Positions 1 to 40,180 of a stretch of 40,180 bases of DNA are shown in pieces. A program made the position numbers and the translations under genes. The notes under the pieces are model-generated. The model saw nothing but the letters and a program-made list of their open reading frames with translations. It had not been told where the DNA came from and did not search any database. Position 1 is the stretch's first letter. Every line of letters begins with the position of its first letter. The stretch is from Dysosmobacter sp. (GTDB lineage Bacteria; Bacillota; Clostridia; Oscillospirales; Oscillospiraceae). The DNA lies in contig JALFSO010000113.1 in assembly GCA_022778785.1 (NCBI GenBank), forward strand, positions 1-40,180. Reading direction: 5' to 3'.

Positions 1-2
1 CG

Positions 3-314
3 CTGGCGTCCAAGACGGGCGAGGCGGAGAAGGTGTGGCTGGGACTGCGTCCGGGCCTGCCCACGGTGACGGACGTGCTGGAGACGCTGCAGAGCGTCAT
101 CAACATTGAGAGCGCCCAGGTGATGGAGCCCGCGGACGGGACTGAGCCGGAGATCTTCGGGGAGTTCCGGAAGATGCTGGGCGGCATGGAGCTGGGCAAG
201 ATGGGCCGGTTTGAGTTCTACGACGCCTGCGGGGAGAAGACCCTGCGGCTGGCCATCTCCACCGGCGAGCAGCGCACCTTTGCCAACATCCTCATCACGG
301 TTGGCGTGGCGTGA
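3..314 (+). CDS. C-terminal part of an unrecognised protein (5' end outside window)
   Basis: The reading frame is open from the left edge and stops at 312-314, so only about 103 C-terminal residues are visible. They are soluble-looking, with no membrane segment and no Cys or His cluster, and end in an alternating hydrophobic stretch (ANILITVGVA). I do not recognise a family. A strong terminator begins 22 nt after the stop, so this is the last gene of its transcript and is not part of the operon that follows. An internal GTG at 33 could start a shorter frame, but the frame continues upstream of it with the same character, so a truncated view of a longer gene is more likely. Confidence 0.6.
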   Translation: MASKTGEAEKVWLGLRPGLPTVTDVLETLQSVINIESAQVMEPADGTEPEIFGEFRKMLGGMELGKMGRFEFYDACGEKTLRLAISTGEQRTFANILITVGVA

Positions 315-335
315 GGGCAGACAAACAAGACGAAG

Positions 336-369
336 ACCGGACTGGGCGGATCGCCCGGTCCGGTTTTTT
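336..369 (+). terminator. Intrinsic terminator
   Basis: A 13-bp stem (336-348 with 352-364, one G-U pair, GAT loop) runs directly into a TTTTTT run. It closes the transcript of the partial gene to its left, and shows that the kinase-like gene downstream starts after it rather than at the in-frame codon at 311. Confidence 0.9.
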
Positions 370-378
370 ATATAACTC

Positions 379-408
379 TTGCGCCGCGGCCGGTGGAGAT
401 GGTATGAT
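379..408 (+). promoter_or_regulatory. Putative sigma-A promoter for the P-loop/DUF3842 pair
   Basis: TTGCGC at 379-384 and TATGAT at 403-408 are separated by 18 nt, just downstream of the terminator and 26 nt before the GTG start. The -10 is good and the -35 is only partial. Confidence 0.5.
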
Positions 409-433
409 AGGCCCCGTGAGAGGGGGCGATACC

Positions 434-1492
434 GTGACAAACGGGACAAGAGACTTTCTGCTGGACCAGTGCGCCCGGTATCCGGCGCTCCGGCCCCGGG
501 ATCTGCTGAAGGCTCTGCACCAGAGCGTGTTCGGCTGTGGCCACTTCGTCACGGACGAAGCGGCGGGCATGGACCTTCTCCGGCGGGAGCTGCCCCAGGC
601 GGCCTGCGCTGGGATCGAGCCGCTGGACGGCGGGTTCTGCCGGGTGCATCTAGGTACGCTGGCGGAGACCGGACTGTCGGCGGAGACGCTGCTCCGGCTG
701 TTCGCCCTGTCGGCGGAGACGCCCTCCGGCAGCCGGGAGGAACTGGAGGAAAAGCTGACCGTCCTGCTGGAACTGGCAAAAAAGGACCGTCTGCCGTTCT
801 CTTATGCGGAGACGGCCCGGGCGGTGGAGGACTGGCGCGGTGCCGGATTCTCCGCCTGCCATCACTCCGAAGCATTCCGCGCCGCCTATGTCCCGGCCTA
901 CCGGGTGCTCCGGCGGGACTTTGCCTGGGCCATTCCCCTGCTGGCGGCCATGGACCGCCGTCTGGCGGAGAAACTGCGGCTGCTGGTGGCCATCGACGGC
1001 GACAGCGCCGGCGGGAAGACCACGCTGGCGGCACTGCTGGCCCGTGTCTACGACTGCAACGTGTTCCACATGGACGACTTCTTTCTTCGCCCGGAGCAGA
1101 GAACGGAGACGCGTCTGGCAGAGCCCGGCGGCAACGTGGACCGGGAGCGGTTTTACAGCGAGGTACTGGAGCCCCTGACCCGGGGACAGGCAGTAGCTTA
1201 TCGCCGCTACGACTGCCAGACCCAGACGCTGGGACCTCTCATCAAACCGGCGCCCAAGGCGCTGAACATCGTGGAGGGCGCGTACAGTATGCACCCTCTG
1301 CTGGCGGACAGCTATGACCTGTCCGCGTTTGTGCGGATCCCGCCGGAGATCCAGCGGGAGCGCATTCTGGCCCGGAACGGTCCGGAGTGGGGTGAGATGT
1401 TCTTCACCCGCTGGATCCCGCTGGAGCAGCGGTACTTCGAGGCCATGGACCCGGCGGGCCGCTGTGATGTGATCCTGGAGGTGGAGAGATGA
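434..1492 (+). CDS. P-loop kinase, uridine kinase/phosphoribulokinase-like, with an N-terminal extension
   Basis: Predicted 352 residues. The GTG at 434 is chosen because an AGGGGG ribosome site lies 7 nt upstream, and because an earlier in-frame start would have to read through the terminator. Residues 1-180 form an alpha-helical region I cannot assign. Residues 183-352 are a P-loop domain with Walker A G189-D-S-A-G-G-K195-T and a following HMDDFF segment (212-217), typical of uridine kinase and related small-molecule kinases. The substrate is not proven; nucleoside or sugar phosphorylation is the family expectation. The stop overlaps the start of the DUF3842 gene (ATGA), so the two products are probably made together. 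It could equally be a (d)NMP- or vitamin-type kinase. Confidence 0.75.
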   Translation: MTNGTRDFLLDQCARYPALRPRDLLKALHQSVFGCGHFVTDEAAGMDLLRRELPQAACAGIEPLDGGFCRVHLGTLAETGLSAETLLRLFALSAETPSGSREELEEKLTVLLELAKKDRLPFSYAETARAVEDWRGAGFSACHHSEAFRAAYVPAYRVLRRDFAWAIPLLAAMDRRLAEKLRLLVAIDGDSAGGKTTLAALLARVYDCNVFHMDDFFLRPEQRTETRLAEPGGNVDRERFYSEVLEPLTRGQAVAYRRYDCQTQTLGPLIKPAPKALNIVEGAYSMHPLLADSYDLSAFVRIPPEIQRERILARNGPEWGEMFFTRWIPLEQRYFEAMDPAGRCDVILEVER

Positions 1493-1896
1493 AAGTCGTG
1501 GTCATCGACGGCCAGAGCGGCCGCATGGGCCAGCTGCTCATTGAGCGGGCACGGGCGGCGTCTCTGCCCTGTGAGATCCTGGCGGTGGGCACCAATTCCC
1601 TGGCCACCGCCGCCATGCTGAAGGCCGGGGCCTCCGCAGGAGCCACCGGCGAAAACGCGGTGCTGGTGGCCTGCCGCACGGCGGACATCATCGCCGGTCC
1701 CATCGGCATCCTGTCGGCGGACTCCCTCATGGGGGAGATCAGCCCTGCCATGGCGGTGGCCGTGGGCCAGAGCATTGCCAAAAAGGTGCTGCTGCCGGTG
1801 AACCAGTGCAGCAACATCGTGGTGGGCACCCAGAAGCTGACCTTATCGAAGCTCATGGATGAGGCGGTGGAGCTGCTGCGCTCCCTGCTGGACTGA
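1489..1896 (+). CDS. DUF3842 family protein
   Basis: 135 residues. It begins with a beta-strand and glycine-rich loop (VVVIDGQSGRMGQ, about residues 3-15) resembling a nucleotide-binding turn, followed by alternating alpha/beta elements. The overall pattern matches the short Firmicute DUF3842 family, whose function is unknown. The start codon overlaps the stop of the P-loop kinase gene, so translation is coupled. The coupling suggests a shared substrate or complex, but nothing in the sequence identifies it. No membrane segment or signal peptide is seen. Confidence 0.8.
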   Translation: MKVVVIDGQSGRMGQLLIERARAASLPCEILAVGTNSLATAAMLKAGASAGATGENAVLVACRTADIIAGPIGILSADSLMGEISPAMAVAVGQSIAKKVLLPVNQCSNIVVGTQKLTLSKLMDEAVELLRSLLD

Positions 1897-1901
1897 ACTC
1901 G

Positions 1902-2002
1902 TTCCGGACCCGGCCAAGCCGGAAAATAACTCCCTATTGCGTGCTTAATCGCGCCCCGAAGGCGCGGCTCCCGTTCAAGACGGCAAACCATTTGAAAGGG
2001 AG
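1902..2002 (+). promoter_or_regulatory. Structured mRNA leader of the ECF S-component gene; candidate riboswitch
   Basis: The 114-nt gap holds a first hairpin (TTCCGG 1902-1907 with CCGGAA 1919-1924), then a larger fold in which CTCCCT (1930-1935) is exactly complementary to AGGGAG (1997-2002), the ribosome binding site of the next gene. Two hairpins lie inside that stem: CGCGCC/GGCGCG (1950-1966) and CCGT/ACGG (1971-1983). Closing the stem would hide the ribosome site. ECF S components are often controlled by vitamin riboswitches, but I could not match this leader to the TPP, FMN, cobalamin, THF or preQ1 consensus from memory. Function is inferred from the fold only. Confidence 0.45.
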
Positions 2003-2010
2003 AAACTCCA

Positions 2011-2550
2011 ATGAAAACCAAGACCCGGAATTCCGCCATCCTCCGGATGGCCTACGCCGCCGTATGCCTGGCGCTATGCATGGTGCTGCCCTTCCTGACA
2101 GGGCAGATCCCTCAGATCGGCAGCGCTCTCAGCCCTATGCATATCCCTGTGCTGCTGGCGGGCTTCCTGTGCGGACCGTGGTGGGCCGCCGCGGTGGGCG
2201 CCGTGGCGCCGCTGCTGCGGTTCGCCCTGTTTGGGATGCCGCCCATCTTCCCCACCGGCGTGGCCATGTGCTTCGAGCTGGCGGGCTACGGACTGGTGTC
2301 CGGCCTGCTGTACCGGAAGCTGCCGAAAAAGGCTGTCAACGTCTACGTGTCCCTGCTGACCGCCATGCTGGCGGGCCGCGTGATCTGGGGCATCGTGCGG
2401 GTGCTGCTGTCCGGCGTGGCGGGAGAGCCGTTCACCTGGGCGGCGTTCATGGCCGGGGCGTTCGTCAACGCCGTTCCCGGCATCATCGTCCATATCGCGC
2501 TGATCCCCGTCATCGTGCTGGCCCTCCGGAAAGCGGGCTTTATCGAATAA
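2011..2550 (+). CDS. ECF transporter S component (vitamin or micronutrient uptake)
   Basis: 179 residues, almost entirely hydrophobic, with about five or six membrane spans and the segment SALSPMHIPVLLAGFLCGP (about residues 38-56), which resembles ECF S-component membrane proteins of Clostridia. S components bind one small substrate and dock onto shared EcfA/EcfA'/EcfT, which are not encoded in this window (group II type). The substrate cannot be read from the sequence; folate-, pantothenate- or queuosine-type substrates are all possible. The start ATG follows AAAGGGAG. That ribosome site is complementary to CTCCCT in the leader, so control at the level of translation initiation is likely. 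A strong bidirectional terminator follows the stop. Confidence 0.8.
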   Translation: MKTKTRNSAILRMAYAAVCLALCMVLPFLTGQIPQIGSALSPMHIPVLLAGFLCGPWWAAAVGAVAPLLRFALFGMPPIFPTGVAMCFELAGYGLVSGLLYRKLPKKAVNVYVSLLTAMLAGRVIWGIVRVLLSGVAGEPFTWAAFMAGAFVNAVPGIIVHIALIPVIVLALRKAGFIE

Positions 2551-2553
2551 CGC

Positions 2554-2589
2554 AGAGAGCGCCGCGGTTTTTCCGCGGCGCTCTCTTTT
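2554..2589. terminator. Bidirectional intrinsic terminator
   Basis: A perfect 14-bp stem (2554-2567 with 2573-2586) with a T5 loop sits between convergent genes. T-rich tails on both sides let it serve the ECF gene (+) and the P-type ATPase gene (-). Confidence 0.9.
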
Positions 2590-2600
2590 GGATCGGCAGG

Positions 2601-4496
2601 TCATACCACATCGTCCACCCGCAGGGTCCGGGTAGCGTTAAGGATGGCGATGACGGCCACGCCCACGTCGGCGAACACCGCCTCCCACATGGTGGCCGCG
2701 CCGAAGGCGCCCATCACCAGCACCACGGCCTTCACGGCCAGTGCGAACCAGATGTTCTCTTTCGCCACCCGCAGGGTCTTCCGGGAGATGCGGATGGCGG
2801 CGGCGATCTTGGAGGGCTTGTCGTCCATGAGGACCACGTCCGCCGCCTCGATGGCGGCGTCGGAGCCCAGGGCGCCCATGGCGATGCCCACGTCCGCCCG
2901 GCCCAGCACCGGGGCGTCGTTGATGCCGTCGCCCACGAAGGCCAGCACGGCGCCGGGCGTCTTGGCCGCCAGAAGCGCTTCCAGATGGTCCACCTTGTCC
3001 CCGGGCAGCAGTCCGGCGTGGTATTCGTCCAGACCCAGCCGCCGGGCGATGTCTTCCGCGGCGGCCGGATTGTCGCCGGTGAGCATCACCGTCTTTTTGA
3101 CGCCGGCAGCCTTCAGGGCCTGGATGGCCTGCGCCGCATCGGGCTTGGGCTGGTCGGAGATGACGATGTGACCGGCGCAGACGCCGTCGATGCCCACATA
3201 GACGATGGTGCCGGGCAGATCGCAGGGCTTCCAGACGGCCCGCTCCCGCTCCATCAGACGGCTGTTGCCCACGGCCACCGGTCGGCCGTCTACCCTGGCC
3301 AGGACGCCGTGGCCGGCGATCTCCTCCACGCCGGACACCCGCTGGGCGTCCAACTCCGCCCCGCAGGCGGCTTTCAGGGAGAGGGAGATGGGATGGTCGG
3401 AGTAGGACTCCGCCAGGGCGGCGGTCTCCAGCAGCTGTCTCTCTGTGAAGCCCGATTCCGGATGGATGGCGCTGACGGAGAAGGTGCCCCGGGTCAGGGT
3501 ACCGGTCTTGTCGAACACCACGGTCTCCGTTTTGGCCAGCAGCTCCAGATAGTTGCCGCCCTTCACCAGAATGCCGCACTTGCTGGCGCCGCCGATGCCG
3601 CCGAAAAAGCTGAGGGGCACGGAGATCACCAGCGCGCAGGGGCAGGAGATGACCAGGAAGATCAGCGCCCGGTGGAGCCAGTCCGTCCAGACGGTGCCGG
3701 TCAGGAACGCGGGGAGCGGGTCCAGCACCGCCAGCAGAACGGTGGGGACGGCGAACAGCAGAACGGCGGCGATGACCACGCAGGGGGTGTAATACCGGGC
3801 AAACCGGGTGATGAAGTTCTCACTGGTGGACTTCTTCTCGCTGGCGTTCTCCACCAGATCCAGAATTTTTGCCACCGTGGACTCCCCGTAGGGCTTTGTG
3901 ACGGTGATCCGCAGCAGGCCCGTCTGGTTGACGCAGCCGCTGATGACGCTGTCCCCGACCCGGACGTCCCGGGGCGCGGCTTCGCCGGTGAGGGCGGCGG
4001 TATCCAGGGAGGAGGCTCCCTCCAGAACCACGCCGTCCAGGGGGATGCGCTCGCCGGGCTTCACCACGATGGTTTCCCCCACCGCCACGTCCTCGGGGTC
4101 CGCTTCCTCCAGCCGGCCGTCCCGCTCAATGTTGGCGTAATCGGGGCGAATGTCCATCAGCGCGGCGATGGACTGGCGGGACTTGCCCACGGCGTGGCTC
4201 TGGAACAGCTCACCCACCTGATAGAACAGCATGACGAACACCGCCTCGGCGTACTCCGCCGTGGCGAAGGCGCCTACGGTGGCCAGGGCCATCAGGAAAT
4301 TCTCATCGAAGACCTGGCCGTTGAGGATGTTGCGGACGGCCCGCCACAGCACGTCCCAGCCCACGATGAGATAGGGGACCAGGTACAGGGCCCAGGGCAG
4401 CCGGAGGTTAGGCAGCAGCACCAGCAGCACCAGCAGCGCCGCTGCCGCCAGAATGCGGGTCAGCATTTTCTTCTCTTTTCGGGATAATCCGGACAC
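2601..4496 (-). CDS. P1B-type heavy-metal efflux ATPase (Zn/Cd/Pb class)
   Basis: 631 residues from a GTG preceded by AGGAGG. Visible motifs in order are: TGEA (170-173, actuator), the membrane CPC metal site (285-287), the phosphorylated Asp in DKTGTLT (D329), the SDHP nucleotide-binding motif, and GDGINDAP. The last membrane pair carries AVKAVVLV and FADVGVAV, whose Lys and Asp match the Zn/Cd/Pb subgroup (ZntA/CadA) rather than copper ATPases. It pumps divalent soft metal out of the cytoplasm at the expense of ATP. It lacks the usual N-terminal HMA domain; that domain is encoded as a separate gene just upstream. Third gene of the ArsR-HMA-ATPase operon. Confidence 0.93.
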   Translation of the reverse strand: MSGLSRKEKKMLTRILAAAALLVLLVLLPNLRLPWALYLVPYLIVGWDVLWRAVRNILNGQVFDENFLMALATVGAFATAEYAEAVFVMLFYQVGELFQSHAVGKSRQSIAALMDIRPDYANIERDGRLEEADPEDVAVGETIVVKPGERIPLDGVVLEGASSLDTAALTGEAAPRDVRVGDSVISGCVNQTGLLRITVTKPYGESTVAKILDLVENASEKKSTSENFITRFARYYTPCVVIAAVLLFAVPTVLLAVLDPLPAFLTGTVWTDWLHRALIFLVISCPCALVISVPLSFFGGIGGASKCGILVKGGNYLELLAKTETVVFDKTGTLTRGTFSVSAIHPESGFTERQLLETAALAESYSDHPISLSLKAACGAELDAQRVSGVEEIAGHGVLARVDGRPVAVGNSRLMERERAVWKPCDLPGTIVYVGIDGVCAGHIVISDQPKPDAAQAIQALKAAGVKKTVMLTGDNPAAAEDIARRLGLDEYHAGLLPGDKVDHLEALLAAKTPGAVLAFVGDGINDAPVLGRADVGIAMGALGSDAAIEAADVVLMDDKPSKIAAAIRISRKTLRVAKENIWFALAVKAVVLVMGAFGAATMWEAVFADVGVAVIAILNATRTLRVDDVV

Positions 4497-4527
4497 GGGG
4501 GAAACCTCCTTTGTGGAGGAGCGGGCG

Positions 4528-4746
4528 TCACAGCTTGATGACGCAGTCCGGCTCCACCTTTTTGCAGACTTTGACGACCTCTTTCATGATCTCATCGAAC
4601 CGGGCGTCGTCGGCGTCGATGGTCAGCTTCTGGCTGAGAAAGCTGACGGTGGCGTCATGGACGCCGTCGATCTTCTTAATGGCGGTCTCCATTTTCGCCG
4701 CGCAGTTGGCGCAGTCCAGATCCACCATACTGAAACGCTTCTTCAT
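4528..4746 (-). CDS. Free-standing heavy-metal-associated (HMA) domain protein
   Basis: 72 residues, starting MKKRFSMVDLDCANC. The ATG at 4746 is preferred because AGGAGG lies a few nt upstream. The fold is a single ferredoxin-like HMA domain with the metal-binding motif C-A-N-C near residues 12-15. In related ATPases this domain is fused to the N-terminus of the pump; here it is a small separate protein 31 nt upstream of an ATPase lacking it. It is therefore likely to deliver metal to, or regulate, that ATPase. The Asp before the CxxC (DCANC) is common in Zn/Cd-type domains. Confidence 0.88.
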   Translation of the reverse strand: MKKRFSMVDLDCANCAAKMETAIKKIDGVHDATVSFLSQKLTIDADDARFDEIMKEVVKVCKKVEPDCVIKL

Positions 4747-4792
4747 AATGATTCCTCCTTGTAGTATTTGCAAAAATAATTCCAAATAGTCG

Positions 4793-5155
4793 TTATTCGG
4801 ACACGTGCTCCAGACCCTGGTCGATGATGGTCTTCACATGATCGTCCGCCAGAGAGTAGAACACGGTCTTCCCATCCCGCCGGGATTTCACCAGCCGGGC
4901 GTTTTTCAGAGCCCGCAGCTGATGGGAGACGGCGGACTGGGTGAGTCCCAGCAGCATGGCGATGTCGCAGACGCACATCTCCGCCTCAAACAGCACGTAG
5001 AGGATACGGACGCGGGTGGAATCGCCGAAGATGCGAAACAGCTCCGTCAGGTCGTAGAGGGTGTCCTCGCTGGGCATCTCCTTCTGCACTTTTTTCACGA
5101 TGTCCTCATGGGCGTGAATGAAGTCGCAGCACTCCACGGTATAGCGGTCTTCCAT
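4793..5155 (-). CDS. ArsR/SmtB-family metal-sensing repressor
   Basis: 120 residues from ATG 5155, chosen over the GTG at 5161 because AGGAGG (complement of 5161-5166) would overlap the GTG but sits 5 nt before the ATG. It is a winged helix-turn-helix protein with recognition segment LTQSAVSHQLRALK (71-84). Two metal-site signatures are visible: C61-V-C63-D in the alpha-3 position (CadC-like), with C9/C10 near the N-terminus, and D104-x-H106 ... H117-x-x-E120 in the C-terminal helix, matching the SmtB alpha-5 zinc site. It should repress this operon in the absence of metal. Whether the alpha-3 or alpha-5 site is the sensor is not decided by sequence. Confidence 0.92.
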   Translation of the reverse strand: MEDRYTVECCDFIHAHEDIVKKVQKEMPSEDTLYDLTELFRIFGDSTRVRILYVLFEAEMCVCDIAMLLGLTQSAVSHQLRALKNARLVKSRRDGKTVFYSLADDHVKTIIDQGLEHVSE

Positions 5156-5169
5156 AGGCACCTCCTAAT

Positions 5170-5189
5170 ATATGAATAATTGCTCATAT
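5170..5189 (-). promoter_or_regulatory. Putative ArsR/SmtB operator
   Basis: Inverted repeat ATATGA (5170-5175), 8 nt, TCATAT (5184-5189), lying between the -10 box and the ribosome site of the arsR-type gene. Its position and AT-rich ATATGA half-sites fit the operators of SmtB/CadC-type repressors, so the operon is probably autoregulated. Confidence 0.7.
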
Positions 5190-5193
5190 GTTC

Positions 5194-5221
5194 ATTATAC
5201 ACAATGAGACGGCGTTGTCAA
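5194..5221 (-). promoter_or_regulatory. Near-perfect sigma-A promoter of the metal-efflux operon
   Basis: On the minus strand, TTGACA (complement of 5216-5221) and TATAAT (complement of 5194-5199) are both consensus and separated by 16 nt. The operator lies immediately downstream, over the start of transcription. Confidence 0.88.
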
Positions 5222-5307
5222 CCCCGCGGCGAAAAAAGTGGAAAAGTTTCAGAAAATGTGATAAACTGACAATCGCTTTGAAAAATACAGAAAAAGGAGC
5301 GCACAGC

Positions 5308-5361
5308 TATGGCGGAAGTACAACAGGACATCCATATGGCGGAAGTACAACAGGACATCCA
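5308..5361 (+). repeat. Perfect 27-nt tandem duplication spanning a start codon
   Basis: Positions 5308-5334 and 5335-5361 are identical, each beginning tATGGCGGAAGTACAAC. The unit is a multiple of three, so it adds a second in-frame MAEVQQDI to the N-terminus of the thioesterase. Only the first copy has a ribosome site upstream. Confidence 0.97.
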
Positions 5362-5782
5362 GGATATTCTGGCGGGCAACGCCTTTACCCTGCACAATTT
5401 CATTGAGGCGGAGTCCGTGGAGCGGGACCGGGCGGTGTTCCGGCTGGATGTCCGGCCGGAGAGCAAGAACCCCTACGGCATCGTCCACGGTAGCGCGCTG
5501 TACACGCTGGCGGACAACGCCACCGGCGTGGCGGCCTGCACCGACGGACGGCACTATGTGACCCAGAACGGGTCCTTGAATTTCCTGAAAAATCAGACCC
5601 AGGGGACCATCCGGGCCGCCGCACATGTGCGCCACCGGGGCCGGAGCACCTGCCTGGTGGATGTGGACATCACCGGCGACAACGATGTGCTTCTGGCCAC
5701 GGGGCAGTTCACCTATTTCCGGGTGGACATCCAGATCCAGAAGACGGAGCAGAGCGGAGCGTCCGGTACAAAAACCCTGTAA
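5309..5782 (+). CDS. PaaI-type hotdog-fold thioesterase
   Basis: 157 residues. The core segment GIVHGSALYTLADNATG (about 57-73) matches the HGGxxxTLAD active-site helix of PaaI-type acyl-CoA thioesterases, with Ser replacing the second Gly. The likely reaction is hydrolysis of an acyl- or aryl-CoA thioester in the cytoplasm; the substrate is unknown. The start is taken at 5309, behind AAAAAGGAG. The alternative ATG at 5336 is the duplicated copy and lacks its own ribosome site. The N-terminus therefore reads MAEVQQDIH-MAEVQQDIQ. It is transcribed divergently from the metal operon and has no obvious functional link to it. Confidence 0.85.
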   Translation: MAEVQQDIHMAEVQQDIQDILAGNAFTLHNFIEAESVERDRAVFRLDVRPESKNPYGIVHGSALYTLADNATGVAACTDGRHYVTQNGSLNFLKNQTQGTIRAAAHVRHRGRSTCLVDVDITGDNDVLLATGQFTYFRVDIQIQKTEQSGASGTKTL

Positions 5783-5809
5783 CCCGGGGGATTTCAGGGA
5801 AAACCCGCG

Positions 5810-5838
5810 TTGACATTCCGGAGGAGAAACGGTAGTAT
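5810..5838 (+). promoter_or_regulatory. Sigma-A promoter for the DAACS symporter gene
   Basis: TTGACA at 5810-5815 and TAGTAT at 5833-5838 with a 17-nt spacer. The roughly 75-nt leader that follows contains a short GC-rich hairpin (CGGAC/GTCCG around 5875-5894) of unknown role. Confidence 0.7.
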
Positions 5839-5921
5839 AGGAACGGAGAGCACGTCCGGCAGCAGCGCCGGAGGCGGACTTGCCGAAGGTCCGTCCATCA
5901 AATCATCAAGGAGAGAAGAAA

Positions 5922-7112
5922 ATGAAAAAACTGTTTGACAGCCTGCCCTTTCGCCTGCTTTTGGGCATTGCGGTGGGCATCCTCTGCGGACTGGTGTTCC
6001 CTGAGAGCGTCATGAAGGTCGTCGTCACCCTCCAGTACATCATGGGCCAGCTCATCACCTTCTGCGTGCCCCTGATCATCATCGGCTTCATCGCCCCGTC
6101 CATCACCCGGCTGGGCACCAACGCATCCCGGCTGCTGGGCGTGGCGGTGATCATCGCCTACGTCTCGTCCATCTGCGCGGCCTTCATGTCCATGGGCGCG
6201 GGCTACGCCCTGATCCCCCATCTGTCCATCGACACCAGCGTGGCGGGACTGCGGGAGCTGCCGGATGTGGTGTTTGAGCTGAACATCCCCCAGATCATGC
6301 CGGTCATGAGTGCCCTGGTGCTGTCCATCCTGCTGGGTCTGGCGGCCACCTGGACCAAGTCCCAGAAGACCATCGACCTGCTGGCGGAGTTCCAGAACAT
6401 CGTGTTGTCCGTCGTCACCAAGGTCATCATCCCCGTGCTCCCCTTCTACATCGCCGCCACCTTCTGCAACCTGAGCTATGAGGGCATGATCACCCGCCAG
6501 CTGCCCGCCTTCCTCCAGATCATCCTCATCGTGATGCTGGGCCACTACATCTGGCTGGCGGTGCTGTACCTGCTGGCCGGCGCCTATTCCAAAAAGAATC
6601 CCTGGGAGGTGCTGCGGCACTACGGTCCCGCCTACCTCACCGCCGTGGGTACCATGTCCTCCGCCGCCACCCTGGCCGTGGCCCTGCGCTGCGCCCGCAA
6701 GAGCAGCGTCCTCCGGGAGGACATGGTCAGCTTCGGTGTGCCTCTGTTCGCCAACATCCATCTGTGCGGCTCCGTGCTGACGGAGGTCTTCTTCGTCATG
6801 ACCATCGCCAAGATGCTGTACGGCTCCATTCCCTCCATGGGCACCATGATCCTATTCTGCCTGCTGCTGGGCATCTTCGCCATCGGTGCGCCCGGCGTCC
6901 CCGGCGGCACCGTCATGGCCTCCCTGGGCCTCATCACCGGCATCCTGCTGTTCAAGGACGAGGGTACCGGCCTGATGCTGGCCATCTTCGCCCTGCAGGA
7001 CAGCTTCGGCACCGCCTGCAACGTCACCGGCGACGGCGCCCTGACCCTGATGCTCACCGGCTATGTGGAAAAGCACGGCATCAAGGATACCAATCTCCAG
7101 AGCCCCGTGTAA
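5922..7112 (+). CDS. Dicarboxylate/amino acid:cation symporter (DAACS) family protein
   Basis: 396 residues from ATG 5922 (GGAGAG upstream), with about eight membrane spans and two re-entrant regions. The serine-rich hairpin appears as TMSSAATLAVAL (about 244-255). The TM8 segment QDSFGTACNVTGDGAL keeps the Asp and the NVTGD ion site. Two departures from glutamate transporters are visible. The TM7 signature NMDGT reads HLCGS in the same place, and the TM8 Arg that holds acidic side chains is Gly. An acidic substrate is therefore doubtful; a neutral amino acid or other small solute is possible. Single-gene transcript with its own promoter and terminator. Confidence 0.8.
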   Translation: MKKLFDSLPFRLLLGIAVGILCGLVFPESVMKVVVTLQYIMGQLITFCVPLIIIGFIAPSITRLGTNASRLLGVAVIIAYVSSICAAFMSMGAGYALIPHLSIDTSVAGLRELPDVVFELNIPQIMPVMSALVLSILLGLAATWTKSQKTIDLLAEFQNIVLSVVTKVIIPVLPFYIAATFCNLSYEGMITRQLPAFLQIILIVMLGHYIWLAVLYLLAGAYSKKNPWEVLRHYGPAYLTAVGTMSSAATLAVALRCARKSSVLREDMVSFGVPLFANIHLCGSVLTEVFFVMTIAKMLYGSIPSMGTMILFCLLLGIFAIGAPGVPGGTVMASLGLITGILLFKDEGTGLMLAIFALQDSFGTACNVTGDGALTLMLTGYVEKHGIKDTNLQSPV

Positions 7113-7136
7113 GATCCACGGACGATCCGAACATAA

Positions 7137-7170
7137 AAAGCCCGGGCGCGCAGCGCCCGGGCTTTCCTTT
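7137..7170. terminator. Bidirectional intrinsic terminator
   Basis: A perfect 13-bp GC-rich stem (7137-7149 with 7153-7165) between convergent genes. It is T-rich on the plus side, and AAAAA on the plus strand gives a T-run for the minus-strand HAD gene. Confidence 0.9.
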
Positions 7171-7177
7171 TGCCGGT

Positions 7178-7831
7178 TTATTCGCAGTCGGTCTTCAGCC
7201 AGTCCCCGTAGGAGGAGATGTAGTAATCCGCCAGACGACGGATCTCCGGCTGGTCCTCCTCCGCGGAGGGATCGTACACCGCCGCCACCCGGAACCCGGC
7301 GGACTTGGCGGTCTGGATGGCGTGGAGCGCGTCCTCAAACACCACGCATTCCTCCTTCCGGCACCGTAGCCGGGTGAGACACTTCTCGAAGATCACCGGG
7401 CTCTCCTTCCCTACACCGGCCTCCGTGCAGGTCATGATGCCCCGAAAGTAGTCCAGCAGCCCCGTGTGGCGGAGGGCGGCCTCCGCCTGGGTCCGATCCG
7501 TGGCGGTGGCCACATACATCCAGACGCCCTCCATTTTCAGCAGGGACAGAAACTTCTCTACATCTGGCTTAGGACGGACCTCGCTGGTGTAAAAGTGGTT
7601 CACCCGGTCATGGGTCATGTCCACCAGCTCCTGCTCTGACTGGGGGAGGTGATACCGCTCCCGGAAATACCGGGCGCACTCCCGCACCGTCATGACCTTC
7701 ACCCTATCCTCAGTGTCCGGGTCCGGCTCCACGCCCATGTCACGCAGGAACCGGGTGCCGAAGTGGTCCCAGATGTGCATGGAGTCCAGCAGCGTGCCGT
7801 CCATATCGAAAATCGCGCCTTGCAGCCGCAT
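7178..7831 (-). CDS. HAD-superfamily hydrolase (beta-phosphoglucomutase/phosphatase type)
   Basis: 217 residues. Motif I is FDMDGT (8-13) with nucleophile Asp9 and acid/base Asp11. The cap domain follows directly, as in subfamily IA. The motif II Thr lies in VATATD (about 108-113), the motif III Lys in GVGKESP, and motif IV is FEDALHA. Likely a cytoplasmic phosphomonoesterase acting on a small metabolite; a phosphomutase cannot be excluded. AGGAG precedes the ATG by 8 nt. It is a single gene convergent with the symporter and divergent from the thpR-type gene. Confidence 0.87.
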   Translation of the reverse strand: MRLQGAIFDMDGTLLDSMHIWDHFGTRFLRDMGVEPDPDTEDRVKVMTVRECARYFRERYHLPQSEQELVDMTHDRVNHFYTSEVRPKPDVEKFLSLLKMEGVWMYVATATDRTQAEAALRHTGLLDYFRGIMTCTEAGVGKESPVIFEKCLTRLRCRKEECVVFEDALHAIQTAKSAGFRVAAVYDPSAEEDQPEIRRLADYYISSYGDWLKTDCE

Positions 7832-7894
7832 AGCAATGCTCTCCTTTGCAATTGCCAGGAGGCGGAACGCGCCGCATCTGACAATAAAATCCGT

Positions 7895-7923
7895 TTGCCA
7901 TCATTGTAGCACGATGGTAGAAT
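7895..7923 (+). promoter_or_regulatory. Sigma-A promoter for the thpR-siroheme gene cluster
   Basis: TTGCCA (7895-7900), 17-nt spacer, TAGAAT (7918-7923). It precedes the first of six closely packed plus-strand genes (7998-13361), and no other promoter of similar quality was noticed inside the cluster. Confidence 0.55.
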
Positions 7924-7997
7924 GGACGCAAGAACAACGGACCGCCGTTTTCCCCGCATCCGGAGACGGAAAACATCGTCCGGAAGGAGGGCTGTCC

Positions 7998-8501
7998 ATG
8001 CGGCTGTTTATCGCCATCCGGCTTTCCCGGCCCCTCGTGGAGACGCTGAAGCAGGCTCAGCGGGATATGCGGCACCAGGGCGCCGAAGGAAACTTCTCCA
8101 GAGAGGAGAATCTGCACCTGACGCTGGCCTTCCTGGGAGAGACGGAGGACGCGGCGGGGGCGCTGTCGGCCATGGAGGAGGTCTCCGGGGGCGGCGCGAT
8201 CCGGCTGGCCGTCTCCGGCGTGGGACGGTTCGGCGATCTGTGGTGGGCGGGCGTCGAGGAAAATCTCCGCCTGAAGACGGCGGCGGAGAATTTGCAGAGC
8301 GCCCTGCGCCGCCGGGGCTTTTCCATCGAAAAGCGGGCGTTCCGGCCCCATGTGACCCTGGCCCGGCAGGTGCGGAGCCCAGGGCCTCTGCGGCTGTCCG
8401 TCCCCCGGCGGGAGATGACCGCCGCCGGAATGTCGCTGATGAAGTCGGAGCGCATCGGCGGAAAGCTGACCTATACGGAGATCGGCTATGTGCCCTTCTG
8501 A
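7998..8501 (+). CDS. thpR: RNA 2',3'-cyclic phosphodiesterase / 2'-5' RNA ligase family (ThpR)
   Basis: 167 residues with the two HxT motifs that define the 2H phosphoesterase fold: H-L-T in NLHLTLAFLG (about 37-46) and H-V-T in RPHVTLAR (about 116-123). Family members open 2',3'-cyclic phosphates on RNA ends. AAGGAGG lies 8 nt before the ATG at 7998. It precedes the ABC-transporter genes by 39 nt and may be co-transcribed with them, but no functional link is known. Confidence 0.88.
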   Translation: MRLFIAIRLSRPLVETLKQAQRDMRHQGAEGNFSREENLHLTLAFLGETEDAAGALSAMEEVSGGGAIRLAVSGVGRFGDLWWAGVEENLRLKTAAENLQSALRRRGFSIEKRAFRPHVTLARQVRSPGPLRLSVPRREMTAAGMSLMKSERIGGKLTYTEIGYVPF

Positions 8502-8540
8502 CCGGACAGGAAAACAAGACGATACAAGGAGAACGATTCT

Positions 8541-9491
8541 GTGAAAAAGTGGTTCCATATCCTGCTGTGCGGCGCAATGCTGCTGACAATGGCCGCCTGC
8601 GGGGCGGCGGAAGAGACGGTTGCCGCCCCCCCGGCCCCGGAGGGCGTCACCTTCACCGACGATCTGGGCCGGGAACTCACCGTCGCGCCGCCGGAGCGGA
8701 CGGCGGTTCTGATCGGCAGCTTTGCCGATATCTGGTGTCTGGCCGGGGGAAACGAGACCCTGGTGGCGGCGGCGGACGACACCTGGACCAGCTTCGACCT
8801 AGACCTGGGGCCGGAGGTGGCCAATCTGGGCGGCGTCAAGGAGACCAACATGGAGGCGCTGCTGGCGGCGGACCCGGACCTGGTGCTGGCCAGCTCCAAC
8901 ACCGCCGCCAACGTGGAGCTGCTGGAGACCTTCGAGAAAATGGAGATCCCCGTGGCCTACTTCAACGTCAGCTCCTTCGATGACTATCTCCGGATGCTGG
9001 ACATCTGCACCCGGCTCACCGGTCATACGGAGAATTATCAGACGTACGGCACGGAGGTGCAGGCCCAGGTGGAGGCCGCGAAAGAACGGGTCACGGGCCA
9101 GGCGCCCACTGTTCTCTACGTGCGGGCCACCGGCGTCAGCTGCAAGGTGAAGAACAGCCGGGACAGTGTGCTGGGCGAGATGCTGGCGGAGCTGGGCTGC
9201 ATCAACATCGCCGACAGCGAGGACAGTCTGCTGGAGAATCTCAGCATGGAGACCATCGTGGCGGCGGACCCGGATTTCATCTTCGCGGTGCTTCAGGGCA
9301 GCGACACCGGTCCCGCCCAGGCCATGCTGGAGGCGGAGCTGCTGTCCAATCCCGCCTGGAACGGGCTCACTGCCGTCCGGGAGGGCCGGTATCACATCAT
9401 GGACAGCAGGCTGTACAACCTGAAGCCCAACGCGCGCTGGGGGGAAGCATATGAAAGACTGGCGGATATCCTGTATCCGGCGGACAAGTAA
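8541..9491 (+). CDS. ABC importer substrate-binding lipoprotein, iron/haem/cobalamin class
   Basis: 316 residues from a GTG start with AAGGAG upstream. A lipoprotein signal is clear: positively charged start, hydrophobic core, and lipobox L-T-M-A-A-C with Cys20. The mature part (FTDDLGRELTVAPPERTAVLIGS) is the typical start of the class-III two-lobed binding proteins (BtuF/FhuD/FecB type), followed by ADPDLVLASS and ADPDFIFAV. It binds a metal chelate outside the cell; iron siderophore, haem and corrinoid cannot be told apart by sequence. The permease gene overlaps its 3' end. Confidence 0.9.
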   Translation: MKKWFHILLCGAMLLTMAACGAAEETVAAPPAPEGVTFTDDLGRELTVAPPERTAVLIGSFADIWCLAGGNETLVAAADDTWTSFDLDLGPEVANLGGVKETNMEALLAADPDLVLASSNTAANVELLETFEKMEIPVAYFNVSSFDDYLRMLDICTRLTGHTENYQTYGTEVQAQVEAAKERVTGQAPTVLYVRATGVSCKVKNSRDSVLGEMLAELGCINIADSEDSLLENLSMETIVAADPDFIFAVLQGSDTGPAQAMLEAELLSNPAWNGLTAVREGRYHIMDSRLYNLKPNARWGEAYERLADILYPADK

Positions 9492-10479
9492 ACACCCGGG
9501 GCTGGTGCTGCTGGCGCTGGCGGCGCTGGTGGTGCTGCTGGCGGGACTGAGCCTGTGCCTGGGTGCGGAGAAAGCCGGTCCGCTGGAGGCCCTCCGGGCG
9601 CTGCTGGCGGGAGACGTCCGGAACCCGGCGTACCGCATCCTGCGATACATCCGGCTGCCCCGGACCTGCGGCGCCCTGCTGGCGGGGGCGGCGCTGGCCG
9701 TATCCGGCGCCATCATCCAGGCGGTACTGGCCAATCCGCTGGCGGCGCCCAACATCATCGGCGTCAACGCCGGGGCGGGGCTGCTGACGGCGCTGTGCTG
9801 CGCCCTATTTCCCGCCGCCGTGGGGCTGGTGCCCCTGGCAGCGTTTCTGGGGGCCTTTTGCAGCGTGGGACTGGTGCTGTTCATCGCGGAGCGCACCGGG
9901 GCGTCCCGGATGACGCTGGTGCTGGCGGGTGTGGCGGTATCCAGCGTGTTCAGCGCCGGCGTGGACGCGGTGGTGACGCTGATCCCCGACGCCCTCACCG
10001 GCTATTCAGATTTCCGGGTGGGCGGACTCGACAATGTGCCCATGAGCCGCCTGATCCCGGCGGCGTGGGTGATCCTGCTGTGTCTGGCCCTGGCCATGAC
10101 GCTGCACAATGAGCTGGACGTGCTGGCCCTGGGGGCCGACATCGCCCGGAGCCTGGGCCTGCCGGTGAAGGCGGTGCGGCTGGGGATGCTGGCATTGGCC
10201 GCCGCCCTGGCGGGGGCCGCGGTGAGTTTCTCCGGCCTGCTGGGCTTTGTGGGACTCATCGTGCCCCATATCATGCGGCGGCTGGTGGGCGGAGAGAGCG
10301 GACGGCTGCTGCCCGCCGCCGCCCTGGGGGGCGCCGCCCTGTTGACAGGCTGCGACCTGCTGGCAAGGGTGCTGTTCGCCCCCTATGAGCTGCCGGTGGG
10401 CATTGTGCTGTCCTTTGTGGGCGGGCCATTCTTTATCTGGCTGCTGCTGCGGCAGAGAGGGGGACGCATCCATGATTGA
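9451..10479 (+). CDS. FecCD/BtuC-type ABC transporter permease
   Basis: 342 residues, with about ten membrane spans expected for this class. Typical segments are RLPRTCGALLAGAALAVSGA (about 69-88), which continues QAVLANPLAAP, and GFVGLIVPHIMRRLVGG (about 267-283). The ATG at 9451 follows GGGGGGAAG and overlaps the binding-protein gene by 41 nt, which implies translational coupling. A later GTG would shorten the N-terminus by about 20 residues without touching the first span. It forms the membrane dimer of the importer with the lipoprotein before it and the ATPase after it. Confidence 0.9.
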   Translation: MKDWRISCIRRTSKHPGLVLLALAALVVLLAGLSLCLGAEKAGPLEALRALLAGDVRNPAYRILRYIRLPRTCGALLAGAALAVSGAIIQAVLANPLAAPNIIGVNAGAGLLTALCCALFPAAVGLVPLAAFLGAFCSVGLVLFIAERTGASRMTLVLAGVAVSSVFSAGVDAVVTLIPDALTGYSDFRVGGLDNVPMSRLIPAAWVILLCLALAMTLHNELDVLALGADIARSLGLPVKAVRLGMLALAAALAGAAVSFSGLLGFVGLIVPHIMRRLVGGESGRLLPAAALGGAALLTGCDLLARVLFAPYELPVGIVLSFVGGPFFIWLLLRQRGGRIHD

Positions 10480-11227
10480 GCTGCGGAACCTGACAGTGGG
10501 CTATCCCGGCCGGGCGGTGCTGTCCGGCGTGGATCTGGAATTCCGGCCGGGAGAGGTGCTGGTCCTGGTGGGACCCAACGGCTGCGGCAAGTCCACGCTG
10601 CTGAAGACCGTGCCGGGCCTGCTGCCGAAGCTGGGCGGGGACATCCTGGTGGACGGCGCTCCGGCGGAGACCCTGACCCGGCGGCAGCTGGCCCATAAGA
10701 TCGCCTATCTGGCCCAGTCCCGGAACGTGCCCAGCATCACCGCCCGGCGGATGGTGCTCCACGGCCGCTTCCCCTATCTGGGCTATCCCCGGAAATACCG
10801 GCCGGAGGACTACGCGGCGGCGGAACAGGCCCTCCGAGCCGTGGACGCTCTGGACCTGGCAGGACAGGACATCCAGACCCTCAGCGGCGGTCAGCGACAG
10901 CGGGTGTATCTGGCCATGGCCCTGGCCCAGGACACGGAGACCATTCTCATGGACGAGCCCACCACCTATCTGGACGTCCGCCATCAACTGGAGGTCATGG
11001 AGACGGCCCGGCGGCTGGCCGGGCAGGGCCGGGCGGTGGTGCTGGTGCTCCATGACCTGTGTCTGGCCCTGCGGACGGCGGACCGGGTGGCGGTGCTGTG
11101 GGACGGCGCTCTGCGGCAGACCGGCACCCCGGAGGAGATCTTCTCCGGCGGCGTGCTGGACCGGGCCTTCGGCATCCGGCTTTGCCGGATGGAGACCAGC
11201 GGCGGCTGGCAGTATTATTACGGGTAG
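10472..11227 (+). CDS. FecE/BtuD-type ABC transporter ATP-binding protein
   Basis: 251 residues. Walker A GPNGCGKST (about 34-42), signature LSGGQRQRV (about 134-142), Walker B ILMDEPTTYLD, and switch His in VLHDL are all intact. The start overlaps the permease stop by 8 nt. It closes a complete importer, binding protein to permease to ATPase, for iron chelate, haem or corrinoid. The next gene starts 10 nt later and belongs to siroheme synthesis, so the transporter and the tetrapyrrole enzymes are probably on one message. Confidence 0.92.
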   Translation: MIELRNLTVGYPGRAVLSGVDLEFRPGEVLVLVGPNGCGKSTLLKTVPGLLPKLGGDILVDGAPAETLTRRQLAHKIAYLAQSRNVPSITARRMVLHGRFPYLGYPRKYRPEDYAAAEQALRAVDALDLAGQDIQTLSGGQRQRVYLAMALAQDTETILMDEPTTYLDVRHQLEVMETARRLAGQGRAVVLVLHDLCLALRTADRVAVLWDGALRQTGTPEEIFSGGVLDRAFGIRLCRMETSGGWQYYYG

Positions 11228-11236
11228 GTGAGCGGC

Positions 11237-11866
11237 ATGGCGTATTTTCCCTTTTTCATGGATATTGCCGGACAGCCCGGACTGATCATCGGCGGCGGCA
11301 CCGTGGCGCTGCGGAAGGTGGAAAAACTGCTGCCCTACGGCCCGGAACTGACGGTAGTTTCCCCCAATTTCTGCCCGGAGCTGGCGGAAATGGGGAACAT
11401 TTCCCGGATCTGCCGGGAGTTTTCTCCACAGGATGTGGAAAACCGGACCTTCGTCATCGCCGCGTCGGACGACCGGGCGGTGAACCGTCAGGCGGCGGAG
11501 TTGTGCCGCGTCCGGGGCATTCCCGTCAACGCGGTGGATGACCGGGAGGCATGTACCTTTTTGTTTCCCGCCCTGGTACGGCGGGGGGAGCTGTCCGTGG
11601 GCATCTCCACCGGCGGGGCCAGCCCCACGGCGGCCATCTGGCTGAAGGAGCGAATCGGCGAACTGCTGCCGGAGAACTTCGGGGAGCTGCTGGACTGGCT
11701 GGACAGTCTCCGGGACCGGGTCCGGCGGGAGGTACCGGAGGAGCGGGACCGGAAGCGGGTGTTTCAGGCGCTGTTCGCCCGGTGCATGGCGTCGGGCGCT
11801 CCCTGCGGCGAGGAAGAACTCCGGGCACTGCTGGCGGACGCCGGAAAGGAGCGGGAGCATGGGTAA
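11237..11866 (+). CDS. Precorrin-2 dehydrogenase / sirohydrochlorin ferrochelatase-type (Met8/CysG N-terminal)
   Basis: 209 residues from ATG 11237 (an upstream GTG at 11228 is possible). The NAD-binding beta-alpha-beta unit is GLIIGGGTVALRKVEKL (about 15-31). Further family marks are VIAASDDRAVN, the VNAVDD segment, and the GISTGGASPTAA loop. It oxidises precorrin-2 to sirohydrochlorin and, in bifunctional members, inserts iron to give siroheme. The C-terminus is overlapped by the methyltransferase gene that makes its substrate, so successive steps are encoded in one overlapping unit. Confidence 0.9.
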   Translation: MAYFPFFMDIAGQPGLIIGGGTVALRKVEKLLPYGPELTVVSPNFCPELAEMGNISRICREFSPQDVENRTFVIAASDDRAVNRQAAELCRVRGIPVNAVDDREACTFLFPALVRRGELSVGISTGGASPTAAIWLKERIGELLPENFGELLDWLDSLRDRVRREVPEERDRKRVFQALFARCMASGAPCGEEELRALLADAGKEREHG

Positions 11867-13361
11867 GAAATCAGGTTCCGTGGCGCTGGTGGGCGCCGGC
11901 TGCGGCGGACTGGACTGGCTGACGGTGCGGGGACTTCACCTGCTGCGGCGCTGCGACGCGGTGGTCTATGACGATCTTATCGGCGGCGATATTCTGGGCG
12001 AGGCTCCGGAGACCGCGGAGCGGTACTATATGGGCAAGCGCAGCGGAAAGCACTCTGCCGCCCAGGAGGAAATCACCGCCGCGCTGATCCGTCTGGCGAA
12101 GCAGGGAAAGACTGTGGTGAGGCTGAAGGGCGGCGACCCCTTCGTCTTCGGACGGGGCGGCGAGGAACTGCTGGCGCTGGAAAAAGCGGGCATTCCCTGG
12201 GAGGTGGTACCGGGCATCTCCTCCGCCATCGCCATCCCCGGCGCGGCGGGCATTCCGGTGACCCACCGGCAGATGAGCCGCAGCGTCCACATCGTCACCG
12301 GCCACACTGCGGCGGACGGCCTGCCCGCGGATCTGGAGGAAGCGGCCCGCTGCGGCGGGACGCTGGTGATCCTCATGGGCCTGGGGAATCTGGAGACCAT
12401 CACGGCGCGGCTGATGGCGGCGGGAAAGGCGCCGGAGACCCCGGCGGCGGTGGTGTCCGGCGGCAACAGCCGCCATCCGGCCACGGTGCGGGGGACGCTG
12501 GCGGACATCGGGGAGCGGACCCGGACCGCCGGTGTGGAGGCCCCCGCCGTCATTGTGGCGGGGGAGACGGCGGCGCTGGACCTCTCCCCCGCCCCAGCCC
12601 GGCCCCTGGAGGGCATCCGGGTGGGTCTCACCGGAACGGCGGCCATGGCGGACAAGCTCCGTATTGGCCTGCGGGAGCAGGGAGCCATGGTCTGCCAGGT
12701 GGAGAAGTCCGTGGTGGAGCCGCTGGCTGTGGACTTCGACTGGGAGCGCCTGGCCGACGGACGGCGGCGCTGGCTCGTTCTTACCAGCGGAAACGGCGTG
12801 CGGCTGCTGCTGGACCATCTCCGGGACGCGGGGATCGACCTGCGGCGGCTCCGCCGCTGCAGGTTCGCCGTCATCGGCGCCGCCACCGGCGCGGCGCTCG
12901 AGCGGTACGGCATCCTGCCGGACCTGTGTCCGGAGGAGTACACCAGCCGGGGACTGGGGGAGGCCCTGTGCCGCAGTGCGGAGCCGGATGAGGAGATCCT
13001 GCTGTTCCGCTCCGACAAGGCCAGTCCCATACTGGGGGAACTGCTGCGGGAGCGGGGCTTTCTGTATCGGGAGATCCCCCTGTACACCCTCCGGGCAGAC
13101 GCTTCTGCGGCGGCGCAGAGCCGGGAGCAGCTGCCGGAGCTGGACTATCTGGTGTTCTCCAGCGCCGGGGGCGTGGAGCTGTTTTACGACACCGTGGGTC
13201 CGGTGCCGGAGGGACCAGTCTCCGTCTGCATCGGCCCGGTGACGGCAGCGGCCCTGGAGAAACGGCTGGACCGCCCCTTCCTGACATCGCCGGATATCTC
13301 CGCAGGAGGTATCGTGGAGACCATTCTGGCGGCGGAGCGGGCGAAGACGGAGGACAGATGA
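11859..13361 (+). CDS. cobA-hemD: Uroporphyrinogen-III C-methyltransferase / uroporphyrinogen-III synthase fusion
   Basis: 500 residues. Residues 1 to about 245 are the SAM-dependent methyltransferase (SUMT): VYDDLI, VRLKGGDPFVFGRGGEE and VPGISSAIAIPGAAGIP are all present. Residues about 255-500 are the HemD-type synthase. The product cyclises hydroxymethylbilane to uroporphyrinogen III, then methylates it to precorrin-2, which the preceding gene uses. The N-terminal SAM loop reads GAGCGGLDWLT, where GAGPGDPxLLT is more usual. The fusion is common in Clostridia. The upstream enzymes hemA, hemB and hemC are not in the window. No clear terminator follows. Confidence 0.93.
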   Translation: MGKKSGSVALVGAGCGGLDWLTVRGLHLLRRCDAVVYDDLIGGDILGEAPETAERYYMGKRSGKHSAAQEEITAALIRLAKQGKTVVRLKGGDPFVFGRGGEELLALEKAGIPWEVVPGISSAIAIPGAAGIPVTHRQMSRSVHIVTGHTAADGLPADLEEAARCGGTLVILMGLGNLETITARLMAAGKAPETPAAVVSGGNSRHPATVRGTLADIGERTRTAGVEAPAVIVAGETAALDLSPAPARPLEGIRVGLTGTAAMADKLRIGLREQGAMVCQVEKSVVEPLAVDFDWERLADGRRRWLVLTSGNGVRLLLDHLRDAGIDLRRLRRCRFAVIGAATGAALERYGILPDLCPEEYTSRGLGEALCRSAEPDEEILLFRSDKASPILGELLRERGFLYREIPLYTLRADASAAAQSREQLPELDYLVFSSAGGVELFYDTVGPVPEGPVSVCIGPVTAAALEKRLDRPFLTSPDISAGGIVETILAAERAKTEDR

Positions 13362-13455
13362 GAGATCGCCTATAAAATTCCATAAAGCATCCGGCGGCAT
13401 CCGGGGAAAAATGAGTAAATTTACACGATTTTTGCAAGTTTTCTCGAAGGGGCGG

Positions 13456-13484
13456 TTGACAGACAATCGCCCTGGTGATAGGAT
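13456..13484 (+). promoter_or_regulatory. Promoter of the lysine-riboswitch-controlled ABC operon
   Basis: TTGACA (13456-13461), 17-nt spacer, TAGGAT (13479-13484). The predicted start of transcription is about 20 nt before the riboswitch. The 95 nt between the siroheme gene and this promoter hold only a short direct repeat (GCATCCGG twice) and no convincing terminator. Confidence 0.8.
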
Positions 13485-13506
13485 ACCGTCAAAATTGAAT
13501 CGCTGA

Positions 13507-13668
13507 GATAGAGGCGCGAGGTCCATCAGTATCCTCCGGCAAAGGCCAGGCAAGCCGCCGGCGGGGAAAGGGAACATCGCCGAAGTGCTGCGGGATTGCC
13601 TGATCCCGGGGTGCTGGGCCGTCAGGAAACACCTGCCGGACTGTCACAAGGTTTTGTGAAGCGCTATC
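13507..13668 (+). promoter_or_regulatory. Lysine riboswitch (L-box)
   Basis: The segment opens with GATAGAGGCGCGAGG and closes with GAAGCGCTATC, so GATAG and CGC pair with GCG and CTATC as stem P1. Between them lie CAGTATCC, GGGGAAAGGGAAC, GCCGAAGTGC and a CACAAGGTTTTGTG hairpin, which follow the order of conserved L-box elements. This riboswitch class binds lysine and reduces expression. Here it is followed by an intrinsic terminator, then an amino-acid ABC importer, which points to transcription attenuation of lysine uptake. Confidence 0.9.
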
Positions 13669-13718
13669 AATGGCTGTTCGGGACGGCTCCCAGAGAGGGG
13701 CTTCTTCCGTATTTTCCA

Positions 13719-13748
13719 TGGACCGCTTGACAAAGCGGTCCAATTTTT
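13719..13748 (+). terminator. Riboswitch-controlled intrinsic terminator
   Basis: A 10-bp stem (13719-13728 with 13733-13742, loop GACA) followed by A and TTTTT. It lies 51 nt after the riboswitch and 74 nt before the first gene, as expected for the expression platform. Confidence 0.88.
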
Positions 13749-13821
13749 ATTCTCCGCCGCCGGAGCGGCCCGGCCCGGAGAGAACATTCCGCCGCACACG
13801 CTTCAGAAAGGTTGGAAGAAT

Positions 13822-14757
13822 ATGAAGAAGTTTTTTGCAATGATGCTCTCTCTGGCCATGGCCCTCAGCCTGACCGCCTGCGGCTCCGGTTCCTCCGGCG
13901 CCGCCTCCGCCCCCGCTGCCTCCTCTCCCGCCGCTTCTGCGTCCGCCGCGGCCAGCTCCGCCGGTGACGCCGATGTCATCCCCGGTCTGGAGGACGGCGT
14001 GCTGACCGTCGGCATGGAGTGCGCCTACGCCCCCTACAACTGGACCCAGATGGACGACTCCAACGGCGCCGTGCCCATCTCCAACGTCTCCGGCGCCTAC
14101 GCCAACGGCTATGACGTCATGATCGCCCAGAAGATCTGCGACGCCAACGGCTGGGAGCTGGAGATCGTCTCCAGCGCCTGGGACTCCCTGTGCCCCGCTG
14201 TGCAGTCCGGCACCATGGACGCCAACATCGCCGGTCAGTCCATGACCGCTGACCGCATGGAGCAGGTGGATATGGCCGGTCCCTACTACTACTCCACCAT
14301 CGTCTGCGTCACCACCAAGGACAGCAAGTACGCCAGCGCGACCTCCATTGCCGACCTGGCCGGCGGCAAGTGCACCTCTCAGTCCGGCACCATCTGGTAT
14401 GACTCCTGCCTGCCCCAGATCGAGAACGCCGAGCTCCTGGCCCCCGCCGACACCGCTCCCGCCATGACCATGCAGCTCCAGACCGGCACCGTGGACTTTA
14501 TCTGCACCGATATGCCCACCGCCATGGCCGCCGTCGCCAAGGACGACAATCTGGTGATCCTGGACTTCTCCGGCACTGACGGCGACTTCCAGTTCGCCGA
14601 CGAGGAGGAGCGGGCCGAGAACGTGAACATCGGCATCTCCGTCCAGAAGGGCAACACCGCCCTGAAGGACGCCATCGACGCCGTGCTGTCCACCATGACC
14701 GAGGACGACTTCAACGCCCTGATGGATCAGGCCATCGCCATCCAGCCTGAGGTCTGA
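13822..14757 (+). CDS. Polar amino-acid ABC transporter binding lipoprotein (predicted lysine)
   Basis: 311 residues. The lipoprotein signal ends at L-T-A-C (Cys20), followed by a 30-residue Ser/Ala/Gly-rich tether. The mature domain is the SBP_bac_3 type, with MECAYAPYNWTQ near the start of lobe 1, the MTADRMEQVDMAGPYYYS segment and a late NVNIGISVQKGN segment. It captures a polar amino acid outside the cell. Lysine is inferred from the L-box riboswitch and not from binding residues; arginine or histidine remain possible. Confidence 0.88.
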   Translation: MKKFFAMMLSLAMALSLTACGSGSSGAASAPAASSPAASASAAASSAGDADVIPGLEDGVLTVGMECAYAPYNWTQMDDSNGAVPISNVSGAYANGYDVMIAQKICDANGWELEIVSSAWDSLCPAVQSGTMDANIAGQSMTADRMEQVDMAGPYYYSTIVCVTTKDSKYASATSIADLAGGKCTSQSGTIWYDSCLPQIENAELLAPADTAPAMTMQLQTGTVDFICTDMPTAMAAVAKDDNLVILDFSGTDGDFQFADEEERAENVNIGISVQKGNTALKDAIDAVLSTMTEDDFNALMDQAIAIQPEV

Positions 14758-14777
14758 TACTGATTTCATGATCATCC

Positions 14778-14813
14778 GCGTCCTCCGGCCCTGTTTTCAG
14801 GGCCGGAGGATGC
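14778..14813 (+). other. Intercistronic hairpin without T-run
   Basis: A stem of about 16 bp (14778-14793 with 14798-14813, TTTT loop) stands between the binding-protein and permease genes. It is not followed by a T-run, so it more likely protects the 3' end of the binding-protein message after processing, allowing excess binding protein, than acts as a full terminator. Confidence 0.75.
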
Positions 14814-14846
14814 ACCGCTGTCAACGAAACGAAAGGAGTTTCGCCC

Positions 14847-15728
14847 ATGGATAAGCTGGTGAAGCTGTGCCAGGATATCGCCCAGCTGTGGAGCAAATAC
14901 TGGCCCATGTACATGAGCGGCGTGAAAAGCACGCTGATCCTCGCGCTGGTGGCCACGGTCATCGGCTGCGTCATTGGCCTGATCTGCGGCATTCTGAACA
15001 CCATCCCCTACACGAAAAACGATCCCCTCCCCAAGCGGTTTCTCCTGAAGCTGATCCGGGTCCTGGTCCGCGTCTACGTGGAGGTGTTCCGGGGCACCCC
15101 CATGGTGCTGCAGGCGGTGTTCATCTACTACGGCCTGCCCTATTTCACGGACAACGCCCTGCGGTTCAACAGCACCTGGGCGGCCGCCATCCTCATCGTC
15201 TCCATCAACACCGGCGCCTATATGGCGGAGTCCGTCCGAGGCGGCATCATCTCCATTGACCCCGGCCAGACCGAGGGCGCCAAGGCCATCGGCATGACCC
15301 ATGTCCAGACCATGACCAGCGTCATCCTGCCCCAGGCCCTGCGGAACATCATGCCCCAGATCGGCAACAACTTCATCATCAACGTGAAGGACACCTCCGT
15401 CATGTTCATCATCACCTTCACGGAGTTCTTCGCGGCCCACCGGTATATCGTGGGCGTCAACAACATGTACTTCCCCTCCGCCACCATTGAGATGGTCGGC
15501 TATCTCACCATGACGCTCATCGCCTCCTTCCTGCTGCGGTGGGTGGAGAAGCGAATGGACGGCGACGACAGCTATGAGCTGGTCCAGGAGGATCAGCTGG
15601 TGATGTCCGCCGGCACCTACAGCCATCCCGACCGGGGCACGCCCTTCGATGAGCGCAGCAAGGAGTACCGGGAGCGGACGAAGCAGGCACTGAAAAACCG
15701 CAACGGAAGTACGAGAGGAGAACGGTGA
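14847..15728 (+). CDS. Polar amino-acid ABC transporter permease (HisMQ type)
   Basis: 293 residues with an AAAGGAG ribosome site. Residues 20 to about 235 hold the membrane spans and the EAA loop region [20 protein letters not shown] (about 131-150), continuing into [14 protein letters not shown], which contacts the ATPase. The family is usually 215-240 residues. The last 55 residues here form a charged cytoplasmic tail with no recognised motif. Only one permease gene is present, so a homodimer is likely. The ATPase gene starts one base after the stop. Confidence 0.9.
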
Positions 15729-15729
15729 C

Positions 15730-16470
15730 ATGAGCGATACGATCCTTGAGATCCGGCATCTGTCCAAGGCCTTCGGCAGCCATGAGGTGCTGCGGGACAT
15801 CGACTTCACCGTGGAAAAGGGCGACGTGACCTCCATCATCGGCGCTTCCGGCTCCGGCAAGTCCACGCTGCTGCGGTGCGTCAACCTGCTGGAGACCCCT
15901 ACCAGCGGCGAGATCCTCTACCACGGAAAGAACGTGGCGGACCGGACCGTCAGCGCCCCCGCCTACCGCTCCCACGTGGGCATGGTGTTCCAGTCCTTCA
16001 ATCTGTTCAACAACATGACGGTGCTGGAAAACTGCATGGTGGGCCAGGTGAAGGTGCTGAAGAAGAACAAGGAGGACGCCCGCAGGAGCGCCCTGAGCTA
16101 TCTGGAAAAGGTGGGCATGGCCCCCTACATCAACGCCAGGCCCCGCCAGATCTCCGGCGGCCAGAAGCAGCGGGTGGCCATCGCCCGGGCGCTGGCCATG
16201 GAGCCGGAGGTGCTGCTGTTCGACGAGCCCACCTCCGCCCTGGACCCGGAGATGGTGGGCGAGGTGCTGGAGGTCATGCGGCAGCTGGCCGCCGACGGCA
16301 TGACCATGCTGGTGGTGACCCATGAGATGGCCTTCGCACGGGACGTCAGCAGCCAGGTGGTGTACATGAACCAGGGCGTCATCTGCGAGCAGGGCACGCC
16401 GGAGCAGGTCTTCGGCGATCCCCAGCGGCAGGAGACTCGTGACTTCCTGGCCCGGTTCCGGAAAAACTGA
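15730..16470 (+). CDS. Polar amino-acid ABC transporter ATP-binding protein (GlnQ/HisP type)
   Basis: 246 residues. Walker [10 protein letters not shown] (about 38-46), Q-loop VFQSFNLF, signature ISGGQKQRV, Walker [14 protein letters not shown] and switch His in VVTHEM are intact. It powers the importer whose binding protein and permease precede it, and completes the lysine-riboswitch operon. A strong terminator follows the stop. Confidence 0.93.
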
Positions 16471-16491
16471 GTCCATTCATCTGAAAACCTG

Positions 16492-16530
16492 CCCGCCGCG
16501 GAACAGACGCTTCCGCGGCGGGTGTTTTTT
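16492..16530 (+). terminator. Intrinsic terminator of the amino-acid ABC operon
   Basis: A 12-bp stem (16492-16503 with 16511-16522) followed by TG and TTTTTT. Confidence 0.9.
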
Positions 16531-16557
16531 GCTTCGGCATAAAACACCGCAGGGCGC

Positions 16558-16580
16558 AAAAAAAGACGGCCCCATGGCCG
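16558..16580 (-). terminator. Second, back-up minus-strand terminator
   Basis: On the minus strand CGGCC-ATGG-GGCCG (16567-16580) is followed by TC and a run of seven T. It lies just beyond the first terminator of the putative RNA gene. Confidence 0.6.
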
Positions 16581-16596
16581 CCGGATGAAAAACATC

Positions 16597-16629
16597 GACC
16601 CCGCCAACCTCCAACGAGCTGGCGGGGTC
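16597..16629 (-). terminator. Minus-strand terminator of the putative RNA gene
   Basis: A perfect 10-bp stem (16597-16606 with 16620-16629) whose minus-strand product continues GATGTTTTT. Confidence 0.75.
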
Positions 16630-16904
16630 ACTTCTGGTAGGGCTTCTCGTTCACTAAGCGTTACCTCAAACTTTCTTCGGATTCTTCTGAAAGATTCATG
16701 CAGGGGTCGGATGCTTGCCAATCCTTAAAACATAAGTACACGCAGTCGTTGCATTTGCTGTTGCCAATGCGCTGGTGTGGTCTCGGTGAATACGAGTGAT
16801 GTTTCGTTTTTGGTAGGAATCGGTCTGCTGGATTCTTTCAGAGGTTCAGGAACTTACTGAGTTCTCAGATGGGACCTAGCCCATGGGACTCACCCCTTCC
16901 TTGT
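16597..16904 (-). ncRNA. Candidate independent structured small RNA, about 300 nt
   Basis: The 545-nt interval between the amino-acid ABC operon and the FliB-like gene has no credible protein gene and is more AT-rich than its flanks. On the minus strand it has a promoter (16911-16939), then about 300 nt, then two tandem terminators. The 5' part folds well: TGAGT (16858-16862) pairs with ACTCA (16888-16892) around an ATGGG/CCCAT hairpin (16869-16884). An alternative CTGA/TCAG hairpin (16857-16868) would exclude the outer stem. RNase P, tmRNA and SRP RNA signatures are absent. By size and clade the raiA RNA family and 6S RNA are the first things to test; I cannot confirm either by eye. Confidence 0.55.
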
Positions 16905-16910
16905 GTCTAT

Positions 16911-16939
16911 AATGTACAACATCTTTCGGGATTTGTCAA
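16911..16939 (-). promoter_or_regulatory. Promoter of the putative minus-strand RNA
   Basis: On the minus strand TTGACA (complement of 16934-16939), 17-nt spacer, TACATT (complement of 16911-16916). A TATAGA follows 5 nt later but is badly spaced for this -35. Confidence 0.6.
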
Positions 16940-16968
16940 TTGCTTTTGTGCTACTTCTCTAGTTTTTA

Positions 16969-16985
16969 CAAACGTAAAACGTTTG
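16969..16985. repeat. Short inverted repeat CAAACGT-AAA-ACGTTTG
   Basis: A perfect 7-bp inverted repeat located 30 nt upstream of the RNA promoter and 30 nt after the FliB-like stop. It could be a weak terminator element for that operon or a regulator site. A second hairpin, GGCAGA/TCTGCC, lies at about 16990-17012. Confidence 0.5.
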
Positions 16986-17014
16986 CTGGCGGCAGATTGC
17001 ACAAAGTCTGCCCG

Positions 17015-18043
17015 TCAGGACTCCAGCGCCGCCAGAAGCTGCGGGAGGGAGACAACGTCTCCCTGATAAAAGGCGTCCAGCAGGGCGTCCAGATTGTCCT
17101 CGTCGTGCTCGATCTCACAGCTGAACCGCCGCAGGGCTTCCGGCAGACCGCACACCGCCGCCAGACGCTCCACCGTCAATACCGCGAAGACGCACAGCTC
17201 CGCCCGGCTCAGGAGGTCGCCGTCGTTGATAGCTTTCAGCAGGTAACGGAAGGCGAAATAGACAGCAATGCGCTCCAGCGGCGGCTCCGGTACCGGCGCC
17301 GCCGGGGCCGTCTCCGCCTGACGCAGCAGGGCGGGCCAGTCATCGTCCAGAGTCTCCAGCGCCGCCAGGAACCGCAGGCCGTCGGGGAACAGCGGAGGTG
17401 CCCCATCGGGCCGGACAGCGTCTTCCGGCGGCGTCCAGTCCGACACCAGGGCGGGCAGCTCAGATGCCTGTTCCTCGTCCAGATATCCCTGGGCATCCCA
17501 GGCCAGCAGCAGAAAGTCCCGCAGGCGGCGGCGCAGGGGAAGGCTCCGATCCGCCAGAATGTCCAGCAGCCGGGTCCGCAGGGGCAGCAGACAAGGGAGC
17601 CAATCGTCGCCCGTCTCCCCTGCTTCCGGCGTCTCGCGCTCCGGAAATGTCAGGGGGTTGCCGCTGCCCAGCAGCAGAGCGTTGGCCGCGGGACAGGAGG
17701 CGCACAGGGTGATCTCCCGGAAGGGGCCGTAGTCCTCCGTGAACCGGGGATGCTCCCGGCAGGTGACGCTGGTGGCCGCCTCTCCCAGCTGCCGGTGGAT
17801 CTCGCAGAGGTTGTCCCCGTCCAGAAAGGGACAGCGCCCGCCGTTCAGGGGAAAGCAGACGTCTCCGCCTTCATCCTCCCGCATGGCGGCTCGCAGTCTG
17901 TCCCCCAACGGACCGGGGACGCCCTCATACCGGCGGACAGTATCGTCGTCCAGGACTACCTCCCACTTTTCGCAGCAGGTGTGGGGACAGGCGCCCGCCA
18001 GACAGCGGAAGTTATCGTAATAATCCGGCACGCGGATCAGCAT
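17015..18043 (-). CDS. FliB-like Cys-rich protein (flagellin lysine-N-methylase family)
   Basis: 342 residues from ATG 18043, the best spaced behind GGAG (other in-frame ATGs are at 18049 and 18052). The N-terminus contains C14-LAGA-C19-PHT-C23-C24, the Cys cluster typical of the FliB/YkgJ-like family, which probably binds iron-sulfur or zinc. More Cys follow in CREHPRF and LCASCPAA. Family members are annotated as flagellin lysine methylases, but no flagellar gene is nearby, so another protein substrate or role is possible. It is the last gene of the long minus-strand salvage operon. Confidence 0.78.
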   Translation of the reverse strand: MLIRVPDYYDNFRCLAGACPHTCCEKWEVVLDDDTVRRYEGVPGPLGDRLRAAMREDEGGDVCFPLNGGRCPFLDGDNLCEIHRQLGEAATSVTCREHPRFTEDYGPFREITLCASCPAANALLLGSGNPLTFPERETPEAGETGDDWLPCLLPLRTRLLDILADRSLPLRRRLRDFLLLAWDAQGYLDEEQASELPALVSDWTPPEDAVRPDGAPPLFPDGLRFLAALETLDDDWPALLRQAETAPAAPVPEPPLERIAVYFAFRYLLKAINDGDLLSRAELCVFAVLTVERLAAVCGLPEALRRFSCEIEHDEDNLDALLDAFYQGDVVSLPQLLAALES

Positions 18044-18088
18044 GGGCATCATCTCCGGAAAGGATTTCTCCGCTTCGCCGTCCCGGCG

Positions 18089-18625
18089 TCACGGGCGCAG
18101 GAAGCCCATGGGCCTGCCCTCCATGGCGAACAGCAGTCCCAGAAAGTCCCGGTAAAAGGGGGCGAAGGCCCCGTCGTCCAGCATAGCCTCCGCCGTGGGG
18201 CGGTCCACCCACCGGGCGTCCCGCACCTCCGAGGGCTGGAGACGCAGGGAGGCGATGTCCGGCGGATCGGGCAGCTCCACCAGATAGATGTCGTCAAAGC
18301 CGTCGTCAAAATTCACGGTGAGATAGGGCCGCAGACCGGAGAAGTCCAGGTCCAGCCCCAGCTCCTCCAGCAGTTCCCGGCGGATGGCGGTCCGGCTGTC
18401 CTCGCCGGCCCGGACGCCGCCCCCGGCGGTGAGGTCCCACAAGTCGGGATACTCCTCCTTGCAGGACTGCCGCCGCTGGATCAGCATCCGGCCCTGGGGA
18501 TCGAAGATGCAGACGTGGACCACCGTCAGATATTCTCCCGGTCCCAGCGCCGCGCCCCGGGGGACCGTTTTCCCCAGCGGGCGGCGCTGCTCGTCCACCA
18601 CGTCCACATATTCCGGCGGCCTCAT
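18089..18625 (-). CDS. Nudix hydrolase
   Basis: 178 residues. A perfect Nudix box is visible (about 69-91): G-x5-E in GGVRAGE, seven residues, then RELLEELGL. The surrounding segments (VVDEQRRPLGKTVPRG near the N-terminus) resemble the isopentenyl-diphosphate isomerase-like/YfcD branch. It hydrolyses a nucleoside-diphosphate-X compound; the substrate is unknown. Its ATG overlaps the stop of the DMT exporter gene, so it is translationally coupled within the operon. Confidence 0.88.
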   Translation of the reverse strand: MRPPEYVDVVDEQRRPLGKTVPRGAALGPGEYLTVVHVCIFDPQGRMLIQRRQSCKEEYPDLWDLTAGGGVRAGEDSRTAIRRELLEELGLDLDFSGLRPYLTVNFDDGFDDIYLVELPDPPDIASLRLQPSEVRDARWVDRPTAEAMLDDGAFAPFYRDFLGLLFAMEGRPMGFLRP

Positions 18626-19623
18626 GGCCGGCCCCCTTCCCGTTCGCTGCGGCGCATCTCCAGAAACACCGGCAGGATGGCCGTCACGGAGGCGGCGGTG
18701 AAGAAGCCAATGCCGATGATGCGGTTCAGGGAGATGGTCTCATGGAGCAGCACGGCGGAGAAAGCGGCGGCGATGATGGGCTTGAACAGATAGATGAAGG
18801 AGGCCTCCGTGGCGGAGGTACACTCCACCGCCTTGGCCAGCAGCAGATAGCCGCCCACAGTGACCACCAGGCAGATATAGGCCAAGATCAGGGTGCTTTT
18901 CGCGGTGTAGCCAACGGTAAAGTCCACCCGGGAGAAGATGCCCAGGCCCACGCGGTCAAAGACTGATGCGACGGCGGGGATCTCTCCCAGCAGCGTCACC
19001 GCCAGCAGTTCCGCTCCGCCGGTGAGCAGCACCAGGCAGGCCATGGCCACGCTGCCGTACCGGGGGACGCTGATGCGGCTGAAGGTGCCGTACAGGGCGA
19101 AGGTCAGTGTGGACAGAATGGCGAACAGGAAGCCGGACAGGCTGATCTGGATGTGGAGGGGATTCAGAATGAACAGGATGCCTACGATTTCCAGCCCCAG
19201 CGCAGCCAGATTCCGCTTCAGCAGCGGCTCCTTCAGAATGAAGTAGGCGAAGACCGTGGCAAAGATGGGGTTGCCGGAGTAGATGGCCGCCGTGGCGGAG
19301 GCGTCCATGGCGTTGATGGACAGCTGCAAAAAAACGATCTGCAAAGCCACGCAGATGAAGCCCATGCACAGGAAATACCGCAGGTCCCTCCCGTCCAGCC
19401 GTACCTTCCGGCGGCGCAGCTCCCGTAGGGCGAAGGGCAGCAGAAACAGTCCGCCGATCAGCACACGCAGTACGGTGATCTGCATGGTGCTGAACACATC
19501 GCTGACGCTTTTGATGGAGACCTCCGTGGTGCTGTACACCAGCGCCGCGGCGGCGATGCAGCCGTAGCCCAGCTTCCGGCGGCGCAGCTGCTCCCGCTGT
19601 CCTGTGACGCGTTCCGTACTCAT
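18622..19623 (-). CDS. DMT-superfamily transporter (two EamA domains)
   Basis: 333 residues with about ten membrane spans in two repeated halves (about 30-165 and 180-318), typical of EamA drug/metabolite exporters. ATG 19623 is chosen because AGGAG lies in the end of the upstream gene and the next residues lead straight into the first span. It starts 2 nt after the reductase stop and overlaps the Nudix start. The substrate cannot be predicted; in this operon an exporter for purine, pyridine or base products would make sense, but that is inference. Confidence 0.87.
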   Translation of the reverse strand: MSTERVTGQREQLRRRKLGYGCIAAAALVYSTTEVSIKSVSDVFSTMQITVLRVLIGGLFLLPFALRELRRRKVRLDGRDLRYFLCMGFICVALQIVFLQLSINAMDASATAAIYSGNPIFATVFAYFILKEPLLKRNLAALGLEIVGILFILNPLHIQISLSGFLFAILSTLTFALYGTFSRISVPRYGSVAMACLVLLTGGAELLAVTLLGEIPAVASVFDRVGLGIFSRVDFTVGYTAKSTLILAYICLVVTVGGYLLLAKAVECTSATEASFIYLFKPIIAAAFSAVLLHETISLNRIIGIGFFTAASVTAILPVFLEMRRSEREGGRP

Positions 19624-19625
19624 GG

Positions 19626-20216
19626 TCACAGGCTCCTGGCCAGTTCGGCCGCCTGGCCGCAGGCCGCTTTCAGGGAGGCGGCGCCGTCGAAGCCGTCCAC
19701 GTCCAGGCCGTCGGCGGCCACGCACTGGAATCGGTCGAAGCCGAAGAACCGCTGGATGCCCCGCAGATAGGGCGTGGCCTGCTCCAGGGGATCCCCGTCG
19801 GCGTAGATGCCGCCCCGGGTGGTGAGAAGCACCAGATCCGTGCCCCGGCAGAGGCCCTGAAGGCCCTCCGCGGTAGAGCGGAAGGTGATGCCCTCCGCGG
19901 ACACGTTTTCAATGTAGATTTTCAGCAGCGCCGGGAAGCTCAGGTCCCAGAAGGGCGCGGCCATCACCACAATGTCCGCCTCCGCTATCTGATGGGCGTA
20001 GCGGAACCGGGGATGGTCCAGCCGTCCCTCCGCCAGCAGCTCCTCCCGCTTCCGGAAGAACGGGCCGGAGAGGGGCTGCATCCCCTCCTCCGCCGGATCC
20101 AGACGGAGGATGTCGTATTCCGCCGGCAGCGCCTTTAAAAAGGCGTCCCCCAGGCGGGCGGTCCGGGATTCATCGCCCCGGATGCAGCAGTCGATATACA
20201 GCACTTGCTTCTTCAT
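19626..20216 (-). CDS. Flavodoxin-fold NAD(P)H oxidoreductase (MdaB/azoreductase type)
   Basis: 196 residues. The N-terminal strand and loop VLYIDCCIRGDESRTARL (about 5-22) is the FMN phosphate-binding turn. VVMAAPFWDLSFPALLKIYIE (about 85-105) carries the P-F-W motif that covers the flavin in azoreductases and NAD(P)H:quinone reductases. It probably reduces quinones or other electrophiles with NAD(P)H. The start overlaps the nucleoside phosphorylase stop (ATGA). Confidence 0.85.
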   Translation of the reverse strand: MKKQVLYIDCCIRGDESRTARLGDAFLKALPAEYDILRLDPAEEGMQPLSGPFFRKREELLAEGRLDHPRFRYAHQIAEADIVVMAAPFWDLSFPALLKIYIENVSAEGITFRSTAEGLQGLCRGTDLVLLTTRGGIYADGDPLEQATPYLRGIQRFFGFDRFQCVAADGLDVDGFDGAASLKAACGQAAELARSL

Positions 20217-20956
20217 GTCAGATCCTCCCGGCTGAGACGGTACAGGGCCTCCAGAGCCACGGCAATCTCCCGCCGCTCCCCCTCCGCCGTCCGGTCCGCG
20301 CCGCCGGCGTAGTCGCCGATGGCGCCGGCGGTATCCTGGCCCCACAGGACCACGTTGTTCAGAATGGAGGCGGTGCGGACGCCCCGGAGACGTCCGATGG
20401 TGAACAGGGCCGCCGTCTCCATGTCGGCGCCCAGGGCGCCGCAGCGGGACCAGTGGGCGGACTCCGCCTCGTTGGTGTCGATATAAAAGCTCTCATGGCT
20501 GTGGACGATGCCCACATGGTGGGGCCAGCCGTTGTCCCTGGCGGCGGCGATACAGTGGGACAGCAGCGCCGTGTCCGACACCGCCGGATAGCGCACGTCC
20601 ACGTAGGCCTTGGAGGCGCCGTCGTCCCGGATGGCGCCGCAGGCGAAGATCAGGTCCCCCAGGCCGATGCCCGTTTGCAGGGCGCCGCAGGAGCCGATGC
20701 GGATCATGGCGGTAACGCCGATGGCCCGCAGCTCCTCAATGGCGATGCCGGCGGAGCTGCCACCGATGCCCGTGGACAGCGCGGCCACCGGCAGGCCCCG
20801 GTAGGTGCCCCGGAGACTGCGGAACTCCCGGTTATAGGCCAGCTCCTCTACGTTTTCCAGCTGCTCCGCGATGCGGTCCAGACGGGCGGGGTCGCCGGGG
20901 AGGATGGCACAGCGGGCGTTCAGGGATTCATCCAGCTGAATGTGCGGCTGAAGCAT
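20213..20956 (-). CDS. Nucleoside phosphorylase (uridine phosphorylase/DeoD family)
   Basis: 247 residues. Family marks are ILPGDPARLDRI (18-29) for phosphate binding, GIGGSSAGIAIEEL, RIGSCGAL, and the late ADMETAALF segment whose Glu binds ribose. It splits a nucleoside with phosphate into base and ribose-1-phosphate. The set of residues looks closer to uridine phosphorylase than to purine phosphorylases, but specificity is not certain. AAAGGAGG precedes the ATG. It sits 17 nt downstream of the nicotinamidase-like gene, in the same operon. Confidence 0.9.
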   Translation of the reverse strand: MLQPHIQLDESLNARCAILPGDPARLDRIAEQLENVEELAYNREFRSLRGTYRGLPVAALSTGIGGSSAGIAIEELRAIGVTAMIRIGSCGALQTGIGLGDLIFACGAIRDDGASKAYVDVRYPAVSDTALLSHCIAAARDNGWPHHVGIVHSHESFYIDTNEAESAHWSRCGALGADMETAALFTIGRLRGVRTASILNNVVLWGQDTAGAIGDYAGGADRTAEGERREIAVALEALYRLSREDLT

Positions 20957-20973
20957 ACGCGCTCCCTCCTTTG

Positions 20974-21507
20974 TTATTTGCGGTTCAGGACTTCGGCCTG
21001 AAGGCCGGCCAGAACGTCCAGCGTCTTTTCATGGAGGTCCGGGTCAAAGCTGGCGGTGAGGTTGGCGTCCACCACGATCTGGGCATTGGGATAGTGGCTC
21101 TGGAGCACCACGGCGTTGCTGACCACGCAGATGTTGCTGACAAGGCCGCACAGTTCGATGCGGTCCGCCTCTTTCGGCAGCAGGGCCAGGATGGCGGGGT
21201 CCGCCACGTCCATGCCGAAGGTCAGCTTGTCGATGCCCACGGCTTCCACTTCCTCCAGGGCCTTGGCGGTCTCACCGTAGTTCTGCCAGCCGTCGCTGCC
21301 CTTGACGCAGTGGATGGCGGGAAGATGAAGGCCCTCACGGGTGTTCAGATAGTCGGGGAAATGGGTGTCCCGGGTGAACCAGACCCGGCCCTTGCCGTAT
21401 TCCCGGACCCGGGCGGCGATGGCGGCGTCCAGCTTTTCGGCGCCGGGGAAGCCCAGGGCGCCGTCCACAAAGTCCTTCTGATAATCAATGACAAACAGAC
21501 AGTCCAT
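20974..21507 (-). CDS. Isochorismatase-family amidohydrolase, nicotinamidase-like
   Basis: 177 residues from ATG 21507 (AAGGAG upstream). The catalytic triad of the family is present: D8, K94 and C127 in CGLVSNICVV. RDTH (46-49) and H61 supply the metal-binding Asp/His set of PncA-type enzymes. The likely reaction is nicotinamide to nicotinate plus ammonia, feeding NAD salvage. The Asp-x-His metal site makes nicotinamidase more likely than isochorismatase. It shares the salvage operon with adenosine deaminase and nucleoside phosphorylase. Confidence 0.87.
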   Translation of the reverse strand: MDCLFVIDYQKDFVDGALGFPGAEKLDAAIAARVREYGKGRVWFTRDTHFPDYLNTREGLHLPAIHCVKGSDGWQNYGETAKALEEVEAVGIDKLTFGMDVADPAILALLPKEADRIELCGLVSNICVVSNAVVLQSHYPNAQIVVDANLTASFDPDLHEKTLDVLAGLQAEVLNRK

Positions 21508-21615
21508 AGCAGCGATCTCCTTATTTCTATAGTGTAACAGCAATGGTGGGGCACAAAGAGAATTGACAAGAGTATACCATCCGGCGGGGAAAAGCACAAG
21601 GAAGGTCCGCCGGAT

Positions 21616-22632
21616 TCAGCGGCAGGCCTCCAGACGGGCCAGCAGGTCCGCCTTGTCTGCCTCCGGCAGGAAGGCCGCCCGGACGGCGTTCTCATTCATG
21701 CGGATTAGGTCGTCCCGGACAAAGCCCATGTCCCGGAGACAGTGGTCGTACTCGTCGTCCAGGGAGACGCCGGCCAGCACCATGTTGTCGGTGTTGATGG
21801 TGACGCTGATGCCCATGTCCAGCAGCTTTTTGGCGGGGTGCGCCCCGTAGGAGGGTTGGGTCCGGCACTGGATGTTGCTGGTGGGGCAGATCTCCAGGGT
21901 GACGCCCTCCTGAACGGCCCGGCGGCAGAGGTCCGGATCGTCGAAGATGTGGTGGCCGTGGCCGATGCGCCGGGCGCCGAAGTCCATGGCGTCCCGCACG
22001 GTGTCAGGCCCCTGACTGTCTCCGGCGTGGCAGGTGAAGGGCACGCCCAGCTCCGCGGCCCGATGGAATAGCGGGGCGAAGTTTTTCAGGGGCACCACGC
22101 CCTCGCCGCCCGCCAGATCCAGGCCCACGACGCCCTTTCCCAGATATTCCCGGCAGACCTCCACGGCCTCGGCGTTGGCGTCCCAGTTGGCGGTCTCCGG
22201 TCCCACGCACATCATGCAGGTGAGGATGCCCACGCGGATGCCGGGGCACCGCTCCAGACCCTGACGGCGGCCCTCCAGCACGGCCTCCACGGCCTGACGC
22301 TGGGTCAGGCCCTGCCGGGTGTGGAGCTGGGGGGCGAAGCGGATCTCCGCATAGGCCAGGCCCTGTCCGGAGAGCGTCTCAATGAGCTCCCGGGTGATGC
22401 GGATGATGCTGTCCCGGTCCTGCATGATCTGAAGGGGCAGATCAAAGAGCTTCAGGTATTCGTTGACGCTGCCGCAGTTCGCGGCGGTGCGGATGAAGTT
22501 CCGGTAGCCCTCCACGGAGCCGCCGGGCACCGGGACGCCCCGGGCGGAGGCCAGTTCCCAGGCGGTTTCCGGCAGGATGGAGCCGTCCAGGTGGAGGTGC
22601 AGATCAACTTTCGGGAAGGGATAGCGTTCCAT
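21616..22632 (-). CDS. add: Adenosine deaminase
   Basis: 338 residues. Zinc and catalytic residues are in place: H12-x-H14 in DLHLHLDGS, H202 in TCHAGD, the GHGHH segment (224-228), and D282 in INTDNM. The usual NTDD reads NTDN here, a change I recall in other Gram-positive members. It converts adenosine (and possibly deoxyadenosine) to inosine plus ammonia. AGGAGG lies 7 nt before the ATG. It is the first gene of the minus operon and is divergent from the nucleoside ABC importer, which fits a common salvage role. Confidence 0.93.
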   Translation of the reverse strand: MERYPFPKVDLHLHLDGSILPETAWELASARGVPVPGGSVEGYRNFIRTAANCGSVNEYLKLFDLPLQIMQDRDSIIRITRELIETLSGQGLAYAEIRFAPQLHTRQGLTQRQAVEAVLEGRRQGLERCPGIRVGILTCMMCVGPETANWDANAEAVEVCREYLGKGVVGLDLAGGEGVVPLKNFAPLFHRAAELGVPFTCHAGDSQGPDTVRDAMDFGARRIGHGHHIFDDPDLCRRAVQEGVTLEICPTSNIQCRTQPSYGAHPAKKLLDMGISVTINTDNMVLAGVSLDDEYDHCLRDMGFVRDDLIRMNENAVRAAFLPEADKADLLARLEACR

Positions 22633-22648
22633 GAAAAATCCTCCTGAA

Positions 22649-22677
22649 TGTATAGAATCAATGGGATAAATGGCCAA
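22649..22677 (-). promoter_or_regulatory. Promoter of the minus-strand salvage operon
   Basis: Minus strand TTGGCC (complement of 22672-22677), 17-nt spacer, TATACA (complement of 22649-22654), very close to the ribosome site, giving a short leader. Confidence 0.5.
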
Positions 22678-22842
22678 AACACCGGTTTGTTCTCTTTCAG
22701 AATATTCCTGAAACCGGAGGGAGTCAAGAGCGAAAACCGGCGCGGAGGGTCCCGGTGAGAGGGAGGGCTGTCAGAGTCCTAGCATCTTTGTAGAGAAAAC
22801 CTGAATAATTTTGTGAAAAACAGATAAACATTTTGCGGCAAA

Positions 22843-22871
22843 TTGACAAGACAATGGAAAAAGGATACAAT
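22843..22871 (+). promoter_or_regulatory. Promoter of the nucleoside ABC importer operon
   Basis: TTGACA (22843-22848), exactly 17 nt, TACAAT (22866-22871). The 320-nt divergent interval also contains an interrupted inverted repeat (CCGGTTT near 22683 with AAACCGG near 22712), which could bind a shared regulator. No purine riboswitch was recognised. Confidence 0.85.
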
Positions 22872-22953
22872 AATTACAGTCTAGGGGTCTGTCTTCCTGC
22901 GTCTCTGCAATGAATCAGGGCTCCGGACGATATCATTTCGGGAGGTTTTACCT

Positions 22954-24114
22954 GTGAAGAAGTTAATTGCACTTGCCCTTGCAGTGGTAATGACAATGTC
23001 CCTGGCGGCCTGCGGTTCCAGCGGCGGTTCCTCCGCGCCCGCGGCTTCCGGCGGCTCCGGCTCCTCTGCCCCCGCCGCCAGCTCCGGTGAGGCCGGAAAG
23101 GTCTACAATGTCTGCAATCTGGTCAACGGCAACCTGGGCGACAAGTCCTTCTTTGACTCCGCCGAGGCCGGTCTGGAGCAGCTGAAGGCCGATGGCCGCA
23201 TCGAGCTGACCACCATCGAGATGGGCGGCACCGATGAGGATCAGCCCAAGTGGCTGGAGACGCTGTATGAGGTCTCCGAGTCCGGTGAGTACGACCTGAT
23301 CGTCTGCGGTACATATCAGATGCCCGACTACCTGAAGGAAGTCGCCACTCAGTACCCCGACCAGAAGTATCTGATCTATGATGACAACACCTACGTGGGC
23401 AACAACGACAACGTGGTCAACATGACCTTCAAGCAGAACGACCTGGGCTATATCATGGGCGTTTATGCCGCCTGCATGACCACCGACACCAGCATCGAGA
23501 ACATGAACGCGGACGCCGTTCTGGGCTTCGTCGGCGGCGTTGACAGCCCCGTTATCAACGACTTCCTGTACGGCTTCATCCTGGGCGCCCAGAGCATCAA
23601 TCCCGATGTGAAGATCGACACCCGCTACACCAATGACTATGTGGATACCGCCATCGCCAAGGAGTACGGCCTGTCCATGATCAACGACAACAAGTGCGAC
23701 ATCATCTGGGGCGTGGCGGGCAACGCCGGCAACGGCGCCGCCGAGGCCGCTCTGGAGACCGGCAAGGGCTGGTTCCTGGGCGTTGACTCCGACCAGGAGC
23801 TGACCTTCTCCGCCGATCTGGCTGCCATCACCCTGACCTCCGGCCTGAAGAACATCGGCAACGCTCTGATCTGGTTCTTCGACCAGTGGGACGAGGGCAA
23901 TGAGTTCTGGGGCCAGGAGATCAACCTGGGCATCGCCGAGGGCGGCGTCGGCATCGTCACCGACAAGAACTATGACAAGTACGCCTCCGATGACACCAAG
24001 GCCGCCGTGGAGACTGCCCAGCAGGCCATCCTGGATGGTACCGTCACCGTCCCCTCTGCCATCGGTGATACCTCCGGCACCGTGGAGGCTCTGCGGGAGT
24101 CTGTCCGTCCGTAA
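22954..24114 (+). CDS. BMP-family nucleoside-binding lipoprotein
   Basis: 386 residues from a GTG start with GGAGGT 7 nt upstream. The signal peptide ends at L-A-A-C (Cys20), then a Ser/Gly/Ala-rich tether. The mature domain shows BMP/PnrA features: NGNLGDKSFFDSAEAGLEQL near its start, YDLIVCGTYQMPDYL, and a late GWFLGVDSD segment. BMP proteins with this type of ATPase and two permeases are nucleoside importers. It is the first gene of the operon and is followed by a strong hairpin that may allow its higher expression. Confidence 0.88.
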   Translation: MKKLIALALAVVMTMSLAACGSSGGSSAPAASGGSGSSAPAASSGEAGKVYNVCNLVNGNLGDKSFFDSAEAGLEQLKADGRIELTTIEMGGTDEDQPKWLETLYEVSESGEYDLIVCGTYQMPDYLKEVATQYPDQKYLIYDDNTYVGNNDNVVNMTFKQNDLGYIMGVYAACMTTDTSIENMNADAVLGFVGGVDSPVINDFLYGFILGAQSINPDVKIDTRYTNDYVDTAIAKEYGLSMINDNKCDIIWGVAGNAGNGAAEAALETGKGWFLGVDSDQELTFSADLAAITLTSGLKNIGNALIWFFDQWDEGNEFWGQEINLGIAEGGVGIVTDKNYDKYASDDTKAAVETAQQAILDGTVTVPSAIGDTSGTVEALRESVRP

Positions 24115-24150
24115 AACTGGATCTGAAACTGAACTCATCACGAGTTTCCT

Positions 24151-24184
24151 GTAAAGAGGGGGCTGTATTCAGCCCCCTCTTTAC
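24151..24184 (+). other. Intercistronic hairpin after the binding-protein gene
   Basis: A perfect 15-bp stem (24151-24165 with 24170-24184, loop TATT). The T-rich part is inside the 3' arm and no T-run follows, so it resembles the message-stabilising hairpin in the lysine importer operon more than a full terminator. Confidence 0.75.
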
Positions 24185-24253
24185 TCCATGTGAAAACAAG
24201 GAGCTGTCCGGCAGCTCCGGTTCCATAAATCATGAGACGGGAGGGAGCCCCAT

Positions 24254-25813
24254 ATGGCAGAGGAATATGTGGTCCAGATGAAGGGGATCACAAAAGTCTA
24301 CCCCAACGGCATCGCCGCCAACCAGGACGTGGACCTGTCCGTCCGCAAGGGCGAGATCCACGCGCTGATGGGCGAGAACGGCGCCGGAAAATCCACCCTG
24401 ATGAAAATGCTGTTCGGCCTGGAGCAGCCCACCTCCGGCGAGATCTGGGTCAACGGCGAGAAGGTGAATCTGACCTCACCCACCGTGGCCATCTCCAAGG
24501 GGATCGGCATGGTGCATCAGCACTTCATGCTGGTGCCCAGCCTCACCGTGGCGGAGAACATGGTGCTGGGCATGGTGCCCAGAAAGTCGGGCGTGTTCAT
24601 CGACCGGAAGAAGGCCGTGGAGCTGACGGAGGAGTACTCCAAGCGGTTCAACCTCCACGTGGACCCCAACGCCAAGGTCATGGATATCCCTGTGGGCATG
24701 AAGCAGAAGGTGGAGATCCTGAAGGCCCTGGTCCGGGGCGCCAGAATTCTGATCCTGGACGAGCCCACCGCCGTGCTGACCACCCAGGAGACCAGCGAGC
24801 TGTTCAAGGAGCTGCTGCACCTGAAGGAGGACGGCTACACCATCATCTTCATCTCCCACAAGCTCAACGAGATCATGGAGATCACGGACCGCATGACCAT
24901 CCTCCGGGGCGGCAAGTCCATGGGCGTCTATGAGACCAAGGACGAGAACCCGGAGAAGATCTCCCGCCTGATGGTGGGCCGTGACGTGGTGCTGAAGGTG
25001 GAGAAGGAGAAGGCCCGGCCCGGCGACGAGGTGCTGCGGATCCGGGATCTGGAGTTCGTCAACGAGTGGGGCAAGAAAATGCTGGACAAGGTGTCCCTCT
25101 CCGTCCGCAAGGGCGAGATCCTGGGCATCGCCGGCGTGGAGGGCAACGGCCAGAAGGAACTGGTGGACATGCTGTTCCATCTGAACACCCCCAACGCCGG
25201 CACCGTGGAGGTCAACGGCGAGAGCATCCTGGGCCTCAGCCAGCGGAAGATCCGGGAGAAGGGCGTGTCCCTGGTGCCGGAGGACCGGATGCTGTACGGC
25301 ATCGCCGGCGCGGCCTCCATCGAGGAGAACCTGATCTCCGACCGCTGCGGCGCGAAGCGGCTGAACAAGGGCCCCTTGTTTGATATGAAGGCCATCCACG
25401 CCGAGGCAGACCAGCTCATTGAAGACTACACCGTCCTCTGCAAATCCGGCGCCCAGAAGGTGGAGAACCTCTCCGGCGGCAACATCCAGAAGGTGGTGGT
25501 GGCCCGGGAATTCTCCAACAGCCCCTGCCTCATCATTGCCGACCAGCCCACCCGCGGCATCGACGTGGGAGCTACGGAGTTCATCCGCCGGAAGCTGGTG
25601 GAGCTGTCCCGCTCCGGTATTGCAGTGCTGCTGGTTTCTGCCGACCTCAACGAGGTCATGGAGCTGTCCGACAGCCTGATCGTGATGTACGCCGGACGGA
25701 TCGCCGCCTACTTCGAGGACACCTCGGACCTGAATGACGAGATCATGGGTGAGTACATGCTGGGCCTGAAACAGCAGACGCCCGAACAGATCAGGAGGGT
25801 TTGCCATGAGTAA
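24254..25813 (+). CDS. Nucleoside ABC transporter ATP-binding protein with two ATPase domains
   Basis: 519 residues with two nucleotide-binding domains. The first has Walker A GENGAGKST (about 39-47) and Walker B ILILDEPTAVLT but a degenerate signature (IPVGMKQKVEI). The second has a degenerate Walker A (GVEGNGQKE) but a full signature LSGGNIQKVVVAREF and IIADQPTRGID. This split is normal for the BMP/ribose-type importers, where the two sites are asymmetric. It powers the two permeases that follow and overlaps the first by 8 nt. Confidence 0.93.
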   Translation: MAEEYVVQMKGITKVYPNGIAANQDVDLSVRKGEIHALMGENGAGKSTLMKMLFGLEQPTSGEIWVNGEKVNLTSPTVAISKGIGMVHQHFMLVPSLTVAENMVLGMVPRKSGVFIDRKKAVELTEEYSKRFNLHVDPNAKVMDIPVGMKQKVEILKALVRGARILILDEPTAVLTTQETSELFKELLHLKEDGYTIIFISHKLNEIMEITDRMTILRGGKSMGVYETKDENPEKISRLMVGRDVVLKVEKEKARPGDEVLRIRDLEFVNEWGKKMLDKVSLSVRKGEILGIAGVEGNGQKELVDMLFHLNTPNAGTVEVNGESILGLSQRKIREKGVSLVPEDRMLYGIAGAASIEENLISDRCGAKRLNKGPLFDMKAIHAEADQLIEDYTVLCKSGAQKVENLSGGNIQKVVVAREFSNSPCLIIADQPTRGIDVGATEFIRRKLVELSRSGIAVLLVSADLNEVMELSDSLIVMYAGRIAAYFEDTSDLNDEIMGEYMLGLKQQTPEQIRRVCHE

Positions 25814-26948
25814 AAAGAGAAGTCTGATCTTCAGCATCGTCCGGGGTCTGGCGGCCATCTTCATCGCGCTGGCCGTGGCCACCCTGCTGATCTTCATCTG
25901 TTCCGACGGCAGTCTGGCGGAAAAGGGCAGCCAGACCCTGGGCGCCCTGCGGCAGCTGCTGATCGGCCCCGCCATCAAGAACAAGGGCGGCATCAGCACC
26001 AAGAACCTGTGCGACGTGCTGGCGGCCATGATCCCCATCATCTTCACGGGCCTGGCCACCTGCGTCATGTTCTCCGCCAATCAGTTCAACCTGGGCGCTG
26101 AGGGCGGCATCATGCTGGGCGCCTTCATCACCGCCTTGGTGGCCATCTACGCCCCCCTTCCCGCCGGTGTGCTGCCCATCGCGGCGGTGCTGATCGGCGC
26201 GGCGGCGGTAGGCGTCATGATGCTGATCCCCGGCCTGCTGAAGGTGAAACTGGGCGTCAGCGAGATGGTGTGCTCCCTGATGATGAACTACGTGGTGATG
26301 TACCTGATCAAGTACACGCTGAACAGCTTCCTGGCAGACAAGAGCAAGGGCCAGATCATGACCCACGACTTCCAGCCCCAGTCCGCCATTCCCCAGCTGA
26401 TCAACAACGGCTCCAAGCTGTCCTGGGGCTTCATCGTGGCCATTGTGCTGGTGGTGCTGGTGGCCCTGTTCATGTACCGGACCCGGTGGGGCTACGCCAT
26501 CCGGATGATCGGCATCAATCAGGACTTCGCCATGTACTCCGGTATGAAGGTGGGCACGGTCATCGTCCTGTCCCAGGTGCTGGGAGGCATTCTGGCCGGT
26601 ATGGGCGGCGGCATCGAGATGCTGGGCCGCTACACCAACTACTCCTGGATGGCCCTTCCCGGCTACGGTTGGACCGGCATTACCGTGGCCATCCTGGCGG
26701 GCAACAACCCCGCGTTCGTCCCCTTCGCTGCGTTCTTCATGGCCTATCTCAACAAGGGCTGCAGCCTGATGTCCACCTATTCCGGCGTTCCCTCCCAGCT
26801 CATCGACATCCTCCAGGCGGTGATCTTCCTGTTCTTCGCGGCGGAGCAGTTCCTGTCCGGCTACCGCCAGAAGCTGGTGGTCAAGAGTACCCAGGAGGAA
26901 CTGAAGCTGAAAGAGGCAGCCGCCGGTTCGGAAGGGAGCGTGAAGTAA
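25806..26948 (+). CDS. Nucleoside ABC transporter permease 1 (BPD_transp_2 family)
   Basis: 380 residues with about nine or ten membrane spans. Characteristic segments are NQFNLGAEGGIMLGAF (about 92-107) and RTRWGYAIRMIGINQDFAMYSGM (about 225-247). It overlaps the ATPase stop by 8 nt and pairs with the second permease, which starts one base after its own stop. The heterodimer forms the channel of the BMP-type nucleoside importer. Confidence 0.92.
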   Translation: MSKKRSLIFSIVRGLAAIFIALAVATLLIFICSDGSLAEKGSQTLGALRQLLIGPAIKNKGGISTKNLCDVLAAMIPIIFTGLATCVMFSANQFNLGAEGGIMLGAFITALVAIYAPLPAGVLPIAAVLIGAAAVGVMMLIPGLLKVKLGVSEMVCSLMMNYVVMYLIKYTLNSFLADKSKGQIMTHDFQPQSAIPQLINNGSKLSWGFIVAIVLVVLVALFMYRTRWGYAIRMIGINQDFAMYSGMKVGTVIVLSQVLGGILAGMGGGIEMLGRYTNYSWMALPGYGWTGITVAILAGNNPAFVPFAAFFMAYLNKGCSLMSTYSGVPSQLIDILQAVIFLFFAAEQFLSGYRQKLVVKSTQEELKLKEAAAGSEGSVK

Positions 26949-26949
26949 T

Positions 26950-27903
26950 ATGTTCTTCAACACGGATTTCTTCTTCTCCATCCTCCGGATCACCGCGCCT
27001 ATCCTGTTTGCCACCCTGGGCGCCGTGGTTGGCGAGAAAGCGGGCGTGTCCAACATCGGCCTGGAGGGCATTATGATGATCTCCGCCCTGTTCGGCTCCC
27101 TGTGCGCCTACTGGACCGGCTCCTGGGCGGCGGGATTGCTGCTGGCCCTGCTGGTGGGCATCATCATGGGCCTGCTGATGGGCTTTTTCGCCTTCAACCT
27201 GAAGACGGATATCATCCTCACCGGCGTGGCCGTCAACATGATCGGCTCCGGCGGCACGCTGTTCCTGGTGAAGGTCATCACCCAGATGACCGAGGGCAAG
27301 GCCCTGGCCTCCACCACCTCCCTCATCACCAAGGACCTGCAGATCCCCTCCTGGAACATCCCCATCATCAAGGACATCCCCGTCATCGGCGACGTCCTGT
27401 CGGGGCACTGCATCCTGACATATCTGGCCTTCCTCCTGGTGTTCCTCACCTGGGTCCTGCTGTACAAGACACCCCTGGGCCTGAACATCCGCTCTGTAGG
27501 TGAGAATCCCAACGCCGCGTCCTCCGTGGGCGTCAGCGTCATGAAGATCAAGTATATCGCCATCGGCTTCTCCGGAGCCATGGCCGGCTTCGGCGGCGCG
27601 TTCATGTCCATGTACTACGCCATGGGCTGGTCCCAGGACATGGTGTCCGGCCGCGGCTTCATCGCCCTGGCGGCACAGGCCATGGGCGCCGGAGAGCCGC
27701 TGGGCTCCATGCTGGCGGCCCTGGTGTTCGGCTTCGCCCAGGCGCTGGGCATCAAGATCTCCTCCAGGGGCATTGACTCCAACCTGGTGTCCCCCATCCC
27801 CTACGTGGTGACCATCCTGGGTCTGGTGGTCTTCGCCGTGGCGGCACGGATGAAGGTCAAGCGCCAGCACTCCGCGGCCGCCCTGCGGGAGGCCTCCAAG
27901 TAA
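26950..27903 (+). CDS. Nucleoside ABC transporter permease 2 (BPD_transp_2 family)
   Basis: 317 residues, about eight or nine spans, with EKAGVSNIGLEGIMMISALFG (about 27-47) and the cytoplasmic loop TPLGLNIRSVGENPNAASSVGV. It is the usual second, shorter permease in nucleoside importers. A hairpin separates it from the nucleoside hydrolase genes. Confidence 0.92.
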   Translation: MFFNTDFFFSILRITAPILFATLGAVVGEKAGVSNIGLEGIMMISALFGSLCAYWTGSWAAGLLLALLVGIIMGLLMGFFAFNLKTDIILTGVAVNMIGSGGTLFLVKVITQMTEGKALASTTSLITKDLQIPSWNIPIIKDIPVIGDVLSGHCILTYLAFLLVFLTWVLLYKTPLGLNIRSVGENPNAASSVGVSVMKIKYIAIGFSGAMAGFGGAFMSMYYAMGWSQDMVSGRGFIALAAQAMGAGEPLGSMLAALVFGFAQALGIKISSRGIDSNLVSPIPYVVTILGLVVFAVAARMKVKRQHSAAALREASK

Positions 27904-27915
27904 GTGTCTCCTACC

Positions 27916-27948
27916 CATTTGCCGCCCGCTCCGGGCGGCAAATGTTTT
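27916..27948 (+). terminator. Hairpin with short T-run between permease and hydrolase genes
   Basis: A perfect 13-bp stem (27916-27928 with 27932-27944) followed by TTT TG. It is probably a partial terminator that lowers expression of the two hydrolases relative to the importer. Confidence 0.6.
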
Positions 27949-27991
27949 GCCAGTGTTCCTGCCCTGACTCTCTTTGAAAGGAAGATCGCGT

Positions 27992-28948
27992 GTGAGCGAA
28001 GAAAAGAAGATCCCCATTCTGCTGGACGGCGACCCCGGTCATGACGACGCCATCGCCTGGATGCTGGCCAAGGCCAGCCCGGCGCTGGACATCCGGTGCG
28101 TCACCTCCTGCGCGGGGAATCAGACCATTGAAAAGACCACGTACAACGCCCAACGGGTGTGCACCCTGCTGGGCATCACCGCCCCCATTGCCATGGGACG
28201 GCCCCGTCCCCTGCTGGCAGACCCCATCACCGCCGGAAACGTCCACGGCCAGACGGGCCTGGACGGTCCCAGGCTGCCGGAGCCGGGCATGGAGCTGTCT
28301 CCCCTGGGCGCCGTGGAGCTAATGGCCCGGACGGTGCGGGAGAGCGAGTCGCCGGTGACCATCGTGTCCACCGGCCCCCAGACCAACGTGGCGGCGCTGC
28401 TGCTGGCCCATCCGGAGCTGAAGAGCAAAATCGGCCGCATCTCCCTCATGGGAGGCGGCATCGCCTACGGCAACTGGACGCCGGCGGCGGAGTTCAACAT
28501 TCTGGTGGACCCGGAGGCGGCCCGGACGGTCTTCTCCTCCGGCATCCCCGTGCAGATGGCGGGCCTGGACGTGACGGAGCGGGCCCTGATCTTCCCGGAG
28601 GACTTCCAGCGCATCCGGGCGGTGGGCAATCAGGTGGCCCGGGTGGTGGCGGACTGGCTGGAGTTCTTCTACCAGTTCCACCGCTCCATCGGCTACGCCG
28701 GAGCGCCGCTCCACGATCCCTGCGCCGTGGCGTCCCTGCTGCATCCGGAGCTGTTCACCATGCAGGACCTGTATGTGGAGGTGGAGACCGAGGGCGAATA
28801 CTGCCGGGGCGCCACCGTGGGCGACCTGCGGGGCAAGACCGGCCATGCCCCCAACGCCCGGTGCCTGATGGATGTGGACCGGCAGGGGTTCGTGGATCTG
28901 CTGGTGGAGGCGGTCCGGACCTATGACGGATGGGAGGTGCGTGTATGA
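27992..28948 (+). CDS. Inosine-uridine nucleoside N-ribohydrolase, first copy
   Basis: 318 residues from a GTG at 27992 with GAAAGGAAG upstream. The calcium-binding N-terminal motif reads DGDPGHDDA (12-20), close to the canonical DTDPGx[15 protein letters not shown], the MGGG segment and [12 protein letters not shown] follow in the normal order, and the late HDP supplies the last metal ligand. It cleaves imported nucleosides to base and ribose. The stop overlaps the second hydrolase start (ATGA). Confidence 0.92.
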
Positions 28949-29874
28949 ACAGGATCCCCGTATGGTTTGACACGGACATGGGCGTGGATGACGCCGCGGC
29001 TCTGCTGGTGCTGAATCGTCTGGAGACGGTGGAGGTGGTGGGGATCTCCGCCGTGGCGGGAAACGTGGAGCTGTTCCACACCTACGACAACGTCCGGAAG
29101 GTCTGCCGTCTTATCGGAAGCGCCGCGCCGGTTTTCAGGGGCGCGGACAGACCGCTGTTCAAGGAACTGGAGATCGCGGCCTATGTCCACGGCGCGGACG
29201 GCCTGGGCGGCGCGGTGCTGCCGCCCTCTGACGCACCGGAGCAGCCGCTGGCCGCGTGGGACGCCCTGTATCAGGCCGCCCGGGCGGCGGAGGGCAGGCT
29301 GGAGATCGTGGCCGTGGGGCCGCTGACCAATCTGGCCATCGCTTTTGGAAAATATCCGAAGCTGAAGGACCTGGTGAAGCGCATCCTCATCATGGGCGGC
29401 GCTGCCCAGGGGGGAAATGTGACGCCGTCGGCGGAGTTCAACATCTATGTGGATCCCCACGCAGCCCAGATGGTGTTCAAGTCCGGCGTCCCCGTGGTGA
29501 TGTGCGGCCTGGACGTGACGGAAAAAGCGTATCTCACCCGGGCGGAAGTGGAGGAGACCGGCGGACGCGACACGCCGGTGTGCCGCTTCTTCCGGGACAG
29601 CACCCGGGAGCTGGTGAAATACCATGAGGACTGGGGCAATCCTGGACTGGTGCTCCACGACGTGTGTCCGGTGCTGTTTCTGGAGCATCCGGAGATATTC
29701 CGGGGACAGGAGGCCGGGGTTTATGTGGAGACCCGGGGCACCATCACCACCGGCAAGACGGTGACGGATCTGTGGAGCGACAAGGAGTTCCCGGAGAAGA
29801 ACGCCTTCGTGGTGCTGGACGTGGACCGTCCGGCCTTCGTCCGGCTGGTGCAGGACGCCATTCTGGCGTATTGA
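28945..29874 (+). CDS. Inosine-uridine nucleoside N-ribohydrolase, second copy
   Basis: 309 residues. The N-terminal motif is DTDMGVDDA (9-17), with Met replacing the usual Pro. [14 protein letters not shown], the IMGGAAQGG segment, [12 protein letters not shown] and LHDVCPV (where HDP is usual) complete the fold. It is clearly a paralogue of the preceding gene but well diverged, so different substrate preference is likely. GGGAGGTG precedes the start. Last gene of the nucleoside importer operon. Confidence 0.92.
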
Positions 29875-29887
29875 GCAAAATTGAGCG

Positions 29888-29928
29888 AGCAGGCCCGGAA
29901 GAGGATTTCTCCCGGGCCTGCTGCTGTT
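29888..29928 (+). terminator. Terminator of the nucleoside operon
   Basis: An 11-bp GC-rich stem (29888-29898 with 29912-29922) followed by GCTGTTTC, a weak T-run. Confidence 0.6.
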
Positions 29929-29955
29929 TCGGACAGAAAAAACTTTTCGGAAGAG

Positions 29956-29976
29956 AAAAAGTATGATATACTTTTT
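29956..29976. promoter_or_regulatory. Palindrome AAAAAGTAT-GAT-ATACTTTTT upstream of rpoN
   Basis: A perfect 9-bp inverted repeat. It contains TATGAT (29962-29967) and TATACT (29967-29972), either of which could be a -10 box; no good -35 is seen. An operator overlapping the rpoN promoter, or a small terminator, are both possible. Confidence 0.5.
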
Positions 29977-30022
29977 ACGACAAATTCCGCAGGATTCAAC
30001 CGCTGAATGAGGGAGTGAATAT

Positions 30023-31384
30023 ATGCCGATGGAACAGCGCCTGGAACAGGCTCAGAAATTGATTTTGACCCAGACCGTGCAGCAGTCTCTGCATTGTTTG
30101 CAGATGTCCTCCCAGGAACTGAGCGGCTATCTGCAGGAGGAAGCCCTTTCCAATCCCCTGCTGGAGGTAGAGGATATGCCCCTGGGGGTGCCCTATCCGG
30201 CGGACCGGGATCAGGGACAGGAGAATCTGCCCATCGAGGTACGGGAGCGCATTGCCTGGGAGGGCGGAAAAAATCGGGAGGACGACGGAGATTTCACCAG
30301 ACTGTACAGCCGGAGCCAGTCCTTCCAGGAGTATCTGGAGGAGCAGCTGGGCCAGATGAAAGGCCTCGGCGGCGATCAGCTGGCCCTGTGCCGCTATCTG
30401 GTGGGCTGCCTGAACTCTGCGGGATATCTGGACTGCTCCCTTTCCGAGCTGGCGGAAGAGCTGGGACGTCCGCTGTTCGACCTGGAGCAGGCCCTGTTTG
30501 CCGTTCAGCTGCTGGACCCGCCCGGCGTGGGGGCCCGGAGCCTGTCGGAGTGCCTGCTGCTGCAGCTGGCCCAGGGACCGGCCTTCAACGAGGTGAACAT
30601 CCGTCTGGTGCAGTCGGGCCTGCCGCTGCTGGCGGATCAGAACTACACCGCTCTGGCGGAACTGCTGGAGGTGAAGCCGTCGGAGGCGAAGCGCGCGGCG
30701 GAGGTGATCCGGGAGCTGAATCCCATTCCTTCCCGGGGATTCGATACGGGGACCCAATCCGCCTACATCGTTCCGGAGGCGTCCATCCGCTGCGAGGACG
30801 GCAGAGTGGTGGTGGAGATGAACGAGCATGCCATTCCCCATGTGGCGCTGAACGAGGAGTACTGCGCCATGATGAACCGGCGGGACTGCCCGGACGCCCA
30901 ACCCTATCTGAAGGAAAAGCTCACAGAGGCCAAGGGGCTGATGGGCATGGTCAGGGACCGGGCGGAGACCATCTCCCGGCTGCTGACCGCGGTGGTGCAG
31001 TACCAGCGGGACTATTTCCTGGAGGGCGCGGCGCTGCGGCCCATGACCATGAGCCAGATGGCGGAGGAGCTGGACCTCAGTACCTCCACGGTCAGCCGGG
31101 CGGTACGGGATAAGTACATCCAGTTCCAGGGAAAACCCCTGGCCCTGCGGAGCCTGTTCACCACGGCGCTGCGCACCGCCCAGGGCGAGAACGTCTCCGT
31201 GGAGACGGCCCGGCAGCAGCTGCGGCGGTTCGTGGAGGCGGAGGACCCGGCCCATCCCCTGTCGGATGAGGCGCTGCGGACAGCCCTCTCCGGCGTTGGC
31301 ATTGAGATCTCCCGGCGGACCGTGGCCAAGTACCGGGGTGAGCTGAATATCCCAGCGGCCTCCGCCAGAAAAAAGAGAGCTTGA
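30023..31384 (+). CDS. rpoN: RNA polymerase sigma-54 factor
   Basis: 453 residues in the normal order. The Gln/Leu-rich activator-contact region I is at 1 to about 50 (EQRLEQAQKLILTQTVQQSL), and the core-binding domain is at about 95-270 with LDPPGVGARSLSECLLLQL. The helix-turn-helix MAEELDLSTSTVSRAVRDKY follows, and the RpoN box is SRRTVAKYR near 432-440 (usually ARRTVAKYR). It directs transcription from -24/-12 promoters and needs an enhancer-binding activator; none is encoded in this window. GAGGGAG precedes the ATG. Single-gene unit with its own terminator. Confidence 0.95.
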   Translation: MPMEQRLEQAQKLILTQTVQQSLHCLQMSSQELSGYLQEEALSNPLLEVEDMPLGVPYPADRDQGQENLPIEVRERIAWEGGKNREDDGDFTRLYSRSQSFQEYLEEQLGQMKGLGGDQLALCRYLVGCLNSAGYLDCSLSELAEELGRPLFDLEQALFAVQLLDPPGVGARSLSECLLLQLAQGPAFNEVNIRLVQSGLPLLADQNYTALAELLEVKPSEAKRAAEVIRELNPIPSRGFDTGTQSAYIVPEASIRCEDGRVVVEMNEHAIPHVALNEEYCAMMNRRDCPDAQPYLKEKLTEAKGLMGMVRDRAETISRLLTAVVQYQRDYFLEGAALRPMTMSQMAEELDLSTSTVSRAVRDKYIQFQGKPLALRSLFTTALRTAQGENVSVETARQQLRRFVEAEDPAHPLSDEALRTALSGVGIEISRRTVAKYRGELNIPAASARKKRA

Positions 31385-31392
31385 GAGATGAA

Positions 31393-31430
31393 CAGCGGTC
31401 CCCTGTCACAGACAGGGGGCCGCTGATTTT
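31393..31430 (+). terminator. Terminator after rpoN
   Basis: A 15-bp stem with one G-U pair (31393-31407 with 31411-31425) then ATTTT. It touches the recQ stop on the other strand; the minus-side tail (TTCATCTCT) is weak. Confidence 0.85.
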
Positions 31431-33252
31431 ATCCCAGAAATTCCCGGATGACCTCTAGAAAGGCGCCACCGTATTTGTCCGCCTTGTAGTCGCCGATGCC
31501 GCTGACATTCATCAGCTCCTGACGGCTCCGGGGCAGAAGCGCCGCCATCTCCCGCAATGTCTTGTCGCTGAAGATGACGAAGGCCGGGACGCCCTGCTGG
31601 CGAGCCAGTGCCGCCCGAACGGCTTTCAGCCGCTCCAGAAGGTCCATCTGGTCCGCGTCCAGCTTCACGAAGGCGGCCTTCGGCTTCTCCGGCGTCCGGG
31701 CCGGGGCCTTCTGGGCCACCTTCATCCGCACCGTCCCCTCCCCCTCCAGGAGATCCTTTGCTTTGGCGGTGAGCTTCAGAATGGGATACTGCCCCTCCGT
31801 TACCGCTAGAATATCCTCGTCGATGAGAAAGCGGATGCGCTCCTGAAGCTCCCGCTGGGTCAGTCCCGACAGGACGCCGTAGGTGGGCTCCCGGTCCAGG
31901 CGGTAGCGCTGCACACGCTGGTCCTCGCTGCCGCTGAGAACGGCGGCGATGAGACTGATGCCGAAGTGCTGTCCGGTGTCCGCGACGCAGCGCAGGATGG
32001 TCCGGGCCTGGGGGCTGATGTCCTGCTCCTCGAAGTTGTGGAGACAGTTGTAGCAGTTGCCGCAGTAGCCCGGGGCGTGTTCGCCGAAGTATTGGAGGAT
32101 GAACTGCCGCAGGCAGTTTCGGGTGCGGGAGTAAAAGGTCATCTGCTTCAGCCGCTCCATATCCCGTTCCCGCAGCGCCGCCGCGGTCTCCGGGTCCACG
32201 CCCTCCGCCGGTTCGCTGTGCTCAATGAGGAACTGGTTTGTGTGGACGTCCTGGCGGCTGTACAGCAGGATGCAGGACGCGGGAGCGCCGTCCCGGCCCG
32301 CCCGGCCGGCCTCCTGATAATAGCTCTCCAGGTCCTTGGGCATGTTGTAGTGGATGACGTACCGCACGTCGGACTTGTCGATGCCCATGCCGAAGGCGTT
32401 GGTGGCCACCATCACCTGGGCGCGGCCGAAGAGGAAGTCCTCCTGGTTCCGCCGCCGCTCCTCCGCCTCTAGTCCGGCGTGGTAGCGGGTGACGGTGAGC
32501 CCCTCCTCCCGGAGGAAATCGCAGACCTCCTCCACGTTCTTCCGGGTGGAGCAGTAGACGATGCCGCACTCGCCGCGATGTTCCCGCACCGCCTGGAGCA
32601 GGGCGGGACGCTTCATCTCCGGCTGGCGGACCTCGAAGTACAGATTCTCCCGGTCGAAGCCCGTCACCTGGACGAAGGGGTCCCGGAGCTTCAGCAGGCG
32701 CTGGATGTCCTCCCGGACCCTGGGGGTGGCGGTGGCGGTAAAGGCCCCCACCACGGGGCGCCGGGGCAGACTGTCCAGAAAGGCGGGAATGTCCAGATAG
32801 GCGGGGCGGAAGTCCTGGCCCCACTGGGAGATGCAGTGGGCCTCGTCCACCGCCACCATGGAGATGGTCAGGGAACGGGCCAGCTCCTGAAAGGCCGGGG
32901 AGGCCAGCCGCTCCGGCGCGATGTAGATGATCCGGTACCACCCGTCCCTGGCCCGGCTCAGGGCCAGCTGATACTGGCGGTAGGTCAGGGAGCTGTTGAG
33001 AAAGGCGGCGGGGACGCCGGACTGCACCAACGCTGTCACCTGATCCCGCATCAGGGACACCAGCGGGGACACCACCAGCGTGATCCCCGGCAGCAGCAGC
33101 GCCGGGACCTGATAGCAGATGGACTTCCCGCCGCCGGTGGGCATGATGTTCAGCACGTCCCGGCCCTCCAGCAGGGTGTTCACCACGGCCTCCTGGCCGG
33201 GGCGGAAGGCGTCGTAGCCGAAATAGGTTTTCAGACACTCGGATTTTGTCAT
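31429..33252 (-). CDS. recQ: ATP-dependent DNA helicase RecQ
   Basis: 607 residues from ATG 33252. Helicase motifs are TGGGKS (39-44), DEAH (136-139), FTATATP and YYQEAGRAGRDG. The zinc-binding Cys of the RQC region lie in YFGEHAPGYCGNCYNC (about 390). A winged-helix region and a C-terminal HRDC domain (about 525-600) follow. It unwinds DNA 3' to 5' in recombination and repair. The aromatic-rich loop after DEAH reads SQWGQDFRP, with Gln146 where His is usual (WGHDFRP). A GAGG ribosome site is present. Confidence 0.96.
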   Translation of the reverse strand: MTKSECLKTYFGYDAFRPGQEAVVNTLLEGRDVLNIMPTGGGKSICYQVPALLLPGITLVVSPLVSLMRDQVTALVQSGVPAAFLNSSLTYRQYQLALSRARDGWYRIIYIAPERLASPAFQELARSLTISMVAVDEAHCISQWGQDFRPAYLDIPAFLDSLPRRPVVGAFTATATPRVREDIQRLLKLRDPFVQVTGFDRENLYFEVRQPEMKRPALLQAVREHRGECGIVYCSTRKNVEEVCDFLREEGLTVTRYHAGLEAEERRRNQEDFLFGRAQVMVATNAFGMGIDKSDVRYVIHYNMPKDLESYYQEAGRAGRDGAPASCILLYSRQDVHTNQFLIEHSEPAEGVDPETAAALRERDMERLKQMTFYSRTRNCLRQFILQYFGEHAPGYCGNCYNCLHNFEEQDISPQARTILRCVADTGQHFGISLIAAVLSGSEDQRVQRYRLDREPTYGVLSGLTQRELQERIRFLIDEDILAVTEGQYPILKLTAKAKDLLEGEGTVRMKVAQKAPARTPEKPKAAFVKLDADQMDLLERLKAVRAALARQQGVPAFVIFSDKTLREMAALLPRSRQELMNVSGIGDYKADKYGGAFLEVIREFLG

Positions 33253-33298
33253 GGCGGACCTCGGAAAAAGAAAGCCGTGGGAGACACGGCTTTCCGGA

Positions 33299-34237
33299 TC
33301 ACCGCTCCAGCAGGAAGCGGGCAATGCTCTGCATGGCGGCGCTGGATTTTTTGGTGGGGAACATCTGGAACACGTGCCACATCCCCTCACTGACCTCCAG
33401 ACGGCAGGGGACCTCCTGCCGCGTCATGGCCTTGTAAAGGGACTCGGCGTCGGAGTACAGGATCTCATGGTCGCCCGCCTGAATGAGGGTGGGCGGGAAG
33501 TGGCTGAGATCGGCGAACAGGGGCGACAGGTCCGGCGAGCGCAGATCGTGGGCACCGGCGTAGGCCGTCCGCACCGCCGCGATATACTCCGGCGTCAGCA
33601 TGGGGTCCAGCTCCGCCCGCTCCCGGTAGGACGCACCGGACATGGTCATGTCCGTCCAGGGGGACATCAGCACCAGCGCGGACGGAAGGCGGCGTCCGGC
33701 GGTCTTCAGCCGGTGGCACAGCACCAGCGCCAGATTGCCTCCGGCGGAATCTCCCGCCAGAACGATGTCCCGGGCGCCGTAGCCATGGAGCATCAGGTGG
33801 TCCCAGGCCTGCAGGGCGTCCTCTACCGCCGCCGGATAGGGAAATTCCGGGGCCAGACGGTACTCAAAGCTCAGCACGTCGTAGCCGGTGACGTGGGCCA
33901 GCTTGGAGGACAGCACCCGGGAGTAGCCCAGATTGCCGCTGGTATAGCCGCCGCCGTGACAGTATAAGATGGCATGGCGGCCGCCGTGGGGCGTCTTCAA
34001 CCGGGTCCAGGCGGCGGGTATCCCGGAGAGGGAGAACTCCTCCCAGTCCATGCCGGCCATGGGCGCGGTGAGACGGCCCAGAAGCTCCTGGTTCCGCCGC
34101 TGGCGCTCCAGCTCCTCCGGGTCCATGGTATCCGGCGAACCGGCGCTGTGGAGGGCCTTCAGCGCCCGCATCAGCGGGTCCAGCCGGGGACTCTCCGACT
34201 CCAGCTTCTTTTTTCGTGTTATCCGCAGCTTGTCCAT
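33299..34237 (-). CDS. Alpha/beta hydrolase, HSL-type esterase/lipase
   Basis: 312 residues from ATG 34237 (AGGAGG upstream). The oxyanion-hole motif HGGG (94-97), nucleophile Ser164 in GDSAGG, and H288 in WHVF are visible; the acidic residue is within GDHEILYSD (255-263). This is the hormone-sensitive-lipase branch, acting on short acyl esters. No signal peptide is seen, so it is cytoplasmic. It lies 47 nt upstream of recQ on the same strand and is divergent from a lipoprotein and an acyltransferase gene, a context that suggests acyl-ester metabolism. Confidence 0.88.
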   Translation of the reverse strand: MDKLRITRKKKLESESPRLDPLMRALKALHSAGSPDTMDPEELERQRRNQELLGRLTAPMAGMDWEEFSLSGIPAAWTRLKTPHGGRHAILYCHGGGYTSGNLGYSRVLSSKLAHVTGYDVLSFEYRLAPEFPYPAAVEDALQAWDHLMLHGYGARDIVLAGDSAGGNLALVLCHRLKTAGRRLPSALVLMSPWTDMTMSGASYRERAELDPMLTPEYIAAVRTAYAGAHDLRSPDLSPLFADLSHFPPTLIQAGDHEILYSDAESLYKAMTRQEVPCRLEVSEGMWHVFQMFPTKKSSAAMQSIARFLLER

Positions 34238-34333
34238 GGGACCTCCTGTCAGCATCGGTGTGAGATGGTGGGTATTATGATAACACAGATCCGGGAAAAA
34301 GAAAAGAAATGCCTGCGTTCCGTCCGGCATGCC

Positions 34334-34362
34334 TTGCGGCGGACGGGCCGGTATCCTATAAT
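34334..34362 (+). promoter_or_regulatory. Promoter of the small lipoprotein gene
   Basis: TTGCGG (34334-34339), 17-nt spacer, consensus TATAAT (34357-34362). The divergent esterase gene starts at 34237, so control regions are shared. Confidence 0.75.
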
Positions 34363-34393
34363 GGGTACAGAATATAGACATAGGGGGCAGCAT

Positions 34394-34882
34394 ATGAAGA
34401 AATGCATCGCACTGGCCGCGGCCCTGCTCTGTCTCCTGACGCTGGCGGGGTGCGGCAATGCCCCCGTTCCGGAGAAGAGCGGGACCGGCGCCATCCCCTT
34501 CCGCGGCGATCAGCTGTACGCCGCGGCGTATCTGGGGTATGAAGAGATGGACGATCTCTCCTTTTACGTGGAGACCTATCTGGACGGCGAAACGCCGCCC
34601 ATCCACTATCTCTCTCAGGGGGACTACTATCTCATTATCCCCAGATATGAGAATATGACCCTGCGCCTGTACCAGAGCGACATGGAGACCATGGACACCG
34701 TGCTGCGCTATGAGGACGCGGCCTGCCGCCCCTTCATCGTCCAGTGCAACGTCAGCGACATTTTCGCGGACGCGGTGATCTGCCTGACCTACGGGACGGA
34801 GACGGCGGAGTTCTCGCCTTACATCTCTTTGCAGGACGGCAGCGTCCAGATGGGTGACCGGGGACTGGACATTACAAAATAG
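34394..34882 (+). CDS. Small lipoprotein of unknown function
   Basis: 162 residues behind AGGGGG. The lipobox is L-A-G-C with Cys20. The mature part (about 142 residues) is acidic and rich in Tyr and Asp, with no membrane segment and no domain I recognise. Two Cys remain in the mature chain (CRPFIVQC), spaced so that a disulfide is possible. It is probably tethered to the outer face of the membrane. It stands between the divergent esterase and the acyltransferase gene but has its own promoter. Confidence 0.75.
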   Translation: MKKCIALAAALLCLLTLAGCGNAPVPEKSGTGAIPFRGDQLYAAAYLGYEEMDDLSFYVETYLDGETPPIHYLSQGDYYLIIPRYENMTLRLYQSDMETMDTVLRYEDAACRPFIVQCNVSDIFADAVICLTYGTETAEFSPYISLQDGSVQMGDRGLDITK

Positions 34883-34918
34883 ACGCGGCGGATCCCGTTT
34901 CCTTTACGACGGCTTTCC

Positions 34919-34948
34919 TTGTCATCCCCCATTCGCCTGTGGTAAAAT
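34919..34948 (+). promoter_or_regulatory. Promoter of the acyltransferase/zinc-ribbon pair
   Basis: TTGTCA (34919-34924), 18-nt spacer, TAAAAT (34943-34948). Confidence 0.65.
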
Positions 34949-34965
34949 GATACCATGGCCAGGAT

Positions 34966-34989
34966 GTCCCGCTTTCGCGGCGGGACTTT
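34966..34989 (+). other. Leader hairpin before the acyltransferase gene
   Basis: GTCCCGC (34966-34972) pairs with GCGGGAC (34980-34986), followed by TTTA. It is in the transcribed leader, so it may attenuate or stabilise the message; the T-run is too short for a confident terminator. Confidence 0.45.
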
Positions 34990-35016
34990 AAAGACGGGAA
35001 GCGAGGGGGGACGGAC

Positions 35017-36291
35017 ATGGCAAAAGCGGGAAGCCGCTGGTACAGACTGGATAACGCGGGGATCCTCTACTCCGCCTTGCAGCGGGAGGAGTACTCGGCC
35101 ATCTACCGTTTTTCAGCCCTGATGGCGGAGCCTGTCCGCCCGGCGGCGCTGCAAAGTGCCATTGAACGGGTGATGCCCCGGTTCCCCGGCTTTGCGGTCC
35201 GCATCCGGCGTGGGGCGTTCTGGTACTATCTGGAGCCCAACACCGCGCCGGGGCCGTTTCTGAAAGAGGATGTCTCCGACCCCTGCCAGCCCATCCGGTT
35301 TCGGGAGGACAACGGCTGGCTGGTGCGGTTTTACTACTATCGCAGCCGCATCTCCATCGAAGTGTTCCACGCCCTGTCCGACGGCGCGGGGGCCATGGTG
35401 TTCTTCCGGACGCTGCTGGCGGAATACCTCCGGCAGCTGGGGGTGGATGTCCCGCCGGGAGAGGGTGTGCTGGATGTGACGGAGCCGCCCCGCCCGCAGG
35501 AACTGGAGGACGCCTATGCCCGGTACGCCGGGAAACACGCCCTGGGTCTGCGGCGGCTGCCCAAAGCCTATCAGAACACCGGCACACCGGAGCCGTTTTA
35601 CACTTTTCACGTCACCATGGGCTTCGTGCCCCTGGACAGGCTGAAGGAGCAGGCCCGGCGGTACGGCGCATCCATCACGGAATATCTGGCCGCCGTGCTG
35701 ATCCAGGTGATCCTGGAGCGGCAGCACCGGGAGCGGCCCCACCGGGAAAAGCCGGTGGCGCTGGCGGTGCCCATCAATCTCCGGGCCTATTTCCCCTCGG
35801 AGACGCTGCGGAACTTCATCACCACGGTGCGGCCCTATGTGGACCCGGCCATGGGGGACTACACCTTTCCGGAGATTGTCTCCCAGGTCCGGCACTTCAT
35901 GAAGCTGCACGTCAACCGCCAGGAATTGCAGGCCGCCTTCACCGGAAACGTCCGGTTCACCCGGAAGCTGGCGCTCCAGCTCATTCCGGTGTTCCTGAAG
36001 AATCCGGTGATGGCGCTGAACTACCGCCTGCTGGGTGTGCGGCCCTATTCCTGTACCTACACGAATCCCGGCGTGTTCACCGTGCCCGCCGCCATGGAGC
36101 CTCACATCAAGGGCATGGAGGTGATCCTGGGCCAGGCCACGGTACCCCGGTGCCACTGCGCCTCCATCAGCTATGGGGACACCATGGAGATCACCTTCGC
36201 CGGGACCCAGGCGGAGACCGACACGGAGCGGGAGTTCTTCCACTTTCTGGTACGGGAGGGCATCCCCGTGCGGGTGGAGAGCAACCGCTGA
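35017..36291 (+). CDS. Condensation-like acyltransferase (alcohol acetyltransferase-related)
   Basis: 424 residues. The motif HALSDGAG (about 118-125) matches the HxxxDG catalytic motif of the chloramphenicol-acetyltransferase/condensation-domain superfamily, and the layout (N-terminal lobe, long second lobe with VALAVPINLRAYFPS near 247-261) resembles bacterial alcohol acetyltransferase-like proteins. It probably transfers an acyl group from CoA or a carrier to a hydroxyl or amine; the acceptor is unknown. No signal peptide. AGGGGGG lies upstream of the ATG. It is 25 nt upstream of the zinc-ribbon membrane protein, with which it is probably co-expressed. Confidence 0.75.
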   Translation: MAKAGSRWYRLDNAGILYSALQREEYSAIYRFSALMAEPVRPAALQSAIERVMPRFPGFAVRIRRGAFWYYLEPNTAPGPFLKEDVSDPCQPIRFREDNGWLVRFYYYRSRISIEVFHALSDGAGAMVFFRTLLAEYLRQLGVDVPPGEGVLDVTEPPRPQELEDAYARYAGKHALGLRRLPKAYQNTGTPEPFYTFHVTMGFVPLDRLKEQARRYGASITEYLAAVLIQVILERQHRERPHREKPVALAVPINLRAYFPSETLRNFITTVRPYVDPAMGDYTFPEIVSQVRHFMKLHVNRQELQAAFTGNVRFTRKLALQLIPVFLKNPVMALNYRLLGVRPYSCTYTNPGVFTVPAAMEPHIKGMEVILGQATVPRCHCASISYGDTMEITFAGTQAETDTEREFFHFLVREGIPVRVESNR

Positions 36292-36316
36292 TCATCAGCG
36301 AGCAAAGGAGCGTTTT

Positions 36317-37009
36317 ATGTCCTACTGTGTGAACTGCGGCGTGGAGCTGGACCCCGGCACGGCGGTCTGTCCCCTGTGCGGGACGCCGGCGTGGAAGCCG
36401 GACCCGGCATCGCCGTCCTACTTCCCCACCAAGCCGGCGGAGGTCCGTCCGGCGTCCAAGCGGGAGGCCGTGATCCTGCTGACCGCCATGCTGGCCTCGG
36501 TGTCCGTGTGCTGCGGGCTGCTGAATCTGCTGCTGCCCACCCGGCGGCCCTGGTCGCTGTACGTCATCGGCGCGGCGGTGATGCTGTGGATCTGGTTCGT
36601 ACTGCCCATGCTGGCCCGGCGGCTGCCCATCTTTTTCAAGCTGACCTTCGACGTGGCGGCCATCGGCGTCTACGTCTGGCTCATCTCCATCGACCTGAAC
36701 GGCGGCGTCTGGTTCCGGGGGCTGGCTCTGCCTATCCTGGGCTGGGCCTGCGGAGTGGTGTTTGTGCTGAGCTTTCTCCTCCGGGGCGGACGGCGGTCCA
36801 TTTTGTCGTCCATGGCGCTGTGCATCGGCGCGGCGGGCCTGCTGACATTGGGCGTGGAATTCGCCGTGGACCGCTATCTCCGGGGCGTGTGGGAGCCGGG
36901 ATGGTCGCTGGCGGTGCTGGTGGTCTGCGTGGGCCTCATCATCCCCCTGCGGATCGTCCGGCGGGTGCCCGCCCTCCGGGAGGAGGCCCGGCGGCGGTTC
37001 AATCTGTGA
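36317..37009 (+). CDS. Zinc-ribbon membrane protein (DUF6320-like)
   Basis: 230 residues. The N-terminus has a rubredoxin-type knuckle pair, C4-VN-C7 and C19-PL-C22, followed by a proline-rich linker and then six or seven hydrophobic spans (about 48-215). AAAGGAG precedes ATG 36317. I recall this type as DUF6320, often next to alcohol acetyltransferase-like genes in Clostridia; the function is unknown. The zinc ribbon would face the cytoplasm if the first span is oriented in-to-out. Confidence 0.75.
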   Translation: MSYCVNCGVELDPGTAVCPLCGTPAWKPDPASPSYFPTKPAEVRPASKREAVILLTAMLASVSVCCGLLNLLLPTRRPWSLYVIGAAVMLWIWFVLPMLARRLPIFFKLTFDVAAIGVYVWLISIDLNGGVWFRGLALPILGWACGVVFVLSFLLRGGRRSILSSMALCIGAAGLLTLGVEFAVDRYLRGVWEPGWSLAVLVVCVGLIIPLRIVRRVPALREEARRRFNL

Positions 37010-37021
37010 GCATATGATACT

Positions 37022-37083
37022 AGAATCCATTAAAAATAAGACATTTGTCTTATTTTTATAGCGCCAACGGCGCGTTGGATTCT
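37022..37083. repeat. Compound inverted repeat with two internal hairpins
   Basis: AGAATCCA (37022-37029) pairs with TGGATTCT (37076-37083). Inside are a 13-bp AT-rich perfect hairpin (37031-37043 with 37046-37058) and GCGCC-AAC-GGCGC (37061-37073), so the whole can form a three-way junction. It is the first of several repeats in the 245-nt gene-free stretch 37010-37255 and may also terminate the acyltransferase transcript. Confidence 0.7.
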
Positions 37084-37157
37084 TATGAGACGGTGCCGTC
37101 AACAGGTCCCTTATTGTACCTTATCTATGAGACGCGCCGACGCGCGGAGCGCGGCGG

Positions 37158-37188
37158 CTCCCATTAAAATATCCTATTTTAATGGGAG
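37158..37188. repeat. Perfect 14-bp AT-rich inverted repeat
   Basis: CTCCCATTAAAATA (37158-37171), TCC, then its exact complement (37175-37188). The word TATGAGA follows or precedes these hairpins three times (about 37084, 37126 and 37194), giving the stretch a modular look. Confidence 0.7.
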
Positions 37189-37202
37189 AATAGTATGAGA
37201 AG

Positions 37203-37237
37203 ACGCACCGGCTGCTTCGTGCAGCCGGTGCGTTTTT
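37203..37237. terminator. GC-rich intrinsic terminator, strongest on the plus strand
   Basis: A perfect 13-bp stem (37203-37215 with 37221-37233, loop TTCGT), then TTTTTG. It lies just after the metallopeptidase gene on the minus strand, where the tail CTTCTC is weaker. Confidence 0.8.
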
Positions 37238-37255
37238 GCAGAGATCATGCGGTGT

Positions 37256-37642
37256 TCACGGCTCCAGCCCGTACTCCCGGCGGAATTCCTCCAGCTCCTC
37301 CGCGTCCCGGTCGTCCAGAGCGTGGGTGCCGCCCCGGTTCTCCATGTGATGGGTCAGCTCATGGGCCAGAGTGGTGCGCAGCTCCTCCAGCCAGGTGTCC
37401 CGGTCCCAGTCCTCCTTCTCCGCCAGGGCGGCAAAGGAGCCGTAATAGAGATTGACGTAGTTCCCCAGCAGGTCGTCGCAGTACTCCCCCAGAATATACA
37501 TCTCCCCTTCGGGAAACTCCGGGTCCGGCACCGCCTCCTCCAGCAGATTGATCCCTCCGTTGAGCCCGTCGAACAGCACTTCCGGAAAGCCCTCCGCCAT
37601 TTCGTCCAGGATGTCGTTGACCTCGTCGATAGAAAGGATCAT
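37256..37642 (-). CDS. Minimal zinc metallopeptidase (HExxHH family)
   Basis: 128 residues. The zinc motif H-E-L-T-H-H lies at about 94-99, preceded by RTTLAHE and followed by an acidic tail that can supply a third ligand. The small size and very acidic N-terminal half fit the Firmicute minimal gluzincin family (PF06262 type). No signal peptide, so the substrate is probably cytoplasmic; it is unknown. AGGAGG is 7 nt before the ATG. It lies 37 nt downstream of tex and is probably co-transcribed with it. Confidence 0.88.
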   Translation of the reverse strand: MILSIDEVNDILDEMAEGFPEVLFDGLNGGINLLEEAVPDPEFPEGEMYILGEYCDDLLGNYVNLYYGSFAALAEKEDWDRDTWLEELRTTLAHELTHHMENRGGTHALDDRDAEELEEFRREYGLEP

Positions 37643-37679
37643 ATGAAAGCCTCCTGTTCTGTCCCTGATCGGGATCTCC

Positions 37680-39842
37680 TCACTTTGCCTGCCGCATGGA
37701 CAGGCTGATGCGCTTTTTCTTCTCGTCCACGTCCAGCACCACGACCTTCACGATGTCTCCCACGGACACCACCTCGGAGGGATGTCGGATGAACCTGTCC
37801 GCCACCTGGGAGATGTGGACCAGACCGTCCTGATGGACGCCGATGTCCACGAACACGCCGAAGTCGATGACATTCCGCACGGTGCCCGTCAGCACCATGC
37901 CGGGCTTTAGGTCCTTCATCTCCAGCACGTCCGTCCGGAGGATGGGCTTGGGCAGGTCGTCCCGGACGTCCCGTCCCGGCTTCAGCAGCTCCGCCGCGAT
38001 GTCCCGCAGGGTGGGCTCACCCACGCCGCAGGCCTCCGCGGCCCGGTCCCAGCCCATGGCCTTTACCTTCTGCGGCAGGTCGGCAATGGCGCCCGCCGCC
38101 ACGTCCGCCAGAGAGTGGCCGGTGAGGGCCAGCAGCTTTTCCGCCGCGGCATAGCTCTCGGGATGGACGGCGGTGTTGTCCAGCACAGACTTGCTCTCCG
38201 GAACCCGCAGGAAGCCGGCGCACTGCTCAAAGGCCTTGGGACCCAGCTTGGGTACTTTTAAAATCTGCTTCCGGCTGGTGAAGGCGCCGTTTTCCTCCCG
38301 GTATTTCACCACGTTTTTGGCCGTGGTGCCGTTCAAGCCCGCCACGTAGGTCAGCAGAGACGGCGACGCCGTGTTCACATCCACGCCCACGGCGTTGACA
38401 CAGTCCTCCACCACGCCGCCGAGGGCCTCGTCCAGCCGCTTGGGGGGCATGTCGTGCTGATACTGGCCCACGCCGATGGCCTTTGGCTCGATTTTCACCA
38501 GCTCCGCCAGCGGATCCTGGAGCCGCCGGGCGATGGACACGGCAGAGCGCAGGTTCACGTCGTACTGGGGAAATTCCTCCGCTGCCAGCTTCGATGCGGA
38601 GTACACCGACGCCCCGGCCTCGGAGACGATCATATAGCTGACGGCGATGCCCTGGGCGCCCAACTGATGGATCAGCTCCACGGCCATTTGTTCCGTCTCC
38701 CGGCTGGCAGTGCCGTTGCCGATGGCAATGTGTTCCACGCCGTGCTTTTTGATGAGCTTCGCCAGGGCGGCGATGGCCTCGTTTTTCTGCCGCTCGCCGT
38801 AGGTGGGATAGACCACGGCGGTATCCAGCACCTTGCCGGTGCCGTCCACTACCGCCACCTTGCAGCCCATGCGGTAGCCGGGGTCCAGGCCCATGGTGAC
38901 CTTTCCCTTCACCGGCGGCTGCATCAGCAGAGGACGGAGGTTCAGGGCGAACTGGCCGATGGCACCCTCGTTGGCGGTATCCGTCAGGGTGTTCCGCACC
39001 TCCCGCTCCAGAGAGGGGAACAGCAGGCGGTCGTAGGCGTCCTCCGCCGCGGCCTTGACGAACTCCATGGCCCGGCTGCCGGGCAGCACCACCGCCCGCC
39101 GGACGGCCCGCAGGGCCAGCTCCCGGTCGATGACCACGGAGACCTTCAGCTTCTCCTCCTTCTCACCCCGGTTGATGGCCAGAACCTGATGGCCCTGGAG
39201 CTTCCGCACGGGCTGGGTGAAGTCGTAGTACAGCCGGTACACGGTGTCCTCGTCGGTGGCGGCCTCGGAGCGGAGGTCCGCGTGGTCCATCAGCAGCTCC
39301 CGGAGCTTTTTCCGCAGCTCCGCGTCGTCGCTGATCCGCTCGGCGATGATGTCCGACGCCCCAGCCAGGGCGTCCTCCGCCGTCTCCATGCCCTTCTCCG
39401 GATCAATATACTTCCCGGCCTCCTCCAGGGGCTCCGGGCAGTCGGGCCCTTGGGCAAACAGAATGTCCGCCAGCGGCTCCAGGCCCTTCTCCTTTGCGAT
39501 GGTGGCCCGGGTCCGGCGCTTTTGTTTGTAGGGGCGGTAGAGGTCCTCCACCTCCGCCAGGGTCTGGGCGCCGTCGATGGCGGCGGACAGCTCCGGCGTC
39601 AACTTGCCCTGTTCCTCGATGGATTTTTTCACAGCCTCCCGCCGGTCACAGAGGCCCCGGAGGTACTGGAGCCGCTCCTCCAGCGTCCGGAGGGCGGTGT
39701 CGTCCATGGCACCGTGCAGCTCCTTGCGGTAGCGGGCGATAAAGGGGATGGTGTTTCCCTCGTCCAGCAGCCGCACCACGTTCTCCACGTGCTGGGGCTG
39801 CTTGTTCAGTTCCTGTGCCAGTTGTGCAATGATCGGGTCCAT
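37680..39842 (-). CDS. tex: Tex-family RNA-binding protein
   Basis: 720 residues. The Tex N-terminal helical domain covers about 1-190, an RNase H-like YqgF domain about 320-450 (MGLDPGYRMGCKVAVVDG), a helix-hairpin-helix region about 490-560 (YVAGLNGTTAKNVVKYRE), and a C-terminal S1 domain about 648-718 (GMVLTGTVRNVIDFGVFVDIG). Tex binds nucleic acid and is linked to transcription; it is conserved in Firmicutes. ATG 39842 is preferred because AAAGGAAC is upstream; the frame stays open to 40139 but that part is intergenic in character. Confidence 0.95.
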   Translation of the reverse strand: MDPIIAQLAQELNKQPQHVENVVRLLDEGNTIPFIARYRKELHGAMDDTALRTLEERLQYLRGLCDRREAVKKSIEEQGKLTPELSAAIDGAQTLAEVEDLYRPYKQKRRTRATIAKEKGLEPLADILFAQGPDCPEPLEEAGKYIDPEKGMETAEDALAGASDIIAERISDDAELRKKLRELLMDHADLRSEAATDEDTVYRLYYDFTQPVRKLQGHQVLAINRGEKEEKLKVSVVIDRELALRAVRRAVVLPGSRAMEFVKAAAEDAYDRLLFPSLEREVRNTLTDTANEGAIGQFALNLRPLLMQPPVKGKVTMGLDPGYRMGCKVAVVDGTGKVLDTAVVYPTYGERQKNEAIAALAKLIKKHGVEHIAIGNGTASRETEQMAVELIHQLGAQGIAVSYMIVSEAGASVYSASKLAAEEFPQYDVNLRSAVSIARRLQDPLAELVKIEPKAIGVGQYQHDMPPKRLDEALGGVVEDCVNAVGVDVNTASPSLLTYVAGLNGTTAKNVVKYREENGAFTSRKQILKVPKLGPKAFEQCAGFLRVPESKSVLDNTAVHPESYAAAEKLLALTGHSLADVAAGAIADLPQKVKAMGWDRAAEACGVGEPTLRDIAAELLKPGRDVRDDLPKPILRTDVLEMKDLKPGMVLTGTVRNVIDFGVFVDIGVHQDGLVHISQVADRFIRHPSEVVSVGDIVKVVVLDVDEKKKRISLSMRQAK

Positions 39843-39890
39843 AGGAGTTCCTTTCTCCGGAAGCGGGGATGATTGACTGGGATAAAAGCA

Positions 39891-39922
39891 GCTCCCGGTG
39901 TCAGTATTGTGACATCGGGAGC
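39891..39922. promoter_or_regulatory. 13-bp inverted repeat overlapping the tex promoter
   Basis: GCTCCCGGTGTCA (39891-39903), 6 nt, then its complement with one G-U change (39910-39922). It covers the -10 region and part of the spacer of the predicted tex promoter, the normal place for a repressor site. Confidence 0.6.
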
Positions 39923-39935
39923 GCGGAAATGTCAA
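39906..39935 (-). promoter_or_regulatory. Putative tex promoter
   Basis: Minus strand TTGACA (complement of 39930-39935), 18-nt spacer, CACAAT (complement of 39906-39911). Confidence 0.65.
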
Positions 39936-40013
39936 GCTGAAACTGAACGAATATCTCTTTTCGCAAAACAGAAGACGGAGCGGTCGGAGAGGACGCTCTG
40001 ATCCGAAAGATAA

Positions 40014-40040
40014 AGAGGAGGGGGCAGCGCCCCCTCCTCT
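40014..40040 (-). terminator. GC-rich terminator facing the minus strand
   Basis: A perfect 12-bp stem (40014-40025 with 40029-40040, loop AGC) that continues as TTATCTTTC on the minus strand. It would end a transcript entering from beyond the right edge. Confidence 0.65.
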
Positions 40041-40094
40041 CAGCTTGTCGAAAAACCCTGCCTGAAGGAAAAGAGTCCTTTTTTGCAGGGGGAG

Positions 40095-40120
40095 TACGAG
40101 GGGGCGGGAGCCCCCTCGTA
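40095..40120. repeat. Second GC-rich hairpin at the right edge
   Basis: TACGAGGGGGC pairs with GCCCCCTCGTA around GGGA. Together with CCCTGC/GCAGGG (about 40056-40090) and the preceding terminator, the last 170 nt of the window is a chain of G-run/C-run hairpins with no credible gene. Confidence 0.6.
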
Positions 40121-40180
40121 TTGGATCGAATGCCTGCAAAAAGCCTGTGCCAGCAGGCGTTTGCGCCGCGCAGCGGCAGC

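Follow-up and report, generated by a model that had tools for sequence, protein, structure and literature searches.

A putative family of stand-alone, structured and translated RNAs in the Oscillospirales

The RNA gene and its surroundings

The window (the whole 40,180-nt stretch of Dysosmobacter sp. DNA that was analysed) contains on its minus strand a structured RNA that forms an independent gene, with a predicted promoter and terminator of its own and a predicted transcript of about 300 nt. Its features, all on the minus strand, are given here in the direction of transcription:

16911..16939, minus: promoter, with the -35 box TTGACA at 16939-16934, a 17-nt spacer and the -10 box TACATT at 16916-16911
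16889..16902, minus: 5' Shine-Dalgarno element AAGGAAGGGGTGAG
16876..16884, minus: 5' two-codon ORF, ATG GGC TAG
16834..16842, minus: 5' strand of the long-range helix P2, TCTGAAAGA, pairing with 16694-16686
16799..16813, minus: 5' strand of the core helix P4 (CCAA and GAAACA), pairing with 16734-16718
16782..16796, minus: hairpin P5 (CTCG/CGAG in the window, CTCA/TGAG in most relatives)
16739..16780, minus: hairpin P6, with strands 16780-16771 and 16747-16739
16718..16734, minus: 3' strand of P4, TATGTTTTAAGGATTGG
16686..16694, minus: 3' strand of P2, TCTTTCAGA
16663..16675, minus: 3' Shine-Dalgarno element GAAAGTTTGAGGT
16628..16654, minus: 3' micro-ORF with a GTG start, eight codons (MNEKPYQK) and TGA
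16599..16627, minus: terminator hairpin, starting immediately 3' of the micro-ORF stop
16558..16582, minus: second terminator-like hairpin with a T-run, read in the window copy

The promoter on which the original prediction was built is indeed present (16939-16911) and is the sole promoter-like site in the region 16300-17200, for which shuffled sequences gave a mean of 0.4. The two successive minus-strand intrinsic terminators that it proposed were likewise recovered by a site scan, as terminator-like hairpins at 16630-16596 and 16582-16565; both strands of the same region hold three such sites (mean of 1.0 in shuffles). Phased A-tracts resembling an UP element are conserved upstream of the -35 box (16940-17000 in the window and the equivalent positions in relatives), and a GCAAACGATTTGC-like palindrome often lies further upstream of them. 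An inverted repeat (TTTGTG...CACAAA) considered upstream of the promoter was discarded, as it occurs in some copies only and the full set shows just the phased A-tracts.

The earlier view that the stretch carries no credible protein gene stands in part. The listed ORFs of at least 60 aa overlapping it are not conserved as proteins (the alignment of the relatives is indel-rich there), but on the minus strand two conserved micro-ORFs had been overlooked.

The same-strand gene upstream of the RNA was read as fliB-like in 34 of 58 loci, on the basis of a Pfam CxxCxxCC match just below cut-off. On the other side, the window carries an amino-acid-type ABC transporter operon (13822-16470; solute-binding protein, permease and ATPase), which converges on the RNA gene and is preceded by a Lysine riboswitch (RF00168, 99.5 bits; 13501-13674, plus strand).

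Comparison with known RNA families identified no counterpart. At gathering scores Rfam gave no match at the RNA locus, leaving an RNA class without an Rfam match after the very search that the original prediction had recommended; with E values up to 10, only far sub-threshold matches appeared in 16300-17300. The reported lack of RNase P RNA, tmRNA and SRP RNA signatures agrees with the absence of an Rfam match to any of the three at the locus and with the ARAGORN analysis, which detected no tRNA or tmRNA anywhere in the window. The two families put forward as the main known alternatives gave no match at the locus either. For raiA RNA (RF03072) no match was found in 16300-17300 at E up to 10; a genome-wide search returned none, but neither did its controls, so that it says nothing on raiA elsewhere in the genome. 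The 6S RNA model (RF00013) was rejected, having no match at the locus and scoring over its cut-off on another contig of the same genome (C117). Searches of literature listings and main texts yielded no description of the RNA; supplementary candidate lists may hold it. In word searches of main texts, PMC8040213 had no occurrence of Oscillospira, and PMC11109978 none of Oscillibacter, Oscillospira or Ruminococc. With no Rfam family at threshold and no published description in the literature searched, the RNA appears to be new.

A covarying middle and two micro-ORFs within the genus

A blastn search produced matches in 36 of 99 genomes, namely the window's own, 34 of the 60 other genomes of the same genus and one genome of another family (G074), where the match is doubtful, being confined to the promoter part. 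Of 86 Oscillibacter/Dysosmobacter genomes, 64 were matched by the core covariance model R1, with one copy each, and the remaining 22 were not; across the family R1 matched 7 of 300 genomes, in 2 of 106 genera. When 84,980 species genomes were scanned with a pattern, 58 loci were returned, labelled Oscillibacter, Dysosmobacter, Oscillospiraceae or uncultured Clostridia, among them O. valericigenes Sjm18-20 (L083), O. ruminantium GH1 (L045) and one false positive (L061). A phage RNA is not supported, since viral contigs yielded no exact match to the core pattern. A second model (R2), run on the 22 R1-negative genomes of the genus and 17 genomes of other genera, gave two weak matches: L132, which carries both end modules, and L133, the sole match among the 22 negative genomes, which resembles chance. 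Outside the genus, the core models reach only G384 and, weakly, L132.

Folding of the window copy alone is hardly informative (z-score of -1.59, with 4 of 100 shuffles folding equally well), which made a comparison with relatives necessary. Such a comparison, also foreseen in the original prediction as a collection of homologues with a covariation test, was based on an alignment (A3) of 58 non-redundant RNAs and a named structure of 45 pairs. In this alignment 89.8% of the cells are paired versus 85.2% in shuffles, a level reached by none of the 500 shuffles; double changes occur in 24 pairs versus 14.0 in shuffles, while sliding the partners against each other as a control leaves 30-42% pairing. 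The predicted multi-stem middle, P2-P6, is a covarying structure. The long-range helix P2 is formed by CCGTTCGG/CCGAACGG in most copies, by TCTGAAAGA/TCTTTCAGA in the window and by CCGTCAG/CTGACGG in L048. A separate helix search in each of 53 RNAs placed the best long-range helix (6-11 bp) at or near the P2 position in 52, the exception being L028, where another helix outscored it. The evidence from P4 is neutral with respect to structure, because this helix hardly varies.

The 5' part had been read as offering two exclusive folds (TGAGT/ACTCA around ATGGG/CCCAT, or CTGA/TCAG). Both folds are legible in the window copy, yet they are not conserved: the second CCCAT and the CTGA/TCAG pair are not kept in the relatives, and this stretch is conserved instead as a Shine-Dalgarno element followed by ATG-GGC-TAG. 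Nor is the notion of a purely non-coding RNA supported, given two putative ribosome-binding sites with micro-ORFs, at 16884-16876 and 16654-16628, which are among the most conserved parts of the RNA as judged by comparison of its copies.

These micro-ORFs were surveyed in 65 complete genus-level copies, comprising the 58 compared RNAs and seven found by R1 (one of the latter, L131, is the complete form of the incomplete pattern locus L075). At the 5' end, the Shine-Dalgarno site is followed by a start, one codon and a stop in 54 of the 65; a longer frame (8 to 25 codons) occurs in five and no start in six. In four copies of one subclade (L033, L055, L067 and L070) the early stop is lost, so that the frame would continue as far as a conserved GCGTGA in helix P3 and span 23-25 codons.

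The 3' micro-ORF is present in all 65 copies (in L103 the rule found none and the ORF was placed by eye). It starts with TTG in 34, ATG in 27 and GTG in 4, stops with TGA in 24, TAA in 22 and TAG in 19, and has seven codons in 58 copies and eight in 7. As in the window, where it ends directly at the terminator stem, the distance from stop to hairpin is 0-2 nt in 64 of 65 copies; in the remaining one (L055) the script picked a longer hairpin 4 nt away. When the ORF end was slid by -60 to +30 nt as a control, such an ORF was found in 0-1 of 65 copies. The ORF formed part of the extraction rule for the 58 copies; the first 30 loci were picked by blastn before the ORF was known, and the rule dropped only three loci, all ending at a sequence edge (L049, L065 and L075). 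The encoded peptides are diverse (e.g. MDNPINE, METPIQK, MYDFGQQ, MTENQKER and MQKETRQ). Changes between nearest neighbours amount to 11 synonymous versus 13 non-synonymous (a count without a formal test), by which some selection on the peptide is possible.

The predicted openness of the ribosome sites is unremarkable (mean of 0.37 for the 3' Shine-Dalgarno element versus 0.42 for the whole RNA). An extended pairing with the 16S tail, considered as a special feature, was abandoned, as the pairing energy shows no excess over background (6.2 and 6.6 sites per kb versus 7.9 in GC-rich background). In the terminator loop region (16599-16627 in the window) GGA recurs in 62 of 66 modules, though the stem varies. 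Five loci (L009, L019, L021, L022 and L029) have, further downstream, a duplicate of the terminator hairpin and of the latter half of the 3' ORF, with copy-specific letters identical in both copies.

End modules in the family and the order

A model of the 3' module (R3), built from 57 sequences including L132 and L048 from other genera, matched 82 of 300 genomes in the family, representing 38 of 106 genera, mostly with one match per genome. These 82 comprise six genomes of the window's genus, G384 and 75 others, from which 64 loci were examined and the 11 weakest matches left out. An abutting micro-ORF was found in all 64, in 55 by a first rule, in three by a second rule applied after correction of the place, and in six by eye (one of these with a CTG start). 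Its length is 7 or 8 codons in 52 of the 64 (L179 counted as 8), within an overall range of 6 to 12. Individual loci may be misjudged, since the rule accepted anything from 2 to 16 codons and used the best hairpin. Of the 64 loci, 49 had a recognisable 5' element, whose frame spans 1-2 codons in 35 of them and is longer in 14. The 5' pattern missed 15, one of which (L139) has the element by eye; in L132 and L189 UAA comes immediately after the 5' AUG. These family-level RNAs are barely detected by the core models, so conservation is stronger at the ends than in the middle.

At the level of the order, 42 of 394 genomes had an R3 match with E no higher than 0.01; half of these genomes lie outside the family, and their matches are weak. 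Inspection of 12 loci revealed a 3' micro-ORF before the hairpin in five (L214, L215, L217, L219 and L220) and a module with no stop before the hairpin in L216; L218 and L221-L225 showed none, L221 belonging to the window's family. L214, from another family, has five occurrences of the motif GGAGGTAC[AG]GTCC with a spacing of 67-178 nt; AAA follows four of the copies, and only the last leads to ATG, seven codons, a stop and the hairpin. Strict copies of the motif number three in L216, three in L220 and two in L215; for comparison, 110 kb of flanking sequence contains 3 and 79 kb of window background likewise 3. One or more strict copies are present in 23 of 65 genus-level and 21 of 64 family-level RNAs. 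In L197, which belongs to the window's family, the last module is preceded by two AGGAGGTACGGTCC copies that have ORFs of three codons. Arrays of the L214 type are likely to be homologous to the window RNA, a relationship based on the last module.

An Rfam search of 20 distant loci gave sub-threshold matches except for two tRNAs lying off the RNA, and the only match overlapping the RNA was a sub-threshold Thr_leader in L215 (29.8 bits, cut-off 55). Behind the module, sub-threshold cobalamin riboswitch matches were seen in L214 and L220, and L219 has a T-box match, below cut-off, behind its RNA-like module.

Proposed function and relation to known systems

Our preferred interpretation, which we judge about as likely as not to be correct, is that these loci constitute a new Oscillospirales family of stand-alone RNAs, both structured and translated, that retain ribosomes. 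One promoter would give rise to a transcript of about 300 nt with a covarying middle and with ribosome sites and micro-ORFs at its ends, where ORFs of 2-8 codons could be translated repeatedly by a ribosome that stays on the message. The nearest working precedent is mccA, whose seven codons are translated about 71 times by one ribosome before it dissociates; PMC6495379 describes it as a ribosome-bound short message with a terminator just behind and a conserved length but not sequence, and extends such repeated translation to ORFs of 2-8 codons. Both ORFs of the RNAs described here mostly fall within this range, and because ORFs of this size allow repeated translation, as in mccA, ribosomes may stay on the ends of the RNA. 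Ribosomes so held would shield the RNA and have an effect on the neighbouring terminator. The length and position of the ORF are under stricter constraint than the peptide sequence, and hence the act of translation probably matters more than its product. An RNA carrying ribosomes in this manner might withhold them, or it might offer its folded middle to a partner.

A broader generalization, which we put forward tentatively and with considerably less confidence, would be an order-wide ribosome-capturing RNA, a counterpart of what 6S RNA is for RNA polymerase, composed of repeated GGAGGU-ACRGUCC modules with AUG or AAA after them. The window's family would then have modules at both ends, with ORFs of 1-2 and 7-8 codons holding ribosomes on the RNA, and another family (L214, L215, L216 and L220) an array with a start codon in the last copy only.

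Two other explanations compete with ribosome retention, both of them unlikely in our judgement. The locus could be a micropeptide gene, the product being the peptide of 7-8 residues and the folded leader (perhaps an aptamer) controlling its translation. This would agree with starts restricted to ATG, GTG and TTG, all three stops and in-frame lengths in 65 of 65 copies, with residues that recur (M-D/E-N-P-I within the genus, an M-x-E-x-Q-like series in other genera), and with a folded domain immediately upstream of the Shine-Dalgarno element. Yet the peptides vary widely among copies while length and place are fixed, no export signal or modifying neighbour was recognised, and the 5' ORF of 1-2 codons would be left unexplained. 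Alternatively, the folded middle could do the work as a trans-acting regulatory RNA, with the ribosome sites and micro-ORFs merely stabilising the transcript. Ribosome sites near the end of an RNA do serve as stabilisers in other bacteria, the folded core is conserved in the genus, and no cis target gene was found among the 58 loci; a working middle, however, should be the better-kept part, and it is the end modules rather than the core that extend across the family. We favour ribosome retention over both.

A leader or attenuator controlling a downstream gene is very improbable. The succession of structured leader, Shine-Dalgarno element, short ORF and terminator is attenuator-like, and sub-threshold Rfam leaders fall at the 3' end, i.e. 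the Thr_leader of L215 and a Leu_leader in L006 (24.6 bits, cut-off 50). The genes downstream speak against it, as no conserved co-oriented gene was found there among 58 loci (five with fewer than 600 bases downstream): 28 have a gap gene on the opposite strand, the other copies have different neighbours, and the window itself has the ABC transporter, again on the opposite strand. Even less can be said for the precursor gene of a microcin C-like peptide-nucleotide. As in mccA, there are seven codons with a terminator just behind, and length is kept while sequence is not; McC precursors, however, end in asparagine (PMC6495379), whereas the peptides of these RNAs mostly close with E, G, K or V, and a Pfam scan of six window neighbours recognised no adjoining MccB-like gene. 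A CsrA sponge of the CsrB type, built on GGA motifs such as that of the terminator loop region, scarcely merits consideration, as GGA is not enriched (7.63 per RNA versus 7.58 expected) and CsrA, found in 36 of 86 genus genomes, is lacking in RNA-bearing ones such as G045, G018 and G023 and in the window's own, for which the idea is refuted as far as the assembly is complete.

A stand-alone bacterial RNA that belongs to no Rfam family and whose end modules recur within one family, in 38 of the 106 genera sampled, is unusual. The RNA described here combines a folded structure with two extremely short conserved ORFs in fixed position relative to ribosome sites and terminator. To our knowledge, short ORFs, Shine-Dalgarno sites and structured RNAs are known singly but not in this assembly. 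A purely non-coding reading of such a locus can miss micro-ORFs that have the strongest conservation. Should the RNA indeed hold ribosomes, gut bacteria would have a new way of tuning translation, and the repeated translation of very short ORFs would have a natural test case.

Among known systems, 6S RNA is similarly single-copy, stand-alone and structured; the genome has its true 6S gene elsewhere, and the window RNA has no Rfam match. Riboswitch and attenuator leaders share the order of structured leader, Shine-Dalgarno element, short ORF and terminator, but the window RNA differs in having no conserved co-oriented gene behind it. Dual-function small RNAs also combine folded parts and a conserved ORF in one small transcript, although the ORFs here have only 1-2 and 7-8 codons and the RNA function is putative. 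The resemblance to mccA lies in a 3' ORF of 7-8 codons with a Shine-Dalgarno element and a terminator behind, its length kept and its sequence not; unlike mccA, the window RNA is a stand-alone gene whose ORF lacks a C-terminal asparagine, with a folded domain of ~200 nt in front and an additional ORF of 1-2 codons at its 5' end.
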